Origin: Pseudomonas nunensis
GTDB lineage: Bacteria > Pseudomonadota > Gammaproteobacteria > Pseudomonadales > Pseudomonadaceae
Direction: 5' to 3'
Assembly: GCF_024296925.1 (NCBI RefSeq)
Contig: NZ_CP101125.1
Span: 3,598,501 to 3,662,500 of the forward strand
DNA length: 64,000 nucleotides
In this document: positions 1-64,000 of the stretch, piece after piece
Numbering within the stretch: the first letter of the stretch is position 1
Layout: each line of letters opens with the position of its first letter
Program-made: the position numbers and the translations under genes
Notes under the pieces: generated by a model
What the model was told of the DNA's origin: nothing
Databases searched by the model: none
The model's input: only the letters and a program-made list of their open reading frames with translations

Positions 1-2
1 AG

Positions 3-698
3 GTGTTGGAATACCGGCCGGGCACCTGTTTCCTCGTGCCCGTGGACGTGCCCGCCACCGGCGAGATTTACCCGAGCGGACCCGACCTGCCCTATCTGGC
101 GCTCTGCCTGACGCTGGACCCGAACGTCATCGCCACACTGCTCGCGGACGAGATCAAAACTGCGGCGCAACCCACCGCGAATCGCTTCGCTGCGGTCGCC
201 GCACCGGCCGAAATGCTGGATGCGTGGCTGCGCATGATGCGGCTGATGGATCGGCCGAACGAAGCCGCTGTGCTGGCGCCGATGATCGAGCGAGAGATTC
301 TGTTTCGCGTCTTGCAAGGACCGCTGGGGCCAATGCTGCGTGAGATCGCGCGCCCGGACGGACGCCTGGCGCAGATCCGCCGCGCCACTCTATGGATCGG
401 CGACCACTACACCGAACCCTTTCGCGTGGAACCGCTGGCGACGATGAGCGACATGAGCGTCGCGGCGTTCTATCGGCATTTCAAAACCATCACTGGCATG
501 ACGCCCATCCAGTATCAAAAGCGTCTGCGCCTGCTCAGGGCGCGCTGGTTGCTGCTGTTCGAGCCCCGCGACGCCGCTTCCATCGCGTTCACCGTGGGCT
601 ATGAAAGCGCATCGCAATTCAGCCGTGAATACGCGCGCCTGTTCGGGATGCCGCCGGCGCGGGATGCGGCCAGGTTCAAGGTGCCCGTAGCGTCCTAA
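3..698 (+). CDS. AraC-family transcriptional regulator, N-terminus cut by window edge
   Basis: This is the C-terminal part of an AraC-type regulator. The reading frame is open to the left edge, so the true start lies outside; alignment by eye with the complete paralogue at 2960-3877 suggests about 66 residues are missing. The visible part holds the end of an AraC N-terminal cupin-like domain and then two helix-turn-helix motifs (from about residue 125), with the family hallmark VGYESASQFSREYARLFGMPPARDA. Its end overlaps by 4 bases the end of the converging dehydrogenase-like gene. The paralogue lies just past the intervening operon, so the two probably arose by duplication; control of that operon is inferred. 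The listed start is only the first in-window codon of the frame. Confidence 0.9.
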   Translation: MLEYRPGTCFLVPVDVPATGEIYPSGPDLPYLALCLTLDPNVIATLLADEIKTAAQPTANRFAAVAAPAEMLDAWLRMMRLMDRPNEAAVLAPMIEREILFRVLQGPLGPMLREIARPDGRLAQIRRATLWIGDHYTEPFRVEPLATMSDMSVAAFYRHFKTITGMTPIQYQKRLRLLRARWLLLFEPRDAASIAFTVGYESASQFSREYARLFGMPPARDAARFKVPVAS

Positions 699-1672
699 TA
701 ATCGGTGATGGTCGTCCCGGCGATTGTCTCGGCGAAACCCATTCCGAATACGCGCGCAGGGGTTTCAAACCCGGCTCGCCGTTCACCGGCCAATACCCGG
801 CGCGCCGCTTCCACGGCAGCCAACGGCGTGTAGCTGTAGCCATTGACGGTCTCGATCACCGAGCGCGCGACACTGCCGTCAGCGCCGGTGACTTCAGCCA
901 CTGCCCGGGCGCGATGAGCTTCACGCTGCTCGGTGCTTGGGCCGTCGGGCAGCAGTGACAAGTCTCCCTCGGGAAACGCATCGCCGCTGATGTGCACGAA
1001 CATCGCGATATTGGCGATGCCGGTGGAATGCCAGCCAGTGACCAGGTCACCAAAGGACAGCGGCGCGCAGAGTGCCGGGCCGTCACCGAAATCGAAGTGT
1101 TGGGGCTGCGCATCCGGTGTGGCCACCAGTTGTCCGTCAATCCGCGCGAGAAGGCCCGCGCCAATGATTTCGCTGACACTCATGGCTGATCCCCGAGACA
1201 TGGAGCCCGCGACCTGCAGCGCCACCCTCAGTGCTTGCGGGTTTTGCACGCGGCGCGCGACATGCATCGCCAGGCAATCGGTCGGCACCACGTCCCAGCC
1301 AACGCCGGGCAGCAACATGACACCCGCTTCGGCGGCTCGCGCGCCCAGTCGTTCGGCCAGTCGATAGACATTGATCTCGGCCGTGATGTCGAGGTAATCG
1401 ACCCCGGCCTGGATACAGGCCTGCATTAGCGCCTCTGCGGTCTTGGCGAAAGGCCCGGCGAAATTCAACAGCACGCTGATGCCGTCCAGGGCTTGCGAAG
1501 CGTGGGCATCGGCGGTGAAGACGCGGTAGGGAACGTCGAGCTGTGCGGCGAGGGATGCCAGTCTTTCGGCATTGCGCCCTGCGATGACAACATTCAATCC
1601 CTGTGCCTTGGCGTGCTCGGCAGCCATGCGACCGGTGTAGCCCGTCGCGCCGTAGATCATCAGTGTTTTCAT
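695..1672 (-). CDS. Saccharopine dehydrogenase-like NAD(P)-binding protein (putative enoyl reductase/dehydrogenase)
   Basis: A protein of about 325 residues opening with a Rossmann nucleotide-binding motif (MIYGATGYTGRMAAEHA), the arrangement of the saccharopine dehydrogenase NADP-binding family, which includes trans-acting enoyl reductases. The substrate cannot be read from sequence. I chose the ATG at 1672 rather than an upstream alternative because it overlaps the stop of the VOC gene as ATGA, a common translational coupling arrangement, and puts the Rossmann strand right at the N-terminus. It is the last gene of a three-gene operon (SDR, VOC, this). The 3' end converges on and overlaps by 4 bases the partial AraC gene. 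Confidence 0.85.
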   Translation of the reverse strand: MKTLMIYGATGYTGRMAAEHAKAQGLNVVIAGRNAERLASLAAQLDVPYRVFTADAHASQALDGISVLLNFAGPFAKTAEALMQACIQAGVDYLDITAEINVYRLAERLGARAAEAGVMLLPGVGWDVVPTDCLAMHVARRVQNPQALRVALQVAGSMSRGSAMSVSEIIGAGLLARIDGQLVATPDAQPQHFDFGDGPALCAPLSFGDLVTGWHSTGIANIAMFVHISGDAFPEGDLSLLPDGPSTEQREAHRARAVAEVTGADGSVARSVIETVNGYSYTPLAAVEAARRVLAGERRAGFETPARVFGMGFAETIAGTTITDY

Positions 1673-2070
1673 TGGGTGTGCTGCCATTTTTTGTAGACGA
1701 ATTCGAGGCTGTAACCGTCCGGGTCAAGGACATTGCCGGCGTAGTAGTTCGGGTCGTAATGCAGGCGCGCGCCAGGCGCACCATTGTCGACAGCACCGTT
1801 TTCCATGGCTGCGGTGTAAGCGGCGCGGACCTCGGCCTGACTGTTCGCCACGAAGCCGACATGCACGGCACGCCCTTCCACCACGCCCTCGCGCAGCCAG
1901 AAGAACACTCGCCCATTGGCGCCGAACCCCTTGAGGTCCGGGTGGCCGGGAGGTCCGTCCTTGCCGTCGTAATCGAGCCGCGCCGTAATGCCGAGCGGCG
2001 TCAGTGCTGCGGTGTAGAAACGAATGGAGCGATCAATGTCACTGACCGAGATAAAGATATGGTCAAGCAT
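1669..2070 (-). CDS. VOC/glyoxalase-fold protein
   Basis: A 133-residue single-domain protein of the vicinal oxygen chelate superfamily. It starts MLDHIFISVSDIDRSIRFY and ends with the typical DPDGYSLEFVYK strand, whose glutamate is a usual metal ligand. Proteins of this size act as dimers on small metabolites (lyases, dioxygenases, resistance proteins); the substrate here is unknown. It lies 16 bases after the SDR stop and overlaps the next gene by 4 bases, so the three are almost certainly co-transcribed. Confidence 0.87.
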   Translation of the reverse strand: MLDHIFISVSDIDRSIRFYTAALTPLGITARLDYDGKDGPPGHPDLKGFGANGRVFFWLREGVVEGRAVHVGFVANSQAEVRAAYTAAMENGAVDNGAPGARLHYDPNYYAGNVLDPDGYSLEFVYKKWQHTQ

Positions 2071-2086
2071 GGGGCAACCTCGCTAA

Positions 2087-2830
2087 TCAGATGATGTAGC
2101 CGCCCGAGACTTCAATCGTCTGGGCATTGATCCAGCGTCCTTCTTCGGACAACAACATGGCGATAACGCGAGCGACGTCCTGTGGTTCGCCCACCCGGCC
2201 GAGGGCAGTTTGCGAGGCGAGCAGCGCCTCGAACTCATCATTCAATCCGCCGCCCAGTTCGGTGCGGATCGCGCCCGGCGACACGGCGTTGGCACGGATG
2301 CGCCGAGGGCCGAATTCCTTGGCCATGTAGCGAGTCAACACGTCGAGCCCGCCCTTGAACGCCGCATACGGTGCGACGCCGGCCGTGGCCACGCGGGTCG
2401 TGGCGCTGGTGAGATTGACGATGCTGGCGCCCTCTTCCATCAGCGGCAGCAAAGCCTGGGTCAGGAAAAACGGGCCTTTGAGGTGTACATTCAACAAGCC
2501 GTCAAACTGCGCCTCGGTGACCGATTCGAGGGGATTGAACAAGCCATGCCCGGCGTTGTTCACCAGACCGCCGAGCGTCGCCACGCCCCAGGTAGCCTGC
2601 AAGGCTTGTTGCACGGCCTCTCGGAAACGCGAGAAACCGCTGACCTCCGCGACGTCCAGTTTCAGCGCGACAGCCTTGCCGCCCGACGCATGGATACGCC
2701 GAACGACGGCGTCGGCTGAATCAGCATTGTTTTTGTAGGTCAGGATCACGCCCATGCCGCGCTCGGCACACAGTTCGGCGGTGCTGGCGCCGATGCCCCG
2801 GCTGCCTCCGGTGATAACGATTACGCTCAT
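2087..2830 (-). CDS. SDR-family oxidoreductase
   Basis: A classical short-chain dehydrogenase/reductase of 247 residues. It shows the cofactor motif TGGSRGIGAS near the N-terminus, the NNAG motif at mid-protein, the active-site pattern with a serine (LTSATT), YAAFKGG (Tyr-x3-Lys), and the C-terminal ISGGYII-like tail. The ATG at 2830 is preferred to a TTG 12 bases upstream because GGAG stands 6 bases before it. First gene of the SDR-VOC-dehydrogenase operon and divergent from an AraC regulator across 129 bases, which points to control by that regulator. The ketone or alcohol substrate is not predictable. Confidence 0.9.
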   Translation of the reverse strand: MSVIVITGGSRGIGASTAELCAERGMGVILTYKNNADSADAVVRRIHASGGKAVALKLDVAEVSGFSRFREAVQQALQATWGVATLGGLVNNAGHGLFNPLESVTEAQFDGLLNVHLKGPFFLTQALLPLMEEGASIVNLTSATTRVATAGVAPYAAFKGGLDVLTRYMAKEFGPRRIRANAVSPGAIRTELGGGLNDEFEALLASQTALGRVGEPQDVARVIAMLLSEEGRWINAQTIEVSGGYII

Positions 2831-2959
2831 TCGTTGCTCCAATGTCGCTGGGATGAGTCACCACAGTAATCATCGCCGTCACCACGAGCGCAGCCGTTCC
2901 TGCCCGAATCCTGCCTGTTTCTGCTTTTTGCTTGCCGGGGCGCATCACCTTGAGTTCAG

Positions 2960-3877
2960 ATGGTCCCTATGACAAACCCACTGAATGAACTTCGCGCCCT
3001 GGCTTCCCGGGCCGAAAACCGCCGCACGGAGACGGGCATCCCGCGCGTCGCCATGGTCCAGGGCGCCATCCCGGAGCATATGCTGGCCGCGGTTTACGAC
3101 CCGATGATCAATCTGATCCTGCAGGGCAGTAAATCCATGACCGTCGGCGATCGCACGCTGCGCTACGACCCGGCGACGTACTTTGTCATGTCCATCGAGT
3201 TGCCGGCGGTGGGCACCGTGCACCCGGCCGCCACGGGCGAACCCTATCTGGCGGTCAGCCTGACGCTGGACCCGACGGTGCTTTCAACGTTGCTGGCAGA
3301 CGTGCCTATGCCGGCCAGACGCTACGAACACGACGCCGGATTTTCCGTGGCTGCTGTCACGCCGGAACTGATGGACGCCTGGCTGCGCATGCTGCGATTG
3401 ATGGACCATCCTGAATCCATTGCGGCCCTGGCGCCCGCCTATGAACGGGAAATCCTCTACCGCGTGTTGCAAGGCTCGCATGGCTGGATGCTGCGTGAAA
3501 TTGCGGCGCCGGACACTGCCATGGCTCGGGTCAGCCTGGCGATTCAGTGGATCCGCCGCGACTTCGCCGAACCGATCCGGGTTGAAGCCCTCGCCCAGAA
3601 AGCGGCAATGAGCGTGTCCGCGTTCCACCGGCACTTCAAAGCCGTCACCACGTTGAGCCCGTTGCAATATCAGAAACGGGTTCGACTGCTGCAGGCCCGA
3701 TCGCTGATGGTGGCCAGCGCCAAAAGTGTGACCAGCGCGGCGTTCGAGGTCGGCTATGAAAGCGCGACCCAGTTCAGCCGTGACTACGCGCGGATCTTTG
3801 GCCTGCCGCCGGCACGGGACGCCGCGAGGATCGTCGGCGAAACCAAAGGTCTGATTGATTCATCGGCCTTCAACTAA
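2960..3877 (+). CDS. AraC-family transcriptional regulator
   Basis: A complete 305-residue AraC regulator. Residues about 25-190 match the AraC_N type domain seen in regulators of SDR/alcohol metabolism (LILQGSKSMTVGDRTLRYDP, then LAVSLTLDP). The last 100 residues carry two HTH motifs, with SVSAFHRHFKAVTTLSPLQYQK and EVGYESATQFSRDYARIFG. A second ATG nine bases in (2969) is an equally possible start. It is divergent from the SDR operon and closely similar to the AraC fragment on the other side of that operon. Control of the SDR operon is an inference from this placement. Confidence 0.93.
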   Translation: MVPMTNPLNELRALASRAENRRTETGIPRVAMVQGAIPEHMLAAVYDPMINLILQGSKSMTVGDRTLRYDPATYFVMSIELPAVGTVHPAATGEPYLAVSLTLDPTVLSTLLADVPMPARRYEHDAGFSVAAVTPELMDAWLRMLRLMDHPESIAALAPAYEREILYRVLQGSHGWMLREIAAPDTAMARVSLAIQWIRRDFAEPIRVEALAQKAAMSVSAFHRHFKAVTTLSPLQYQKRVRLLQARSLMVASAKSVTSAAFEVGYESATQFSRDYARIFGLPPARDAARIVGETKGLIDSSAFN

Positions 3878-3911
3878 GCGAACTGGATGCTGCGGCGTAA
3901 AAACCTGCACG

Positions 3912-3947
3912 CAAAAAAAAGCCCCGCGACCCAATGGGGTGCGGGGC
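3912..3947 (-). terminator. Rho-independent terminator
   Basis: Stem GCCCCGC/GCGGGGC (3921-3927 with 3941-3947), with an extra inner ACCC/GGGT pairing. On the minus strand it is followed by eight T residues. It ends transcription of the lipoprotein gene at 4003-4338, and the A-rich right flank may let it act for the converging AraC gene too. Confidence 0.85.
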
Positions 3948-4002
3948 AAAAAATTGGTTGGTTGCGGCCAACCAAAGGAGCATCGGTAAAAACGTTGGTC
4001 GG

Positions 4003-4338
4003 TTACAGGCATTCCTGCGCGGCGCGCTCGAAACTCGATGGCATGAAGCTCGACGCCAGCAATTGGCGCTCATACACAAACACTTTGCCGCCGCTCGGTG
4101 TCTTGTAGGCTTCCAGCACATTGTTCGCCGTGACTTTGCTCGGCACCACGATCCGGTAGCTGCGCTGGGTTTGCGAGACCGTCGGGGCCAGTGCATTGCC
4201 TTGAAGTTTGGGCACGACACAATCAGCGTATTCGGCAGGCGTTTTTTTCGTCTGCAGGGTCAGCGTCGGGTCATTAGGCGCCGAGGCGCAACCGGCTAGC
4301 AGCAGGGTCATGACAGCCAGTTGGCTCAGTGTCTTCAT
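4003..4338 (-). CDS. Small lipoprotein, function unknown
   Basis: A 111-residue protein with a lipoprotein signal peptide: MKTLSQLAVMTLLLAGC gives a lipobox LAGC with the modified Cys at residue 17. The mature part has two further cysteines, one near the middle (DCVVP) and one close to the C-terminus (AAQECL), which could pair. I recognise no named domain. It stands alone, with its own terminator downstream, so it is probably monocistronic and anchored in the outer or inner membrane facing the periplasm. Confidence 0.75.
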   Translation of the reverse strand: MKTLSQLAVMTLLLAGCASAPNDPTLTLQTKKTPAEYADCVVPKLQGNALAPTVSQTQRSYRIVVPSKVTANNVLEAYKTPSGGKVFVYERQLLASSFMPSSFERAAQECL

Positions 4339-4497
4339 CGCACATGTTCCTTGAGCAACGTTTTCGATGGAGGCGATTTTCGACGTTTACCCGGCAAAGC
4401 AGAACTTGTGATTCTTGATTGTCACTATTGCTTGAACCAATAGTTGCGCCGCGTGCAGACTGCTAGCCAGCCCGACTACAACTAAAAGGATTTCCCC

Positions 4498-4749
4498 GTG
4501 CGTACTTTTGACCTGATTCGCGATGCCGTGCTGCCCGAGTTCCGCGACCGGGTGGCTGAATACCTGGTCGAGTACGAAACCGTTCTGGGTGAAAACCCGT
4601 CCGATTCGGAACAAGTGCGCGCCACGGCTCATCAGTTGCGCGGCTATCTGCGCGGCTTGAACACTACGCGGGTGCTGGGGATGGCGGATTGGGAGGAGCT
4701 GGATCGGCGCGTGGTGGGAACGTGGCTGACGCAGCCGGATCAGCTATAA
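4498..4749 (+). CDS. Conserved-looking small protein, unknown function
   Basis: An 83-residue soluble, acidic, mostly helical protein (RTFDLIRDAVLPEFRDRVAE near the start). It begins at a GTG preceded by AAAAGGA at a good spacing and ends just before a strong hairpin terminator. No signal peptide, membrane segment or recognised domain. The clean ribosome site and terminator support it as a real gene. Confidence 0.65.
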   Translation: MRTFDLIRDAVLPEFRDRVAEYLVEYETVLGENPSDSEQVRATAHQLRGYLRGLNTTRVLGMADWEELDRRVVGTWLTQPDQL

Positions 4750-4767
4750 GCTTTGACAATGCAGAAC

Positions 4768-4804
4768 AAAAAAGGGGACAGATCAGCCGATCTGTCCCCT
4801 TTTC
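4768..4804. terminator. Bidirectional Rho-independent terminator
   Basis: An 11-bp perfect stem GGGGACAGATC/GATCTGTCCCC with loop AGCC, bordered by six A on the left and a T run on the right, so it can work in both directions. It ends the 83-residue gene on the plus strand and the tRNA-Gln transcript on the minus strand. Confidence 0.9.
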
Positions 4805-4815
4805 TATAAGGAATA

Positions 4816-4890
4816 TGGCAGGGGCGGCTGGATTTGAACCAACGCATGGCAGGATCAAAACCTGCTGCCTTACCGCTTGGCGACGCCCCT
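4816..4890 (-). tRNA. tRNA-Gln (anticodon TTG)
   Basis: A 75-base tRNA ending in an encoded CCA. The acceptor stem AGGGGCG pairs with CGCCCCT. The anticodon stem GCAGG/CCTGC encloses the loop TTTTGAT, giving anticodon TTG (reads CAA/CAG). The T arm contains GGTTCAAATCC. The terminator at 4768-4804 follows directly. Confidence 0.95.
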
Positions 4891-4978
4891 GCAAGAGCGG
4901 GCGGAAATTTAGCAACTTTCGCCGCGTATGAAAAGCCCCCTTACGCATATTTTTTTGTTTTAAAACAGCCACTTGTCA

Positions 4979-6097
4979 CTAGACGAACGGTTGATGGCTG
5001 GTTACGCAGTGAATTCCACCACCTCCGGCAGACACAGCATCGATATTGAGCTGCACCACTTCGCGGTCCGGATAGAGCCCGGACAACAGCTCAAAAGCCT
5101 TGGCATCCGCCGCTTTGTCACCAAACTCGGGCGCAATGATCGCCCCGTTGATCACAAAGTAATTGATGTAGCCAGCCGCAAAGTCCGGGTTGTTGCGGTT
5201 GAACTTGCTTTGGCGCGGCTTGAGCGGTGGCGACACGGTATGCACCTGGAGCTTGCGACCATCGGCGTCCGTGGCGTTTTGCAGAATTTGCAGATGCGCT
5301 CGGGTGACCTTGTAATCGTATGACGCGGGATCGTTGTCGAGGTTGGCGATCACCACGCCCGGCTTGATGAAGCGCGCATAGAAATCGACGTGGGCGTCGG
5401 TGATGTCCTTGCCTTTGATCCCCGGCAGCCAGATGATTTTGCGCAAACCCAGGCGCGTCTTCAGTTCTTGCTCGACCTCGGCCTTGCTCCAGTCGCGATT
5501 GCGGTTGCTGTTGATCCAGCTGCTTTCGGTCATGATCCCGGTGCCGTGACCGTCCACTTCGATCGCACCGCCCTCGCCCACCAGTTCGCTGCGCAGATAA
5601 TCGGCTTCGGCGTTGCGCGCGACCAGAGCTGCCAGTTTTGCGTCCTTGCGATGCTGCTGTTTGTTGCCCCAGCCGTTGAAGTTAAAGTCCACGGCGCCCA
5701 ACTCGCCTTGCCCATCGACCACAAAGTTGGCACCGATGTCGCGCATCCAGATGTCATCGAGTTCAGTGGTCACGTAGGTGATGTTGGTGGTGCCGCAGTG
5801 CTCTTCAGCCAGATCCCGTTCGCGCTGGCGACAGAACACGGTCACCGGTTCATAACGGGCGATGGTGCGCGCGATCAAGCCGATGGCTGCTTGCACGTCG
5901 GTGGTGAAATCCTCCCAGATTGCGTCCTGAGCGCCAAACGCGATGAAGGCCCGCTCATGTTTATCGCCCTCGTCCGGCATGCGCCAAACACCCGTGGTGG
6001 CCGCGTGCAAGAGCGATGGCGTCAGGCCCATGGACACAGCAGCGCCGAGGCTGGCAACCACCGAAACCTGTTTGATGAACTCACGACGCGTCGACAT
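4979..6097 (-). CDS. Tat-exported agmatine deiminase-family protein (PAD-type)
   Basis: A 372-residue member of the agmatine/peptidylarginine deiminase family, which hydrolyses guanidino groups (agmatine to N-carbamoylputrescine plus ammonia). Unlike AguA it starts with a twin-arginine signal peptide (STRREFIKQVSV, hydrophobic stretch, then LLHA), so it should be folded in the cytoplasm and exported. Family motifs are present: DDIWMRDIGANFV (substrate Asp and Arg), VEVDGHGTGIMTE-like Glu/His region, TDAHVDFYARF and a terminal GGGGIHCVT containing the catalytic Cys. The start at 6097 follows GGGAG; another ATG at 6121 overlaps the previous stop as ATGA. Last gene of the agmatine operon. Confidence 0.88.
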   Translation of the reverse strand: MSTRREFIKQVSVVASLGAAVSMGLTPSLLHAATTGVWRMPDEGDKHERAFIAFGAQDAIWEDFTTDVQAAIGLIARTIARYEPVTVFCRQRERDLAEEHCGTTNITYVTTELDDIWMRDIGANFVVDGQGELGAVDFNFNGWGNKQQHRKDAKLAALVARNAEADYLRSELVGEGGAIEVDGHGTGIMTESSWINSNRNRDWSKAEVEQELKTRLGLRKIIWLPGIKGKDITDAHVDFYARFIKPGVVIANLDNDPASYDYKVTRAHLQILQNATDADGRKLQVHTVSPPLKPRQSKFNRNNPDFAAGYINYFVINGAIIAPEFGDKAADAKAFELLSGLYPDREVVQLNIDAVSAGGGGIHCVTSHQPFV

Positions 6098-6117
6098 GTG
6101 TTGCTCCCTTTTTGAAG

Positions 6118-7215
6118 TCATTTTGCGGTGGCCGTTTTGAACTTGGTCCAGGTGCGCATCCGCGCGCGCATATCGGATTGGGGAATGTCCTTGCCGGTAA
6201 TCAGCCGCGCATAGGTGGCCTCGTCGAGGTAAATATCCGGGTTGTTGCGCATCGCGGCATCGACGCTCGGGCGTGCCTTGGCATTGGAAGTCGGGTAGCC
6301 GGTGAAGTTACTGATGGCAGCCATGTTCTCCGGGCGCATGACGAAGTTGATGAACGCATAGGCGTACTCAGGATGTTTGGCATCCACCGGAATCGCCATG
6401 GTGTCCATCCACACCGTGGTGCCTTCGCGAGGAATGCGGTACTGGAATGAAGTGGTCTTGCCGGCGCTGTCGGAGGTGCGTTGCGCCTGGGTCATGTCGC
6501 CGCTATAGCCGAGGGACAGGCACAGGTTGCCGTTCACCAGATCGGTAACCGGTTGCGACTGGAACTTGCGAATGTACGGGCGCAATTTCATCAGCAGCTC
6601 ACTTGCTGCGGCCAGGTCTTGCGGCTTGGCGCTGCGCGGATCGCGACCAAGGTAATTGAGCACCACCGCCAGCACCTCGTCGGGCGAGTCGATCATCGAG
6701 ATGCCGCAGTCGGCAAATTTGGCCGCCAGTTCCGGTTTGAACAGCATGTCGAGGCTGTTGACCGGCGCATCCGCCAGACGCTGTTTGATCTGCTCGGCGT
6801 TGTAGGTCAGGCCGATGGTGCCCCAGGTATAGGGCACGGTGGCTTTGCCCGAGTACTCGTAATGGGTGCGCAGTTTCTGCAAGCCGGGTTCGATGTCGCC
6901 CACAGCGGTGAGTTTGGATTGATCCAGCGGCAGCAAACTGCCGGCACGCATCAGGCGCTCGGACACCGTATCTCCGGGGAAGATCAGGTCATAACCGCTG
7001 CCGCCGGCGAGCATTTTCGCTTCCAGGGTTTCGCTGCCATCCATGACGTCGTAGATCACCTTGATCCCGGTTTCGGCGGTGAATTTGCTCAGGGTGTCTT
7101 CAGCAAAATAATCGGCCCAGTTGTACAGCCGCAGGGTTTTCTCTTCGGCATGCAGCGACGGCGTAGCACACGCCAGCGTCAGGGCTGCGAGCAACAGTTG
7201 GTTGGCAATGCGCAT
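6118..7215 (-). CDS. Polyamine (putrescine/spermidine) ABC-type periplasmic binding protein, PotF-like
   Basis: A 365-residue periplasmic binding protein with a Sec signal peptide (MRIANQLLLAALTLACATPSLHA) and the polyamine-binding family start KTLRLYNWADYFAEDTLSKF. Conserved Trp and Asp residues of the PotF/SpuD group are present (NWADYF, GYSGDM). It probably binds putrescine or agmatine outside the membrane. The real start is the ATG at 7215; the frame stays open upstream only because it shadows aguB. No permease or ATPase genes are adjacent, so it must work with transport subunits encoded elsewhere or as a sensor protein. It begins 2 bases after aguB ends. Confidence 0.9.
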   Translation of the reverse strand: MRIANQLLLAALTLACATPSLHAEEKTLRLYNWADYFAEDTLSKFTAETGIKVIYDVMDGSETLEAKMLAGGSGYDLIFPGDTVSERLMRAGSLLPLDQSKLTAVGDIEPGLQKLRTHYEYSGKATVPYTWGTIGLTYNAEQIKQRLADAPVNSLDMLFKPELAAKFADCGISMIDSPDEVLAVVLNYLGRDPRSAKPQDLAAASELLMKLRPYIRKFQSQPVTDLVNGNLCLSLGYSGDMTQAQRTSDSAGKTTSFQYRIPREGTTVWMDTMAIPVDAKHPEYAYAFINFVMRPENMAAISNFTGYPTSNAKARPSVDAAMRNNPDIYLDEATYARLITGKDIPQSDMRARMRTWTKFKTATAK

Positions 7216-7217
7216 GA

Positions 7218-8126
7218 TCAAACCCCTTGAGTGGCCCAGCGAGAATGGAGATGACGACCGTCCTGGCTCAACAGCGCGCCGTACATGTCCGGGCGGCGGT
7301 CGCGGTAGATGCCCCAACTCAGGCGCTCTTCGCGCATCAGCGACAAGTCCAGGCTGTGCACCAGCACGCCGGTGCCGTCGCGGTCGGCCTCGGCGAGCAA
7401 CTTGCCCTTGTGATTGCAGATAAATGACGAGCCATAGAAGCTCATCTGCAAGGTCGGATCGGTAGTCGCCGTTTCGCGGCCAACGCGATTCGACGCCACC
7501 ACCGGCAGCAGATTGGCCGCCGCATGCCCGCGCATGGTCATCTGCCAGTGATCGCGGGAATCCAGCGCAGCGCAGCCCGGTTCGGAGCCGATGGCCGTGG
7601 GAAACAGCAAAACCTCGGCGCCCATCAATGCCAGGCAGCGTGCGGTTTCGGGGAACCACTGATCCCAGCAGATGCCCACGCCGATGCGGCCGAACGCGGT
7701 GTCCCAGACGCGGAAACCGGTATCGCCGGGGCTGAAGTATTCCTTCTCCTGGTAACCGATGGCGTTGGGGATGTGGGTCTTGCGATACACCCCCAGCAAG
7801 CGCCCGTCGGCATCGGCCACGCACAGGGAATTGAAGTAGGCATTGCCGGCCTTCTCAAACCAACTCAGCGGCAGCACAACACCCAGTTCCTTGGCCAACG
7901 CGGCAAAGCGCTTGAGTACGTGGCTGTCCCGGTATTCTTCGGCCAGCGCCAGATGCTTGTGGCTTTGCTCGATGCAGAAATACGGCGTGGCAAACAGCTC
8001 CTGCAACAGGATGACCTGGGCGCCTTTGGCTGCCGCGTCACGCACCAATTGCTCGGCCTGATCGAGGTTGTGTTGCAGGTCCCAGGTGCACGGCATCTGG
8101 GTGGTCGCAATCGTCAACAGGGTCAT
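7218..8126 (-). CDS. aguB: N-carbamoylputrescine amidase
   Basis: A nitrilase-superfamily amidase of about 302 residues that turns N-carbamoylputrescine into putrescine, CO2 and ammonia. The catalytic triad is visible: Glu in LLQELFATPYF, Lys in YRKTHIPN, and Cys in GVGICWDQWFPE. The start at 8126 has GGAGG upstream. The gene follows aguA by 4 bases and completes the two-step conversion of agmatine to putrescine. Sequence and gene order together make this assignment secure. Confidence 0.95.
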   Translation of the reverse strand: MTLLTIATTQMPCTWDLQHNLDQAEQLVRDAAAKGAQVILLQELFATPYFCIEQSHKHLALAEEYRDSHVLKRFAALAKELGVVLPLSWFEKAGNAYFNSLCVADADGRLLGVYRKTHIPNAIGYQEKEYFSPGDTGFRVWDTAFGRIGVGICWDQWFPETARCLALMGAEVLLFPTAIGSEPGCAALDSRDHWQMTMRGHAAANLLPVVASNRVGRETATTDPTLQMSFYGSSFICNHKGKLLAEADRDGTGVLVHSLDLSLMREERLSWGIYRDRRPDMYGALLSQDGRHLHSRWATQGV

Positions 8127-8130
8127 GATC

Positions 8131-9183
8131 TCAACCCTCCATCGGCCAGGCTGGCTGCTGCTGGGTGATGCAATGCACCCCGCCGCCGCCATGGGCCAGA
8201 TGATTGATCCGCACCGGCACCACTTCGCGGCCCGGGAACGCTTGGGCCAACACTTCGGCCGCCGCGTGGTCGGCGTCGATACCGTAGGCCGGCATGATGA
8301 TCGCGCCGTTGGCGATGTAGAAGTTGGTGTAGGACGCACAGAACACTTCGGCTTCGGTGTCCACAGCATCGGTGGCTTCGTACAACTCGATCAGCTCGAA
8401 TTTGCGCCCCTGGGCATCGGTGGCCAGTTCGAGTGCACGGCGGTTTTCGCGAGCGACTTCGGCGTACACCGACTGCTTGTCGTGGGTCGCGTCCACCAGC
8501 AACACACCGGGGCGAGCGAAGGCGCAGACGCCATCGACGTGGCCGTCAGTCATGTCGCCAGTCACGTAATCCGGATCGCCCGGCAGCCAGATGGTTTTCT
8601 TCACGCCCAGCAAGCGGGTGAAGATTTCCTCCATCTCGGCTTTGCTGGTGTCCGGGTTGCGATTGGCGTTGAGCAACACCGACTCGGTGGTGATCAGCGT
8701 GCCTTCGCCGTCGACATGAATCGCCCCGCCTTCGTTGCTCAACGGTGTGCCGAAGCACGGCACGCCGAGGTGATTGAGTGCACGGCGCGCCAGACCTTCA
8801 TCCAGGTCGTGGGCCGACTTGCCGCCCCACGCATTGAAGCGCCAACTCACGCCGGCCAGTCCGTGTTGCGGATGGCAGACGAAGCTCGGGCCGGAGTCGC
8901 GGCACCAACTGTCATTCACCGGCAACGGAATCAATTCGATGTTGGGCCCGCACAGCGCTTTGGCACTGGCGATAGCCGAAGGATCGACGACCATTTTCAC
9001 CGGTTCGAAACGGGCAATCGCATTGGCCACGCGAGCGAAATCCTCTTGCACCTCCGACAAGGTCACGCGCCAACCCGATTCCCAGAGTGCCTGGTTATGC
9101 GGCCAGACCATCCAGGTCGCAGCGTGCTTCACCCACTCTGCCGGCATCATCCAGCCATTGCCTTGATTATTTTCTTGCTGCAT
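8131..9183 (-). CDS. aguA: Agmatine deiminase
   Basis: A cytoplasmic agmatine deiminase of about 350 residues (agmatine to N-carbamoylputrescine plus ammonia). Features seen: MMPAEWVKHAATWMVWPHN at the N-terminus, NDSWCRDSGPSFV, GEGTLITTESVLLNANRNP, TDGHVDGVCAF and the terminal GGGGVHCITQQQP with the catalytic Cys. The ATG at 9183 follows AAAGGTG; a GTG nine bases upstream is possible. First gene of the operon aguA-aguB-potF-like-second deiminase, divergent from a LysR-type regulator. Confidence 0.95.
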   Translation of the reverse strand: MQQENNQGNGWMMPAEWVKHAATWMVWPHNQALWESGWRVTLSEVQEDFARVANAIARFEPVKMVVDPSAIASAKALCGPNIELIPLPVNDSWCRDSGPSFVCHPQHGLAGVSWRFNAWGGKSAHDLDEGLARRALNHLGVPCFGTPLSNEGGAIHVDGEGTLITTESVLLNANRNPDTSKAEMEEIFTRLLGVKKTIWLPGDPDYVTGDMTDGHVDGVCAFARPGVLLVDATHDKQSVYAEVARENRRALELATDAQGRKFELIELYEATDAVDTEAEVFCASYTNFYIANGAIIMPAYGIDADHAAAEVLAQAFPGREVVPVRINHLAHGGGGVHCITQQQPAWPMEG

Positions 9184-9317
9184 GACAAACACCTTTTAGT
9201 TAAGTCATTGTGTTCAATGAAAACTGCCTCGATGGGCTTGGCATGCATGCTACGGCTGTAAAATCGGGCGAACAAACGATGGATTTAGTGGAAAACTGAT
9301 TAGAGGAACTTATCGAT

Positions 9318-10172
9318 ATGCTCAAGCACTGGCCCCCGCTCAGCACCCTTCGCGGCTTTGAAGCCGCCGCGCGACTGGGCAGTTTTCACAAGGCCGCCAC
9401 CGAGCTGAACCTGACCCAATCGGCGATCAGTCAGCAGATTCGCAGCCTTGAGGCCTACCTCGAACAACCGCTGTTTTTCCGCAGTGGGCGCAGCGTCAGC
9501 CTGACCGATGCCGGCCAGGATTTGCTCAGCACCACCCAGGCACTGCTGCAACAATTGGCCGTCGGTATTCGCCGCCTCGGGCAGTACCAGAAACCCAATC
9601 AACTGGTGCTCAACACCACGCCGGCGTTCACCCGTCACTGGTTGCTGCCGCGCCTGGGGGATTTTCGTCGCCAGCATCCAGAGGTCGATCTGTGGATCTA
9701 CAGCACCGACGAAGTCCCGGACATGACCACCCAGACCATCGACATCGCGGTGCGTGACGACATCAGTTCCCAGGCCGAGTGCAGCTTCAAAGTGCTGCAC
9801 ACCGATCGCCTCTACCCGGCCTGCCATCCGAGCGTGTTGGCGTTGCCGCAGGAGCAGCGCACCACCCTGCACGGCGAGCGGGAAATGGATTGGAGTCACT
9901 GGGCGGTGGAGGCTGGCGTCGATGTCGGCCAGCAGGATCAGGGGCTGAATTTTTCTGATCCCGGCCTGTTGCTTGATGCGGCGTGTACGGGACTGGGTAT
10001 CGCGCTGGTCAGCCAACTGTTGAGTTGTCAGGCCCGTGCCAATGGCTTGTTGCAACCCTTGGTGGAGCAAACCATTCGCGGCCCGAATTGGGCGCTGCTG
10101 ACCCATCGCGACAGTGAAAGCAATGCGCGGAGTTTCACTGAGTGGCTGCTGAGTCAGTTGGAGGCGGCATAA
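9318..10172 (+). CDS. LysR-family regulator (GcvA-type), likely of the agmatine operon
   Basis: A 284-residue LysR-type regulator with N-terminal winged HTH (LRGFEAAARLGSFHKAATELNLTQSAISQQIRSLE) and a LysR substrate-binding domain. The WPPLSTLRGFEAAARLGSF opening is typical of the GcvA subgroup. It is divergent from aguA over 134 bases, so it probably controls the aguA-aguB operon. Note that the well-studied P. aeruginosa aguBA regulator, AguR, is TetR-type, so control by this LysR is only a positional inference. Confidence 0.88.
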   Translation: MLKHWPPLSTLRGFEAAARLGSFHKAATELNLTQSAISQQIRSLEAYLEQPLFFRSGRSVSLTDAGQDLLSTTQALLQQLAVGIRRLGQYQKPNQLVLNTTPAFTRHWLLPRLGDFRRQHPEVDLWIYSTDEVPDMTTQTIDIAVRDDISSQAECSFKVLHTDRLYPACHPSVLALPQEQRTTLHGEREMDWSHWAVEAGVDVGQQDQGLNFSDPGLLLDAACTGLGIALVSQLLSCQARANGLLQPLVEQTIRGPNWALLTHRDSESNARSFTEWLLSQLEAA

Positions 10173-10319
10173 CGATTCAATTCATGCGGAATCCGGCAAC
10201 AGTGTTTGTCCTGTGCCCCGCTGTTTGGGGCAAACCCAAACACCTAGCATCGTCTCTACCCGGTGAGCAAACAGCTCCCCGAGGTAAACAACCAATCCTT
10301 GGACGAGACGGTGAACATC

Positions 10320-10577
10320 ATGAAACTTTCAAGTGCTGCAATTTTTCTGGCCCTTATCGGTATCGGCGCACCTGCCTTTGCAGACGACGCGACCAGCACC
10401 ACACCGGTAGAGAGTTATAGCTACGGCATGAAACTGGATATTCAAAAAGTCATTTCGATTTCAGATACCGCCGATACATGTGGCCCGGTGCCGACCCAGA
10501 TGACTTATGAAGACTCGAAAGGTCAACGGCACATCCTGCAGTATTCCGTGATGGGCACTGGCTGTTCGAACGGTTGA
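10320..10577 (+). CDS. DUF2790 small secreted protein
   Basis: An 85-residue exported protein with a Sec signal peptide (MKLSSAAIFLALIGIGAPAFA, cut after AFA). The mature domain matches the Pseudomonas DUF2790 family: YGMKLDIQKVISI, then Cys, MTYEDSKGQRH and VMGTGCSNG. Two cysteines (in DTCGPV and TGCSNG) probably form a disulphide. The ATG at 10320 is chosen because it opens the signal peptide. Function unknown in the family. A second member is at 42553-42807. Confidence 0.85.
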   Translation: MKLSSAAIFLALIGIGAPAFADDATSTTPVESYSYGMKLDIQKVISISDTADTCGPVPTQMTYEDSKGQRHILQYSVMGTGCSNG

Positions 10578-10631
10578 GCCCGGTGCAGAAGATGGAGGGT
10601 CGACACTCCATACCTGCGGCGCTAGCGACAA

Positions 10632-11567
10632 TTACTTGTTTGATGACCCGACGACTTTTGCATCTGCGGCCAACATGCCCGGAATGTAGTCTTTAAGAAA
10701 CTCCACCCATGTCCTTATCTTCGCGTCCACGAACTTGCGCGACGGGTAGATCGCAAACAGATTCAACTCTTCCAGATGGTAGTCCGGCAGCACGCGCACC
10801 AACTTGCCGCCCCGCAAGCCATCGACCGCCGAGGCAATCGGCTGAATCCCGATTCCCATCCCGCTGAGTATGGCAACCGTCATAGCGTCCGCCGTGTTGA
10901 CGTGAATGGGCGACTCGGGAATAGTCACCGTTACCCCGCCGTCCGGCCCCTCGAATGCCCAGTTTTCAACCGGCATTACCGTGTTCACAATCCGCAAGCA
11001 ATCATGTGAGACCAACGCATCCGGCAACTCGGGGGTTCCGCGCTTCTTCAGGTACGCGGGCGACGCGCACAGAATGCTGAACGTGATGCCGAGCCGCTGG
11101 GCGACGAAACCTGAGTCGGGCAGATCCCGAGCCAGGACAATCGACATGTCATAGCCCTCCTCCAGCAAATCCGGCAGCCGATTGGTCAGGGTCAGATCGA
11201 ACATGACCGAGGGATGCGTCTCCCGGTATTTGGCGATGGCGTCGATCACGTAATGATTGCCGATGGCGGCCATCGCATGAATCTTCAGCCGGCCCACTGG
11301 CATAACCTGGGCGGTGCCCGCCTCTTCGTCGGCCTCGCGCACCTCGTCCACAATTTTCTCGCAGCGTTGTAGATAACGATGGCCAGCTTCGGTCAGGGCC
11401 AGGCGTCGGGTGGTGCGGTTGATCAGGCGTGTTTGCAGCCGAGCTTCCAGACTGGACACCGCTTTGGACACGTTGGTCGTGGTGGTGTCCAGCAGGTCGG
11501 CCGCCGCCGTGAAGCTGCCGCTTTGCGCGACGGCGATGAAAACCCGCATGGTTTGGAAAACGTCCAT
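10632..11567 (-). CDS. LysR-family transcriptional regulator
   Basis: A 311-residue LysR regulator of the DhcR/PgrR-like group starting MDVFQTMRVFIAVAQSGSF, with HTH residues through TTTTNVSKAVSSLEARL and a C-terminal effector domain (MPVGRLKIHAMAAIGNHYVIDA). It is not obviously paired with a target: upstream is a REP element and a degraded aldo/keto reductase, downstream a converging DUF2790 gene. Its target is therefore unknown. Confidence 0.88.
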   Translation of the reverse strand: MDVFQTMRVFIAVAQSGSFTAAADLLDTTTTNVSKAVSSLEARLQTRLINRTTRRLALTEAGHRYLQRCEKIVDEVREADEEAGTAQVMPVGRLKIHAMAAIGNHYVIDAIAKYRETHPSVMFDLTLTNRLPDLLEEGYDMSIVLARDLPDSGFVAQRLGITFSILCASPAYLKKRGTPELPDALVSHDCLRIVNTVMPVENWAFEGPDGGVTVTIPESPIHVNTADAMTVAILSGMGIGIQPIASAVDGLRGGKLVRVLPDYHLEELNLFAIYPSRKFVDAKIRTWVEFLKDYIPGMLAADAKVVGSSNK

Positions 11568-11608
11568 CGATTCGCCTCAACGGTATGGCCAAAATAAGAG
11601 TGATTTAT

Positions 11609-11699
11609 TGTGGGAGCGGGCTTGCTCGCGAAGTCGGTGTGTCAGGCAACATCTTTGTTGACTGGTACGCCGCCTTCGCGAGCAAGCCCGCTCCCACAG
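11609..11699. repeat. REP pair (REPIN-like inverted repeat)
   Basis: Two inverted copies of a REP element, TGTGGGAGCGGGCTTGCTCG and its reverse complement, separated by about 45 bases that contain GGTGTGTCAGG. The same layout recurs at 23855, 30986, 44250, 44911, 59908 and 63626. It sits between a LysR gene and the end of the aldo/keto reductase gene. Confidence 0.92.
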
Positions 11700-11722
11700 G
11701 TTTTTCGCCAGGCAGACCGGGT

Positions 11723-12684
11723 TTACTCGGGTTTCTTACGCGGAATAAACCCAGGCACTCCAGTCTCCACCACTGAGTTGAAGCGCACCCGGGTGGTAAT
11801 GTCTTCCTTGATCTCACGCATGGCCCTTTGCGGCAAGGTCTCGATATTGATGTTTTCCTGGATATGGCTCGGTGTCGCCGACGTGGTCAGGAACGCCACG
11901 CCACGCCACGCTGCACTGCCCAGGCCAACGCCACTTGCGCCGGGGTCTTTTGCAGGCGCTTGGCGATGCCGGTGATCACCGTATCCTCCAGGACGTTCGG
12001 CTCCATGCCGTGGCCCAGTGGCGCAAACGCCAGGACGATGATGCCGTGTTGCTGACAAAACTCCAGCAGTTCCCATTCCGGCAGATACGGATGGGATTCC
12101 ACCTGCACCACCGCAGGCTTGATCCGTGCCACCGCCACGATCTCTTTCAAAGCCTCCAGCGTAATATCCGACAAGCCGATGGACCTGCACCGCCCTTCAT
12201 CCACCAGGCGCTCAAGCGCGCGCCAGGTCTCAAGCAACGTCACGCCCGAATCGTAGATCACATGCCCGAACGCATCCCGCGGATCCTGGTTATCACCCGG
12301 CTGAAAGGCAAACGGCGTATGGATCAGGTAGCAATCAATGTAGTCAACTTGCAGGCGCCGGCAACTGGCCTCGAATGCAGGTTCGACCCGCTCGGGACGG
12401 TGGTTGGTGTTCCACAGTTTCGTGGTGATGAACAAATCCTCGCGTCGGATCGTGCCCGCCTCCAGCGCGTCCTTTATTGCAACGCCGACCTGGTCTTCAT
12501 TGCGATACCGTTCCGCACAATCGAAATGGCGAAACCCGGCGTCCAGCGCATGCTTGACCGCTTGCGTGGTGACGCTCAGATCGCGAAACAGCGTGCCAAA
12601 CCCTACGGCCGGCATTTCAACCGACCCGTGATTAAGCGCGAACCGGGTATCGCGAAGTCCATCGTGAAACGCTTCGTATGACAT
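11723..12684 (-). pseudogene. Aldo/keto reductase, frameshifted by a 5-bp repeat expansion
   Basis: An NAD(P)H-dependent aldo/keto reductase: GFRHFDCAERYRNEDQVG, LFITTKLWNTNH, YIDCYLIHTP and AWAVQRGVA are clear family motifs, including the catalytic Asp, Tyr and Lys. The frame that starts at 12684 stops near 11887 after about 265 residues. The missing C-terminus continues in another frame (FLTTSATPSHIQENINIETL to the TAA at 11723). Removing one copy of a triplicated 5-bp unit at 11895-11909 restores a 318-residue protein exactly. The gene is the fourth of the efflux operon, 32 bases after the outer membrane factor. It may be a true pseudogene, a reversible slip, or a sequencing error. Confidence 0.85.
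11895..11909. repeat. Three tandem copies of a 5-bp unit (GCCAC) inside the AKR gene
   Basis: Plus-strand GCCAC repeated three times, followed by a partial fourth (GC). On the coding strand this is GTGGC three times, in the codons for RGVA. Two copies would keep the reading frame; three shift it. Confidence 0.9.
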
Positions 12685-12715
12685 GTCGTTACTCCACAAC
12701 TTGGGGCCGCAGCCG

Positions 12716-14182
12716 TTATTGATACGTATGTTTCGGTGCTTCGCGAGACGCGACTTTCTGCTCGAACACGCCGACGGAGTTGCCGCCGAGTGCCACGTAC
12801 AACCGCACCGTGTCGAGGTACTGCGCCGTCTTCACGCGGATTTGCCCCAACAGCGCCTGCTCATAGGCACGCTCTGCTTCCAGCACTTGCAGGATGCTGT
12901 TCTCGCCTTGGGCGTAGGCTTGCTGGTTCAAGCGAAAACTCGTGTCGGCGGCGCGCAACGCGTCTTCCTGGGCGAGGTTTTGCTCGGCGTCATGGTTGAT
13001 CGCTTGCAGGGTGTCCGCGACCTGGCCGAACGACTGGATAACAGTTTGCTGGTAACCGGCGAGAGACGCCTGGTAACCATCGACGGCAGCCTGACGTTCA
13101 GCCTTGAGCGTTCCGCCATTGAAAATCGGCGCCGTCAGCCCTGCAGCAAAACCCCACAGCGCCGCGCCGCCATTGCCGGACGCCGCTTGCGCCAGTGAGG
13201 CCGAAAGCTCGACATGCGGATAGAGGTTGGCGGTGGCGACACCTACCGCCGCGCTGGCCATGTGCAGTTCGGCCTCGGCCTGCAGGACATCCGGCCGGTT
13301 GCGGGCCATCTCCGAAGGCAAACTGACCGGCACGTTGGACGGCAAGGCAAATTCGGCCAGTTCGAACTCAGGCGCGATCCAGTCAGCCGGGCCTTTGCCC
13401 GTCAGGATCGACAACGCATGACGAGCCGAATCGCGCTGCTGTGCGAGGGGCGGCAACAGCGTGCGATCCTGGGCCAGACGGGTCTCGGCCAGTGACACGT
13501 CAATCTGGGTGGTGGCGCCATTGGCATGCGCCGCGCGGACCAGTTCGAGGTTTTTGGCGTCATTGGCCAGCAACTTTTCGACAGCCTTCATCTGCGCGTT
13601 GGCGGACGCCAGCAACAACGCCTGACTGGTGACATCACCGGTCAAGGTCAGGTACGCCGCTTCGTAGCGATGCTTTTGCAACTGGGTAAACGCTTGCTGT
13701 TGTTCGACCAGACGCTTGTTGCCGCCGAATGCATCCAGATCAAAGCCAACTCGCGGCCCGATTGCGTAGAAGTTCGAAACGCTTGGCTCAGGGCCGTTAT
13801 GGGTGCGTTGACGACCCGCCTGAGCGCCGAAATCGACCTGCGGATAAAGCGCCCCTTCCGCCGCCGCGACCGAGGACGCTGCTTGCCGAATCGTTGCATC
13901 CGCCGCTACGAGATCAAGGTTGCCATCGATGGCGCGGCGCACCAGCGTGTCGAGCTTTGGCGACCGAAAAGCAGTCCACCAATCACCGTTGATGTTCTTG
14001 CCGTAGCTGATGTTTTGAGCGAGTTGCTGTTCAGCCTGTTGGTCATAGTGTTGCGACTCGCCGGCCTCAGGGGTTTTAAAGTCCGGGCCGACGGTGCAGG
14101 CGGACAGGAACACCATGAACGACATCGCACCGACCACTCTCGGGAGTTGATGTCTGTTGATGAAAAGCGCAGGGGATTTCAT
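12716..14182 (-). CDS. Efflux outer membrane factor lipoprotein (NodT/OprM-type)
   Basis: A 488-residue TolC-like outer membrane channel. The N-terminus is a lipoprotein signal with lipobox LSAC followed by TVGPDFKTP, the NodT-family start. Two OEP repeats follow, with the usual long helices (NRPDVLQAEAELHMASAAVGVATANLYP is the diagnostic stretch). It forms the outer membrane exit for the EmrA-like and EmrB-like proteins encoded just upstream. ATG 14182 chosen because GGAG lies 8-9 bases upstream; a GTG at 14191 overlaps that ribosome site. Confidence 0.93.
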   Translation of the reverse strand: MKSPALFINRHQLPRVVGAMSFMVFLSACTVGPDFKTPEAGESQHYDQQAEQQLAQNISYGKNINGDWWTAFRSPKLDTLVRRAIDGNLDLVAADATIRQAASSVAAAEGALYPQVDFGAQAGRQRTHNGPEPSVSNFYAIGPRVGFDLDAFGGNKRLVEQQQAFTQLQKHRYEAAYLTLTGDVTSQALLLASANAQMKAVEKLLANDAKNLELVRAAHANGATTQIDVSLAETRLAQDRTLLPPLAQQRDSARHALSILTGKGPADWIAPEFELAEFALPSNVPVSLPSEMARNRPDVLQAEAELHMASAAVGVATANLYPHVELSASLAQAASGNGGAALWGFAAGLTAPIFNGGTLKAERQAAVDGYQASLAGYQQTVIQSFGQVADTLQAINHDAEQNLAQEDALRAADTSFRLNQQAYAQGENSILQVLEAERAYEQALLGQIRVKTAQYLDTVRLYVALGGNSVGVFEQKVASREAPKHTYQ

Positions 14183-14202
14183 TGGGCACACTCCACGACA
14201 AA

Positions 14203-15675
14203 TTAGTTGGTCGGAACGGGTTTACGAAGAAAGACAACCAGTGGGCTCACCACCAGCATCGCCACCATCAAAATCTTGAATTGGTCGACCACCGCGATAA
14301 AAGCCGCCTGCCCGGTGATCATTTCGTTGAGTCCCGCCAGCGCTTGCAGGGACGGCATCTCGGCGCGATACGGCGTTATGTTGCTGACCAGCGCCAGGTG
14401 CATCGCGTGGGTGTTGTTGAAGAAAAACAGCTGCACAATCGCCACGCCCAAGGTGCTGCCGTAGACCCGTGACAGATTGAATAGCCCCGTGCCTTCCGGG
14501 CGCAGCGCCGGGTCGAGGGTGCTGAACGCAACCTTGGTCAGCGCCGGCATCAAGATGCCGATACCGATCCCCTGAACAGCGCCCGCAACCGCCACTGGCG
14601 TCCAGTCCATCAACGGCGAATAGCCGAGCATCATCCAGTTGGCATAAATCACCAGGGCCACCCCCGCTGCGACAAACAACCGACGGTCAAAACGCTCGGG
14701 AACCTGGCCCATCAGCAGGAACGCGCCAACCAGTCCGATGCCGCGCGGGATCGTCAGCGAACCGGTGGTGTCAGGCGGGTAGCCGAGAATCTCGTCGAGC
14801 ATTGGCGAGGTCAGGGCCATGGTCGACAACAGCACGAAACCGACGGCGAAAAAGATCACGGTCGACAACACGAAGTTGCGGTCGTCGAACAAACGCTTGT
14901 TGAGGAAATGCACCTTGGCGGTGAACACATGCACAAGGAACAAGTAGAAGCCCAGCGCAGCTCCCAGCGCCTCCAGCCAGATTTCGGTCGAGGCGAACCA
15001 GTCCAGGCGCTCACCGCGATCGAGCAACAACTGTAGGCTGATCAACCCCAGCGTGAAGGTGCCGAAGCCGAAAAAGTCGAACGTCGGGCGCTTCTCGGCC
15101 TTCTTCTCGATGAGCAACAACGCCATCGCCAGGAAGACAAACGCCGACACCGGCAGGCTGATGTAGAAGATCGGGCGCCAGCCGAAATGCTCGCCGATCC
15201 AGCCGCCGATGCTCGGGCCGCTGACGATGCCAATGAGCACGATGGCCGTCCACGTCGCGCCAAATTTGGCGCGCTTGGGCAGTGGCAACGTCTCCATGGC
15301 AATCGCCATCGACAGCGGCGCCAGCACACCACTCGCCAGTCCTTGAACAATCCGTGCGCCGATGAATTCCAGCGAAGTTGTCGCCTGCGTCACCAGCAGC
15401 AGGCCAAGGACGAAACACGCCAGCGCGATCTGGTAAACCCGTTTCAAGCCGTAACGCCCGGCGAGCCACTGCGCAATCGGCAACGTGATCGCGCTCGCCG
15501 CGAGGTACGAAGTGAAGATCCAGCCTGCCTGATCATCGGTCATCGACAGGCTGCCCTGAATCAAGCGCAGTACAGCATTGGGTAATGGCAGGTTCGCCGA
15601 CTGCATGTAGGTTGCGAGCAGTGCGGCGAACCTTAATGCCCCCGCACCTTTAGGCCCGGCAAGATGGGTGTTCAT
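14203..15675 (-). CDS. DHA2-family MFS drug efflux transporter (EmrB/QacA-like)
   Basis: A membrane transporter of about 490 residues with 14 predicted transmembrane segments. Seen are the motif-A-like loop WLAGRYGLKRVY, the motif-C region VLIGIVSGPSIGGWIGEHFGW and the DHA2 layout of EmrB. Start at 15675 shares one base with the stop of the EmrA-like gene (TGATG), implying translational coupling. Together with that fusion protein and the outer membrane factor it should expel hydrophobic or aromatic compounds across both membranes by proton antiport. Confidence 0.93.
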   Translation of the reverse strand: MNTHLAGPKGAGALRFAALLATYMQSANLPLPNAVLRLIQGSLSMTDDQAGWIFTSYLAASAITLPIAQWLAGRYGLKRVYQIALACFVLGLLLVTQATTSLEFIGARIVQGLASGVLAPLSMAIAMETLPLPKRAKFGATWTAIVLIGIVSGPSIGGWIGEHFGWRPIFYISLPVSAFVFLAMALLLIEKKAEKRPTFDFFGFGTFTLGLISLQLLLDRGERLDWFASTEIWLEALGAALGFYLFLVHVFTAKVHFLNKRLFDDRNFVLSTVIFFAVGFVLLSTMALTSPMLDEILGYPPDTTGSLTIPRGIGLVGAFLLMGQVPERFDRRLFVAAGVALVIYANWMMLGYSPLMDWTPVAVAGAVQGIGIGILMPALTKVAFSTLDPALRPEGTGLFNLSRVYGSTLGVAIVQLFFFNNTHAMHLALVSNITPYRAEMPSLQALAGLNEMITGQAAFIAVVDQFKILMVAMLVVSPLVVFLRKPVPTN

Positions 15676-16802
15676 CAGAAGGCTCCTGCGGTCAGCAGCG
15701 TTTTGAACGGACGCCACCATGGCGAGCGGAAACCGGTATCGACCTTGACCGTGGCGCTGGTGCCGGAGAACAACGGCAGCGCCGGATTGGCCTCATCGAG
15801 CTCAAGACGAACCGGCACCCGCTGGACCACCTTGACCCAGTTGCCAGTGGCATTTTCCGGCGGCAACAGGGCGAAATCCGCGCCGGCACCCGGGCTCATG
15901 CTGGTGACGTGAGCCTTGAAAACGTGATCAGGGTAGGTGTCGATGCTGATAGTGGCTTCCTGGCCGGGGCGCATATGAGTGACGTCGGTCTCACGGAAGT
16001 TGGCTTCGATCCAGACCTCACGATCAGACAGCAGCGCAAAGGCTGGCGCGCCGTTGTTGACGTAGTTGCCCACCTGCAAATCATCGACCTTGGCGACGAT
16101 GCCATCGTCCGGCGCATACACCGTCGCGTACGACAGGTAGAGCTGCGCTTCGTCGAGCTGGGCCTTGGCCTCATGCACCGTCGGGTGGTTGTCGGCGTCG
16201 ATGTCGGGGTCGCCGTTCAAGGCAACCACGGTGCTGGCGATCTGTTGTTCGATCGACGCGATCCGCTGACGGGAAACCTTGAGGTCGGTGTCTGCGCGCT
16301 CATAAATAGCCCGGGAGACGAACTCGGTCGCCACCAGCGCTTTCTTGCGGGCAAATTCCTTTTGATCGAAACCGGCCGATTCTTTGGCCGATTGCAGTTC
16401 GGCCTGTTGCTGGCGGTAACTGGCCTTGAGGCCATCGATGCGCAGCCGGGCGACGCTCAATTGTGCTTGCGCTCGATCAACCGCGATCTGCAACGGTTTC
16501 GGGTCGATGCGAAACAGCACCTGGCCCTTGTGAACCGGCTGGTTGTCCTCGACTGCGATCTCGACGACTTGCCCGGAAATCCGCGCATTGATCGAAGCTT
16601 TGGCCACCCGGGCGTAGGCATTATCAGTGGTGATGAAGGGTTCGCCGGCCACGTAGTGCGCATACCCGACGGCTGCGAAAAGTACCGGAAAACCAATCAT
16701 CAGAAACGGCCGCAGTTTCTCTCTGAGCGGCTTCTTGATGGGCAGGTCCGGGCCTGGATGCTCGATGGCCTGTGTTGCTGAGATGTCGAACTGTTTAGTC
16801 AT
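15675..16802 (-). CDS. EmrA/HlyD-type membrane fusion protein
   Basis: A 375-residue periplasmic adaptor with one N-terminal transmembrane helix (FLMIGFPVLFAAVGYAHYVA), a barrel-sandwich domain (INARISGQVVEIAVEDNQPV) and a long coiled-coil hairpin. It links the MFS pump to the outer membrane channel. ATG 16802 has AGGTG at good spacing; a GTG at 16814 is less likely. First gene of the operon, divergent from a TetR repressor. The 213-base intergenic region is AT-richer than its surroundings and should carry the TetR operator, though I could not fix a convincing palindrome. Confidence 0.93.
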   Translation of the reverse strand: MTKQFDISATQAIEHPGPDLPIKKPLREKLRPFLMIGFPVLFAAVGYAHYVAGEPFITTDNAYARVAKASINARISGQVVEIAVEDNQPVHKGQVLFRIDPKPLQIAVDRAQAQLSVARLRIDGLKASYRQQQAELQSAKESAGFDQKEFARKKALVATEFVSRAIYERADTDLKVSRQRIASIEQQIASTVVALNGDPDIDADNHPTVHEAKAQLDEAQLYLSYATVYAPDDGIVAKVDDLQVGNYVNNGAPAFALLSDREVWIEANFRETDVTHMRPGQEATISIDTYPDHVFKAHVTSMSPGAGADFALLPPENATGNWVKVVQRVPVRLELDEANPALPLFSGTSATVKVDTGFRSPWWRPFKTLLTAGAF

Positions 16803-17027
16803 GATCGAATGCACCTATAACCGGGGAATTGGGGATAGCACCCATAAAAAACAGCCATTCCGTGTGCGGTCTGGAGGATCGCTCCACCGCACTTGTTTCG
16901 TCGCCGCAACACCCAGTTCGAGCTCCGCTACAACAAACCTGAAGCCAAGGAATTTTTGGTTCCTTATTTTTGTGCGATGATGTAAGAATATAGACGTACC
17001 CACCTTCCATCAAGAGTTTTATACGAC

Positions 17028-17651
17028 ATGGCACAAAAAAAGATCAGCGAAGGAAAAGGACGTGGTCGCCCTCGCGCGTATGACCCGCAAACAGCCTTGC
17101 AGCAAGCGCTTGGTGTGTTCTGGAACACCGGCTATTCCGGCGCGTCGCTGGACAGCATCGCCACCGCCGCCGGGATGAATCGCCCCAGCCTGTATGCGGC
17201 GTTCGGTGACAAGCACGCGCTGTACATCAAGGCGCTTGAGCAATATTGGGAGTTCGCCGCAGCGGCCATGCACGAGGCGCTGACGGACAGCACGCTGACC
17301 TTGAGCGAGGCGCTGATGCGTTTTTACGAGGGGCAGTTGTCGATCTACTTCTCGGGTGAAGGCCAACCGCGTGGCTGCTTTGCGATTGGTACGGCGACCA
17401 CTGAAGCGGTGGAGGATCAAGAGATTCGCGACGTGCTTTCCGATCGACTGAGTCGGCTGGATGCCGATCTCGAAGTGCGTCTGCAAACCGCCGTCAGCGC
17501 GGGCGAACTGAAAGAAGGCGCAGACCCGGCCGCCCTCGCCGTTCTCGCCTCTTCCTTGCTGCACAGCATTTCGATTCGTGCACGAGCAGGCAAATCCCGG
17601 GATGAACTGACGGAACTGGCGCGCAACGCGGTCAGCGTCATTTGCGGATGA
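17028..17651 (+). CDS. TetR/AcrR-family repressor, likely of the efflux operon
   Basis: A 207-residue TetR regulator. The basic N-terminus GRGRPRAYDPQTALQQALGVFW is followed by the HTH GYSGASLDSIATAAGMNRPSLYAAFGDKHALY, the YxAFGDK form common in AefR/TetR_C_16-like repressors. The C-terminal domain binds ligand. Divergent from the EmrAB-type operon, so it is the probable local repressor, released by a pump substrate. mug follows 12 bases later. Confidence 0.92.
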   Translation: MAQKKISEGKGRGRPRAYDPQTALQQALGVFWNTGYSGASLDSIATAAGMNRPSLYAAFGDKHALYIKALEQYWEFAAAAMHEALTDSTLTLSEALMRFYEGQLSIYFSGEGQPRGCFAIGTATTEAVEDQEIRDVLSDRLSRLDADLEVRLQTAVSAGELKEGADPAALAVLASSLLHSISIRARAGKSRDELTELARNAVSVICG

Positions 17652-17663
17652 GAGGCTTTTAAG

Positions 17664-18173
17664 GTGGGACTCGAAGACATTCTGGCCGAGCAGTTGGCGG
17701 TGGTGTTCTGCGGGATCAACCCGGGAATGCTGGCTGCAGCGCAGGGACATCATTTTGCCGGCCGGGGCAATCGCTTCTGGCGCACGCTGCATCTCGCGGG
17801 CTTCACGCCGCAGGAAGTGCGTCCGGAACACGATCGGACGATCTTGCAACACCAGTGTGGATTAACCGCCGTGGTTGACCGGCCCACGGCGCGGGCGGAT
17901 CAGCTGTCGCAACATGAATTCGCCGCAGCGGCCGCGGCCTTCGAACAAAAGATCACTCGTTATGCGCCGCGTTTCGTCGCGTTTCTCGGCAAAGCGGCGT
18001 ACTGCGCGTTATCCGGCCAGCGAACAATTGCGTGGGGACTTCAGCCAAGGACATTTGCAGGTGCAGCGGTGTGGATCCTGCCGAATCCGAGCGGACGAAA
18101 CCTGGCATTCACGCAAGATCAACTGGTGCACGCGTACCGCCAGCTCTATTTAGCCGCGATAAACGGAGCCTGA
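17664..18173 (+). CDS. mug: G/U mismatch-specific DNA glycosylase
   Basis: A 169-residue uracil-DNA glycosylase family 2 enzyme that removes uracil or ethenocytosine opposite guanine. It aligns end to end with E. coli Mug: VVFCGINPG holds the catalytic Asn of the GINPG motif, HFAGRGNRFWRTLHLAGF follows, then CGLTAVVDRPTARA and the insertion-loop motif LPNPSGRN. It starts at GTG 17664, preceded by a purine-rich stretch. Located right behind the TetR gene, probably by chance rather than function. Confidence 0.95.
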   Translation: MGLEDILAEQLAVVFCGINPGMLAAAQGHHFAGRGNRFWRTLHLAGFTPQEVRPEHDRTILQHQCGLTAVVDRPTARADQLSQHEFAAAAAAFEQKITRYAPRFVAFLGKAAYCALSGQRTIAWGLQPRTFAGAAVWILPNPSGRNLAFTQDQLVHAYRQLYLAAINGA

Positions 18174-18220
18174 CTCCGGTAGCATTACCCAACGGATCAA
18201 TTCCCCCTCAAGGAGCTTCA

Positions 18221-18694
18221 ATGCTGTTCACCCAACGCTCGACCCACACCCCGTTTCTGCTGTGCGTGGCGATCTTCGGCACGTTCTTGCTGGTCCAGCT
18301 CAATGTGTTCAACATCATTGTCTGGAGCTACAACTTCTGCCACTTCCTGTATGGCTTCTGCGCGGCAATGTCGTTGGGCTACGTGACCGTCCCGACGCGG
18401 TTTTTCAAGCGCTCGTTGCGGGAAAACCTTCACGTGCTGAAGGATGGAATCCCGTGGAGTCCATGGGGTGGCTTGATCATTGTGCTGTTCCTCTCGGCGT
18501 ACAACGAGATGTATGTGGACCCGCGAGAAAACGGCATTCCGTTCGCCTCTGCCTACGCCAATTTTGTCGCCGACATGCTGGGCCTTGGCCTATGCCTTTT
18601 TCTCAGCCACTTCACCTTCCGCGACCGCCAGGGCAAGACCCGGACGGATTACGAAACAGCGCCAGCGATGAGTGCTGCCAGCGATCAATGCTGA
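18221..18694 (+). CDS. Integral membrane protein, unknown function
   Basis: A 157-residue protein with about four hydrophobic segments (FLLCVAIFGTFLLVQLNVF, the FLYGFCAAMSLGYV region, WGGLIIVLFLSAYNEMYV, FVADMLGLGLCLFLSHFTF). The ATG at 18221 has AGGAG upstream. The frame is open further 5' but without a ribosome site. No domain recognised. Its 3' end overlaps by 10 bases the converging ppx gene. Confidence 0.7.
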   Translation: MLFTQRSTHTPFLLCVAIFGTFLLVQLNVFNIIVWSYNFCHFLYGFCAAMSLGYVTVPTRFFKRSLRENLHVLKDGIPWSPWGGLIIVLFLSAYNEMYVDPRENGIPFASAYANFVADMLGLGLCLFLSHFTFRDRQGKTRTDYETAPAMSAASDQC

Positions 18695-19620
18695 CTCATC
18701 AACCCATGCATCACACCAAAGCGTAACCCCGGTTCGGAGGGTGTCATGTGCGAGATGCCAAACACCTTGAACGCCGCCAGCATCACCACCAGGCCGCCGG
18801 GCAAAATGCTCAGCCGATGAGTCTGCAACCCGGCCAGTTTGAGTTGTTTGACGTGCCCGACTTCGAGCAGGCGCAATGACAGGCGCAACAGTCCGCCGTA
18901 AGTGATGCCGCTCTGGCCATCGTCGTTCAGGCCGTTGGCCTTGAGCACCTTGGCCAGCATCCGTGCGGTGCCTGACGAGCCGATGGTCTCCTGCCAGCCC
19001 AGCGCGCGATAACGTCGGGCGACTTTTTCAAACTGCAACGAGGCCACGCGCTCGGCCTCCAGCAGCGCCTGGGCGGTGATGCGACCGCCATGAAAGTAAC
19101 GTGAGCCGAAGGTGCCGCTGCCGATGGCAATGCTTTCGGTCATCAGTGGCTGAGTCCCGCGCCCCAGGATCAACTCGGTCGAGCCGCCGCCAATGTCCAC
19201 CACCAAACGCTGACTCTCTGCACCCGGCAGCGTGTGGGCAACCCCGGCGTACACCAGGTGCGCCTCTTCCTGGCCGGAGATGACGTCAATCCGAAACCCT
19301 AAATGTCGCTCGGCATTGGCCAGGAACAGTTGCGCATTTTCCGCCTCGCGCACCGCGCTGGTGGCCACTGCCCGCACTCGGCACGACTCAAAGCCGCGCA
19401 ACTTCTTACCAAATCGCGCGAGCGCCTGCCAGCCCCGGTCCAGCGCCAACTCATCCAGCGCCCCACCCTGTAACCCTTCGGCCAGACGCACCGGCTCGCG
19501 CAGGGTTTTCACTTCCTGGATGACGAACTGCTGATTCCGCCGGACCGACTGGCCAATCATCATGCGAAAGGCATTGGACCCCAGGTCAATGGCCGCAAAC
19601 AGAGAGGCGTCTCCTTTCAT
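18685..19620 (-). CDS. ppx: Ppx/GppA-family exopolyphosphatase
   Basis: A 311-residue member of the ASKHA phosphatase family that releases terminal phosphate from polyphosphate or pppGpp. Motifs: AAIDLGSNAFRMMIG (phosphate 1), VVDIGGGSTELILG (phosphate 2) and SSGTARMLAKVLK region. It is the short form, without the C-terminal HD-like domain of E. coli Ppx. ATG 19620 chosen because AGGA precedes it and the family begins close to this point. Divergent from ppk2, so a degrading and a synthesising/using enzyme of polyphosphate face each other. Confidence 0.9.
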   Translation of the reverse strand: MKGDASLFAAIDLGSNAFRMMIGQSVRRNQQFVIQEVKTLREPVRLAEGLQGGALDELALDRGWQALARFGKKLRGFESCRVRAVATSAVREAENAQLFLANAERHLGFRIDVISGQEEAHLVYAGVAHTLPGAESQRLVVDIGGGSTELILGRGTQPLMTESIAIGSGTFGSRYFHGGRITAQALLEAERVASLQFEKVARRYRALGWQETIGSSGTARMLAKVLKANGLNDDGQSGITYGGLLRLSLRLLEVGHVKQLKLAGLQTHRLSILPGGLVVMLAAFKVFGISHMTPSEPGLRFGVMHGLMSQH

Positions 19621-19698
19621 GGTAGGGATTCCTGGCAGATTCATTCGCCCGCAATCGGGGCCTTCAAGACGGTTTGCGAAGATCTTGCCATGGCTTAG

Positions 19699-19716
19699 GT
19701 GACACGAAGATGACAC
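19699..19716 (-). promoter_or_regulatory. Candidate Pho box (PhoB site)
   Basis: On the minus strand GTGTCAT-CTTC-GTGTCAC, two 7-base direct repeats 4 bases apart, each differing from the PhoB consensus CTGTCAT only at the first base (and the tolerated final C). It lies 79 bases upstream of ppx in its orientation. Match judged by eye. Confidence 0.4.
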
Positions 19717-19743
19717 CGCCCTATCGCATGTCCTACAGCCTTT

Positions 19744-19761
19744 TCGTCACTACTTCGTCAT
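19744..19761 (+). promoter_or_regulatory. Weaker second Pho-box-like repeat
   Basis: Plus-strand TCGTCAC-TACT-TCGTCAT: again two heptamers spaced by 4 bases, each with two changes from CTGTCAT. It points to ppk2, 51 bases before its start. With the site at 19699 this would let phosphate starvation control both divergent genes, but the match is weak. Confidence 0.25.
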
Positions 19762-19811
19762 ATCTCCCGGAATACCATCGTCAACGCCACCTTCCACGGG
19801 AGCCTCCCACC

Positions 19812-20729
19812 ATGCTTGTAAATGACCACACCCTGATGCAGCGGATCCATCGCGAGCTGCTCGACCATAACGACGAAGAGTTGGAGCTGGAACTGCTGGA
19901 GGACGGCCACGATCTCGATGCGATGTTCGACGGGCACGTCAACGACGGCAGCGAGAAGGAAGAGAGACGGCGTTATTTCAGCGAACTGTTCCGCCTGCAA
20001 GGCGAACTGGTGAAGCTGCAAAGCTGGGTGGTCAAGACCGGCGCCAAAGTGGTGATTCTGTTTGAAGGACGCGATGCCGCCGGCAAGGGTGGCGTGATCA
20101 AGCGCATTACCCAGCGGCTCAACCCTCGGGTTTGCCGGGTCGCCGCCCTGCCCGCGCCGAATGATCGCGAACGCACCCAATGGTATTTCCAGCGCTACGT
20201 TTCGCACCTGCCGGCGGCGGGTGAAATCGTGCTGTTCGACCGCAGTTGGTACAACCGCGCCGGGGTCGAACAAGTCATGGGCTTTTGCAACGCCGATCAG
20301 TACGAAGAGTTCTTCCGTACCGTGCCGGAATTTGAACGGATGCTCGCCCGTTCAGGCATTCAGTTGATCAAATACTGGTTCTCGATTTCCGACCAGGAAC
20401 AGCACCTGCGCTTTCTCAGTCGCATCCATGACCCGCTCAAGCAATGGAAACTCAGCCCCATGGACCTGGAATCCCGTCGGCGCTGGGAAGCCTATACCAA
20501 GGCCAAGGAAATCATGCTCGAACGCACCCACATCGCCGAGGCGCCATGGTGGGTGGTGCAAGCCGACGACAAGAAAAAGGCCCGCCTCAACTGCATCAAC
20601 CACCTGCTCGGGCAAATGCCCTACGAAGAGGTGGAACATCCGACCATCGAACTGCCCCAGCGCGAGCGACAAGAGGATTATTCCCGCAGCCCGACGCCGC
20701 CGGAACTCATCGTGCCGCAAGTCTACTGA
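19812..20729 (+). CDS. ppk2: Polyphosphate kinase 2
   Basis: A PPK2 enzyme of about 305 residues using polyphosphate to phosphorylate nucleotides (usually GDP or ADP). The Walker A motif is LFEGRDAAGKGGVIKRI, Walker B-like DRSWYNRAGVEQVMGF and lid region LSRIHDPLKQWKLSPMDL. Preceded by a helical acidic N-terminal extension (residues 1-60), as in one-domain PPK2 proteins with an N-terminal tail. ATG 19812 opens directly with this segment; an upstream ATG at 19674 would overlap the ppx promoter. Ends before a strong terminator. Confidence 0.93.
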   Translation: MLVNDHTLMQRIHRELLDHNDEELELELLEDGHDLDAMFDGHVNDGSEKEERRRYFSELFRLQGELVKLQSWVVKTGAKVVILFEGRDAAGKGGVIKRITQRLNPRVCRVAALPAPNDRERTQWYFQRYVSHLPAAGEIVLFDRSWYNRAGVEQVMGFCNADQYEEFFRTVPEFERMLARSGIQLIKYWFSISDQEQHLRFLSRIHDPLKQWKLSPMDLESRRRWEAYTKAKEIMLERTHIAEAPWWVVQADDKKKARLNCINHLLGQMPYEEVEHPTIELPQRERQEDYSRSPTPPELIVPQVY

Positions 20730-20792
20730 TCGTCATCATTCTGTAACCTGACGCCGTCAATACTCAGGCCATACAACGCGTGCTTTTTTTAT

Positions 20793-20820
20793 TGCTGCCT
20801 TAACCGGCAGCATTTTTTTT
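20793..20820 (+). terminator. Rho-independent terminator of ppk2
   Basis: Stem TGCTGCC/GGCAGCA with loop TTAACC, followed by eight T. It lies 64 bases after the ppk2 stop. Confidence 0.92.
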
Positions 20821-20848
20821 GCCTGTGGTTTTTGCACCGGCAGACGCT

Positions 20849-22021
20849 TCAAGCCTGCCCGTCAAACCGCTTCAACGAAAACGCCGACAGATCCAGCTCA
20901 CTGCTGCCCCGCACGCACCACTGCGCGAGTGCTTCGCCTAACGCGGCGGAATGCTTGAAGCCGTGCCCGGAACAGGCGGACACCACCAGCGTGTTTTTCA
21001 GATGCGGATGCTCGTCGATGATGAAATCGCCATCCGGCGTGACGGTGTAGGCACAGATCGATGACTTGGCGACGCGTGAAGTGACGCCCGCAATCTTGCC
21101 CCACACCTGGGTCTCGAACATCTCGCGTGCTTCGGCCTCGCTGACGGTTCGGTCGAGCGTGTCTGGCGAAGACGCTTCGCTGTATTGCTCGGTGGCGACT
21201 TTCAGGCTGCCTTCGCCGGGCAGCGGTGGAAAACCATAGTGCAAGTCCTCATCACCCGGCCCGTGATGCAGAATGAACGTCGGCGAAACCGGGGCAAACC
21301 GGGCGTGTTCTTCCAGTTCGAACCAGAACAGCTTCTGCCGACACACCCGCAGCAAACGGTCGAAGGGTTGGCCCAACAATTCCCGGGACCACATGCCGGC
21401 GCTGACCACGACCTTGTCGGCAAGGATCGTTCGTTGGTCGGTAGTGACGGTGACGCCCTGCTCGTCCGAGGTTATTTGCGTGACGGTTTCACCTTTGAAC
21501 AGGGTCGCGCCCAGTGCTTCGGCGAGCTTGAGTTGCACGGCAATGCAGCGCTCCGGACGGACGTAACCGCCCTGCGGTTCGAAGTAGCCGATGGCACTGT
21601 CCAGCACCGGAGAAAACTGCGGGAAGCGCTCGCGGATCTGCGCAGCCGACAGCCGCTCATGTTCGATGCCGTTGCTGTGGGCGAGTTGCAGGGTGCGATG
21701 AGTGAAGTCCGTCGCGTCCTGCGCGTCATAGTCGGGGCTGGAGGTCATGACCAGCACGCCGCACTGTTCGAACAGCGACTCGCCCGACAGCGCTTCGAGT
21801 TCACGCCAGATTCTGTGGGAGTTGCGAACGATGGGCAGGTAGGCGGCACCTTCGCCGACCGAGAGCCGGGTGATGCGCGTATCGCCATGGCTTGAGCCTT
21901 GAGTGTGCGGGGGATGATAACGATCGACGCCAATCACCTTGACCCCGGATTTCGCCAGTTGGTACGCCGTGGCGGCGCCCATCGCGCCCAAACCGAGAAC
22001 CGCTACTTCACACCGTTCCAT
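20849..22021 (-). CDS. solA: N-methyl-L-tryptophan oxidase / monomeric sarcosine oxidase-like FAD enzyme
   Basis: A 390-residue flavoprotein of the MSOX/MTOX family, oxidatively demethylating N-methyl amino acids to formaldehyde, H2O2 and the free amino acid. It starts with the FAD Rossmann motif VAVLGLGAMGAATAYQLAKSG and VDRYHPPHTQGSSHGDTRITR, the SolA signature. Near the C-terminus CAYTVTPDGDFIIDEHP and CSGHGFKHSAALG bracket the region of the covalent flavin Cys (SSICAYT). The symbol follows these signatures; substrate preference between sarcosine and N-methyltryptophan is uncertain. Confidence 0.88.
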   Translation of the reverse strand: MERCEVAVLGLGAMGAATAYQLAKSGVKVIGVDRYHPPHTQGSSHGDTRITRLSVGEGAAYLPIVRNSHRIWRELEALSGESLFEQCGVLVMTSSPDYDAQDATDFTHRTLQLAHSNGIEHERLSAAQIRERFPQFSPVLDSAIGYFEPQGGYVRPERCIAVQLKLAEALGATLFKGETVTQITSDEQGVTVTTDQRTILADKVVVSAGMWSRELLGQPFDRLLRVCRQKLFWFELEEHARFAPVSPTFILHHGPGDEDLHYGFPPLPGEGSLKVATEQYSEASSPDTLDRTVSEAEAREMFETQVWGKIAGVTSRVAKSSICAYTVTPDGDFIIDEHPHLKNTLVVSACSGHGFKHSAALGEALAQWCVRGSSELDLSAFSLKRFDGQA

Positions 22022-22157
22022 TCAATCGCCTTCCAGTCATCACCCGTTGAATGCCCAACCCTATGACATTCGCCGGCTGAAAAGCCAGCCGTCTGCGCAG
22101 CACTGGCCGTAGACCCGCCATTACGCATACCATGCCGCCATTCCAAAAAAGGCAGAC

Positions 22158-23831
22158 ATGTCCATGTTCAAAGCAAGCCTGCGTAGCCACCTGACCCTCT
22201 GGTTTGCCGGCCTGTCGCTGCTCACCTTATTGAGTGTGGGCTTCTACGTCGGCCACATCGCCACCGGGCAGATGAAACAGGCGAGCGGCAATGCGTTGTT
22301 GAGCACCGCCAAATCCGCCGCCGAGTTGTTGGGTGCGCAATTGCGTGAACGTCAGCTCGAAGTGTCGCTGCTCAGCCGGGCACCGCTGTTGAAGCGTGGC
22401 AACCTCGACGACCCGGACATTTTGACTTCGATGGAACTGCGCACGCAGTCCCGCGCCGAATACGCCTGGATGGGCGTGGCCGATGCGGATGGGCGCGTGC
22501 GGCAAGCGGTAAACGGGTTGCTGGTCAATCAGTCGGTGAAGGAGCGCCCGTGGTTTCAGGCCGGACTGCGCGGTGACTACACCGGCGATCCGCACGAGGC
22601 GGTGTTGCTCGCCAAACTGTTGCCCGGAAGCGCCAGCGGCGAACCGTTGCGGTTCATCGATTTTGCCGCGCCGATCCGCAATGCCCAGGGCCAGGTGGTC
22701 GGCGTGCTGGGCGCCCACGCACATTGGAGCTGGGTGACGAAGATTGTCGATGCCGCTGTGTTGCAAAAAGGCACGGCGCCGGAAGTCGAAGCGTTGATCG
22801 TCGATCACGACGGCAAAGTGCTGTACCCGGAACAACTCGCCGGGGAACAACTGCCGAATTTGCCAGGGACATTGAAAACCCCTGACACCGCGCCGGGCTG
22901 GTCGGTGGGCAATGGCTACCTGACCAGTGCGGTCGCCGTGCCGACACCGTCGAGCGCAGGCCTGACGTGGTACATCGCGGTTCGCCAGCCACTGGATATC
23001 GCCCTGCATCCCGCGCGAGTGCTGTTTTACAAATTGCTGGCGCTGGGATTTATTGCTGCGATCATTTTCGGTCTGGTGGCGTATTACCTGGCGCTGCACC
23101 TCAGCCGGCCGATCGAGCAACTGGCACGGGCGGCCAAACAGGTGCAGGACCACCAACCCGACGTGGCCTTCCCGCTGCAGCATTCGGTACGGGAAATCGC
23201 CCAGCTGGTGCAGTCCATCCAAGGCATGACCCAGTCGTTACTCGGCAAGGAGCGTGAATTGCAGGAGGCCAATACCTCGCTGGAAGCCACCGTCGCGCAA
23301 CGCACGGTCGCCCTCACCCAGGCCAATGCCAACTTGTTGAAACTGGCGACCCATGACGCGCTGACCGGCGTGTTCAACCGCCGGCGTTTCGATGAGAAGC
23401 TGGCCGAGTGCAGCCTGCTGTTTCAGCGTACGGGGCGCACGTTCGCGCTGCTGTTCATCGACGTTGACTACTTCAAGCGCATCAACGATACCCACGGCCA
23501 TGCGATCGGCGATGAAGTGCTGGAACAATTGGCGAAGCTGATCCAGCGCAACACCCGCGCTACCGACTTCGTTGCACGCTACGGTGGCGAAGAGTTTGCC
23601 GTGCTGTTGCCGGAAATCGAAGAACCGGAAAGCCCCGAGGTGGTCGCCGAAAAGATTCGTGTGGCGATTGCCGAGGCGCACTTTGCCTCGGTCGGCCAAG
23701 TGACCGTGAGCATCGGCGTTGGCCTGGCGGAGCTATCGGACAGTAATGCCTCGGCGCTGATCAGGCGCGCCGATCAGCAGTTGTACCAAGCCAAAGGCGC
23801 GGGACGGAACCGGGTTTGCTGTACAGCGTAA
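22158..23831 (+). CDS. Membrane diguanylate cyclase (Cache-HAMP-GGDEF)
   Basis: A 557-residue c-di-GMP synthase. It has an N-terminal transmembrane helix (about 12-32), a periplasmic Cache-type sensor domain (about 35-275), a second transmembrane helix (about 290-312), HAMP and coiled coil, then a GGDEF domain. The active-site motif is RYGGEEFAVLLPE, and RATD five residues before it is an intact RxxD inhibitory site, so product inhibition is expected. Stands alone between solA and a REP pair; the ligand is unknown. Confidence 0.93.
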   Translation: MSMFKASLRSHLTLWFAGLSLLTLLSVGFYVGHIATGQMKQASGNALLSTAKSAAELLGAQLRERQLEVSLLSRAPLLKRGNLDDPDILTSMELRTQSRAEYAWMGVADADGRVRQAVNGLLVNQSVKERPWFQAGLRGDYTGDPHEAVLLAKLLPGSASGEPLRFIDFAAPIRNAQGQVVGVLGAHAHWSWVTKIVDAAVLQKGTAPEVEALIVDHDGKVLYPEQLAGEQLPNLPGTLKTPDTAPGWSVGNGYLTSAVAVPTPSSAGLTWYIAVRQPLDIALHPARVLFYKLLALGFIAAIIFGLVAYYLALHLSRPIEQLARAAKQVQDHQPDVAFPLQHSVREIAQLVQSIQGMTQSLLGKERELQEANTSLEATVAQRTVALTQANANLLKLATHDALTGVFNRRRFDEKLAECSLLFQRTGRTFALLFIDVDYFKRINDTHGHAIGDEVLEQLAKLIQRNTRATDFVARYGGEEFAVLLPEIEEPESPEVVAEKIRVAIAEAHFASVGQVTVSIGVGLAELSDSNASALIRRADQQLYQAKGAGRNRVCCTA

Positions 23832-23854
23832 ATATTCGAAATTACTGAAACATC

Positions 23855-23948
23855 CTTGTGGGAGCGGGCTTGCTCGCGAAGACGGTGTGTCAGCTGACGA
23901 TGATGTCGACTGACACGGCCCCTTCGCGAGCAAGCCCGCTCCCACAAG
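23855..23948. repeat. REP pair (REPIN-like inverted repeat)
   Basis: Inverted REP copies CTTGTGGGAGCGGGCTTGCT and reverse complement flank about 40 bases with CGGTGTGTCAG. Located between the diguanylate cyclase and the converging methionine aminopeptidase gene. Confidence 0.92.
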
Positions 23949-23974
23949 GGGATCAGTTGGGTATCCGAAAGTGT

Positions 23975-24775
23975 TTACGGCGCCGGATAGCCTTCGACCT
24001 GATCCGGCCAGGAGGTCAGCACTTCGAAGCCATCATCCGTGACCGCCACCATGTGCTCCCACTGCGCTGACCACGAAAGGTCCTTGGTTACCACGGTCCA
24101 GCCATCGGCCAGGGTTTTGACATGGCGTTTGCCGGCGTTGAGCATCGGTTCGATGGTGAAAATCATCCCGGTCTTCAACTTCAGGCCCTGGCCCGGATAG
24201 CCGTAATGCAACACCTGCGGCTCATCGTGATATACCTTGCCGATGCCATGCCCGCAGTACTCGCGCACCACGCTGAAACCGTCGCGCTCGGCCACGCTCT
24301 GGATCGCGTGACCGATGTCGCCCAGTGTCGCGCCGGGGCGTACGACGCGGATACCGGCGCACATCGCCTCATAGGTGGTCTGCACCAGACGCCGCGCTTC
24401 CGGGCTCGGTTCACCGACGAAGTACATGCGACTGGTGTCGCCGAACCAACCGTCCTTGACCACGGCAATATCGATGTTGACGATGTCGCCGTCCTTCAGC
24501 ACCTGGGCTGAAGGGATGCCGTGACACACCACTTCGTTGACCGAAATGCACACGGTTTTCGGAAACCCGTGATAGCCGACATTGCCTGGAATGGCTTTCT
24601 GCACGTTGACGATGTAGTCGTTGCAACGGCGATCGAGTTCATCCAGCGTAACCCCGGCTTTGACGTACGCCCCGATCATTGCCAGCACCTCGGCCGCCAT
24701 CTGGCCCGCCACGCCGGACTGGGCGATGTGTGCCGGACTGTTGATCACGACGCTGGTTCTCACGGCGCGGTTCAT
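23975..24775 (-). CDS. map: Type I methionine aminopeptidase (accessory paralogue)
   Basis: A 266-residue metallo-aminopeptidase that removes N-terminal Met. All five metal ligands appear: Asp in NIDIAVVKDGWFGDTSR (two), His in CGHGIGKVYH, Glu in MIFTIEPML and Glu in SAQWEHMVAV; the substrate His is in VVCHGIPS. It does not lie in the rpsB/tsf region where the housekeeping map is expected, so it is probably a second copy. Its ATG overlaps the stop of the ParD-like gene (ATGA), so the two are translationally coupled. Confidence 0.92.
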   Translation of the reverse strand: MNRAVRTSVVINSPAHIAQSGVAGQMAAEVLAMIGAYVKAGVTLDELDRRCNDYIVNVQKAIPGNVGYHGFPKTVCISVNEVVCHGIPSAQVLKDGDIVNIDIAVVKDGWFGDTSRMYFVGEPSPEARRLVQTTYEAMCAGIRVVRPGATLGDIGHAIQSVAERDGFSVVREYCGHGIGKVYHDEPQVLHYGYPGQGLKLKTGMIFTIEPMLNAGKRHVKTLADGWTVVTKDLSWSAQWEHMVAVTDDGFEVLTSWPDQVEGYPAP

Positions 24776-25023
24776 TGCACGGCTCCTGCGCGGGCTTGCG
24801 ATTCATCGGCCAGTGCGCACACCTGTTGCAAATCGAGGCCACCGGCCTGTTCTGCGCGAATCAACAAACGGCAAATGTCACTGTGATCCAGGTCGGGATG
24901 CAATTCCGCGAGCATGCCGATGCGCATCCAGTGCTCAGCCTGAGCGTTGATAGAGCGACTCAGCGCATTGCTGGCGACGCGCAGATTCTCGTGCATGTCT
25001 TCTGAAATTTTAACGATTCCCAC
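24772..25023 (-). CDS. ParD-like antitoxin-family protein
   Basis: An 83-residue protein matching the ParD-like family by its SRSINAQAEHWMRIGMLAELHPDL segment, a ribbon-helix-helix type pattern, with MGIVKISEDMHENLRVASNALSRS in front. No ParE or other classical toxin is next to it; instead it overlaps map by 4 bases. A 7-10-7 inverted repeat lies 12 bases before its start, as expected for an autoregulated RHH protein. Function as an antitoxin is not shown. Confidence 0.8.
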   Translation of the reverse strand: MGIVKISEDMHENLRVASNALSRSINAQAEHWMRIGMLAELHPDLDHSDICRLLIRAEQAGGLDLQQVCALADESQARAGAVQ

Positions 25024-25034
25024 AGATCCATCCG

Positions 25035-25058
25035 ATACGAAGTGTATATGATTCGTAT
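25035..25058. promoter_or_regulatory. Inverted repeat, likely operator of the parD-like/map operon
   Basis: ATACGAA (25035-25041) and TTCGTAT (25052-25058) form a perfect 7-bp inverted repeat with a 10-base spacer that itself is AT-rich (GTGTATATGA). It lies directly upstream of the ParD-like start codon in an otherwise GC-rich region. Confidence 0.6.
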
Positions 25059-25180
25059 ACTAGCTGAGCCGCTTGATGGATCGCAACCGCCGATAGCGTT
25101 TTTCCGTCCTGCGGCGCTTTTGCTTGGGCACAATCGTTCTAAAAAGACTGGCCCTGGCCTGGGAGTTTTTGGCTATTCTG

Positions 25181-25410
25181 AAGTGGTAGGTGAAGACGCA
25201 GACTGATGCGCAAGAGGATAGCGAGGAAGCGTGGGGCGCGCTCCGAAGGGTACACGGTTAGAAAGATCTCCGCGCTGAGATCCAGCCCTTATGCCGTGTG
25301 AGGCAGTGAAGCACAACGCTTTGCTGTGAGAGGCCTGATAAATCTCGTAAGCCGGAGACCAGCACCGGCCACCTACTCACATTTCAAAGCCCGCCTTGTG
25401 CGGGCTTTTT
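25181..25410 (+). ncRNA. Candidate structured small RNA of unassigned family
   Basis: About 200 bases with no credible ORF that fold well. Terminal bases GTGGTAGGTG (25183-25192) pair with CACCTAC-t-CAC (25370-25380). Inside are the hairpins GATCTC/GAGATC (25265-25282) and CAGTGAAGC/GCTTTGCTG (25304-25326), and ACACGG (25252-25257) can pair with CCGTGT (25294-25299). AAGGG (25246) with CCCTT (25286) would cross that helix, a possible pseudoknot. A TATTCT box at 25174-25179 may be the -10; no good -35 was found. A strong terminator closes the unit at 25386-25410. I do not recognise it as RNase P, tmRNA, 6S, SRP, RsmY/Z or CrcZ. The 5' end is approximate. Confidence 0.6.
25386..25410 (+). terminator. 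Rho-independent terminator
   Basis: AAAGCCCGC/GCGGGCTTT stem with loop CTTGT and a T tail. It ends the candidate small RNA and separates it from the lysE-type gene that starts at 25555. Confidence 0.92.
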
Positions 25411-25554
25411 CGTTTCTGCGAAAGTCGCAAAAGACACTTCTCTACCCTTCCCCCAATTTTGAAAAATCGCTTTGCGTTCTTGGCCATAACCTTAAGAGCG
25501 GCTGCGAATTAGACTGGCTGACGTCTGATCCGAGCCACGATTAAGGAAGAGAAC

Positions 25555-26175
25555 GTGCATGACATTTTCACTATCAACTGGCTGCTTTGGCTGTCCACCA
25601 TGGCACCGATGACCCTGAGTGCCGGCCCCGGCAACCTGATGGTGGCGACCTCTGGCGCGCAGAGCGGTGTGCGCCGCTCGGTGCGGTTTATCGTCGGGCT
25701 CGATATCACCTACTTTCTGCTCGCGGTACTGGTGGGGCTGGGGCTTTATCACACGCTGATGAGCCATCCGACCCTGGTTTGGTGGCTGCAAGTGATCGGC
25801 AGTTTCTACATCTTGTGGCTCGGTGTCCGGCTGCTGCGCCGCCCCTTGAAAGCCCCCGACGACAAGGCCCTGCATTTGCAATTTCGCGACGGCATCGTGG
25901 TGCAACTGGGCAATGTGCAAGGCATCGTGATGTTGCTGGTGATGTTCACCACGTTTTTGCCCTCCGGCGACACCAGCAGCAGCGTCGTGCTGATCCTCAG
26001 CGCCGCGCTGATTTCGCTAAATTTTTTCTCCCACGTCATCTGGGTATCGATGGGCTCGACGGTGCAGAAGCTGATCCGGGCACGGCCCAGGCTGCTGGCA
26101 TTTCAGAACACGGTCTTCGGACTGATGCTGATCGCCGTAGCGATCTGGATTTTCCTGCGTACCGGCCCGCTGTAA
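25555..26175 (+). CDS. LysE/RhtB-family amino acid exporter
   Basis: A 206-residue inner membrane protein with about six transmembrane segments. The family signature MTLSAGPGNLMVATSGAQSGVRRSVRFIVGLD is near the N-terminus. It exports amino acids or related small metabolites; the substrate is not predictable. It starts at GTG 25555 with AAGGAAG upstream; no in-frame ATG is nearby. Followed after 9 bases by the quinone reductase gene, so the two are likely co-transcribed. Confidence 0.9.
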   Translation: MHDIFTINWLLWLSTMAPMTLSAGPGNLMVATSGAQSGVRRSVRFIVGLDITYFLLAVLVGLGLYHTLMSHPTLVWWLQVIGSFYILWLGVRLLRRPLKAPDDKALHLQFRDGIVVQLGNVQGIVMLLVMFTTFLPSGDTSSSVVLILSAALISLNFFSHVIWVSMGSTVQKLIRARPRLLAFQNTVFGLMLIAVAIWIFLRTGPL

Positions 26176-26184
26176 GGAGCTCCA

Positions 26185-27171
26185 ATGACCCACGCACATG
26201 GAATGGTGTTCGCCGCCCCCGGAGCCCCGGACGTCCTCGAACTGCGCGAATATGAACTGCGCGCCCCCGGCCTCGGGGAGATCACCGTCGCCATCGAAGC
26301 GGCGGGCGTGAACTTCATCGACCTGCACCGTCGCTCCGGCGTGCTGGAGGACGGGTCATCCTTCCCCCGGAACCTCGGTATGGAAGGCGCGGGCCGGGTT
26401 GTCGAATGTGGACCGCAAGTGCATGGTTTTGCACCCGGTGACCGGGTAGCGTTCGTCGACAGCTCGACCGGAAGCTATGCCAGCCATGCGGTGCTACCGG
26501 CAGCAAGGACGATCCGCCTGCCCGATGATGTGCCGAGCGAACTCGCCGCGTCATTGATGCTCAAGGGGCTGGCCGCCGAATACCTGACCCATCGCTGCGT
26601 ACCGCTCAAACCGGATGACTGGGTGGTCTGGCACGCGGCGGCAGGCGGGGTCGGCAGCATTGCGACGGGCTGGCTGATCGCACGCGGCGTACGCGTCATT
26701 GGTCTGGCTTCGACTGTAGCGAAAAGGCACCAGGTGCTGGAAGCCGGTTGCAGCGCCGCCTTCGATGCCCAAGCCCCAAGGACGCCGGTGTTTATTCGTG
26801 AAATGACCGAGGGCCAGGGCGCTCACATCGTTTTCGATTCCGTCGGGGCCGCGTCCGTGGAAATGTCACTGGCGAGCCTGCGTCCACGCGGTCACCTGGT
26901 GCTGTTTGGCAATGCCTCCGGCGACGTGACCGGTTTCAATCTGTCGCGACTCGGCTACCTGGGCTCGTTGCATGTGACCCGGCCGTCCTTGAAACACTAC
27001 ATCGGCCAGGACAACGAACTCGCTGCCGCCTCAGATCGGGTGCTACTGGCGTTGGCTGCCGGCGCGATCCGGCCGCCACAAGTAACGCGCATGCCGCTCG
27101 CCGAGGCAGCACAGGCCCATCGCATGGTTCAGGACCGACAAACCCGGGGATCACTGATCCTCGTGCCCTGA
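26185..27171 (+). CDS. NADPH:quinone reductase-like zinc-independent alcohol dehydrogenase family protein
   Basis: A 328-residue medium-chain dehydrogenase/reductase of the QOR group. Features: GVNFIDLHRRSGV, the GroES-like N-terminal domain, the nucleotide-binding HAAAGGVGSIATGWLIARG and GQGAHIVFDSVGAASVEMSL. The catalytic zinc ligands of alcohol dehydrogenases are absent, as in quinone oxidoreductases. Follows the LysE-type gene by 9 bases with AAGGAG upstream; the converging LysR gene begins 20 bases downstream. Confidence 0.92.
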   Translation: MTHAHGMVFAAPGAPDVLELREYELRAPGLGEITVAIEAAGVNFIDLHRRSGVLEDGSSFPRNLGMEGAGRVVECGPQVHGFAPGDRVAFVDSSTGSYASHAVLPAARTIRLPDDVPSELAASLMLKGLAAEYLTHRCVPLKPDDWVVWHAAAGGVGSIATGWLIARGVRVIGLASTVAKRHQVLEAGCSAAFDAQAPRTPVFIREMTEGQGAHIVFDSVGAASVEMSLASLRPRGHLVLFGNASGDVTGFNLSRLGYLGSLHVTRPSLKHYIGQDNELAAASDRVLLALAAGAIRPPQVTRMPLAEAAQAHRMVQDRQTRGSLILVP

Positions 27172-27190
27172 GCGTCCGGCACAATGGCCG

Positions 27191-28072
27191 TCAGGGTATT
27201 TCGGTGGTTCGGCTGTGGAACAGGCCCGTCAGGTAGTCCACCACCCGATCAACCCGGCCCAAGCCCTGGGTCGCCTGATTGCGCAGCAGCCAGATATCAG
27301 AATGGCGCGAAGGCCCGTCAGGCAGCACCTGACGCAAACCCAATCGGTGCCCGACATAGGCGGGCAACGCGGCGATGCCAAGATTGGATTCGACGGCCTT
27401 GAGCTGGCCATTGAGGTTGGACACGCGCATCCAGAGCTTCTGGTCAGCACTTATTTCTCTCAACCACCGGGCGAGCGGCATATAGGACATTTCTTCAGTC
27501 CAGCCGATCAGATAGTGGTGCTTCAACTCGGCGACGTCCGCCGGCAAGCCATAAACGTTGGCATAGCCTTCGGAGCAGAACAGGCTCTGCACCAGGGTAC
27601 CGACCCGGCGCATGGTGAAATTACCGTTATCGGGTCGGTGCAACCGGATAATGATGTCGCTCTGGCTTTGCGTCAGCTTTGACGAAACCGCCGAATTCAT
27701 GAAGTCAAAGCCAATCCCCGGGTACTGCTCGCGAAACTCGTTCAGCGCCGGAATGATCAAGTGCGTGCCCATCAGCTCCGGGCAATCGATACGCACCTGC
27801 CCTGCCATCCGTTCGCCTGGCTGCGACATCTGCCTTTCGATCAGTTTGAAGCGTTCCTCCGACTCCAGCGCCAGCGGCAACAGCGCCCTCCCGGCTTCAG
27901 TCAGGAAATAGCCGTTGGTCTTCTTCAGGAACAACACAGTACCGAGCGATTCCTCCAGCCCGGCGATTCGTCGCGCCACGGTCGAGGCCGAAACTTTTAG
28001 CAGGTTTCCCGCCTCGGTCACGTTGTTCGATTTGGCGACAAAGATAAAAACCTTCAGATCGTCCCAGTTCAT
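27191..28072 (-). CDS. LysR-family regulator, likely of the desaturase/mutase operon
   Basis: A 293-residue LysR regulator starting MNWDDLKVFIFVAKSNNVTE, HTH through GNLLKVSASTVARRIAGLEESLG, followed by a substrate-binding domain. It is divergent from the desaturase gene across about 100 bases, the classic LysR arrangement, so it probably senses a pathway metabolite and controls 28175-30968. Its 3' end faces the end of the quinone reductase gene. Confidence 0.9.
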   Translation of the reverse strand: MNWDDLKVFIFVAKSNNVTEAGNLLKVSASTVARRIAGLEESLGTVLFLKKTNGYFLTEAGRALLPLALESEERFKLIERQMSQPGERMAGQVRIDCPELMGTHLIIPALNEFREQYPGIGFDFMNSAVSSKLTQSQSDIIIRLHRPDNGNFTMRRVGTLVQSLFCSEGYANVYGLPADVAELKHHYLIGWTEEMSYMPLARWLREISADQKLWMRVSNLNGQLKAVESNLGIAALPAYVGHRLGLRQVLPDGPSRHSDIWLLRNQATQGLGRVDRVVDYLTGLFHSRTTEIP

Positions 28073-28174
28073 GTCATTCCCAAAAATGGAATATCGATCC
28101 CCACCTATTTCTATTCGAAGTAAGAGGAGGCCACGTTAATTTTTTCGCATCGAGCCAAACCAGGGGATACAGGG

Positions 28175-29311
28175 ATGATACGTAACTCGATGCGCGCACT
28201 TCCGGGGTTCATGCAACCGTTTTTGAGTTGGCTCACGGCCAAGCCACTGCCTGAAGATCTCAATCAGGCCCGCCAGTTGAGGCCGGTTCACCATATTCTT
28301 GTGTCAGTGGGATTAATAGCGTTCGGCGTGCTGTTCGCCGCAATCGGTTACTTGCACGCCAGCCTCGCCCTCTGGTTGTTGGGCTTTGTCATCGCAACCG
28401 GTGGCATCAAGCAGATGCAGGTCATGATCTGCCATAACTGCGCCCACGACATGGTGTTTGAACAACGTGAGTTGAATGTTCGAGTGGGCCGGCTTATCTC
28501 TGGCGTACTGATGCTCAAGCCGTTTGATATCTACAAACAGGAACACGCCCTGCATCACAGCTCCAGAACCCTGCTGACCGACGATGACGACACACTGTCC
28601 TACCTGCGGAACGTGGTGGGCTTAACACCGTCCGACAGCATCGCCACCCTGTGGACCAAACTGGTGAGCGCCGCGTTGTCGCCACAGGCCATGCTGCGTT
28701 CTGCCTGGGGAAGATTGAAGGCGACGGCGGGCGCACCAGACAGGCCGGTGGCGCGATGGACGCTGATCTTCTGGGCGACCCTCTCGTTACTGGCGGCAGC
28801 CGTTGGGCACTTCGATCTCTTTGTGATGACGTGGGTCGTACCGGTGTTCATCGGCTATCACATCAGCACCACCTTCCGCCTGGCGGCCGAGCACACCTGG
28901 CCCAGCATCCAGGTACTGGAGCGACGCGGTATCGACTTCATTTGCGAAAGCACGACCGGGGTGTTTATCGGTGAAGAACTGCGCATACCTGAAGGCGCCG
29001 GCGCTGTTCGACGCTTCGCTCATATCGGCGTATGGCTGATCAAGATGCTGGGTTTCCACTTGTTTATCCGCTTGTTCGTCATGGTCGGCGATACACCGTG
29101 TCATGACTTCCATCACCGGCGCCCAAGATCGAAGGACTGGCCCAACTACGTGACAGCACGAGAGCGGGACAGGCTCGAAGGCGCCCGGCCTTTTCCCAGT
29201 AACTACATCGACCATTGGGGATATATCAGCGCTGTCACGACCAACTTTCGCAAGTTCCAGCAGGCACTTCCGTATTACACAAACAGGCTGGCTACCTCAG
29301 AGGGATTTTAA
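28175..29311 (+). CDS. Membrane diiron fatty acid desaturase-family protein
   Basis: A 378-residue integral membrane di-iron enzyme with the three histidine boxes of the desaturase/hydroxylase family: HNCAHD (about residue 86), HALHHSS (about 125) and HDFHHRRP (about 310). Four to six hydrophobic segments separate them. Members insert double bonds or hydroxyl groups; some act on amino-acid-derived molecules rather than lipids, for example RtxC in rhizobitoxine synthesis. First gene of an operon: its stop TAA overlaps the next start (TAATG). Its substrate is unknown; the mutase partners suggest an amino-acid-like one. Confidence 0.88.
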   Translation: MIRNSMRALPGFMQPFLSWLTAKPLPEDLNQARQLRPVHHILVSVGLIAFGVLFAAIGYLHASLALWLLGFVIATGGIKQMQVMICHNCAHDMVFEQRELNVRVGRLISGVLMLKPFDIYKQEHALHHSSRTLLTDDDDTLSYLRNVVGLTPSDSIATLWTKLVSAALSPQAMLRSAWGRLKATAGAPDRPVARWTLIFWATLSLLAAAVGHFDLFVMTWVVPVFIGYHISTTFRLAAEHTWPSIQVLERRGIDFICESTTGVFIGEELRIPEGAGAVRRFAHIGVWLIKMLGFHLFIRLFVMVGDTPCHDFHHRRPRSKDWPNYVTARERDRLEGARPFPSNYIDHWGYISAVTTNFRKFQQALPYYTNRLATSEGF

Positions 29312-29766
29312 TGATGGCGTTCAACAAGACCGTTCTTCTTATGACTGTTCCCTCCGATTCCCATAGCTGGAACTTGGTATTCATGGAGTTCCTGCTCAAT
29401 GACTTCGGTTACAAGGTCGACAACATGGGGCCCAACACGCCGATGGATGAAGTGATTGAGCGGCTGCACAGTCACGGTTACGCGATGGTCGTGGTGAGCA
29501 CAGTCAACGGCCACGGTTACATCGAAGGCACTGAACTCGCCCGACGCATCCGTAGCGAAACGAAGCATGCCGAGGCGCTGTATATCGGCGGCAAGATCTG
29601 CACCGAAAACGACGTCGGGACCATTGCCCGGCATAGCGATACGCTGATGGCTGCCGGTTTTGACGAGGTGTTCGACGACAGCGTGACGAACAGCTTCGAT
29701 GCCTTTCAGCAACTGCTGAGCGCCCAGCTGTACCCGACATACCTGGAAAAACGGGTCGCCGGATGA
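29311..29766 (+). CDS. Cobalamin-binding subunit of a glutamate mutase-like enzyme (GlmS/MutS-type)
   Basis: A 151-residue B12-binding domain resembling the sigma subunit of glutamate (methylaspartate) mutase. The axial histidine motif is DSHSWN where the family has DxHxxG, so the last glycine is replaced by Asn; it is followed by VVSTVNGHGYIEG and YIGGK, the GG motif of the nucleotide-tail pocket. It should carry adenosylcobalamin to the large subunit encoded next. Starts overlap the desaturase stop by one base and its own end overlaps the next start as ATGA. A second ATG at 29314 is equally possible. Confidence 0.88.
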   Translation: MMAFNKTVLLMTVPSDSHSWNLVFMEFLLNDFGYKVDNMGPNTPMDEVIERLHSHGYAMVVVSTVNGHGYIEGTELARRIRSETKHAEALYIGGKICTENDVGTIARHSDTLMAAGFDEVFDDSVTNSFDAFQQLLSAQLYPTYLEKRVAG

Positions 29767-30968
29767 TCGACTTCAACCGCCACGTCCTCGAACGGTACGA
29801 CTCGCACGGCCCGGTCTTGCAGCCGCGAATGGGCTTCAGTTGCCCGGGCCGGATGCAGGCCGGGCTGCAAGCCACGGCGGTCAGTCGTGCGAACACCGTG
29901 TGCACCATCACCCTCGATGCCTTCACTCGGGTGAAAGACCTCGACGCGGCACAGCGCGCGATTGATAGCGGATCCATGCTCAACGGCTATCCGATCGTCA
30001 ACCATCCGGCGGCCCAGACCCGCGCCATGCTCGATCAGATTCATACCCGCTATCGTCTGCCGGTGCAGATTCGTCATGGCTCTCCCGACCCGCTGCATAT
30101 TTTTAAGCGCATGGTCGAAATCGGCTCGGCCACCACCGAGGGCGGGCCACTTTCCTATTGCTTGCCCTACAGCCGCACGCCGTTGCGCCAGGCATTCAGT
30201 GATTGGGAAAAAGCCTGTCAGGTGTTGGCCAGTGGTGTCGAACACAGCCACATCGAAAGCTTCGCCGGTTGCATGATGGGGCAGATGTGCGACCCGGCTA
30301 TCCTGGTCGCACTGAATATTCTTGAAGGGTTGTTTTTGCGCGCCCAGGGGATCGAGACCCTGTCCTTTTCCTACGCCCAAGGCACCTCTCCCGTACAGGA
30401 CCGCGCGGCGGTGACGGCCTTGCAGCAACTTGCCGCCGAGTACTTTGCGCCGGACAGTTATCACTGCGTGGGGTATGTGTTCATGGGGTTTTTCCCGCGC
30501 ACACTGGGCGGTTTCTGCCGAATCACTGGCGATGCGCTGGGCATGATCCGCGCCACCGGCGTGCAGCGGGTGATCATCAAGACGCCAGTGGAATCACGCC
30601 GGATTCCTCGGATCGAGGAGAACATCGCCGCGCTGGAATATGCCGATTATTGCCTGCGCACCGACGGTGCTTTGCCGGACATTCCTTTCGACAGGCAAGA
30701 ATATGTGCGCATTTTCAACACTGCGAAACGACTGATCGAGGGCACACTGACGCGCGACGCTGACTTGTCGGAAGCGATTCTCGACGCTTTCGACAGTGGT
30801 TTCCTATCGATTCCGTATTGCCTGCACCCGGACAACAAACGGGGCGCCGGCACCGTGGTCACCGCGCAAAACTATTACCAGGGGTTCGAGGGCGAACGAG
30901 TAGAGAATGCCTTCTCGTTCCTGGCGGCGCTGCGGCACAACATCCGGACTTATGATGCGGTGCTTTGA
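29763..30968 (+). CDS. Glutamate mutase epsilon-like catalytic subunit (methylaspartate mutase GlmE-type)
   Basis: A 401-residue TIM-barrel subunit related to the epsilon chain of adenosylcobalamin-dependent glutamate mutase, which interconverts L-glutamate and threo-3-methylaspartate. Visible family features are QIRHGSPDP (substrate-carboxylate Arg), TEGGPLSYCLPYSRTPLRQA with DWEKAC (substrate-binding Arg/Glu region), SFAGCMMGQMCDP and KTPVESRRIPR. It is about 80 residues shorter than clostridial MutE. No glmL reactivase gene is adjacent. With the desaturase it forms a putative small biosynthetic unit; the actual substrate may differ from glutamate. Confidence 0.85.
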   Translation: MIDFNRHVLERYDSHGPVLQPRMGFSCPGRMQAGLQATAVSRANTVCTITLDAFTRVKDLDAAQRAIDSGSMLNGYPIVNHPAAQTRAMLDQIHTRYRLPVQIRHGSPDPLHIFKRMVEIGSATTEGGPLSYCLPYSRTPLRQAFSDWEKACQVLASGVEHSHIESFAGCMMGQMCDPAILVALNILEGLFLRAQGIETLSFSYAQGTSPVQDRAAVTALQQLAAEYFAPDSYHCVGYVFMGFFPRTLGGFCRITGDALGMIRATGVQRVIIKTPVESRRIPRIEENIAALEYADYCLRTDGALPDIPFDRQEYVRIFNTAKRLIEGTLTRDADLSEAILDAFDSGFLSIPYCLHPDNKRGAGTVVTAQNYYQGFEGERVENAFSFLAALRHNIRTYDAVL

Positions 30969-30985
30969 AGTGCACCAGCTGACAA

Positions 30986-31075
30986 TGTGGGAGCGGGCTT
31001 GCTCGCGAATGCGGTGTGACAGTCAACCTCCAGGCTGAATGACACACCGCATTCGCGAGCAAGCCCGCTCCCACA
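30986..31075. repeat. REP pair (REPIN-like inverted repeat)
   Basis: Inverted copies TGTGGGAGCGGGCTTGCTCG and reverse complement, spacer about 35 bases with GCGGTGTGACAG. It lies between the mutase operon and a converging lipoprotein gene. Confidence 0.92.
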
Positions 31076-31093
31076 GGTGTTTTGAGGCGGGTC

Positions 31094-31429
31094 TTACTGA
31101 ACGGTTTTCAGCTTGATCACGTCACCCGAAACCTTGGTGGTGTAACCGGTCAGGACGTAGGCCCAGAACCAGTTTTCCTGCACCTGGGTGTTGATCATGG
31201 CGTCGCCGCCCTTGGCCTTGATCGCGGCGTCTTGAGCGCGGACAAAACGGTTGTTGTGCTTGATCGGGATGCAACCGAACAACAGCATGCCGGTGGCCGT
31301 GGCTTCACTGTGGCCCAGGACCGTGTATTGGCTGCTGTCGTAATGCTGGGTTGTCATCGGGGTGCCGGTGCAACCCGCCAGAACCAGACCGAACATTGCA
31401 ACGGCGACCATTTTGCTGAGGTAATTCAC
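31094..31429 (-). CDS. Small lipoprotein, unknown function
   Basis: A 111-residue lipoprotein: signal MNYLSKMVAVAMFGLVLAGC gives lipobox LAGC with Cys20. The mature part includes GMLLFGCIPIKHNNRFVRAQDAAI and ENWFWAYVLTGY, a pattern shared with small Pseudomonas lipoproteins of unknown role. Single gene, placed between two unrelated units. Expected to be membrane anchored on the periplasmic side. Confidence 0.75.
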   Translation of the reverse strand: MNYLSKMVAVAMFGLVLAGCTGTPMTTQHYDSSQYTVLGHSEATATGMLLFGCIPIKHNNRFVRAQDAAIKAKGGDAMINTQVQENWFWAYVLTGYTTKVSGDVIKLKTVQ

Positions 31430-31525
31430 TGTGTAACTCCATTAGAAAACGCCCGGGATCCGTCTCCCGAGCGGCGCGTACTCTAACGAAGGTAATGGCT
31501 GATAGATATCACTTTCTAGGAAGAT

Positions 31526-32404
31526 TCAGACCGCTTCCTGCACCACGCCCCGCTCCTCCAGCAAACGCACAAACATGGTCAGGCTTTGCGACACGGTGCC
31601 CCGGCGCCACACCAGCCAAGTGCGCAAATAACGGAAGGATTCCGACAGCGGCCAGATGCTCACCGTGGTGCAGCCGGGCATGCTTTCGAGCATGCTGCGG
31701 GGCATCAGCGCCAGGCCCGCGCCGGCACTGACGCAAGCGAGCATGCCGTGATACGACTCCATCTCGAAAATCTTGCCGGGCACCGAAGCGTCCTTGCTGA
31801 ACCAGCTTTCGAAGTGGTGTCGATAGGAACAGTTGGCGCGGAAGGCGTAGATGTTCTCGCCATTGACGTCTTGCGCACGATGGATCGGCGCGTGATTGAG
31901 CGGCGCGATCAGCACCATTTCTTCCTCGAACGCCGGTACGCCTTCGAGTGCCGGGTGCAGGACCGGCCCGTCGACAAACGCGGCAGCCAGTCGCCCGGAC
32001 AGCACGCCGTCAATCATGGTCCCGGAGGGTCCGGTGGACAGGTCCAGTTCGACCTTGGCGTGCTTCTGGTTGTAGGCGGCCAGCAACTCGGGAATCCGCA
32101 CCGCCGCCGTGCTTTCCAGCGAACCCAAGGGAAATGATCCCTGGGGTTCTTCACCCGCGACAGTGGCCCGCGCTTCCTGGACCAGGTCGAGGATGCGCCG
32201 GGCGTAATCAAGAAAACTCCACCCGGCCGGCGACAGGCGCAGACGGCTTTTCTCGCGGATAAACAGGTCTACGCCCAGATCCTGCTCCAGTTGTTTGATC
32301 CGCGTTGTCAGGTTCGACGGCACCCGGTGGATGTGTTGAGCCGCCGCGCTGATGCTGCCGTGCTCGGCGACAGCCTTGAAAATTTCGAGCTGGACCAGAT
32401 CCAA
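31526..32404 (-). CDS. LysR-family regulator, likely of the adjacent aldehyde dehydrogenase
   Basis: A LysR regulator of about 292 residues: [39 protein letters not shown] is the winged HTH. I chose the TTG at 32404 (MDLVQLEIF) because GGAG stands six bases before it and the family usually starts here; a TTG at 32416 is the alternative. Divergent from the succinate-semialdehyde dehydrogenase-like gene across 100 bases, which is its most likely target. Confidence 0.85.
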
Positions 32405-32504
32405 GTCATTCTCCAAACGTGAACGATAGGCTCAGTATTATTCAGTTTCCAGAAAACAACCACCCCCGTAACCTGAGCGCATTCCCACCCAGCAGGACGG
32501 TGCC

Positions 32505-33896
32505 ATGAACCCGATTTCCAGTCTCACCCACGCCATTTCGATCAACCCCGTCAACGGCGAGCAGATCGGCCACTATGCTTTTGAATCCGCCGCGCAACTG
32601 GACGCCGCCCTCGCCCGTGCCGCCAACGGCTTCTCGGTCTGGCGCCGCACGCCGGTCGATCAGCGCGCGCAATTGCTGATCGCCCTGGCCCGTACCCTGC
32701 GCGACGACGCGCAAAAACTGGCGCAGATGATCAGCCAGGAAATGGGCAAACCCATCAACCAGGCCCGCGGTGAAATCGAAAAATGTGCGCAGCTCTGCGA
32801 GTGGTACGCCGAACACGGCCCCGCCATGCTGACCGCCGAGCCGACCCTGGTTGAAGGCGGCAAGGCCCGCATCGAGTACCGCCCGCTGGGCTCGATTCTC
32901 GCAGTGATGCCGTGGAACTTCCCGATCTGGCAAGTACTGCGTGGCGCCGTTCCCGCGCTGATCGCTGGCAACACCTATGTCCTCAAGCACGCACCCAATG
33001 TGATGGGCAGCGCCTATCTGCTGCGCGATTCCATTCAGCGCGCCGGGTTTGCCGAAGGTGTGTTTGAAGTGATCAACGTCACGCCGGAGGGCGTTTCCAA
33101 GGCGATCACTGATCCGCGCATCGCCGCCGTGACCCTCACCGGCAGCGTGCGCGCCGGTATGGCCATCGGCGCTCAGGCCGGTGCCGCGTTGAAAAAGTGC
33201 GTGCTGGAGCTTGGCGGTTCCGATCCGTTCATCGTGCTCAACGATGCCGACCTGGATGAAGCGGTGAAAGCCGCGGTGATTGGCCGTTACCAGAACACCG
33301 GGCAAGTCTGCGCCGCAGCCAAGCGCCTGATTGTCGAGCAAGGCGTGGTCGAGGAATTCACCCGCAAGTTTGTCGAAGCGACGCGCCAACTGGTGATCGG
33401 CGATCCACTGTCCACCGACACTTACATCGGTCCCATGGCTCGCTTTGATCTGCGTGATGAACTGGACCAACAAGTGCGCGACACCCTGGAAGAAGGCGCG
33501 ACCCTGTTGTTGGGTGGTAACAAGGCTGCAGGCCCTGGCAACTTCTACGAGCCTACCGTGCTCGCTGATGTCACCGACCAGATGACCTCGTTCAAACAGG
33601 AACTGTTCGGCCCGGTGGCCTCGATCATCACCGCGCGGGATGCCGACCACGCACTGGCGCTGGCCAATGACAGCGACTTCGGGCTGACGGCGACTATCTA
33701 CACCCGCAATCTCGAACAGGCCAAGCAGATGGCTGACGAACTGGAGACCGGCGGTGTGTTCATCAATGGCTACAGCGCCAGCGACCCACGCGTCACCTTC
33801 GGCGGCGTGAAGAAAAGCGGGTTTGGCCGCGAACTGTCGCACTTCGGCGTGCGTGAATTCTGCAACGCGCAGACCGTTTGGCTGGATCGCCGCTGA
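32505..33896 (+). CDS. NAD(P)-dependent succinate-semialdehyde dehydrogenase-like aldehyde dehydrogenase
   Basis: A 463-residue aldehyde dehydrogenase. The NAD site and active site are clear: VMPWNFPIWQVLRGAVPALIAGN, LTGSVRAG, the catalytic Glu in LELGGSDPFIVL and catalytic Cys in NTGQVCAAAKR. The sequence best fits the Sad/GabD2 subgroup, which oxidises succinate semialdehyde to succinate. Monocistronic, divergent from a LysR regulator. The 40 bases after its stop hold no clear terminator. Confidence 0.9.
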   Translation: MNPISSLTHAISINPVNGEQIGHYAFESAAQLDAALARAANGFSVWRRTPVDQRAQLLIALARTLRDDAQKLAQMISQEMGKPINQARGEIEKCAQLCEWYAEHGPAMLTAEPTLVEGGKARIEYRPLGSILAVMPWNFPIWQVLRGAVPALIAGNTYVLKHAPNVMGSAYLLRDSIQRAGFAEGVFEVINVTPEGVSKAITDPRIAAVTLTGSVRAGMAIGAQAGAALKKCVLELGGSDPFIVLNDADLDEAVKAAVIGRYQNTGQVCAAAKRLIVEQGVVEEFTRKFVEATRQLVIGDPLSTDTYIGPMARFDLRDELDQQVRDTLEEGATLLLGGNKAAGPGNFYEPTVLADVTDQMTSFKQELFGPVASIITARDADHALALANDSDFGLTATIYTRNLEQAKQMADELETGGVFINGYSASDPRVTFGGVKKSGFGRELSHFGVREFCNAQTVWLDRR

Positions 33897-33938
33897 GTAC
33901 ATCGATAAGCCTGGGGGCATCTAGCTCCCTGGCGTTGT

Positions 33939-34901
33939 TCAGGCTTCAACTGACGGATTGCCTGTGGCAGGTCGCACAAACCACTGCCCGGTAATCCGCC
34001 CGCCCCATTGCTCCACTTCTTGCTCCTGCTCCAATGTGAAGCCCACGTCTTCATACAATTTGCGCGCCGCATCCAGGCCCTTGAACGTCCAGAGTCGCGT
34101 TTCGCGAAAGCCCCATTCGTCACAGAACTTGATGGCCTCGGCCAACAGACGTTTGCCCGCGCCTTTGCCCCGGGCGCTGTCATCCAGAATGAAACAGCGC
34201 AGCAGCGCGCCACCACCCTCGCCTTCACCGTCAATGGCAATCGAACCGACAATGCGCTCGCCGTCCAGCGCTGCCCACACCTCGTTGCGCGGGTTGTGCA
34301 GTCGGCCCATCAGTTCGGCCATGTCAGAGGCCACCAGGCTCTCAAATGGCTGGCCGAAATTCGCGTACCGGACGTAGTAGCTGGCATGCATTTCCACCAT
34401 GCGACCGATGATCCCGGGACGGTAGCCCCGCGCAATCGCCAGCGACGCCGTGGATGGTTGTGTACCGAGGCGCTGGGTTCGCAGGGCAGTTGCGTAATGA
34501 CCAAGCCCTGCACTGACCGTCTGCTGCTGCACCTCGCTCAAATGCGCCATGGCCGCGCCTACCCGCTGGACGGCGAAGGCGTCCACCGCGCGCAAGGTCT
34601 GCCGGCCCTGATCGGTCAGTTGCAGCTTTTTCGAGCGCGCGTCCTGCTCATTGGGCACTTCTTCGATCTCACCCGCCTCGATGAGTTTGCGCACCATGCG
34701 GCTGACACTGGATTTTTCCAGGCCGAGCATGCCTACCAGTTCCACGGCGGTCAGCGAATCGTGGTTCCCCAATTCGACAATGGTGTGCACGGAGGATGGC
34801 GGATAGTCCGTAGCCGCCAGCGTTGCCTGCATGAAACCCAACTCGCGCACCATCAGGCGCGACGCTGAGCGAACGTGGTGGATAAGATCGGAATCGATCA
34901 C
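33939..34901 (-). CDS. MarR-GNAT fusion: HTH regulator with N-acetyltransferase domain
   Basis: About 320 residues in two parts. The N-terminal half is a MarR winged HTH (LGNHDSLTAVELVGMLGLEKSSVSRMVRKLIEAGEI, EQDARSKKLQLTDQGRQTL). From about residue 160 a GNAT acetyltransferase follows, with the acetyl-CoA motif DDSARGKGAGKRLLAEAIKFC. Such fusions occur in several bacteria; the acetylated substrate is unknown. The GTG at 34901 has GAGG at suitable spacing, whereas a GTG at 34910 overlaps that site. It may form an operon with the MFS gene upstream (66-base gap), but the GTTGT/ACAAC palindrome in the gap suggests its own promoter. Confidence 0.87.
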   Translation of the reverse strand: MIDSDLIHHVRSASRLMVRELGFMQATLAATDYPPSSVHTIVELGNHDSLTAVELVGMLGLEKSSVSRMVRKLIEAGEIEEVPNEQDARSKKLQLTDQGRQTLRAVDAFAVQRVGAAMAHLSEVQQQTVSAGLGHYATALRTQRLGTQPSTASLAIARGYRPGIIGRMVEMHASYYVRYANFGQPFESLVASDMAELMGRLHNPRNEVWAALDGERIVGSIAIDGEGEGGGALLRCFILDDSARGKGAGKRLLAEAIKFCDEWGFRETRLWTFKGLDAARKLYEDVGFTLEQEQEVEQWGGRITGQWFVRPATGNPSVEA

Positions 34902-34931
34902 GGCGCGCACCTCATGGAAAACGGTTATTTA

Positions 34932-34946
34932 GTTGTATCGCACAAC
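34932..34946. promoter_or_regulatory. Inverted repeat, candidate MarR operator
   Basis: GTTGT-ATCGC-ACAAC, a 5-5-5 inverted repeat embedded in AT-rich sequence 30-45 bases before the MarR-GNAT start. MarR proteins commonly bind such sites at their own promoter. Confidence 0.5.
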
Positions 34947-34976
34947 AAAATAATCGTCAATTGAGGATCTGCGGGA

Positions 34977-36338
34977 TCAATTCGCGTTGCGCCCTCGACC
35001 TGCCAGGGCGATGGCGAGTGCGGCGACGATCAGCACGGTGGTGACTACAAACGTGATGCGCATTCCGCTGGCGACAAACACCGCGCCGATCACCGAGGCG
35101 CCGGTGATCAGCCCGAGGTTGCGCGACAAGCTGAGCAGCCCGGACATCATGCCGCGCTGGTCCCCCGGCACGTCCACCATCACCAGCGTGTTGTTGGCGG
35201 CCTGGAACAGTTGATAGCCGGGCGTCAGGACGGCGATGCCCGCGACATACCCCGCCACTCCCAACAGGGCAGGCAGCAGGGCCAGCGCCATCGACCCCGC
35301 CGCCATCCCCATTAGCCCGACGACGGCCATCATCGGCGCGCCAAATCGATCAACCACCCGCCCCGCCGGGAAACCGCTCAGCACGGAAATGATCGGGCCG
35401 ATCGACATCACCATGCCGACCAGCGCCAGGTTCAGTCCCAGCCCCCGGGTCAGGTAAAACGGCCCGACCACCAGCGTCGCCATCATCACTGTCGACACCA
35501 ACAGATTGCTGGCAAGGCTGCCGCTCAGCGCCAGATCGCGCAACAGCCCCAGGCGAATCAATGGCGATGCCACTTTCGCCTCGACGAAAACAAAAAGCCC
35601 GCCACCCACGACCGCCGCCAGCAACAGCGCAGCAAAACTGCCATGCCCTTGGGTCATGGCGAGGGCATAGGCCGCGAGGGTCAGCGCCAGCAGCAAAGTG
35701 CCCAGTGGGTCAAAATCGCCACGCACGGTGTTCGGGCCGCGACGATCGGCAGGCAGGTGAAGCCAGGCGAGCGCAAAGGTGAGGATGCCTAGCGGCACGT
35801 TGATCAGGAATATCGCCTGCCAACCGAGGCCGGCAATCAACACGCCGCCCAGTGACGGACCCAGCGCGGTGCCGATGGCTGACATCGTCCCGAGCAATCC
35901 CATGGCGCTCCCGGTCTTGGCCTTCGGCACCGTCTCGCCGATAAACGCCAGGGTCAGGGCCATCATGATCGCCGCGCCGAGTCCCTGGACGGCGCGCGCG
36001 GCAATCAACAGCGAGAGCGAGGGCGCCAATCCGCACAAGACAGAGGCCAGGGTGAACAGCGCGATACCGATCAACAACAGCCGACGACGGCCGATCAGGT
36101 CACCGAGCCGACCCGCACTCACAATTAACGTGGTAATTGCCAGCAGGTACGCGAGGACAACCCACTGTACTTGCTGAAAGGACGCACCAAACACCTGCGC
36201 CAACGCGGGCAAGCCGACATTGGCGATGCTGGTGCCCAGCGATGACAGCAACATCGATAACGACAGGCTGGCGAGCACCCAGCGCAGGGAGGGTGTTTTT
36301 TGCGCATTGGCGGTCAGGGTTTGAACTGGAGGGGTCAT
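34977..36338 (-). CDS. DHA2-family MFS efflux transporter
   Basis: A 453-residue multidrug-type major facilitator with 13-14 transmembrane helices. Motif A is GRLGDLIGRRRLLLIG, motif C the GTALGPSLGGVLIAGLGWQ region. Proton-driven export is expected; the drug or metabolite is unknown. AAGGAG lies before the ATG at 36338. It is divergent from a LysR regulator at 36483 and upstream of the MarR-GNAT gene, so two regulators may bear on it. Confidence 0.9.
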   Translation of the reverse strand: MTPPVQTLTANAQKTPSLRWVLASLSLSMLLSSLGTSIANVGLPALAQVFGASFQQVQWVVLAYLLAITTLIVSAGRLGDLIGRRRLLLIGIALFTLASVLCGLAPSLSLLIAARAVQGLGAAIMMALTLAFIGETVPKAKTGSAMGLLGTMSAIGTALGPSLGGVLIAGLGWQAIFLINVPLGILTFALAWLHLPADRRGPNTVRGDFDPLGTLLLALTLAAYALAMTQGHGSFAALLLAAVVGGGLFVFVEAKVASPLIRLGLLRDLALSGSLASNLLVSTVMMATLVVGPFYLTRGLGLNLALVGMVMSIGPIISVLSGFPAGRVVDRFGAPMMAVVGLMGMAAGSMALALLPALLGVAGYVAGIAVLTPGYQLFQAANNTLVMVDVPGDQRGMMSGLLSLSRNLGLITGASVIGAVFVASGMRITFVVTTVLIVAALAIALAGRGRNAN

Positions 36339-36482
36339 GCAAGTGAACTCCTTGGCAGGCCGCTCCCGAGCGGAGCTGTGAAAAGCCTACGACGCAGCCT
36401 GACCAGGCGGAAGACGCAGCGTTTGCACATTACTTGTGCGTCTGACGCGCTATCTCGATGACGCCTGTGCTACCGTCGGACC

Positions 36483-37388
36483 ATGTCGATGCCAGATCTC
36501 AACCTGCTTATCACCCTCGATGTTCTGCTCGCGGAAGGTAGCGTTACGCGCGCGGCCCGGCGCCTGCACCTGAGCCCGTCGGCGATGAGCCGGGCACTGG
36601 CGCGGTTGCGCGAAACCACGGGGGATCCGCTGCTGGTGCGAGCCGGTCGCGGCCTCGTACCCACGCCCCGGGCGCTGGAATTGCGCGAGCGGGTCAGTCA
36701 ATTGGTCCAGGAGGCCGAAGCGGTGTTGCGCCCCGTCGAGCAGCTCAACCTGAAACAGTTGGTGCGCACTTTCACCGTGCGCACCAGCGACGGTTTTGTG
36801 GAAACCTTCGGCCCGGAACTGCTGGCGCGCGTCAGCGAAGAAGCGCCGGGCGTGCGCCTGCTGTTCGTGCAGAAACCGAATAAGGACAGCACCCCGCTAC
36901 GCGACGGCAGCGTGGACATGGAAACCGGCGTGGTGGGTGCGTCGATGGCGCCGGAGGTGCGGACCCAGGCGTTGTTCAGGGATCGTTTTATCGGTGTCGT
37001 GCGTTTGGAACATCCGCTGAGCCAAGGCGAAATCACCGCAGCTCGTTATGCCGCCGGCCGGCACATTGGCGTGTCGCGGCGGGGCCCGGAAAAAGGCCCG
37101 ACGGCAATTGATGACGCCTTGGGCGCACTCGGGCTGGAACGGCAAATCGTCACCCTGGTCGGCGGCTTTTCCACCGCCCTGGCGCTGGTCCGCTCCTGCG
37201 ACCTGATCGCCAGCGTCCCCGAACGGCATACCGCCAGCCTGCGCGGCGGGCTGCACAGTTTTGCCCTGCCGCTGTCGATCCCGCCGATCACCGTTTCATT
37301 GTTCTGGCATCCACGGCTGGACGCCGACCCGGCGCATCGCTGGTTGCGCGGGTGCATTCGGGATGTGTGTGCCGAGCCACTGTTGTAG
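36483..37388 (+). CDS. LysR-family regulator, likely of the divergent MFS gene
   Basis: A 301-residue LysR regulator of the NodD/LinR-like group: MPDLNLLITLDVLLAEGSVTRAARRLHLSPSAMSRALARLRE. The C-terminal domain ends with RWLRGCIRDVC. Divergent from the MFS gene over 144 bases, its probable target. Confidence 0.9.
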   Translation: MSMPDLNLLITLDVLLAEGSVTRAARRLHLSPSAMSRALARLRETTGDPLLVRAGRGLVPTPRALELRERVSQLVQEAEAVLRPVEQLNLKQLVRTFTVRTSDGFVETFGPELLARVSEEAPGVRLLFVQKPNKDSTPLRDGSVDMETGVVGASMAPEVRTQALFRDRFIGVVRLEHPLSQGEITAARYAAGRHIGVSRRGPEKGPTAIDDALGALGLERQIVTLVGGFSTALALVRSCDLIASVPERHTASLRGGLHSFALPLSIPPITVSLFWHPRLDADPAHRWLRGCIRDVCAEPLL

Positions 37389-37417
37389 CGCGTGGTAGAA
37401 GTATTCGGATAAAAAAC

Positions 37418-37642
37418 TTATTCACCAGTGCCACCCATGCACTCCGCAGTCGCAGCCAGCGCCGTGCCGGCCTGCTGCACCAACTTGCGCCACTCATCAC
37501 TGGTAATAAGATCGGCACGCTCCATGTCGTCGGCTCTCCTCAACAACCTGAAGTATTTTTCCTCTGGACTTATCTGATTTGCAGTCAAGGCGAATAGCTT
37601 GCGCCAGGCTGTCATGACGAGTCTTCGCTGCGCCTCTTTCAT
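37418..37642 (-). CDS. Small protein, unknown function
   Basis: A 74-residue basic protein with a helical middle (SPEEKYFRLLRRADDMERADLITSDEWRKLVQQAG). A weak AGGGG ribosome site precedes the ATG. No signal peptide, membrane segment or known domain. The residue composition looks like a real small protein, but the evidence is limited. Confidence 0.5.
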   Translation of the reverse strand: MKEAQRRLVMTAWRKLFALTANQISPEEKYFRLLRRADDMERADLITSDEWRKLVQQAGTALAATAECMGGTGE

Positions 37643-37769
37643 TGGAGCCCCTATTGTTGGTCTACAAGGTAGAGGTCAGGTCATCGGCCGCGTTCCATGG
37701 TGCAACACCCCCATGCGACCAATGGTGGCGGTGCGCCATGAACGGTGGTGGCATCGGGAAGAAGGAAAA

Positions 37770-37960
37770 GTGCGACGTGGCGAGCGGCAAAACAGAAAAG
37801 GGATCAATGAGCCCGATGCGCTTGCGCGAGCAGTTGGCCAAAGTCGCAGCTACATCTCCCTGTATTGGCAACCAGGCTCATTGATCGTTGCCCAGCTCAA
37901 TGTTGGGCATATTTCCATTTCAGCAATGGAGAGGATGCAGGGGGCACGCGAATCGCGGCC
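37770..37960 (+). pseudogene. Possible remnant of an XRE-type HTH (phage repressor-like) gene
   Basis: The stretch 37643-38128 has no convincing gene. In one plus frame it reads INEPDALARAVGQSRSYISLY, which looks like an XRE helix-turn-helix (ALARAxGxSxSYIS), followed by MERMQGARESRPC. No good start or ribosome site precedes it and the frame before it has no sensible protein. I read it as a possible decayed repressor-like fragment. It could be chance. Confidence 0.25.
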
Positions 37961-38128
37961 CTGCACTGATTTTTTTAGCAAGGTTGCTTTTATCTGTCTA
38001 ATAACCTTTTGCCGAGGCTTTATAGGTTAATGAAATAGCTGATTTGCCCAGGCGCGATGCCGTGCGGTGGACCGTCGGGAAGACCTTGAGGCGCAGGATC
38101 CTGGCTTCCCAGCGCAGCCGTTGGCGCC

Positions 38129-39322
38129 TCACCGTGATGAGCGCATAACCGTTCGCGATACGAGCCATGCAAGTACGCAAGCGATCAGAAGAAATACGCC
38201 ACTTGCGATGAAAGTGGCTTGGAAGCCAGCGCCGTCATACAGCACACCACCCACCGTCGCGCCGAGTGTGATTGCCAACTGAATGACTGCCACCATGAGA
38301 CCGCCGCCGGTTTCGGCATCCCGGGGAAGCATGCGTGAAAGCCATGTGAACCAGCCTACAGGCGCGCATGTAGCAACCAGCCCCCACGTACCCAACAGAA
38401 CGGCTGTAACCCAGAACGAACTTCCACAAACAGTCAACGCCAGGGCAATTCCCGACATTACCAATGGAATGAGTATCAGCACTCGATAAAGACTTTGGCT
38501 CAGCACTGAGCCGATCACCATCGTGCCCGCCAATCCAGCCATTCCGATGATCAGCAGTAGCAGGGATAATCCAGGCACATCAACGCGGGTCACCGACTCA
38601 AGAAACGGACGCAGATAGGTAAATAGCGCGAACTGCCCCATAAACAAAAATGCTACTGCGGCCATGCCCAGAGAGACATTGGTGTTACCTAACAGCCGAA
38701 ACACATCAGTTACAGATCCGGACTCATTTTGACCAGGCATTTTCGGCAACGTGAATGCTTGCCAACACAGCGCCACAGCGGCGAGCGGAACCACACAGAA
38801 GAACGCACCTCGCCAGCCGATCAGCCCGCCCATGAAACTGCCGATGGGTGCTGCAACTGCAGTGGCCAGTGCAGTACCGCCCTGGATCAAAGCGATGGCT
38901 TTGGGCACGAAACTCTCGGGTGCAATTCGCATCATGACGGCGGTCGACATTGACCAGCTGCCACCAATAGCGATCCCCAAAATGGCTCGACCCACCATCA
39001 GTGTCGAGTAGTTCGGGGCAAAAGCAACGAGCGTTCCCGAGGCAATCAACAAGGCTGTCAGGAAGAGCAAAACGGGCCTTCGGTCGAGCCGGCGAATAAC
39101 TGAGGAGATGAAAAGACTGGTGACGACCGCAAAAAGCCCAGAAATGGAAATCGCTTGCCCGGCCTGCCCTTCGGTCAGCGCGAGATCGGTCGCAATCGGC
39201 GTGAGCAAACTCACCGGCAGAAACTCGGAAGTGACCAGGGCGAAAGCGCACAACGACATTGCCAATACGGCGCCCCAAACCTGTCGGCTCGTTGTTTGAA
39301 TGGGTAAGGCGGTGCTGCTCAT
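38129..39322 (-). CDS. MFS transporter, NepI/sugar-efflux-like (DHA1)
   Basis: A 397-residue transporter with 12 predicted transmembrane helices. It resembles E. coli NepI (purine ribonucleoside exporter) along its length: TSEFLPVSLLTPIATDLALTEGQAGQAISISG, GGSWSMSTAVMMRIAPE, FFTYLRPF-like FALFTYLRPFLE and CAPVGWFTWLSRMLP. Export of a nucleoside-like or other small polar compound is plausible but not certain. It lies 56 bases after the alpha/beta hydrolase gene and is probably co-transcribed with it. Confidence 0.87.
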   Translation of the reverse strand: MSSTALPIQTTSRQVWGAVLAMSLCAFALVTSEFLPVSLLTPIATDLALTEGQAGQAISISGLFAVVTSLFISSVIRRLDRRPVLLFLTALLIASGTLVAFAPNYSTLMVGRAILGIAIGGSWSMSTAVMMRIAPESFVPKAIALIQGGTALATAVAAPIGSFMGGLIGWRGAFFCVVPLAAVALCWQAFTLPKMPGQNESGSVTDVFRLLGNTNVSLGMAAVAFLFMGQFALFTYLRPFLESVTRVDVPGLSLLLLIIGMAGLAGTMVIGSVLSQSLYRVLILIPLVMSGIALALTVCGSSFWVTAVLLGTWGLVATCAPVGWFTWLSRMLPRDAETGGGLMVAVIQLAITLGATVGGVLYDGAGFQATFIASGVFLLIACVLAWLVSRTVMRSSR

Positions 39323-39378
39323 CTGGTTCCCTCAAATACTCAAATACATAAAGCGCCAGCGTCGTTCCACGACAAAAG

Positions 39379-40407
39379 TCACTTAAGACCGGATTGGAAG
39401 AACGCGGTCAGCTTGGCAAACGGGATCAGGTCAACCCGATCATAGAGATCCACATGGCCCGCACCGGGAATGATGACAAGCTCCTTGGGTTGACCCGCCA
39501 GTCGATAAGCCTCTTCACTGAACTCACGCGAGTGAGCATTTGCACCGGTGATGAACAACATCGGGCGCGGCGAGATCGTCTCGATATCGTTGAACGGATA
39601 GAAGTTCATGAACTTGGCGTTGCTGGTCAGCGTCGGATGGGTAGTCAGCAACGGTGACTGGTCTTGGGGGGTGAACTCACCGCGTGGCGTGCGGTAGAAG
39701 TCGTAGAATTCGCGCTCGATAGCGTTGGATGTGTCCGTCAGTTCATGGACGGTTCCGCTGGTGTATTTGCTTTTGCCACCAGTGAACTCGACATAACGCT
39801 GCTCGGCAGCAGCGGCAATGGCTTGCTTCCTTTGCTCGACAGTGACGGAATGCTGTAAGCCGTTTCGATTGGCCGCGCCCATGTCATACATGCTAACCGT
39901 GGCAATGGCCCTCATCCGAGGGTCGATCTTGGCAGCGCTGATAACAAAGCTCCCACTACCACAAATGCCCAGGACACCGATCCGGTTCCGATCAACGAAT
40001 GTCTGTGTGCCGAGGTAATCCACGGCTGCACTGAAGTCTTCCGCATAAATTTCTGGCGAAACCGCGTTGCGCGGTTGCCCATCGCTTTCGCCCCAAAACG
40101 ACAGATCGATGGCAAGGGTCACGAAACCTTGCTCAGCGAGCTTCTGGGCATACAGGTTCGAACTCTGTTCTTTGACCGCGCCCATGGGATGACCAACGAT
40201 GATTGCTGCGCTTTTGCTACCGGCCTTCAGACCTTTAGGGACGAACAGATTCCCTGCAGTTTTCATCTGGTACTGATTTTTGAAAGTCACCTTCTGCATC
40301 GTGACCTTCTCACTTTTGTAAAAATTATCAGCTCCGTTAGACATGTCTGCTCCCAGTACGGAGAGCGACGCCATCAGAAGGCCGAGCAAGATAACGAGTT
40401 TTCTCAT
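39379..40407 (-). CDS. Exported alpha/beta hydrolase with Cys nucleophile elbow
   Basis: A 342-residue secreted alpha/beta hydrolase (Sec signal MRKLVILLGLLMASLSVLGA). The nucleophile elbow reads GICGSG, so a Cys stands where esterases have Ser, as in dienelactone hydrolase-type enzymes. The general acid is likely near ITGANAHSREFSEE, and the catalytic His is in PGAGHVDLYD. Such enzymes hydrolyse esters, lactones or amides in the periplasm. The ATG at 40407 opens the signal peptide. Divergent from LysR 40600, upstream of the NepI-like gene. Confidence 0.85.
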   Translation of the reverse strand: MRKLVILLGLLMASLSVLGADMSNGADNFYKSEKVTMQKVTFKNQYQMKTAGNLFVPKGLKAGSKSAAIIVGHPMGAVKEQSSNLYAQKLAEQGFVTLAIDLSFWGESDGQPRNAVSPEIYAEDFSAAVDYLGTQTFVDRNRIGVLGICGSGSFVISAAKIDPRMRAIATVSMYDMGAANRNGLQHSVTVEQRKQAIAAAAEQRYVEFTGGKSKYTSGTVHELTDTSNAIEREFYDFYRTPRGEFTPQDQSPLLTTHPTLTSNAKFMNFYPFNDIETISPRPMLFITGANAHSREFSEEAYRLAGQPKELVIIPGAGHVDLYDRVDLIPFAKLTAFFQSGLK

Positions 40408-40485
40408 GAGGGTGCTCCCATCAGTGAATAGGTGCTGATCCATCTGGTTACCGGGTCTGGATCAGCGAGCGGTATGAGCCATACC

Positions 40486-40566
40486 TGTAGCTACAAGTGA
40501 GGCTTGCTCTATTCTCTGGGAATACGTCATGCTTGATAATCTAATGAAAGCTTGTTGTAGCTATAA
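40486..40566. promoter_or_regulatory. Two palindromic TGTAGCTA sites between the hydrolase and LysR genes
   Basis: TGTAGCTACA at 40486-40495 is a perfect palindrome, and TTGTAGCTATAA at 40555-40566 is a near-copy 70 bases away. Both lie in the 192-base divergent region. They are good candidates for binding by the LysR protein encoded at 40600. Confidence 0.5.
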
Positions 40567-40599
40567 GCACAGCTAATCAATCTGGATAGGCGGGCTTCA

Positions 40600-41511
40600 A
40601 TGCCACGACATAATCTGAACGACCTCCTGGCCTTTGTGACGGTCGCCAGGGAGGGTAGCTTTACCCGCGCGGCGGCCCATTTGGGTGTTACGCAGTCCGC
40701 CCTGAGCCAGACTGTTTCCGGGCTTGAAAAGCGACTGAAGATTCGTCTGCTTACGCGCACAACCCGCAGCGTTGCGCCGACCAGCGCGGGCGAACGACTG
40801 ATGCAAGCCATTGGTCGTCGTTTCGATGAGATCGAGGCCGAGCTGGATGCGTTGACCGAACTTCGTGACAAGCCAGCGGGCACGGTACGCATTACCTGCG
40901 GTGATTTTGTCTTGAAGACGATCCTCCTTCCGCGCCTTACGCCTTTGCTCCTCGAATACTCCGATATCAAGGTTGAGTTTGATATCAACTATGGCTTCCG
41001 GGACATCGTTGCTGACCGCTTCGATGCGGGCATCAGATTTGGCGACACCGTCGATAAAGATATGATCGCCGTTCCAATCGGCCCGCAGGTAAGGATGGCT
41101 GCAGTAGCATCACCAGCGTATTTCGCAGACAACCGTGCGCCAAAAAAACCGCAGGATCTGGTGACTCACCGCTGTATCGACATACGCTATCCAACCCTTG
41201 GCGGACTTGATGCCTGGGAATTCGAAAAACGTGGTCGAAAGATCAACGTACGCGTGGTGGGCCAAGTCATTGTGAACACGAGCGCACATGTCCCGGCGGC
41301 GGCAGTAAACGGTTTAGGTATCGCCTATTTACCGGAAGAAGAATTTGCACCGTACATAGAGGATGGCCGCTTGATACGGGTATTGGAGGACTGGTGCCCG
41401 TTGTTCTCGGGTTATCACCTGTACTACCCAAGCCGTCGCTTGCCAACACCCGCCTTTTCACTGGTTCTGAATGCTCTTCGAGGAGATGAATTCTCTAGAA
41501 GCAGCGCATGA
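40600..41511 (+). CDS. LysR-family regulator, likely of the hydrolase/MFS operon
   Basis: A 303-residue LysR regulator with HTH LNDLLAFVTVAREGSFTRAAAHLGVTQSALSQTVSGLEKRL and a YcaN-/AaeR-like substrate domain (PAGTVRITCGDFVLKTILLP). Divergent from the hydrolase gene, the probable target. The next gene on the other strand ends 71 bases later. Confidence 0.92.
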   Translation: MPRHNLNDLLAFVTVAREGSFTRAAAHLGVTQSALSQTVSGLEKRLKIRLLTRTTRSVAPTSAGERLMQAIGRRFDEIEAELDALTELRDKPAGTVRITCGDFVLKTILLPRLTPLLLEYSDIKVEFDINYGFRDIVADRFDAGIRFGDTVDKDMIAVPIGPQVRMAAVASPAYFADNRAPKKPQDLVTHRCIDIRYPTLGGLDAWEFEKRGRKINVRVVGQVIVNTSAHVPAAAVNGLGIAYLPEEEFAPYIEDGRLIRVLEDWCPLFSGYHLYYPSRRLPTPAFSLVLNALRGDEFSRSSA

Positions 41512-41582
41512 GACGGGGATTGTCTTGCCGTGCCGAGTCGAATCCGTCTGACGCTTGCCATGGATTGTGGAATCGACCGGAA

Positions 41583-42278
41583 TCAAGCCAGCAATTCAGT
41601 GATCCACCGTGCCTGCTGGGCGATCTCTTGCAGCTTCTCCTCGGGTACGGCTTGCCGCGCTTGGGCGAAGTTGGTCAGGGTTTTGTGCTTCTCACGCAGG
41701 ATGCGTTGCCACTTCGACAGGAACTCCGGGCTGCGGGCCTGCATCTGTAGCGGGCCGAAGTACAGTTCCTCGGCGGTATACGTCACCGGCCCAGCGCGCT
41801 CGGCGACGATGATTTCGTAGTCGAAGCGGTTTTCCCGCAGCAGTTCCTCACAGAGGATGCAGTAGCCGTTTTCCATCAGCCATTGGCGCAGCGGCTGCTC
41901 GCCGCCGTTGGGTTGCAGGATCAGGCGCTCCTCGCCGCTCAGGTGCGCCTTGCCGCTGTCGAGGATGTCGCGGATCGTCTCGCCGCCCATGCCGCAGATG
42001 CTGATCGCGGTGATCGCGTCTCCCGGTTCGATTGCCGCCAGGCCACTGGCCAGGCGCACGCGGATCTGCTGGTCCAGGTCGTTCTCGCGCACGGTGCGTT
42101 CAGCCGCGCGGAACGGCGTCAACGCCACCTCCCCCGCCACCGCCGCCACGATGGCGCCACGGCGCATCAACGCCACCGGCAAGTAGCCGTGATCCGAGCC
42201 GATATCGGCCAGGCGCGCACCGGCAGGCACGTGCGCCGCCACGCGTTCCAGGCGCATGGACAATGTGTGTTGGTTCAA
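41583..42278 (-). CDS. trmK: tRNA (adenine(22)-N1)-methyltransferase, TrmK-type
   Basis: A 231-residue SAM-dependent methyltransferase that matches TrmK: RLERVAAHVPAGARLADIGSDHGYLPVALMRRG holds the SAM motif I, and SICGMGGETIRDIL is the family's motif IV region. TrmK methylates A22 of tRNA in Gram-positives; homologues occur in Pseudomonas and their tRNA target is less clear. I placed the start at a TTG (42278) because AAAAGGGG lies seven bases upstream and the protein then begins LNQHTLSMRLE as B. subtilis TrmK does. The frame is open further upstream but without family similarity. Confidence 0.85.
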   Translation of the reverse strand: MNQHTLSMRLERVAAHVPAGARLADIGSDHGYLPVALMRRGAIVAAVAGEVALTPFRAAERTVRENDLDQQIRVRLASGLAAIEPGDAITAISICGMGGETIRDILDSGKAHLSGEERLILQPNGGEQPLRQWLMENGYCILCEELLRENRFDYEIIVAERAGPVTYTAEELYFGPLQMQARSPEFLSKWQRILREKHKTLTNFAQARQAVPEEKLQEIAQQARWITELLA

Positions 42279-42552
42279 CTGCTGCCCCTTTTCACCACGA
42301 ACCGCCGGCATCATTGGCCGGATCGGGGCGCGACTCTGTCGAGCAACGCCGCGCATGTCAAATTTCTGCGACCGGGGCCATTTGAATGCGTGGCCTTGTA
42401 TCCCAATGTATCCGGCGCCCTCCCAGACATCTTTTGCCTTAAAAGCCACGGTTTACGACACATGGCAGATACCTCGGATCGATCAAATGGGTTCCATCGA
42501 GGCAAGACGACTTGCCTCACAACAGCTACCCATCAATCCTGAGGAAATCATC

Positions 42553-42807
42553 ATGAACTGGAAAACACTTGCTACCGCCAGCTTCTTCGCTGTCCTGAAC
42601 GTCGCAGCGTTCTCGGCCCATGCCGACGATATAAACCAATCCCAGGCCCGCACCCATCTGGATATCAAGAAGGTGATTTCGATCGTCGACAACGGCGGCG
42701 GTAACTGCGGCATCGTGAACGCCCGCATGACTTACCTCGACTCCAGCGGTACGCAAAAGGTGCTGGATTACAGCAAATTCGCAGAGTGCGGCAATCAGGG
42801 CAGTTGA
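42553..42807 (+). CDS. DUF2790 small secreted protein
   Basis: An 84-residue exported protein (signal MNWKTLATASFFAVLNVAAFSAHA) with the DUF2790 core LDIKKVISIVD, MTYLDSSGTQK and a C-terminal Cys. The two cysteines (GGNCGIV and FAECGNQ) probably form a disulphide. GAGGAA precedes the ATG. Second member in the window after 10320-10577; function unknown. The 274 bases between this gene and trmK hold no recognised feature. Confidence 0.85.
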   Translation: MNWKTLATASFFAVLNVAAFSAHADDINQSQARTHLDIKKVISIVDNGGGNCGIVNARMTYLDSSGTQKVLDYSKFAECGNQGS

Positions 42808-42835
42808 GGTCCAGCCATCCGATGTTGCGATCCAA

Positions 42836-43699
42836 TTAAATGAACTGGCTGGCCAGCATTTCCCGTACAGCGCTGACCAGTTCTGATTCACCCGGACGGG
42901 GCGGCAAAAGACTGAACTCGACTTCAGGCAACAGTGGCAAATTCGGGGCTGACCGGCACACCTCGGCCCCCGGCGGTACGGCAGACGCGTTCAAGCAAGC
43001 GACGCCCAATCCGGCCACCAGCGCCGATTGCAGTCCTGCAACACCGGAGGCGGAATGTGCGACCACATAAGCCACGTCATGCTGCTCCAGCGTTTCACGG
43101 GCCAGGCGTTGCAAGCTGCATCCCTGGGGCAGGACCAACAATGGCAACGGGGTGTTTTCTTCTCGCTCGGGTTCGAATCCGGCGACCGATACCCAATGCA
43201 ACGCTTCCCGTCGAACCGGTAGGCCTTCGGGAAGGCTGCGGCCGTCGAGGATGCGCATGGACAGGCCGATATCAAACTCATCCGCCTCCGCCCCGCTCTC
43301 GATCTGCATGCTTTTGCGCACGGACACATGCAGGCGCAGGCGTGGATAGCGTGTGCGCAGTTTTTTCAGCAGATCGGCGATGGAGCTGGGCAGGAAGTAG
43401 TCGGTGATGGCGAGCCGCAACTCGCCGGCAAACGTGACGCCCCGCACGTCTTCCAGGGCGCGATCACTGAAGGCGAGCATTTCTCGTGCATGCACCAGCA
43501 AGCGCTCGCCCGCCGGCGTGGGCCTGACGCCTTTTTTGCCGCGCTCCAGCAAGGTTACGCCGGTGAAAGCTTCAAGTTTGCGTAGTTGTTCGCTTAACGC
43601 CGATTGGGAGCGAAACAGTTTAGGGGCGGCGTCGGAGAGGCTGCCAGATTCCATCGCCACTGCGAAGGAGTGCAAGAGATCCAGGTCGAAGGGGCGCAT
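42836..43699 (-). CDS. LysR-family regulator
   Basis: A 287-residue LysR regulator, HTH LHSFAVAMESGSLSDAAPKLFRSQSALSEQLRKLE, then a substrate domain with RLAITDYFLPSSIADLLK. Divergent from the tautomerase-like gene across 108 bases, which contains a palindrome. That gene is its most probable target. Confidence 0.9.
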   Translation of the reverse strand: MRPFDLDLLHSFAVAMESGSLSDAAPKLFRSQSALSEQLRKLEAFTGVTLLERGKKGVRPTPAGERLLVHAREMLAFSDRALEDVRGVTFAGELRLAITDYFLPSSIADLLKKLRTRYPRLRLHVSVRKSMQIESGAEADEFDIGLSMRILDGRSLPEGLPVRREALHWVSVAGFEPEREENTPLPLLVLPQGCSLQRLARETLEQHDVAYVVAHSASGVAGLQSALVAGLGVACLNASAVPPGAEVCRSAPNLPLLPEVEFSLLPPRPGESELVSAVREMLASQFI

Positions 43700-43723
43700 G
43701 TCTTATCCTGCCGTTTTACCGAT

Positions 43724-43739
43724 AGATAAGATCATATCT
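43724..43739. promoter_or_regulatory. Imperfect palindrome around GATC, candidate LysR site
   Basis: AGATAAGATCATATCT is a near-perfect palindrome in the gap between the LysR gene (start 43699) and the tautomerase gene (start 43808). Position and symmetry suit LysR binding; the match to a T-N11-A box is only by eye. Confidence 0.4.
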
Positions 43740-43807
43740 TCCGGCTTTTCAGCATTCAACCAGCGACTTAATCTGAATCCGACACTACTTCCTGCGAGGA
43801 TTCAATC

Positions 43808-44200
43808 ATGCCTGGTATCACCCTCAAACTTGCTGGCGAGCCCAATGCTGAACTGGTCCAGCGCATCGTCCCCCAACTCACCGCGTTGACGTGTGAGGTG
43901 CTGGAGAAGCGTCCGGAACTGACCATGGTGATGGTGCAATTCGTTCCCCATGCGCTGTGGTTCATTGACAGTCGTTCGCTGGCAGAACTCGGGCGCAACT
44001 CGTTCCGACTGGAGGTCACGATCACGGATGAGACCAACACCAAGGCGCAGAAAGCCCGGTATCAGAAGGAGGCTTTCGCGCTGTTGGCCGAGGAAATTGG
44101 CAACCTGCATCCGCACTCGAATATTCATGTCATCGATTGCAAGGCGAGTTCCTATGGCTATGGTGGGGTGAGCCAGGAATACAAGCTTTACCATCCTTGA
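43808..44200 (+). CDS. Tautomerase-superfamily protein (4-oxalocrotonate tautomerase-like)
   Basis: A 130-residue protein. After Met is Pro, the catalytic N-terminal residue of the tautomerase superfamily (MPGITLKLAG). Size is near that of the MSAD/cis-CaaD/MIF-like branch rather than the 62-residue 4-OT form. Enzymes of this fold tautomerise enol-keto acids; the substrate here is not known. GAGGATT lies before the ATG. Followed by REP sequences. Confidence 0.8.
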   Translation: MPGITLKLAGEPNAELVQRIVPQLTALTCEVLEKRPELTMVMVQFVPHALWFIDSRSLAELGRNSFRLEVTITDETNTKAQKARYQKEAFALLAEEIGNLHPHSNIHVIDCKASSYGYGGVSQEYKLYHP

Positions 44201-44249
44201 TGCCACACCTCTTGCGAAGGCGGTGTGTCAGCCGATATTGATTTTGGCT

Positions 44250-44363
44250 GGGCCGCCGTCATCGCGAGCAAGCTCGCTCCCACAGGGGATCTGTGTCGCC
44301 CCCAAATCCTGCGAACGACACCGAACTACTGTGGGAGCGAGCTTGCTCGCGATGACGGCGGTA
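44250..44363. repeat. Two REP elements, inverted
   Basis: REP copies at about 44253-44286 and 44330-44363 (TGTGGGAGCGAGCTTGCTCG variant with GAGCGAGC), about 45 bases apart. The spacer contains TCGCCCCC. A GGTGTGTCAG tail lies to the left at 44221. This is the more diverged, AGCGAG version of the repeat. Confidence 0.85.
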
Positions 44364-44378
44364 CATTCAGTATCTATG

Positions 44379-44858
44379 TCACTTACGAATCGCCGCCTCG
44401 ATCGCCGCGATGTCGATCTTGCCCATGGTCATCATGGCGTCGAATGCGCGTTTGGCTTTGGCTTGGTCGGGGTCGGTGACGGCGTCGGTCAGGACGCGGG
44501 GGCTGATCTGCCATGACACGCCCCACTTGTCCTGGCACCAGCCACAGACATTTTCCTTGCCGCCGTTTCCGACAATCGCGCTCCACAAGCGGTCGGTTTC
44601 GGCCTGGTCGTCGGTGGCGACCTGGAACGAAAACGCCTCGTTATGCTTGATCCCCGGCCCACCGTTCAGCCCGAGGCAAGGGATGCCGATCACAGTGAAT
44701 TCGACCGTCAAGATATCGCCCTGCTTGCCCGCCGGATAGTCGCCGGGCGCGCGATGCACGGCGCCCACTGCGCTGTCCGGGAAGGTCTTGGCGTAGAACG
44801 TTGCAGCGTCGAGTGCAGTGCCGTCGTACCAGAGACAAATCAGGTTTTTGCTGACCAT
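44379..44858 (-). CDS. PhnB-like VOC protein (3-demethylubiquinone methyltransferase-type fold)
   Basis: A 159-residue VOC-fold protein of the PhnB/3-dmu-9_3-mt group: LICLWYDGTALDAATFYAKTFPDSAV, then FTVIGIPCLGLNGGPGIKHNEAFSFQV and GWCQDKWGVSWQISPRVL. Despite the family name, few are shown to be methyltransferases; a small-molecule binding role is safer. Isolated gene between REP clusters. Confidence 0.87.
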   Translation of the reverse strand: MVSKNLICLWYDGTALDAATFYAKTFPDSAVGAVHRAPGDYPAGKQGDILTVEFTVIGIPCLGLNGGPGIKHNEAFSFQVATDDQAETDRLWSAIVGNGGKENVCGWCQDKWGVSWQISPRVLTDAVTDPDQAKAKRAFDAMMTMGKIDIAAIEAAIRK

Positions 44859-44910
44859 TTTGGTTCTCCAGAATTGGGAATGACCGGTTTATTCTAGTGC
44901 GCCTTCTGAC

Positions 44911-45064
44911 GCCTTCGCGAGCAAGCCCGCTCCCACAAGGGCCAGCGTCGACCGTAAGTCTCCCAAACAACACCGCCCCCCTGTGGGAGCGTGGCTTGCC
45001 CGCGAAGAACGATGACGCGGTGTGTCAGGCAATACGCCTTCGCGAGCAAGCTTCGCTCCTACAG
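44911..45064. repeat. Cluster of three REP elements
   Basis: REP cores at about 44911-44938, 44982-45015 and 45035-45064, the last pair in inverted arrangement around ATGACGCGGTGTGTCAGG. Divergence between copies (GCTTGCCCGCGAA, GCAAGCTTCGCTCC) suggests older insertions. Located between the VOC and DUF1989 genes. Confidence 0.85.
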
Positions 45065-45076
45065 GGGATCGAGACG

Positions 45077-45928
45077 TTATTTTTCCCACTCAGCCTTGGG
45101 AATCAACAAGCCATGGTTGCCGTTATAGGCCGCCCGCTCAGGCTGCTTCCAACCCTCCAGCAGCGCCTCATCAAGACGATAAATCTCCACGCCCAATGGT
45201 CGGCAAACCTTCAACGGATCTTCCGCATCCGGCCCCCACATCGGCAATGACAGGTCACCGCCCGGACAAGTGGACAGCGCACACAGCAAATCGATTTCCG
45301 CAAAGAATTCCAGGTAATCGCCCTGCTTCGCCGGGCACGCCTTCATGAAGTACATGTCGTCGTGATTGAGGCCGGTGCACTGGAAAATGTTCAGCACATC
45401 GTGCACGTCGAACTCGGTCAGACCATGCGGCAACACCGCGCGGGTCAGGTTGGAGTGGCAATGGTGATGGAAGTCCTCGCCGGTGAGCATCTTGTTCACG
45501 TAAGGGTCGCAACGGGTGCCGAGCAGGTCGTGCAAACGGCCGCCATGCTCGTCGATGCCGTAGCTGGCCAGGCTGTCGTCGGTGATGGTCACCATCGGCC
45601 GCAGGAACGGCAGGTTCGACCACAAGCGGTCGTAAGTGGTGACGTGCGCGCCTTGCAGCTGGCGGGTGCGGGACGCCCACATGCGTTCGCGGGGATCGTT
45701 GGCGCTCCACACGTTGAAGTCGCCAACCTGCGGCCCCACCGGCGTGGTCACGCGAAACACATGCCCCGCCGGCACTTTCCAGGCGCGGCCGGTGCGGATC
45801 GGCACTTCGAATTTCTCGACCAAGGTGCGGCCGTCCTTGCTCTCGCGCACACGGTCATAAAACGCTTTATCGACCTGCAGGGCGGCGCCTTTGCTGACTT
45901 GGTAGGCCGCTGGATAATCCTTGTACAT
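45077..45928 (-). CDS. DUF1989 (urea carboxylase-associated) protein
   Basis: A 283-residue protein of the DUF1989 family, often seen next to urea carboxylase/urea amidolyase or transporters. Motifs include GHVFRVTTPVGPQVGDFNVWSANDPRERMWASRT, then HHHCHSN and a cysteine-rich patch (NIFQCTGLNHDDM, CALSTCPGGD), suggesting metal binding. It is the last gene of a co-directed run (binding protein, permease/ATPase, GntR, this). Role probably linked to the transported compound, inferred from position only. Confidence 0.85.
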   Translation of the reverse strand: MYKDYPAAYQVSKGAALQVDKAFYDRVRESKDGRTLVEKFEVPIRTGRAWKVPAGHVFRVTTPVGPQVGDFNVWSANDPRERMWASRTRQLQGAHVTTYDRLWSNLPFLRPMVTITDDSLASYGIDEHGGRLHDLLGTRCDPYVNKMLTGEDFHHHCHSNLTRAVLPHGLTEFDVHDVLNIFQCTGLNHDDMYFMKACPAKQGDYLEFFAEIDLLCALSTCPGGDLSLPMWGPDAEDPLKVCRPLGVEIYRLDEALLEGWKQPERAAYNGNHGLLIPKAEWEK

Positions 45929-45942
45929 GATGGATCCTCTCT

Positions 45943-46608
45943 TCAGTGTTTGGGTTGGCTGCTCAAGATGTGCAGCAGCTCCGTTTCGGAGTCGTTGAGG
46001 TAGCTGCTCATGGCTTCCTCGGCGTCTTTCTTGCGACCATCGCCCAGCAGGTCGTGAATGTGTCGATCGCGTTCGAGCCAGGGTTTCTGGAAGGTTTCCT
46101 CGCTGGGCGCGTTGGAAAACACCAAGCGCATCTGCGCCGCCACATGGGTGAAGAATTCGTCGAACAGCGGGCTGCGCATCAGGCCGACGATGTGTTGGTG
46201 AAAGCGTAGGCTGTGGGTGCCGAAGGCTTGCCAGTTCTCGCGATCCTGGGCCAGTTGCGCCGCCTCGATGGCATCGAGCATCAGGTCGGATTGGTACTCG
46301 CGCAGCGGCTTGCTCGCAGCGATCGCCTGCAATTCAAGGGTGCGGCGGACCTTGAAGATGTCGCGCACATCGTCGATGCCCATCCGGCGCACCATCACTC
46401 CTTTGTTGCGCACATAACTGGTCAGGCCTTCGCGACCCAACTGGTGCAGCGCCTCGCGCACCGTATTGCGCGAGGCGTTGTAGGCGTTGACCAGCTCGCT
46501 TTCGACCAACGCCATGCCCGGCAACAGGCGTCCGCCAATGATGTCTTCGCGCAGTTCGATGGCAACCTGGTCCGGCAGCGACAGGCTTTTTTCCTTGGGT
46601 TGACTCAC
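45943..46608 (-). CDS. GntR-family regulator (FadR/FCD type)
   Basis: A 221-residue regulator with an N-terminal winged HTH (ELREDIIGGRLLPGMALVESELVNAYNASRNTVREALHQLGREGL) and a C-terminal all-helical FCD domain, which usually binds an organic acid or amino acid via a metal. It starts at GTG 46608 with AGGAG upstream. It sits between the ABC transporter and DUF1989 genes. A perfect palindrome upstream of the first gene (49096) fits the FCD consensus GTnnnAC. Confidence 0.9.
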   Translation of the reverse strand: MSQPKEKSLSLPDQVAIELREDIIGGRLLPGMALVESELVNAYNASRNTVREALHQLGREGLTSYVRNKGVMVRRMGIDDVRDIFKVRRTLELQAIAASKPLREYQSDLMLDAIEAAQLAQDRENWQAFGTHSLRFHQHIVGLMRSPLFDEFFTHVAAQMRLVFSNAPSEETFQKPWLERDRHIHDLLGDGRKKDAEEAMSSYLNDSETELLHILSSQPKH

Positions 46609-46624
46609 CGTTGCACTCCTCCGC

Positions 46625-48145
46625 TCACGCCAGTTGTACGTCTTTGAGGAACTTGGTCATGCGCTCGCTGCGCTGCTCCAGCATTTCCCGTGGCGCGGCG
46701 TTCTGGATAATCTCCCCGGCTTCCATGAACACCACTCGATCAGAGAGCCGGAAGGCGAAGTTCATTTCATGGGTCACGATCACCATGGTCATGCCTTCGC
46801 GGGCCAGTTCCTCGATCACGGCCAGAACGTCGCCCACCAGTTCCGGATCGAGGGCCGAGGTCGGCTCGTCGAACAGCATCACCGACGGTCGCATGGCCAG
46901 CGCCCGGGCAATCGCCACCCGCTGTTGCTGACCGCCGGACAGTTGATGCGGGTATTTGCCGGCATGCTCCAACATGCCCACTTTGCGTAACAGCGCCAGG
47001 CTCAACAAGCGCAGCTCATCGCCGCCGCCATGGGCGTGATAGACCGGTGCGAGCATGACGTTTTCCAGGGCGGTCTTGTGCGGGAACAGGTTGAAGCTCT
47101 GGAACACCATGCCGACCTGCACGATGCCTTGCATATGCACCTTGTGACCCAACGCGCCCTGCGGTTCTTTCGTGCCACGCAGAAAAGGTTGGCCTTGCAG
47201 GGTGATTTCGCCGTGGTCGAGGCTTTCCAGGCCATTCATGGTGCGGATCAGCGTAGTCTTGCCCGAGCCGGATGGGCCGATGATCGACACCACTTCGCCC
47301 CAACGCACATTCAGTTCGACGCCTTTGAGCACTTCCAGCTCGCCATAGGACTTGCGCAAGCCCCGCGCCTGCAACGCAAACTCGCCAGGCTCGGCCTGCC
47401 CGGCCGCACGCTGGGTCGCACGCCGGGTCGCTACCTGCCCGAGTTCGACGGCGGCGATGTGCTTGGGTTTGCGCCGGGTCACGTCCAGATGGTTTTCCAG
47501 CAGCCGCAGCAGACGGCTGAACACCGTGACGATAAACACGTAGTAGAAGGCCACCGCGAACATAGTCTCCATGACCAGGAAGTTCTGGGTGTAGAGCTGT
47601 TGGCCGACCAGCAGGATTTCCGACAGCGAAATCACCGAGACCAGCGAGGTCAGCTTGACGATGGTGATGTATTCGTTGGCCAGGGTCGGCAACGCGACGC
47701 GCAGCGCTTGAGGCACCACGATCAGCCGCTGCACGCCGCGATAACCGACGCCCAACGCCTTCCCCGCTTCCAGTTGACCCTTGGCCACTGCCAGCAAACC
47801 ACCGCGATGGATCTCGGCGATGTACGCCGCTTCACTCAGCACCAACGCGATCAGACCGGCCGAGTACGGGTTGGACAGCAATGCGCTGGTGGACGGATAC
47901 GCCTGGGGCAAGTTGTAGACGAAGATCAACAGTACCAGCAGCGGCAGGCTGCGGAAGAACCAGATATAGAGGCCCGCCGCATCCCGCAGCAAACGTCGCT
48001 GCGACTGTCGCGCCAGGGCCAGGAAGAAACCCAGGACGATGCCCAGCAGCCAGGTTTCCAGGCTCAGTTCGACCACTGTCGCCACGGCGCGCCAGAAGTC
48101 GCCGTTCCACAACAGGCCCAAGGTGTAATGCCAATCGAATTGCAT
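46625..48145 (-). CDS. Fused amino acid-type ABC permease and ATPase
   Basis: A 506-residue fusion. The first 230 residues are a HisMQ-type permease (LSLETWLLGIVLGFFLALAR, the EAA loop EAGKALGVGYRGVQRLIVVPQALRVALP). From about residue 260 an ABC ATPase follows: Walker A GPSGSGKTT, Q loop VFQSFNLFPH, signature LSGGQQQRVAIARAL, Walker B VMLFDEP, H-loop VTHEM. These are normally two polypeptides, so this is a real fusion with a variable linker (AVELGQVATRRATQRAAGQ). Probably moves an amino acid or amine inward with the binding protein encoded upstream. Confidence 0.92.
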   Translation of the reverse strand: MQFDWHYTLGLLWNGDFWRAVATVVELSLETWLLGIVLGFFLALARQSQRRLLRDAAGLYIWFFRSLPLLVLLIFVYNLPQAYPSTSALLSNPYSAGLIALVLSEAAYIAEIHRGGLLAVAKGQLEAGKALGVGYRGVQRLIVVPQALRVALPTLANEYITIVKLTSLVSVISLSEILLVGQQLYTQNFLVMETMFAVAFYYVFIVTVFSRLLRLLENHLDVTRRKPKHIAAVELGQVATRRATQRAAGQAEPGEFALQARGLRKSYGELEVLKGVELNVRWGEVVSIIGPSGSGKTTLIRTMNGLESLDHGEITLQGQPFLRGTKEPQGALGHKVHMQGIVQVGMVFQSFNLFPHKTALENVMLAPVYHAHGGGDELRLLSLALLRKVGMLEHAGKYPHQLSGGQQQRVAIARALAMRPSVMLFDEPTSALDPELVGDVLAVIEELAREGMTMVIVTHEMNFAFRLSDRVVFMEAGEIIQNAAPREMLEQRSERMTKFLKDVQLA

Positions 48146-48214
48146 GTACGTACTCCGCGTTGCTGTGAGGTTTCCACAGCCTGGAAAGAATCGATGAATC
48201 GCCTACCGGATCGC

Positions 48215-49069
48215 TCAGGGTGCAGGGGTGCCCAGCGCCGTGTTGATTTCCTCGGCACTCGGTTCGTCCAGGTTGTAGCGGGCGAGCAATTCACCGTAAC
48301 TGCCGTTCTGTTTGATCTGGCCGAGTGCCGTGGTCAGTTCCCCCAACAGCGCCTGATTGCCTTTGCGCACGGCCAGGCCGATGACCACCGGGTAGATCAG
48401 TTCGGTGGAGCTGATCACCGTTTTGCCCTGCAGTTTTTGCACGGTGATCTTGGCCACGGCAGGGTCTTCCATCTGCACGTCAACGGCCTTGGCCAGCAAG
48501 GCCTGGGCCGCTTCCGGCGAGGTCGGGAACTCACGGGATTCGATCGCCGGTTTGCCCGAGGCCAGGCAATAGTCGGCGGACACTTTGTTGAGTTTTGGCA
48601 CCCAGGACGCGCCTTTGATCGAGCCCACGCGTTTGCCGCACAGGTCTTCCGGGCGCTGTGGCCGGAAGTCACTGGCGGTGAGCACCATCAGCGAAGACCC
48701 GGTCTTCAGGTAGCTGAGAAAATCCACCTGTTTGGCGCGTTCCGGGGTGACGTACAGCGCCGAGGCGACCAAGTCGAAACGCTGGGCATTCACGCCCAGG
48801 ATCAGGTTGGCAAACCGCGTGTCGAGAAAGCGCGGCGCCAGCCCCAGTTGTTTGCCGATCAACTGGATGAATTCGGGATCGAAGCCGCTGGGCTGCTTTT
48901 GTTCCAGATAGGTGTACGGCGGATAGGTCAGGTCGGAGCCGACCGACAGCTCGCCCGGCTTGAGCGTGCCCTTGATCTCGGCGGCAGACAGCAGCGGCGC
49001 CACGCACGCCAAGGCGATGGTTAACGCCAGGTTGCGCTTGGTGTTCTTGCCAGTCAGACCTTTTTGCAT
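48215..49069 (-). CDS. Periplasmic amino acid-type ABC binding protein
   Basis: A 284-residue solute-binding protein with a Sec signal (NLALTIALACVAPLLSAAE) and SBP_bac_3 domain: LSVGSDLTYPPYTYLEQKQPSGFDPEFIQLIGKQLGL, then VASALYVTPERAKQVDFLSYLKTG. The ATG at 49069 has GAGGATAAG before it; 5' ORF extension lacks this. First gene of the operon and downstream of a 21-bp palindrome, the probable GntR operator. Confidence 0.92.
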   Translation of the reverse strand: MQKGLTGKNTKRNLALTIALACVAPLLSAAEIKGTLKPGELSVGSDLTYPPYTYLEQKQPSGFDPEFIQLIGKQLGLAPRFLDTRFANLILGVNAQRFDLVASALYVTPERAKQVDFLSYLKTGSSLMVLTASDFRPQRPEDLCGKRVGSIKGASWVPKLNKVSADYCLASGKPAIESREFPTSPEAAQALLAKAVDVQMEDPAVAKITVQKLQGKTVISSTELIYPVVIGLAVRKGNQALLGELTTALGQIKQNGSYGELLARYNLDEPSAEEINTALGTPAP

Positions 49070-49095
49070 GTTCTTATCCTCGGTTGGCGGGGGAT

Positions 49096-49116
49096 GACGA
49101 TTGTTCAACAATCGTC
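49096..49116. promoter_or_regulatory. Perfect 21-bp palindrome, likely GntR (FCD) operator
   Basis: GACGATTGTT-C-AACAATCGTC is a 10-1-10 perfect inverted repeat whose core TTGTTCAACAA fits the FCD-subfamily operator pattern tnGTnnnACna. It lies 27 bases before the binding-protein gene, and the FCD regulator is encoded in the same operon. Confidence 0.65.
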
Positions 49117-49524
49117 TAACCACACATATGCGTTTAGCGTGCCAAATCCAGAATCGAAGGTCCGATGGAAAGTTTTTTATCGGTGAATTGTTCTTTTTCG
49201 ACGGGCGCGCATGCCAATCCAGTGCATTTGGTTACCGAAGGCCACGTCGCGGGGCAAAAAGCAGCGGTTTTTCAGGCGGGGATTTAGTTTCAGGCTGTTA
49301 CCCATCGCGCACGTCCCGGACCGATGGTCACCGGCTCGGGCCTGTCGCCATAGGCGATCTATACTCATGAGTTCGATATCTGAGCGTCACGCAACACGTC
49401 GACACCTGTGCGCTGTGCAGCGCACCCGTGCCAATCGCCAACGTAACCAGCCCGAGCCCCAGCGTCGGATCGTTCGACCGACCGTGCTCGATGGCTTTGC
49501 GGCTGATGGGTTATGGAGAACATC
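49117..49524. other. Intergenic region between the ABC transporter and repeat-protein genes
   Basis: About 408 bases with no convincing ORF. It holds a hairpin GTGCGCT/AGCGCAC with loop GTGC at 49408-49425 and a possible -10 (TATACT) at about 49361. Several C-rich tracts (CCCGAGCCCCAGCG) follow. It may be the promoter and untranslated leader of the repeat-protein gene. Confidence 0.4.
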
Positions 49525-50181
49525 ATGAAATACAAGTTTTTTTCAGGCGTTGTATTGGCACTTGCGGCCACTGTGGTAATGCCGGGTGCGTGGGCGGCAG
49601 AGGCACGCGCCTTGGCTTCGGATGGTGCGGATCATGTCGGGGCTGGGTCGGTTGCTTCCGATGGTGCCGATCATGTCGGCGCTGGAGCTGTTGCGTCGGA
49701 TGGCGCAGATCACGTCGGTGCTGGCGCAGTTGCCTCCGATGGCGCAGATCACGTCGGTGCCGGCGCAGTCGCCTCTGACGGTTCCGACCACGTCGGGGCT
49801 GGGGCAGTTGCTTCCGATGGGGCTGATCATGTTGGTGCTGGAGCTGTTGCCTCCGATGGTTCTGATCACGTTGGCGCTGGAGCAGTCGCCTCCGACGGTT
49901 CCGATCATGTCGGCGCTGGAGCTGTTGCGTCGGATGGCGCAGATCACGTCGGTGCCGGCGCAGTCGCCTCCGATGGTGCCGATCATGTCGGCGCCGGCGC
50001 AGTCGCCTCTGACGGTTCCGATCACGTCGGTGCCGGAGCCTTGGCCTCCGACGGCGCGGATCACCTCAATGCTGCTCGCCTCGCTTACTCGCGCAGTGGA
50101 ATAGGTTCTGATCGCGTGGCATCCTCGCTCATGGACGGCAGTTACTCCGACCAGTTCAACAGCCCGATCGGTAACCAGTAA
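49525..50181 (+). CDS. Secreted protein built of 12 tandem 13-residue repeats
   Basis: A 218-residue exported protein. Signal peptide MKYKFFSGVVLALAATVVMPGAWA, then 12 copies of a 13-residue unit (ASDGADHVGAGAV with A/S and V/L variants), then a tail with LAYSRSGIGSDRVASSLMDG. The unit is rich in Asp, Gly and His with no Cys. That could suit metal binding or a beta-solenoid, but I know of no proof. ATG 49525 is preferred to 49513 because it opens the signal peptide and has GGAG before it. No paralogue elsewhere in the window; short Pseudomonas secreted proteins with DGADR-type repeats exist, and this may be related. Confidence 0.8.
   Translation: MKYKFFSGVVLALAATVVMPGAWAAEARALASDGADHVGAGSVASDGADHVGAGAVASDGADHVGAGAVASDGADHVGAGAVASDGSDHVGAGAVASDGADHVGAGAVASDGSDHVGAGAVASDGSDHVGAGAVASDGADHVGAGAVASDGADHVGAGAVASDGSDHVGAGALASDGADHLNAARLAYSRSGIGSDRVASSLMDGSYSDQFNSPIGNQ
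49615..50082 (+). repeat. 39-bp tandem repeat array, about 12 units
   Basis: The coding repeats of the secreted protein: 12 units of 39 bases. Copies differ mostly at third codon positions (GCC/GCG/GCT, GAT/GAC), and Ala/Ser at one place. The last unit is degenerate. The period is a multiple of three, so change in copy number keeps the frame. Confidence 0.92.
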
Positions 50182-50213
50182 ACGGGCCACTTCACCAAGG
50201 GGAATGACTATCC

Positions 50214-50720
50214 ATGACGACGCAAACCGAAACCGCCATCCTGGCCGGTGGTTGCTTCTGGGGCATGCAGGATTTGCTGCGACGCTATCCCGGCGTGGTG
50301 TCCACGCGGGTCGGGTATTCGGGCGGCGATGTGCCGAACGCGACGTATCGCAACCACGGTAATCACGCCGAAGCGATCGAGATCGTGTTCGACCCGGAGC
50401 AGATCAGCTACCGCCAGATTCTCGAGTTTTTCTTCCAGATCCATGACCCGACTACCCAGAATCGCCAGGGTAACGATATCGGCGCCAGCTACCGCTCCGC
50501 CCTCTTCTACCTCAGTGATGAGCAGAAACGGGTCGCCGAAGACACCATCGCCGACGTCGAGGCTTCCGGCCTGTGGCCTGGCAAAGTCGTCACCGAAATC
50601 ACCCCGGCCGGCCCGTTCTGGGAAGCCGAACCGGAACACCAGGACTACCTCGAACGCCTGCCCGACGGCTACACCTGCCACTTCATCCGCCCCAACTGGA
50701 AACTGCCGCGACGAGCGTAA
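50214..50720 (+). CDS. msrA: Peptide-methionine (S)-S-oxide reductase
   Basis: A 168-residue MsrA that reduces methionine-S-sulphoxide. The catalytic motif is [63 protein letters not shown] and a C-terminal [16 protein letters not shown] follow. The gene is monocistronic. Few cysteines are seen beyond the catalytic one (YTCHF), so recycling Cys needs care. Confidence 0.95.
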
Positions 50721-50888
50721 TCACCCAACAGAGGCGACTCGAATGAGTCGCTTCTGTTACACCCGTTGCCACCTCACCCGACTGCTTTATCAAAACGGCA
50801 TGCGGCTTTAACGCGTGACCGGATACCTTTGACTATCTACACTGCCAAAGACGCCAAAAATGCCTTTGGCCAGATAGAGAAAGCACGC

Positions 50889-51704
50889 ATGGATCTTCAA
50901 CACCGCAACAACGTGAAAGTGCTGGGTGAAGGTCCGTCGACACTGGTCTTTTCCCACGGCTTCGGTTGCGACCAGACCATGTGGCGTTATCTCGTCGACC
51001 ACTTCACCGGTCGTTTCAAGGTCGTGCTGTATGACCTGGTCGGTGCGGGCCAGTCGGACCTCGATGCGTATGATCGGGAAAAATACAACTCGCTGGCCGG
51101 GTACGCCCGGGACCTGAACGAGATCATCGATCAATACGCCAGCGGCCCGGTGATTGTCGTCGGCCACTCCGTCAGCGGCATGATCGGCGCCCTGGCTGAT
51201 CGACTGTCCCCCGGCAAAATCGCCGCGCATGTGATGATCGGCCCTTCGCCCTGCTACATCGATGTCGACGACTACGTCGGCGGTTTCAAACTCGAGGACA
51301 TCCATTCGCTGCTCGATACCCTCGACAGCAATTACCTCGGCTGGTCCAGCACCATGGCCCCGGTCATCATGGGCGCACCCGGGCAACCGGCGCTGGGCGA
51401 AGAGCTGACCAACAGTTTCTGCCGCACCGAACCCGAGATCGCCAAGCAATTTGCGCGGGTGACGTTCCTGTCCGACAACCGCCAGGACATTGCCGGGCTG
51501 ACCACCCCGACCCTGATCCTGCAATCCACCGACGACCTGATCGCCCCAGTCGCCGTCGGTGAATACCTGCACGCCGTCCTGCCCAACAGCACGCTCAGCC
51601 TGGTGGCCAACGTCGGCCATTGCCCGCACATGAGCGCGCCGAGTGCCTGTTCCGAAGCGATGGACCAGTTCCTGTCGCCGTGGATGGGCGCCAATGTCGA
51701 CTGA
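50889..51704 (+). CDS. RsbQ-family alpha/beta hydrolase (KAI2/D14-like)
   Basis: A 271-residue hydrolase very close to Bacillus RsbQ: FSHGFGCDQTMWRYLVDHF, LYDLVGAGQSDLDAYDREKYNSLAGYARDL, GHSVSGMIG (Ser nucleophile), IGPSPCYIDVDDYVGGF, QSTDDLIAPVAVGEYLH (Asp) and VGHCPHMS (His). RsbQ is the bacterial relative of the plant KAI2/D14 receptors. Here it overlaps a PAS sensor kinase, parallel to RsbQ-RsbP, where the hydrolase helps a PAS protein respond to a small ligand. ATG 50889 is chosen since RsbQ-like proteins begin near here; no strong ribosome site was seen. Confidence 0.88.
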   Translation: MDLQHRNNVKVLGEGPSTLVFSHGFGCDQTMWRYLVDHFTGRFKVVLYDLVGAGQSDLDAYDREKYNSLAGYARDLNEIIDQYASGPVIVVGHSVSGMIGALADRLSPGKIAAHVMIGPSPCYIDVDDYVGGFKLEDIHSLLDTLDSNYLGWSSTMAPVIMGAPGQPALGEELTNSFCRTEPEIAKQFARVTFLSDNRQDIAGLTTPTLILQSTDDLIAPVAVGEYLHAVLPNSTLSLVANVGHCPHMSAPSACSEAMDQFLSPWMGANVD

Positions 51705-52875
51705 GCAACCGTCGCTGCCCGACGCGCAGGCACTGTTCGAACAAGCCCCCTGCGGATTGGTGGTGACGAAAGAAGATGGCACGATCCTGCGCAGCAATCA
51801 GACGTTCAGCCTCTGGATCGGCTTCGACGCCCAAGCGTTGATCGGTCGGCGTTTCCAGGATCTGCTGACCATGGGCGGACGGATTTTCCATCAAACCCAC
51901 TGGGCGCCGCTGATGCAGATGCAGGGCTCGGTGGCCGAGGTAAAACTCGATCTGATCCATCAGGAAAAACGCACCGTGACCATGCTGCTCAACGGTGTCC
52001 GCCGCGAACACGCTGGCGGTGCCTATTATGAACTGGCGCTGTTCGGCACCACCGATCGCGACAAGTACGAGCGCGAACTGCTCAACGCCCGGAAAATCGC
52101 CGAAGACCTGGTGCGTGAAAAAACTGCGGCTGAAACCGCCCTGCAACGTGCCCAGATCGAACTGAACGACGCCTACGAAAAATCCCTGCGCCGCGCCACG
52201 TTCGCCGAGCAAATGGTCGCCATCGTCAGCCACGACCTGAAAAACCCGCTGACCGCCATCAAGATGGCCTCCGAGATCCTCGCCCGAGCTGAGCGCACGC
52301 CCAAAGAAAGCAAAATGCTCGGCCACATCAGTCAGTCGGCGGACCGTGCGGAACGGATGATCGCCGACCTGCTGGACTTCGCCCTGGCCCGAGTCGGACG
52401 CGGCATTGCGATCTCACCTGACTGGCTGGATCTGCACCGGTTTATCAGCCATAGCATTGATGAACTGCGCGTCGCCTTCCCGCAAGCGACGCTGCTGCAT
52501 CAGTCCATCGGTTCGGGCAACGCGTACCTGGATGCTGACCGGGCGCAACAGATTATCGGCAACCTGGTCGCCAACAGCGTGGCTTATGGTGATTTGCAGC
52601 AGCCGATTACCGTGACGTCGGAATGGGTCGATGATCACGCCGTTATTGCGGTGCATAACCACGGAACGGTGATCCCGGACGCGTTGCTGGCGGTGCTGTT
52701 CGAACCCATGACCCGGGGCACGGAAACCGACAGTGACGTGCGTAGCGTCGGGCTTGGTTTGTTCATTGTCCGGGAAATCGCCAGGGCGCATGGCGGCGAT
52801 GTTTCGGTGGTTTCAAAAACCGGCATTGGCACGACATTCAGCGTGCGTTTTCCGGTAGTCGACACTCAGCATTGA
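51694..52875 (+). CDS. PAS-domain sensor histidine kinase partnered with RsbQ-like hydrolase
   Basis: A 393-residue cytoplasmic kinase. An N-terminal PAS domain (residues about 5-120, LFEQAPCGLVVTKEDGTILRSNQTFSLWIGFD) is followed by a coiled coil (KYERELLNARKIAEDLVREKTAAETALQRAQ), a HisKA domain with the phosphorylated His in AIVSHDLKNPLTAIKMA, and an HATPase_c domain (IIGNLVANSVAYG, GLGLFIVREIARAHGG). No transmembrane segment. Its start overlaps the hydrolase stop by 11 bases, so the pair is co-translated. No response regulator is next to it. Confidence 0.92.
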   Translation: MSTEQPSLPDAQALFEQAPCGLVVTKEDGTILRSNQTFSLWIGFDAQALIGRRFQDLLTMGGRIFHQTHWAPLMQMQGSVAEVKLDLIHQEKRTVTMLLNGVRREHAGGAYYELALFGTTDRDKYERELLNARKIAEDLVREKTAAETALQRAQIELNDAYEKSLRRATFAEQMVAIVSHDLKNPLTAIKMASEILARAERTPKESKMLGHISQSADRAERMIADLLDFALARVGRGIAISPDWLDLHRFISHSIDELRVAFPQATLLHQSIGSGNAYLDADRAQQIIGNLVANSVAYGDLQQPITVTSEWVDDHAVIAVHNHGTVIPDALLAVLFEPMTRGTETDSDVRSVGLGLFIVREIARAHGGDVSVVSKTGIGTTFSVRFPVVDTQH

Positions 52876-53029
52876 ACGCGCTCCCCGCCTGATCAAACTC
52901 GTCAACGCCATCAGTTCGAATCTGCAACCCCTCCTTGGCGTTGCTCCAGGACACCTGCGCCTTAAAGCACCGGGCGCGCCCTCAATCCATGTGCAACCAC
53001 CCCTCCTATCGCCCCAGCCAACGCTGCGA

Positions 53030-53059
53030 TTGACACTTATAGACTTAACTGTCTATTGT
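53030..53059 (+). promoter_or_regulatory. Promoter with overlapping palindrome for the binding-protein/D-aminoacylase operon
   Basis: TTGACA (53030-53035), an 18-base spacer and TATTGT (53054-53059) form a fair promoter. Within the spacer and -10, ATAGAC-TTAACT-GTCTAT (53039-53056) is a 6-6-6 inverted repeat, a likely operator. It is 143 bases before the GTG of the binding protein. Confidence 0.5.
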
Positions 53060-53201
53060 GGAAAAAAATAACAGAAAGCACGTTTTCATGGGCCACGCCA
53101 AGGTTGTCTTCAGTCGTCTATCTGCCCGTCCACCTCAATCAATCAACAAGGGGCCCGTCCGTCGATGGTCTGCGGCCTGCCCCGGAAACAGGAGAGACAC
53201 C

Positions 53202-53975
53202 GTGAACAAAGCACTATGGCTGGGACTCGCATTGGCAGCGTGCACCTTGGGTGCCCAAGCGGCGGACAAGCCGTTGCGGATCGGCATCGAAGCGGCTTAT
53301 CCGCCGTTCGCGTTCAAGACGCCTGACGGCAAAATTGGTGGCTTCGACTACGACATCGGCAATGCCCTGTGCGCAAAAATGCAGACCCAATGCGTGTGGG
53401 TCGAGCAGGAGTTCGATGGCCTGATCCCCTCCTTGAAAGTGCACAAAATCGATGCGGCGATTTCCTCGATGCTGATCACCGACGAACGCAAACGCTCGGT
53501 GACCTTCACCGACAAGTACTACGCGACCCCGGCCCGTCTGGTGATGAAAGAAGGCGCGCAAGTCGATGACAGTTTCAGTTCACTCAAGGGCAAGCGCATC
53601 GGCGTGCAGCGCGGCGCAACCCAGGATCGTTTCGCGACCGACAAGCTGCAACCGCTGGGAGTGGAAGTGGTTCGATACGGCTCGCAGTCGGAAATCTACC
53701 TGGACCTGGTGTCTGACCGCCTCGACGGCACCATCGCCAATGCCGCGCCGCTGGAAGAAGGCTTCTTGAAAACCCCGCGCGGCAAGGGTTTCGCTTTTGT
53801 CGGACCGGAGCTGCGCAGCAAGGAATACTTCGGTGAAGGCGCCGGTATTGCGGTGGCCAAGGACAACACCGAACTGGCCCAGCGTTTCAATGCGGCGATC
53901 CAGGCCCTGCGTGCCGACGGGACTTACTTGCAGGTCCAGCAGAAGTACTTTACCTACGACATTTACGGCAACTGA
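53202..53975 (+). CDS. ArgT/HisJ-like amino acid ABC binding protein
   Basis: A 257-residue periplasmic binding protein with signal [20 protein letters not shown] and core [69 protein letters not shown]; two cysteines 7 residues apart as in lysine/arginine/ornithine-binding proteins. It starts at GTG 53202 with GGAGAG upstream. No permease is adjacent. It probably imports or senses the amino acid product or substrate of the deacylase gene that follows by 25 bases. Confidence 0.9.
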
Positions 53976-54000
53976 AACCTGCCGCGCGGGAGTCCCTTGC

Positions 54001-55434
54001 ATGACAGTCATTCAAACGCTGATCCGCAATGCCACCCTCATCGACGGCACGGGGGCCGCTCCATTTATCGGCGATCTCGCGGTGGTGGACGGGCGCATCC
54101 ATGCCATCGGCGATTTGTCCGGGCTGGAGGCGCTGAACGTGATTGACGCGGGTGGCAAGATCCTCAGCCCCGGCTTCATCGACGTGCACACTCACGATGA
54201 CCTGGCACTGCTCAACCAGCCGGCGATGCTGCCGAAAATCTGCCAGGGCGTGACCACGGTGATCGTCGGCAACTGCGGCATCAGCGCGGCCGGGGTGCGT
54301 CTGCGTGGTGAGCCACCGGACCCGATGAACCTGCTCGGTGGCGCCGCGGAGTTCAAATACCCGAGTTTTGCCGATTACGCGACGGCCATCGAAGCGGTCC
54401 GGCCGGCGGTGAATGTCGCGGCGCTGGTGGGGCACACCGCGTTACGCGCCAACCACATGCAACGCTTCGACCGCCCCGCCACTCCCCGCGAGCTGGAGGG
54501 CATGCGCGATGATTTGCAGGCGGCTCTGGATCAAGGTGCGCTGGGCCTGAGCACCGGGCTGGCCTACCGTAATGCGCTGCAAGCACCGACAGTGGAAATT
54601 GATTATCTGGCGGCGACTTTGCAGGCGGTCGGCGGGATTTACGTGAGCCACATCCGCTCCGAAGATGACGCGATTATCGAAGCCATTGACGAGGCCATCG
54701 ACATCGGTCGAGACGCCGGGGTGCCGGTGATCATCTCTCACCTCAAGTGCGCCGGGCGGCAGAACTGGGGGCGCAGCACGGCGATTCTGGGCCGGCTCGA
54801 CACGGCTCGGCAGCAGCATCCGGTGGGCTGTGATTGCTATCCCTATGCGGCGAGTTCGACCACGATTGACCCGGCCATCGTTGATGACGGTTTCAAGATC
54901 CAGATCACCTGGTCTACACCGCACCCGGAAATGGCCGGCAAAACCCTCGAGGAAATAGCCGGGATCTGGAACCTGCCCCAAGTTGAGGCCGCGCAACGGC
55001 TGGAACCGGGCGGTGCGATTTATCACGAGATGGAGGAGCGTGATGTGCAGCGCATCCTGGCGCATCCACAGACCATGATTGGCTCGGATGGTTTGCCGAA
55101 CGACCCGCGTCCGCACCCTCGGTTATGGGGCACTTTTCCTCGGGTGCTCGGCCATTACAGCCGCGATCAGGCGTTGTTTACGCTTGAAGAAGCCGTACGC
55201 AAGATGACCGGGCTGCCAGCCGAGCGTTTCGGGCTGCGCGATCGTGGTCAACTGTGCGTTGGGGCGCATGCCGACTTGGTGTTGTTCGACGCCGCCGCTA
55301 TCCGTGACTGCGCCACCTTCGACGAGCCGACGCTGCAACCCCAAGGCATCGACGCGGTGTGGGTCAACGGTGAACTGTCTTTTAGCCAGGGAAGCAGCAC
55401 CGAGGCGCGCAGCGGGCAGTTCATTCGCCGCTAG
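54001..55434 (+). CDS. N-acyl-D-amino-acid deacylase (D-aminoacylase)
   Basis: A 477-residue amidohydrolase of the D-aminoacylase family, removing the acyl group from N-acyl-D-amino acids. Metal motifs: HTHDD, Cys in VGNCGISAAGV, SHIRSEDD, SHLKCAG and GSDGLPNDPRPHPR, all as in Alcaligenes D-aminoacylase. AGGGVxQG-type regions are replaced by LCVGAHADLVLFDAAA near the end. It follows the binding-protein gene, suggesting uptake and use of D-amino acid derivatives. Confidence 0.92.
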   Translation: MTVIQTLIRNATLIDGTGAAPFIGDLAVVDGRIHAIGDLSGLEALNVIDAGGKILSPGFIDVHTHDDLALLNQPAMLPKICQGVTTVIVGNCGISAAGVRLRGEPPDPMNLLGGAAEFKYPSFADYATAIEAVRPAVNVAALVGHTALRANHMQRFDRPATPRELEGMRDDLQAALDQGALGLSTGLAYRNALQAPTVEIDYLAATLQAVGGIYVSHIRSEDDAIIEAIDEAIDIGRDAGVPVIISHLKCAGRQNWGRSTAILGRLDTARQQHPVGCDCYPYAASSTTIDPAIVDDGFKIQITWSTPHPEMAGKTLEEIAGIWNLPQVEAAQRLEPGGAIYHEMEERDVQRILAHPQTMIGSDGLPNDPRPHPRLWGTFPRVLGHYSRDQALFTLEEAVRKMTGLPAERFGLRDRGQLCVGAHADLVLFDAAAIRDCATFDEPTLQPQGIDAVWVNGELSFSQGSSTEARSGQFIRR

Positions 55435-55482
55435 GGCGTAGCGGCCGCGCGCAATGCACGGCCGCCAGATCAGTCCGCAGAC

Positions 55483-55863
55483 TCAGCCCTTCGCCGCCAT
55501 CGCGGTGACTTCCACACGCATGCCTTCCACCGCCAACGCGGCCACGCCCACTGCGGCGCGTACTGGCCACGGCTTGGCGAAGAAGCGCTGGTAAACCTCG
55601 TTGAACGCGGCGCGATCGGCCATGTCGGTGAGGTAGATGGTCAGGTGCAAGACCCGATCCATGGAACTGCCGGCGCCTTCCAGCGCGACTTTCAGCGCCT
55701 GCAAGGTGCACTCACTCTGCTCGACAATCCCGCCCAGCTCCAGGCTGCCATCGGCACGCGTGGGGATCTGCGTGGAAACCAGCAGGCCACCGAAACCGGC
55801 GACGTCGGAGGAAATGGAGTCCGCATCTGGGTCGGGGATGAAGGTGATGTCTTGGTTTGCCAT
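55483..55863 (-). CDS. RidA/YjgF-family protein
   Basis: A 126-residue RidA-family member (enamine/imine deaminase fold). It has the GGLLVSTQIPTRADG beta-strand region, VLHLTIYLTDMADRAAFNEVYQRFF and a terminal EVTAMA strand. The conserved catalytic Arg of true RidA, expected in PVRAAVGV, is present (R in PWPVRAAVG). It faces the deacylase gene tail to tail, so co-expression is uncertain; handling imines from D-amino acid oxidation is a plausible but unproved link. Confidence 0.87.
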   Translation of the reverse strand: MANQDITFIPDPDADSISSDVAGFGGLLVSTQIPTRADGSLELGGIVEQSECTLQALKVALEGAGSSMDRVLHLTIYLTDMADRAAFNEVYQRFFAKPWPVRAAVGVAALAVEGMRVEVTAMAAKG

Positions 55864-56017
55864 TGAGGATCTCTTGAAGATGTATCGGGCGATGAGTTTA
55901 CAGCCCCATCGCCAGACTGTTCGAGCGATGCCTTCGAAATACCGCGCGAAGCCACTCGTCGGCTAGCCCCTAAATTCCCTGTTGACATGTCTCTGCATCT
56001 GGAGGAATATTATTCCA

Positions 56018-56042
56018 TCGGATGCGATATAAGCGTATACGA
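56018..56042. promoter_or_regulatory. OhrR-type operator candidate before first ohr
   Basis: TCGGATGCGA (56018-56027) and GCGTATACGA (56033-56042) resemble the TCGCATGCGA motif that is perfect at the second ohr gene. The first ohr gene starts 42 bases later. Confidence 0.5.
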
Positions 56043-56083
56043 TAACAAACCCAAACCTAATGCAATTTTTGAGGATTCATCCC

Positions 56084-56536
56084 ATGAGCAAGATCGAAAA
56101 AGTCCTGGCCAGCGGCAAAACCCACACCACCCTGAGCAGCGCTGGCACCACTTCCCGTGGCCATAACGGCAGCGTCGATATCCAGCTCTCTTCGCCTGGC
56201 AGCACCCAACCGGCCCACGTGTTCACCGCCATCCAGCCACATCCGACCGCCGAGCAACTGTTCTCCGGCGCCTGGTCTGCCTGCTTCATCGCCGCTGTCG
56301 GCCTCGCCGCCAAGCAATTGAACGTTGAGCTGCCAGCCGATCACGCAGTCGACATCGAAGTCGATCTGGGCCAGACCGGTCAGGCTTACTTTCTTCAGGC
56401 TCGCTTGACCCTGCGCGTTCCAGGTCTGTCGGAAGACACCGCCAACGCACTGGTACACGCCGCCGACAGCATCTGCCCGTACTCGAAAGCGATCAAAGGC
56501 AACATCGACGTGGCCCTGAACGTTCTCACGGCGTAA
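56084..56536 (+). CDS. ohr: Organic hydroperoxide resistance protein (Ohr), copy 1
   Basis: A 150-residue Ohr/OsmC peroxidase reducing organic hydroperoxides with lipoyl-dithiol. Two catalytic cysteines are present (GAWSACFIAAV and DSICPYSKAI). ATG 56084 has GAGGATT upstream. It is a tandem duplicate of 56640-57092; both have the DLGQTGQAYFLQARLTLRVPGLSEDTANAL block. Confidence 0.92.
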   Translation: MSKIEKVLASGKTHTTLSSAGTTSRGHNGSVDIQLSSPGSTQPAHVFTAIQPHPTAEQLFSGAWSACFIAAVGLAAKQLNVELPADHAVDIEVDLGQTGQAYFLQARLTLRVPGLSEDTANALVHAADSICPYSKAIKGNIDVALNVLTA

Positions 56537-56584
56537 CGCCCTGAGCAGAATTGATAACACCTCACCTTCTAAAAGCAACATATA

Positions 56585-56611
56585 TATCGCATGCGATACA
56601 CTCGCATGCGA
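56585..56611. promoter_or_regulatory. Two palindromes before second ohr
   Basis: TATCGCATGCGATA (56585-56598) is a perfect 14-bp palindrome and TCGCATGCGA (56602-56611) a perfect 10-bp one, centres about 15 bases apart. They lie 29-55 bases before the second ohr start and match the sites before the other two ohr-cluster genes. Confidence 0.65.
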
Positions 56612-56639
56612 ACATCGCTAAAAACATTGAGAATCCATC

Positions 56640-57092
56640 ATGAGCAAGATTGAAAAAGTATTGGCCACCGGCAAAACCCACACCACGATCAGCAGCACTG
56701 GCACCACCTCCCGTGGGCATAACGGCAGCGTAGATATCCAGCTCTCGTCGCCCGGCAATGCGAAGCCAGCTCACGTGTTCGCGGGCACCCAACCACACCC
56801 GGCCGCCGAGCAACTGTTCGCCGGCGCGTGGTCGGCCTGCTACACCGCTGCTGTTGGTTTGGTGGCCGGTGAGATGAACGTAGTGTTGCCGTCGGATTTC
56901 TCCGTGGATATCGAAGTCGACTTGGGCCAGACCGGTCCGGCCTATTTCCTCCAGGCGCGTCTGACGTTGCGGGTACCAGGCCTGGCGCATGATGTGGCGA
57001 CGACCCTCGCGCACACTGCCGACCAGATCTGCCCGTACTCGAAAGCAACGCGAGGCAATATCGACGTGGCTCTGAACGTTCTCACGGCGTAA
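56640..57092 (+). CDS. ohr: Organic hydroperoxide resistance protein (Ohr), copy 2
   Basis: The second tandem Ohr copy, 150 residues, with the same two catalytic cysteines (AWSACYTAAVG and DQICPYSKATRG). Each copy has its own promoter region with similar palindromes, so they are not simply one operon. The copies differ mainly in the middle (e.g. KQLNVELPAD against GEMNVVLPSD), suggesting an established duplication rather than a recent one. Confidence 0.92.
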   Translation: MSKIEKVLATGKTHTTISSTGTTSRGHNGSVDIQLSSPGNAKPAHVFAGTQPHPAAEQLFAGAWSACYTAAVGLVAGEMNVVLPSDFSVDIEVDLGQTGPAYFLQARLTLRVPGLAHDVATTLAHTADQICPYSKATRGNIDVALNVLTA

Positions 57093-57183
57093 CACCCCGT
57101 GTGGCCGGTTCGGCGCTGCCCTGCGCGTCGAACCGACCGCCCACCATCGAAGGCCGCGCTAATTTTGAGCATTTCCGACACCA

Positions 57184-57193
57184 TCGCACACGA
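57184..57193. promoter_or_regulatory. OhrR-type half-diverged operator before ohrR
   Basis: TCGCACACGA matches the TCGCATGCGA motif at eight of ten positions, 49 bases before the MarR-type gene. This would allow autoregulation. Confidence 0.4.
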
Positions 57194-57241
57194 TGTATAT
57201 TTCACGCATTCAAGCCATAAAACTGGCCAAAGAGGATGCCC

Positions 57242-57700
57242 ATGGAACCCACCGACAAATTCAATCCCGCCGACCTGAAGCTCTCCGACTTCCTGTGTTT
57301 CGCGGTCTATTCCACCAACCTGGCCTTCGGCAAAGCCTACAAACCGGTGCTCGAACGGGTCGGGCTGACCTACACGCAATACATCACCATTGTTGCGCTG
57401 TGGGAGGCAGATAATCAGACCGTGGGCAGCCTCGGTGAAAAGCTGTTTCTGGAATCGAACACCCTCACCCCCATCCTGAAAAAACTCGAAGCCATGGGCT
57501 ATGTCCAGCGCCAACGCGATCCCGAAGACGAGCGCCAGGTGCGGATCAACCTGACCCAGGCCGGTCGTGATCTACGCAAGGACCAACCGCAATTGGGCGC
57601 CGATACCACGGGCCTGACCCAGGACGAGTTCACCCAACTGCAGAAAGCCATCGTGCGGTTGCGTAGCAATGTCATCAAGTCGACGAAAGACGGGGAATGA
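57242..57700 (+). CDS. ohrR: OhrR-type MarR-family regulator
   Basis: A 152-residue MarR regulator. The N-terminal SDFLCFAVYSTNLAFGKAYKPVL contains the Cys in the LCFA position that senses organic peroxides in OhrR. The winged HTH follows: GEKLFLESNTLTPILKKLEAMGYVQRQRDPEDERQVRINLT. ATG 57242 is preferred because GAGG stands seven bases before it; an ATG at 57236 is too close. It is next to the ohr copies and should repress them until oxidised. Overlaps the next gene as ATGA. Confidence 0.93.
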   Translation: MEPTDKFNPADLKLSDFLCFAVYSTNLAFGKAYKPVLERVGLTYTQYITIVALWEADNQTVGSLGEKLFLESNTLTPILKKLEAMGYVQRQRDPEDERQVRINLTQAGRDLRKDQPQLGADTTGLTQDEFTQLQKAIVRLRSNVIKSTKDGE

Positions 57701-58038
57701 ACGCACACCACCCTGCCCTGACCGCCCGCGAGGTCTGCCAGTTATTGCGCGACGCCGCCCTGGGCGTTCGTCCTTTGCAGCGCCTCTATCCACCCGGCAC
57801 GTCCGAGCAGATGAAGATCGATATCGAGGGCTGGCACCTGACCCTCGACCTTGACGGTCAACGCCTGCGTCACTGCCAAAGTTGTCAGAGCCCGGACGGC
57901 CGCGAGGGTGTTTTCGACAGTTGGCAACGCTACGGCACCGACCCGGTGAGTTTGCTCAGCACTTGGGAATTGGCGCAGATCGAGCGGCTGCTGAGCACCG
58001 AACCCGGTCAGGTGGATGACGCGTCCGACTCCAGGTGA
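57697..58038 (+). CDS. Small protein, possibly DUF7693-type, unknown function
   Basis: A 113-residue protein. It starts LTAREVCQLLRDAALG, has HCQSCQSPDGREG with a Cys-x2-Cys pair, and ends TDPVSLLSTWELAQIERLLS. Similar proteins are known from Pseudomonas without function; I recall the DUF7693 label but could not check. Its start overlaps the ohrR stop as ATGA, and its end overlaps the converging LysR gene by 31 bases. Role unknown. Confidence 0.65.
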   Translation: MNAHHPALTAREVCQLLRDAALGVRPLQRLYPPGTSEQMKIDIEGWHLTLDLDGQRLRHCQSCQSPDGREGVFDSWQRYGTDPVSLLSTWELAQIERLLSTEPGQVDDASDSR

Positions 58039-58907
58039 CGGATGATTTGCTCGACAAATCGGCTGACCGCCAGCGGCACCTGCCGACGACTCGGGTACAC
58101 GATGTTCAGGCCATTCTTGAAACGTCCGTTGTCCGGCAGTATCTGAATCAAGCGTCCGGTTTGCAGGCTCTCGCGCAAGAACGGCAGCGGTAGCAGGCAG
58201 ATACCGAGCCCCGCCAGCGCCGCCTTCAATTGTGCTTGCGCGGCGTTGGCGCAAAAACGCCCCGAGACTTCGACACTGACGGTGCCCTGTGGCCCGTCGA
58301 GGTTCCACACGGTACTCGCGGCGGGCCTCACCGGGCGAATGCATTCGTGGGTCGACAGTTCTTCTACCGTCTGCGGGATGCCATGGGTTTGCAGGTAATC
58401 CGGGCTGGCCGCCAACACCTGAAACACTGTGTTGATCCTGCGTGCCACCAGACTCGAATCCGGTAAATCACCGCCTCTGAACGCGACGTCGATGCCCTTG
58501 TCGATCAAATCGTCCCGGCCATCGCTGAGGAGAAAATCCAGCTGCACGCCGGGGTACTGCTGGAGAAATTCGGCGATCCGCTCCATCGGGTACACGTCGA
58601 AAAAATCCGCCGGTGCGGCTACCCGCACCGCGCCGCTCGGTTCCTGGCTGTCCCCGGCCAAATGACGCGCCGCGTCGATCAACTCATTGACCTGGGCCGC
58701 GCTGCGATCGTGCAAGGAACGGCCCGCGTCGGTCAGCACCAGTTTGCGCGTGGAGCGCTGCAACAACCGCACCCCCAAATGCTGTTCCAATTGGCCCACG
58801 CGCCGACTCAAGGTATTGGCCGGCATTCCCAGCCGTCGCGCCGCCCCGGCAAAACTGCCGGCCTGCACCACCTGGACAAACATCGCCACTTCATTCAGAT
58901 CCAGCAC
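58008..58907 (-). CDS. LysR-family regulator, likely of the pirin gene
   Basis: A 299-residue LysR regulator of the CbbR/TrpI-independent DhcR-like type: LDLNEVAMFVQVVQAGSFAGAARRLGMPANTLSRRVGQLEQHL. I used the GTG at 58907 (GGAAG eight bases before) giving a normal LysR length; an ATG at 58946 adds 13 residues. Divergent from the pirin gene across 101 bases, the usual setup for LysR/pirin pairs. Confidence 0.87.
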   Translation of the reverse strand: MLDLNEVAMFVQVVQAGSFAGAARRLGMPANTLSRRVGQLEQHLGVRLLQRSTRKLVLTDAGRSLHDRSAAQVNELIDAARHLAGDSQEPSGAVRVAAPADFFDVYPMERIAEFLQQYPGVQLDFLLSDGRDDLIDKGIDVAFRGGDLPDSSLVARRINTVFQVLAASPDYLQTHGIPQTVEELSTHECIRPVRPAASTVWNLDGPQGTVSVEVSGRFCANAAQAQLKAALAGLGICLLPLPFLRESLQTGRLIQILPDNGRFKNGLNIVYPSRRQVPLAVSRFVEQIIRHLESDASST

Positions 58908-59008
58908 GGCATTACTTCCAAAAATGGACGGGTTCAAGCCAATCATAGCGACTTATCAACGTATTACACGCTGGATACCCTTGGCTTCTCTTTTTCGAAG
59001 TCCGAGAC

Positions 59009-59902
59009 ATGAAGATGAATTCGCTCAGCGCTCGCCTGCCCGATAACACCCGTCGCATCAGCCACAGCACTCGCGGTCATGGCCACGGCCCAATCGTGCG
59101 ACTCATGAGCCCTTCAGACTTCGGGCAGTTGCTCAAGCCGTTCGTGTTCCTGGACCTGTTCGAAACCGATCTGCGGTTGTTTGGCAGCATGCCGCTGCAT
59201 CCTCATTCCGGGATCGCCACCATTACCGTTATCACCGAAGGCAACTTGCGATTCGACGACCCGGATTCCGGCACCGGTCTGATCGGCTACGGCGGCGTCG
59301 AATGGATGCGCGCTGGCGCGGGTGTGTGGCACGGCAAGGAGTTGTCGGCCGGCACCTCGTCGCGGGTTCAGGGATTTCAATTGTGGATCGCACTGCCCGC
59401 CGCACTTGAACTAGCGCCCGTCGACAGCCAATACCTGGAGGCCGATGCGATGCCTCACGCAGGTCCGGCCCGGGTCATTCTCGGCGAGTATCAAGATGTG
59501 CGCAGCCCGGTGCGCGCGCCTTCGGGGATCACCTATCTATTGGTGACCCTGGCTGCCGGCCAGCGCTGGGAATACCAGCCACCCGCAGGCCATGAGGTGC
59601 TGTGGTTGAGCGTCAGCCGTGGCACGCTGCACTCGCCGGAGCCAATCCTGGAGGGCGAACTGGTGGCTTTCGAGCCTGGCAACGGTGCGTTGACGCTTGA
59701 GGCGGGCGATCAGGGTGACGCGGTGTTCGTGCTCGGTTCGGCGGTGCCTCATCCTCATGAGCTGAAAATGGGCAGCTATTCCGTGCACACCAGCGTGCAA
59801 GCGTTGAACACCGGGGAAGCCAATATCCAGCGGTTGGGCGAAAGGCTCAGGGCGCAATCATCACCGGAGCCTGGAACACGTTCGACCCCAATCTACAAAT
59901 AA
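59009..59902 (+). CDS. Pirin-family bicupin protein
   Basis: A 297-residue pirin with the N-terminal cupin metal motif: LHPHSGIATITVI and HGKELSAG provide the His/Glu ligands. Pirins are iron-binding, some with quercetinase activity; many Pseudomonas ones are induced by stress or quinones. Divergent LysR regulator upstream. Downstream lies a REP pair. Confidence 0.92.
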   Translation: MKMNSLSARLPDNTRRISHSTRGHGHGPIVRLMSPSDFGQLLKPFVFLDLFETDLRLFGSMPLHPHSGIATITVITEGNLRFDDPDSGTGLIGYGGVEWMRAGAGVWHGKELSAGTSSRVQGFQLWIALPAALELAPVDSQYLEADAMPHAGPARVILGEYQDVRSPVRAPSGITYLLVTLAAGQRWEYQPPAGHEVLWLSVSRGTLHSPEPILEGELVAFEPGNGALTLEAGDQGDAVFVLGSAVPHPHELKMGSYSVHTSVQALNTGEANIQRLGERLRAQSSPEPGTRSTPIYK

Positions 59903-59907
59903 CCACC

Positions 59908-60003
59908 TTTGTAGGAGCGAGGCTTGCCCGCGAAGGCGTCCTTTCATTCAACATTGATATCGACTGAAAGGACGCCTTCGCGGGCAAGCCTCGCTCCTAC
60001 AAG
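59908..60003. repeat. REP pair, GAGGCTTGCCCGCG variant
   Basis: Inverted copies of TTGTAGGAGCGAGGCTTGCC around a 37-base spacer. This is a different REP version (GCGAGGCTTGCCCGCG) from the usual GCGGGCTTGCTCGCG. Located between pirin and the RiPP operon end. Confidence 0.92.
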
Positions 60004-60031
60004 GTTAGGGTTCCCACAGGGAGAATTGCGT

Positions 60032-60790
60032 TCAGGCCACGACGCCGATCACGCCTTGCGCATGCATCTGCTGCAATAACGCCAAGCCGTTGTCCATGAA
60101 CTCCTGAGACCCGGCAGCCCCCGCCTCCTCCGCCAGCCCTTGCAGCTGCGCACGCCCGTCCAGCTCGGGAAACTCGCCAATCCGCTGCAACAGACGCCAC
60201 GCCAACGGGCTCAATTCAGAGAACTTCACACTCCAATCCGCCGTACGTCGAACCAGCAGCAACGTCGGCTGATCCGGCACGGTTTCCGGTTGATAATCCG
60301 GCCCCACCAATTGCACCGGCCATCCATACGCCAACGGCCAGGCCAATGGCGAAAGCTGCAACGGACGCTCCAACAGCAACCCGGCATCACTCGCCGGTAA
60401 CGGCCCGTCATCCGACTGTTGCAACGCCATCTCGACCCACTCGTAATGCGCCAGCTCGACCATGAACGGCGGCCAGGTTGTTTCGCTCAAGCCTTGCGGC
60501 TCACCCGCGAGAAACTCGACAAACTCCTTTGCGATCTCGCCAAACTTTGGCGTGTGGGCGCGGTAGTCCCGCAGGAAGATCCGCATCAACAAACGCCAAT
60601 CCTCATCCCCAAGAATCTTCACCAGCACCGGAAACGTGCCGCTGAGCAACAGCGACAGATTGTTGAACACCAGATCGCGATAAACCTGCACCCGTGCAGC
60701 GTCCATCCCAGCCGGCGGCGCGCAGTGCTCGGGGTCGCGCAGGTAGCGAGTCAGGGCATCCTGTTGTTGATGCAACGATGATTTATCCAC
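60032..60790 (-). CDS. bufC: BufC/HvfC-like partner of an MNIO RiPP enzyme (DUF2063)
   Basis: A 252-residue DUF2063-type protein: [43 protein letters not shown] and a second half with [22 protein letters not shown]. In bufferin/oxazolin systems this protein helps the multinuclear non-haem iron oxidase engage the precursor peptide. It starts at GTG 60790 and overlaps bufB by eight bases. Last gene of the operon; the usual DoxX-like fourth gene is not seen downstream. The gene name is by analogy. Confidence 0.87.
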
Positions 60791-61622
60791 GCTTCACCTC
60801 CGCGCCTTGCAAGCGGCGAATGGTCTGCAATTCGGCCAGCAGTTCTGAAAACGCCGGGAAATTGAAGTCGCGTTCCAGCAGCGTCGGTTGCGCGCCGAAC
60901 CGTGCGTAAGCCTCGGCCAGCAGCTTCCACACCACCGGTTTTACCGAGGCGCCGTGGGTGTCGATCTTCAACGTTTCGGACTCATCGAAATGCCCTGCCA
61001 CGTGCATCGCCACCACACGCCCGGCATCGATCCCGGACAGGAAAACCTGCGGATCAAAACCGTGATTGATCGAGTTCACGTACACGTTGTTGACGTCCAG
61101 CAACAGGTCGCAATCGGCTTCCCGCAGCACGGCATTGGTGAAGGTCAGTTCGTCCATGTCTTGTCGAGGCGCGGCGTAATAAGAGACGTTTTCCACCGCC
61201 AGGCGCCGACCGAGAATGTCCTGGGACTGACGAATTCGCGCGGCGACGTGATGCACCGCTTCTTCGGTGAACGGCAGCGGCAGCAGGTCATACAGATGAC
61301 CGTCATCGCTGCAGTAACTCAGGTGCTCGCTGTACAGCGGCACGTTGTAGTGATCGAGGAAAACCCGCACTTCCTGCAAAAAACCGACATCCAGCGGCGC
61401 CGATCCGCCCAACGACAAAGACAAGCCGTGGCAGGACAACGGATAGCGTTCGGCCAAGGCTCGCAACGCTGCGCCATGGGCACCGCCGATGCCGATCCAG
61501 TTTTCCGGGGCGACTTCCAGGAAGTCGAAACTGCCCACCGGCGTGGCCTGGAGATCTTTCATCAAACCGCGACGCAGGCCCAGGCCGACGCTGGCTTTCG
61601 TGGATGGAATGGAGGTTTGCAT
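60783..61622 (-). CDS. bufB: BufB/HvfB-like multinuclear non-haem iron oxidase (MNIO, DUF692)
   Basis: A 279-residue TIM-barrel MNIO enzyme of the DUF692 family. Characteristic strings: [82 protein letters not shown] and [10 protein letters not shown]; these supply the iron-binding His, Glu and Asp residues. Relatives modify EGKCG cysteines in secreted precursor peptides, forming copper-binding heterocycles. The gene lies between its likely substrate gene (upstream, 62 bases) and bufC. ATG 61622 chosen; the open frame 5' of it has no family similarity. Confidence 0.92.
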
Positions 61623-61684
61623 GCTATCGATCTCGTCCGGGTTCAAATGAGCGGGAGCACCTGGGGTGCCCCCACCAAGCGGTC

Positions 61685-61891
61685 TCAGGATGCTTCGGCG
61701 GCGCTGCCGCACTTGCCTTCGCCACACTTGCCTTCAGCGGTCTCTTTCGCAGCATCAGCAGAAGCCTGGGCCTGGCTGTAACCCGACGCCAGGTCGGTCA
61801 TGCTCATCGCGGAGGCGGCGGTGGACAGACCCAGGCCGCCCACCAGGGCCAGACCGATTGCCAGGGACGAAACTTTAGTGAAATTGAACAT
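61685..61891 (-). CDS. bufA: BufA/HvfA-like RiPP precursor with two EGKCG motifs
   Basis: A 68-residue precursor. A Sec signal peptide ([28 protein letters not shown]) is followed by [21 protein letters not shown] and then [10 protein letters not shown] with Cys at 56 and 61. EGKCG is the modification motif of bufferin/oxazolin copper-binding peptides; many related precursors carry more such cysteines, so this is a short form. Expected fate: export to the periplasm after Cys modification, binding copper or another soft metal. AGGAG precedes the ATG at 61891. Confidence 0.88.
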
Positions 61892-61979
61892 GGGTGAGAC
61901 TCCTGCAATGGATAACGGTGAACCGGTCTCCAGCACCGAGGGTTCGGTGCTGGCCGGTGAGTCCATTTAAACGAAGGGA

Positions 61980-62030
61980 TGTATCGGGTCTGTGTGCGGT
62001 TTGGCTGGAAAATGCCAGCGGATGTATCGT
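61980..62030. promoter_or_regulatory. Double TGTATC element before bufA
   Basis: TGTATCGGGTCTGTGTGCGG begins at 61980 and a second TGTATCG at 62023, 43 bases later. The same pair with the same 43-base spacing stands before the formamidase-like gene (63524 and 63567). The nearby TGTACACAGTTCGGTACA is a further partial palindrome. Binding factor unknown. Confidence 0.55.
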
Positions 62031-62073
62031 CGGCGGGCCTGTACACAGTTCGGTACAAACCCGCCGATTGGCG

Positions 62074-63408
62074 TTACGGCAAGTCGTACTTTTCCCGCAC
62101 CAGATGGCCGATGCCGATGCGATCCAGCACTGGCATCGGGCACAGGAAGGTCACGCGCACGGTGCCCGGCAAACGGCTGATGTCGATCGAACCGGTGATG
62201 GTGGCGCGGTTGAGCACTTCGTCATAAGGCAACCCGGTCACCGCAGCGGCGCGTTGCAAACCGTTCTCCACCGCCAGGTTGAGGTTCTCGCCGCTGCCGA
62301 TAAACGTGATCGGGCCGCTCTGTTCGATCTCGTGCTGGCCCCAACGGGCGCCGAGTTCACGGACTTTTTGCTGCTGCGCGGCATTCATCGGGCGGGCCAT
62401 GGGCGGCAAATCGTCGAGGTTTTGCAGCAGGATCGGTCCCTCTAAACGCAGGTGTTTGATCACGTGCACCTGCACTTCAGTTTCCCCGGAGCAATCGGTG
62501 GCATGCCCGGCGATCTCGCCGTTGCCCTGCTGGGCGTGCATGTCACCCATGTACACCCCGGCGCCCGGCACTTTGACCGGGCAGATCAGCACACAGCCTT
62601 CGCGGATCGAATTGGTGTCCATGTGGCCGTCGGTCTTGGCCGCGTGCAGTTCTTCGCGGGTCATGCCGTAGCGGTGCGGCGCATCGATCAGGTACTGGCC
62701 GAAATCGGCGCAATTGTGCGAATCCGGCAGGTCCCGGGACGGCGTGGTGCCGATGTTGCCAAGGAACGGACGCATGTGCGCCGCGACGCCGGGCATGTCG
62801 GCGCGGGCCAGGGACAGGATCGAATGCTGGGCGGCGAACTCCGGCAACGCCGCCATTTCGGAGGCATTGCCGGCCAGTTGATTGGCGATGTCCTGATTGA
62901 CGGTCAGGCTGACCTGATGCTGCGCATCGAACACGATCACATAGCCATGGCTGAAGCGAAACGCGCTGACCTCGGCGCCGCAGTTGTTGCAGCGAATCGC
63001 GTCATCGCCGATGCCTTCGACATGGCTGGCCGGGTGTTCGGTGCCGCACTTGCCGCAGAATTTAGAGACGAAGGGATCGCCGTGATAACGCCCTTCCACG
63101 AAGCTCATCACCCCGGACGAGGTGGCCAGGGACGTGACGCGCATGCTTTTGATCTTGATCGCCACCGCATCGCCGATCTCGGCGCCGGCAATCGCCACCG
63201 GTTGCGTGACTTCATGGCCGCCCTGGAAGGCCGGCGTAATCATCGGTCCCCAACAGCCCGGCGGCGTGCCGGTGATCAGGGTGCCGCCGTCGGCCAACGG
63301 GCCGAGCATCGGTTGGCTCGGGCCGATAATACCGTTGGTGTAATGGTCGACGCGCAGCCGATCCAGCGGTGCCGGTTGCAGATCGGATTGAGGCAGGAGC
63401 GTTGTCAT
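62074..63408 (-). CDS. Acetamidase/formamidase family (FmdA-like) with zinc-ribbon insertion
   Basis: A 444-residue FmdA_AmdA family amide hydrolase releasing ammonia from formamide or similar. Family strings include TPPGCWGPMITPAFQGGHEV, LPDSHNCADFGQYL, GAGVYMGDMHAQQGNGEIAGHATDC. An unusual insertion (about residues 115-145) has FCGKCG and RCNNCG, Cys118/121/140/143, a zinc-ribbon-like knuckle. I did not confirm how common this is in the family. ATG 63408 has AAGGGA upstream. It lies 182 bases upstream of bufA in the same direction and shares its double upstream motif. Confidence 0.87.
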   Translation of the reverse strand: MTTLLPQSDLQPAPLDRLRVDHYTNGIIGPSQPMLGPLADGGTLITGTPPGCWGPMITPAFQGGHEVTQPVAIAGAEIGDAVAIKIKSMRVTSLATSSGVMSFVEGRYHGDPFVSKFCGKCGTEHPASHVEGIGDDAIRCNNCGAEVSAFRFSHGYVIVFDAQHQVSLTVNQDIANQLAGNASEMAALPEFAAQHSILSLARADMPGVAAHMRPFLGNIGTTPSRDLPDSHNCADFGQYLIDAPHRYGMTREELHAAKTDGHMDTNSIREGCVLICPVKVPGAGVYMGDMHAQQGNGEIAGHATDCSGETEVQVHVIKHLRLEGPILLQNLDDLPPMARPMNAAQQQKVRELGARWGQHEIEQSGPITFIGSGENLNLAVENGLQRAAAVTGLPYDEVLNRATITGSIDISRLPGTVRVTFLCPMPVLDRIGIGHLVREKYDLP

Positions 63409-63523
63409 GGAAGGTCCCTTCACAGTCAGGAGCGAACGGCCGCCGATTGTGTGGCGACCCTGGGATGCCATGGGCGAACCCGTTTGCGGGGCAGCCGTTG
63501 GCCTTCACAGTTCATCGCAGGTT

Positions 63524-63573
63524 TGTATCTGGTCTGTGTTCGGCAGGGGCTGGTGTTGAGGGGAACTGTATCG
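63524..63573. promoter_or_regulatory. Double TGTATC element before the formamidase-like gene
   Basis: TGTATCTGGTCTGTGTTCGG (63524) matches the site before bufA at 18 of 20 bases, and TGTATCG follows at 63567, the same 43-base step. Further ATACAG copies (63586-63603 region) lie beside it. Confidence 0.55.
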
Positions 63574-63625
63574 AGAGGCGCGTTTTATACAGTGGGATAC
63601 AGGCGGGAAAACGCGGCTCACCCCT

Positions 63626-63718
63626 TGTGGGAGCGGGCTTGCTCGCGAAAGCGGTGTGTCAGCCAACATCAATGTTGAATGACACACCGCTTTCGCGAGC
63701 AAGCCCGCTCCCACAGGT
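63626..63718. repeat. REP pair (REPIN-like inverted repeat)
   Basis: Inverted copies of TGTGGGAGCGGGCTTGCTCG and reverse complement, about 45 bases apart with GCGGTGTGTCAG, between the formamidase-like promoter and the LysR gene at the right edge. Confidence 0.92.
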
Positions 63719-63738
63719 TGACGGGTGTTTGTCTGGGG

Positions 63739-64000
63739 TTACGGGGTTGGGATGTTGAGCGGTTCGGACATGAATTGGCTGATGCGCGAACGCAGCCATT
63801 TCTCCGCCGGATCGTTGTCATGCACCCCGCTCCAGGCCATCGACAACTGTGCGGCTTCGATGGGGAACGGTGGGTCTTCAGCGCGCAGGGCACAGCCTTC
63901 GACCAGGGCACACGCGGCGTAATCCGGCACGGTGGCGATCATTTCGGTGCCGGCCAACAAGGCGCGCAAACCGCTGAATTGCGGCACGCCCAACACCACT
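63739..64000 (-). CDS. LysR-family regulator, N-terminus cut by window edge
   Basis: The last 86 or so residues of a LysR substrate-binding domain, reading in from beyond the right edge: LLAGTEMIATVPDYAACALVEGCALRAEDPPFPI then WSGVHDNDPAEKWLRSRIS, the typical end of LysR proteins. The HTH part lies outside the window. Its target cannot be told. Confidence 0.8.
   Translation of the reverse strand, partial: VVLGVPQFSGLRALLAGTEMIATVPDYAACALVEGCALRAEDPPFPIEAAQLSMAWSGVHDNDPAEKWLRSRISQFMSEPLNIPTP

Follow-up and report, generated by a model that had tools for sequence, protein, structure and literature searches.

What could a pseudomonad make with a membrane diiron desaturase that is encoded in one operon with two glutamate-mutase-like subunits? 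This question is raised by a locus of Pseudomonas nunensis, which we analyzed within a stretch of 64,000 nucleotides (hereafter the window). The initial annotation of the locus had supposed that the desaturase and mutase genes serve the synthesis of an unsaturated or hydroxylated branched amino acid. We consider it likely, with a probability of roughly 0.6, that six genes make up a self-contained pathway whose product is a small diffusible amino acid, and in which a mutase reaction would be followed by oxidation by the desaturase Des and export by RhtB. The features are:

25555..26175, + strand: rhtB, LysE/RhtB-type amino-acid exporter, 206 aa, listed with a GTG start
26185..27171, + strand: qor, zinc-less MDR protein, NADPH:quinone-reductase-like, 328 aa
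27191..28072, - strand: lysR, LysR-family regulator, 293 aa, divergent from des-glmS-glmE
28082..28103, + strand: conserved intergenic motif, candidate LysR operator/promoter element
28175..29311, + strand: des, membrane diiron desaturase/hydroxylase, 378 aa, of a family for which no characterized member was found
29311..29766, + strand: glmS, B12-binding subunit, 151 aa, with a DxHxxN variant of the cobalamin motif
29763..30968, + strand: glmE, glutamate-mutase-like catalytic subunit, 401 aa

The coupling of des, glmS and glmE and the divergent orientation of lysR, which had been described before, were confirmed by the coordinates and overlaps: the glmS ATG at 29311 uses the final base of the des stop codon (TAATG), the glmE ATG at 29763 overlaps the glmS stop codon (ATGA), and lysR and des are separated by 102 bases. 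The conserved unit, however, extends further than was noted then, since rhtB and qor also belong to it, resulting in a module of six genes and about 5.4 kb. For this comparison we used 14 distinct intact loci, i.e. the window, nine loci from a scan of genome contigs and four from other genomes of the genus (L030, L031 and L033 duplicate L029, L023 and L025 and were each counted once). As expected for the conserved neighborhood that the initial annotation proposed to look for, des, glmS and glmE occur together in all 14 loci; each of them, like lysR, is present in 14/14. The gene qor is present in 13 (it is missing from L025), and the complete order rhtB-qor-lysR(-)-des-glmS-glmE is found in 12. 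An amino-acid exporter family is represented throughout, by rhtB in 13 of the 14 loci and in Leisingera (L028) by a gene of the EamA family in its place, which lies in one run with qor and a gene for a PLP-dependent decarboxylase. With regard to the accessory proteins of the window, RhtB matches PF01810 with 64.0 bits (cut-off 25.6), Qor has the ADH_N/ADH_zinc_N domains and scores 257.5 bits with PRK10754, which is under the cut-off of 348, and LysR consists of HTH_1 and LysR_substrate domains and is 40% identical to its Leisingera homologue.

The distribution of the module indicates that its genes are inherited as a unit. Among 298 genomes of the genus, GlmE found matches in 19, of which eight are 74-100% identical, ten are 44-47% identical (one of these is split over two contigs, the second piece at 38%) and one is a fragment (G204); the ten distant matches belong to another operon. 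Des, searched in the same genomes, gave 34 matches, composed of eight near full length at 64-100% identity, one fragment of 73 residues (G246) and 25 that do not exceed 35% identity. The genomes with full-length des and those with close glmE form the identical set of 8 of the 298, which argues against a chance association, and the pairwise identities of Des and GlmE are correlated (Mantel r 0.91, 16 pairs, 0 of 5000 permutations as high), from which we conclude that the pair travels together. Two genomes contain remnants: G204 (locus L037) retains rhtB, lysR and glmE residues 346-399, and G246 (locus L087) retains rhtB, qor, lysR and residues 1-71 of Des. In these cases, few as they are, exporter and regulator were kept while biosynthetic genes were lost, as an immunity function would give. 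In broader samples, 12 of 369 genomes of the class matched Des at E <= 1e-3, all except the window's own genome at 34% identity or less, and 5 of 398 genomes of the phylum matched at E <= 1e-20; two of these contain the module and the other three are distant matches. The B12 mutase-desaturase cluster is sporadically inherited in soil pseudomonads.

The intergenic motif at 28082-28103 has one match in the window, with 0.02 expected. Of the 14 distinct intact loci, 11 contain its 21-base core without a mismatch, among them the divergent loci L026, L027, L035 and L036; L021 and L034 each differ from it at one position, and Leisingera L028 lacks it. Among the remnants, the core is exact in L087 and carries two mismatches in L037. 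Judged by this conservation, the motif is a candidate LysR operator or promoter element.

Des is a membrane diiron protein with three histidine boxes, as had been recognized before: it matches the Pfam family FA_desaturase (PF00487) with 60.4 bits (cut-off 29.7), and in 31 aligned sequences including that of the window eight of the nine His-box positions are invariant, the ninth being H in 27 and D in 4. The fold also places Des in this superfamily; Foldseek returned nothing at E <= 0.001, but in the VIA second look the superfamily assignment was obtained, with a fold that is common to stearoyl-CoA desaturase and the hydroxylase AlkB. A search of PDB sequences with the Des profile gave no meaningful match. 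No NCBIfam cut-off was reached by Des, and the highest scores, 41.9 bits for GntB (NF041365, cut-off 380) and 41.0 bits for the fatty-acid desaturase DesA, are practically tied. GntB was the best NCBIfam match for all five members of the Des family that were scanned, in each case far under the cut-off. The earlier designation as an RtxC-type desaturase was not borne out, and membership of Des in the RtxC/GntB family was rejected: Des is only 19% identical over 221 residues to Paraburkholderia RtxC (rtx operon of pBPHY02), which itself reaches 304.8 bits with the GntB model. From these values we conclude that Des is a separate branch of the superfamily. It is also distant from every characterized amino-acid enzyme that we compared, and we could find no characterized member of its family.

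GlmE and GlmS resemble glutamate mutase, although the correspondence is not complete. GlmE matches Met_asp_mut_E with 213.2 bits (cut-off 26.6), GlmS matches the B12-binding domain PF02310 with a borderline 32.1 bits (cut-off 32.1), and, among proteins of solved structure, both are closest in sequence to the respective subunits of glutamate mutase from Clostridium cochlearium, GlmS matching the sigma subunit 1i9c_A at E 2.8e-4. The predicted fold of GlmE is that of the E subunit, and its residues R22, R56, R104, H105, E126, Y132, Y136, K273 and E277 are invariant in 41 of 41 aligned rows; we take these to be the counterparts of the catalytic and substrate-binding residues R66, R100, R149, H150, E171, Y177, Y181, K326 and E330 of glutamate mutase. 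The consensus of the cobalamin-binding motif is DxHxxG, of which GlmS retains D and H; the G is replaced by N throughout the 27 aligned rows, which include three duplicates and also cover the second Pseudomonas clade. The NCBIfam equivalog cut-offs were missed by both GlmE (TIGR01503, 132.1 versus 390.1) and GlmS (TIGR01501, 44.4 versus 135.8; PRK02261, 51.4 versus 110), and therefore we do not class the pair as an equivalog of the catabolic mutase but assume that it probably works like it. The initial claim that a glmL reactivase and a methylaspartase are lacking nearby could be extended to the whole genome, in which the MutL/GlmL family (PF13941) had no match, albeit with a weak control (2 of 14 control genomes matched, none over the cut-off), and the sole match to methylaspartase is enolase (Enolase_C 462.7 bits versus MAAL_C 25.8 bits, cut-off 27).

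A tree of GlmE, which had been suggested as a check, separates the des-linked proteins from the catabolic enzymes. It comprises 65 proteins and was midpoint-rooted; the relatives were the best 120 of 1508 matches in one protein search, which scored those candidates sharing most words, and P0002, P0003, P0005, P0008-P0011, P0013 and two thirds of P0033-P0120 were left out. Linkage to des was assigned to 14 Des/GlmE pairs that were matched by the lengths of their contigs, to the window and to RIT623, other rows being unlabelled rather than negative. All 16 des-linked GlmE proteins belong to one clade of 26 rows (support 100/99), in which the remaining 10 rows have no linkage label. Its sister group, joined with support 96/99, is a clade of 28 rows (98/97), to which the PKS- and NRPS-associated mutases of the Streptomyces loci L069 and L068 belong. 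Outside of both are the catabolic enzymes (100/100) and the second Pseudomonas clade.

A protein search that scored the candidates with most words in common gave at least 63 sequences of the desaturase family. We then considered the neighborhoods of more distant desaturase relatives, using 16 loci that do not belong to the Pseudomonas module (L028, L064-L066, L085 and L088-L098); G664/L086, whose desaturase match has an internal TGA and whose ORF was not recovered, is not among them. A gene for an exporter of the RhtB, EamA or AzlC family is located within about 5 kb in 11 of the 16, namely EamA in L028, L064, L085, L090, L091, L092 and L098, AzlC in L065 and L097, AzlC/AzlD in L066 and LysE/RhtB in L096. 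None was found in L088, L089, L093, L094 and L095 (5/16); in L088 and L093 the desaturase ORF itself was not recovered, so that an exporter could be missed too, and L094 and L095 carry penicillin-amidase and FA_hydroxylase genes. The 7.33 Mb genome of the window has 17 LysE, 2 AzlC and 27 EamA genes (the last number being derived from 50 domain matches that exceed the cut-off), by which about 7% of random places, or about one of 16 loci, would have an exporter within 5 kb, a rate that derives from one genome and is applied to loci that are not independent. Partner genes of the relatives encode HalD (PF23169, which we take to be the BesD family), an iron-containing redox enzyme (PF14518, presumably of the BesC kind), 2OG-Fe dioxygenases and threonine dehydratase. 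The Des-type family recurs in the vicinity of genes for amino-acid exporters and for amino-acid halogenases or oxygenases. Outside the GlmE-linked clade, the relatives with an exporter share only 22-32% identity with the Des of the window, and thus their substrates may differ. Sequence relatives of Des are also present in Actinobacteria, and one protein (P0173) is an EamA-desaturase fusion.

We infer the reactions, their order and the product as follows. Based on fold and conserved catalytic residues, GlmE-GlmS with adenosylcobalamin would convert L-glutamate to (2S,3S)-3-methylaspartate, which as the free amino acid would be oxidized by the membrane diiron enzyme Des with O2, preferably by desaturation, with hydroxylation being nearly as likely. 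The equilibrium of glutamate mutase favors glutamate, and the irreversible O2-dependent oxidation would pull it forward, so that a methylaspartase would not be needed. Oxidation at the methyl group and C3 would give L-beta-methyleneaspartate, which is our preferred guess for the product because it belongs, like the product of RtxC, to the beta,gamma-unsaturated amino acids. Beta-methyleneaspartate is an inhibitor of aspartate transaminase. RhtB would export the product, Qor, which is of the enone/quinone-reductase type, may have a protective function for the cell or complete the product, and LysR would control the operon from the shared intergenic region.

Other chemistry is a serious competitor for part of this scheme, with odds not far below even, and it overlaps with the preferred reading: Des could be a hydroxylase or could act on glutamate before the mutase, yielding a hydroxylated methylaspartate or a rearranged hydroxy- or dehydro-glutamate. 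The position of des as first gene, the fold shared with AlkB and the consistent, if far sub-threshold, preference of the family for the model of the arginine hydroxylase GntB point in this direction; however, the catalytic residues of GlmE correspond to an enzyme that acts on unmodified glutamate, and the GntB model cannot separate hydroxylation from desaturation, since the desaturase RtxC matches it as well. That Des modifies membrane lipids and shares an operon fortuitously with a glutamate mutase feeding metabolism is, in our judgment, very unlikely. The Pfam name, the fold in common with stearoyl-CoA desaturase, the near tie of DesA with GntB and the FA_hydroxylase genes beside two distant relatives would fit such a role, but the shared occurrence and co-divergence of des and glmE and the amino-acid exporters and amino-acid oxygenase families at other loci speak against it, and five other PF00487 proteins over the cut-off in the genome could serve lipids. 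We reject, as extremely improbable, that the genes serve glutamate use by the catabolic methylaspartate pathway. The mutase pair is similar to the catabolic enzyme, with homologous subunits and fold, and the three catabolic loci that we read also have a regulator gene nearby; yet these loci encode methylaspartate ammonia-lyase and CoA-ester lyase (3/3) and GlmL (2/3), whereas the genome search, with its weak MutL control, found neither GlmL nor the ammonia-lyase here, GlmE falls outside the catabolic group, and neither an O2-dependent desaturase nor an exporter fits catabolism.

A further alternative concerns the function of the exported amino acid, which could be a signal or a nutrient-exchange molecule instead of an antimetabolite. 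LysR regulation fits signaling, and no resistance enzyme, e.g. an altered target, is evident among the six genes; the two remnants with rhtB and lysR are better explained by immunity, and the products of the LysE-containing AMB and FVG clusters are inhibitory amino acids, and hence we regard this alternative as possible but doubtful. The amino-acid pathway for the trio remains the best fit and is strengthened by the conserved RhtB and by the exporters and amino-acid oxygenase families beside distant Des relatives, even though its RtxC-type label was lost. Taken in full, it would run from glutamate via 3-methylaspartate to the unsaturated C5 amino acid L-beta-methyleneaspartate and its export by RhtB, would make Des the founding characterized member of an unnamed family of membrane diiron enzymes for free amino acids that is associated across Proteobacteria with exporters of the RhtB, EamA or AzlCD kind, and would make trio-less strains with rhtB and lysR immune non-producers; this complete combination is rather improbable.

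Several known systems share parts of the module. The actinobacterial pairs VinH/VinI and SceL/SceM, which provide 3-methylaspartate starter units, also consist of GlmS and GlmE with the catalytic residues kept, and the L068 and L069 mutases, sister clade to the des-linked GlmE, have no reactivase among their annotated neighbors in an incomplete gene table. These pairs feed carrier-bound NRPS/PKS assembly, while the unit of the window, which lacks NRPS/PKS genes, combines its pair with an exporter and a free-standing membrane desaturase. For SceL/SceM a role in the 3-methylaspartate supply of macrolactam pathways was predicted (PMC5785472), and the cluster seems to borrow this step. In the rhizobitoxine cluster, an FA_desaturase-type membrane enzyme is likewise encoded together with a LysE translocator in the operon for an amino-acid toxin, although this enzyme, RtxC, is GntB-like and the carbon skeleton derives from other enzymes. 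RtxC is the dihydrorhizobitoxine desaturase (PMC6304460), and GntB, an L-arginine gamma-hydroxylase, is a transmembrane enzyme making the linear precursor in guanitoxin biosynthesis (PMC10367076). The small AMB and FVG clusters of Pseudomonas also include LysE-type genes and serve the formation of toxic non-proteinogenic amino acids; AMB relies on NRPSs and Fe/2OG oxygenases, and the sections consulted mention neither a B12 mutase nor a membrane desaturase for AMB or FVG (PMC4357302, PMC8064604). A LysE gene is no proof that it is needed, because the LysE gene gvgK of FVG is dispensable and not present in every cluster (PMC8064604). Finally, a link to the BesD/HalD halogenase clusters is given by a Des relative that adjoins a HalD-family gene, together with EamA and aminotransferase genes (L085); BesD chlorinates free lysine (PMC10187165), and the module of the window has no halogenase. 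By analogy, the cluster probably works like the LysE-associated amino-acid toxin clusters of AMB, FVG and rhizobitoxine.

In the open PMC literature we found no description of a glutamate or methylaspartate mutase combined with a desaturase in a Pseudomonas biosynthetic cluster, and the locus potentially encodes a new product. If our reading is true, it would join an adenosylcobalamin-dependent carbon-skeleton rearrangement to a membrane diiron oxidase in a minimal pathway for a free amino acid that has no carrier-protein genes. The Des family could then be used for mining new amino-acid antimetabolites, and since the module is small and present in pseudomonads, its product and activity would be directly testable.

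Directly downstream of glmE, a long near-perfect inverted repeat occupies positions 30975-31080 of the window, which is REP-like by eye and may terminate the transcript. Remnants of the module were found at two loci (L037 in genome G204 and L087 in genome G246), in which the reading frames of the exporter and the regulator are present at full length and the biosynthetic genes are lost or cut to a fragment.

A GlmS/GlmE operon distinct from the module of the window is present in the 10 Pseudomonas genomes that carry the second GlmE clade (loci L038-L048). The gene content of this operon at locus L043, including a 498-aa protein for which no Pfam match was obtained, is as follows.

Genes of the second GlmS/GlmE operon at L043
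class-II tRNA-synthetase-like protein
luciferase-like monooxygenase
MFS transporter
GlmS
two ATP-grasp enzymes
498-aa protein
GlmE
ketopantoate hydroxymethyltransferase
MocR-type regulator

The GlmS/GlmE neighbourhood on a Methylobacter plasmid (L067) resembles this second operon. There, GlmS/GlmE are adjoined by genes for asparagine synthetase A, an EamA transporter and an aminotransferase-type regulator, and panB is located about 7.5 kb away.

Relatives of the window's desaturase also occur in other gene clusters. On the Agrobacterium vitis plasmid pRvVAT039a (L064), such a relative is clustered with EamA, ferredoxin-NADP reductase, IrrA, an iron-containing redox enzyme (PF14518), a 2OG-Fe dioxygenase and DapF, which probably constitute an amino-acid pathway of their own. 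A single gene run at L085 (genome G426), comprising a HalD-family halogenase, a desaturase relative, NUDIX, GARS, a class-III aminotransferase and EamA, is a candidate for a halogenated amino-acid pathway. In one 753-aa protein (P0173), a desaturase of this family and an EamA exporter are naturally fused. At L098 (genome G994), the desaturase relative, a 2OG-Fe_Oxy_2 dioxygenase, EamA and a threonine dehydratase are encoded by adjacent genes, and the threonine dehydratase could provide self-resistance to an isoleucine analogue.
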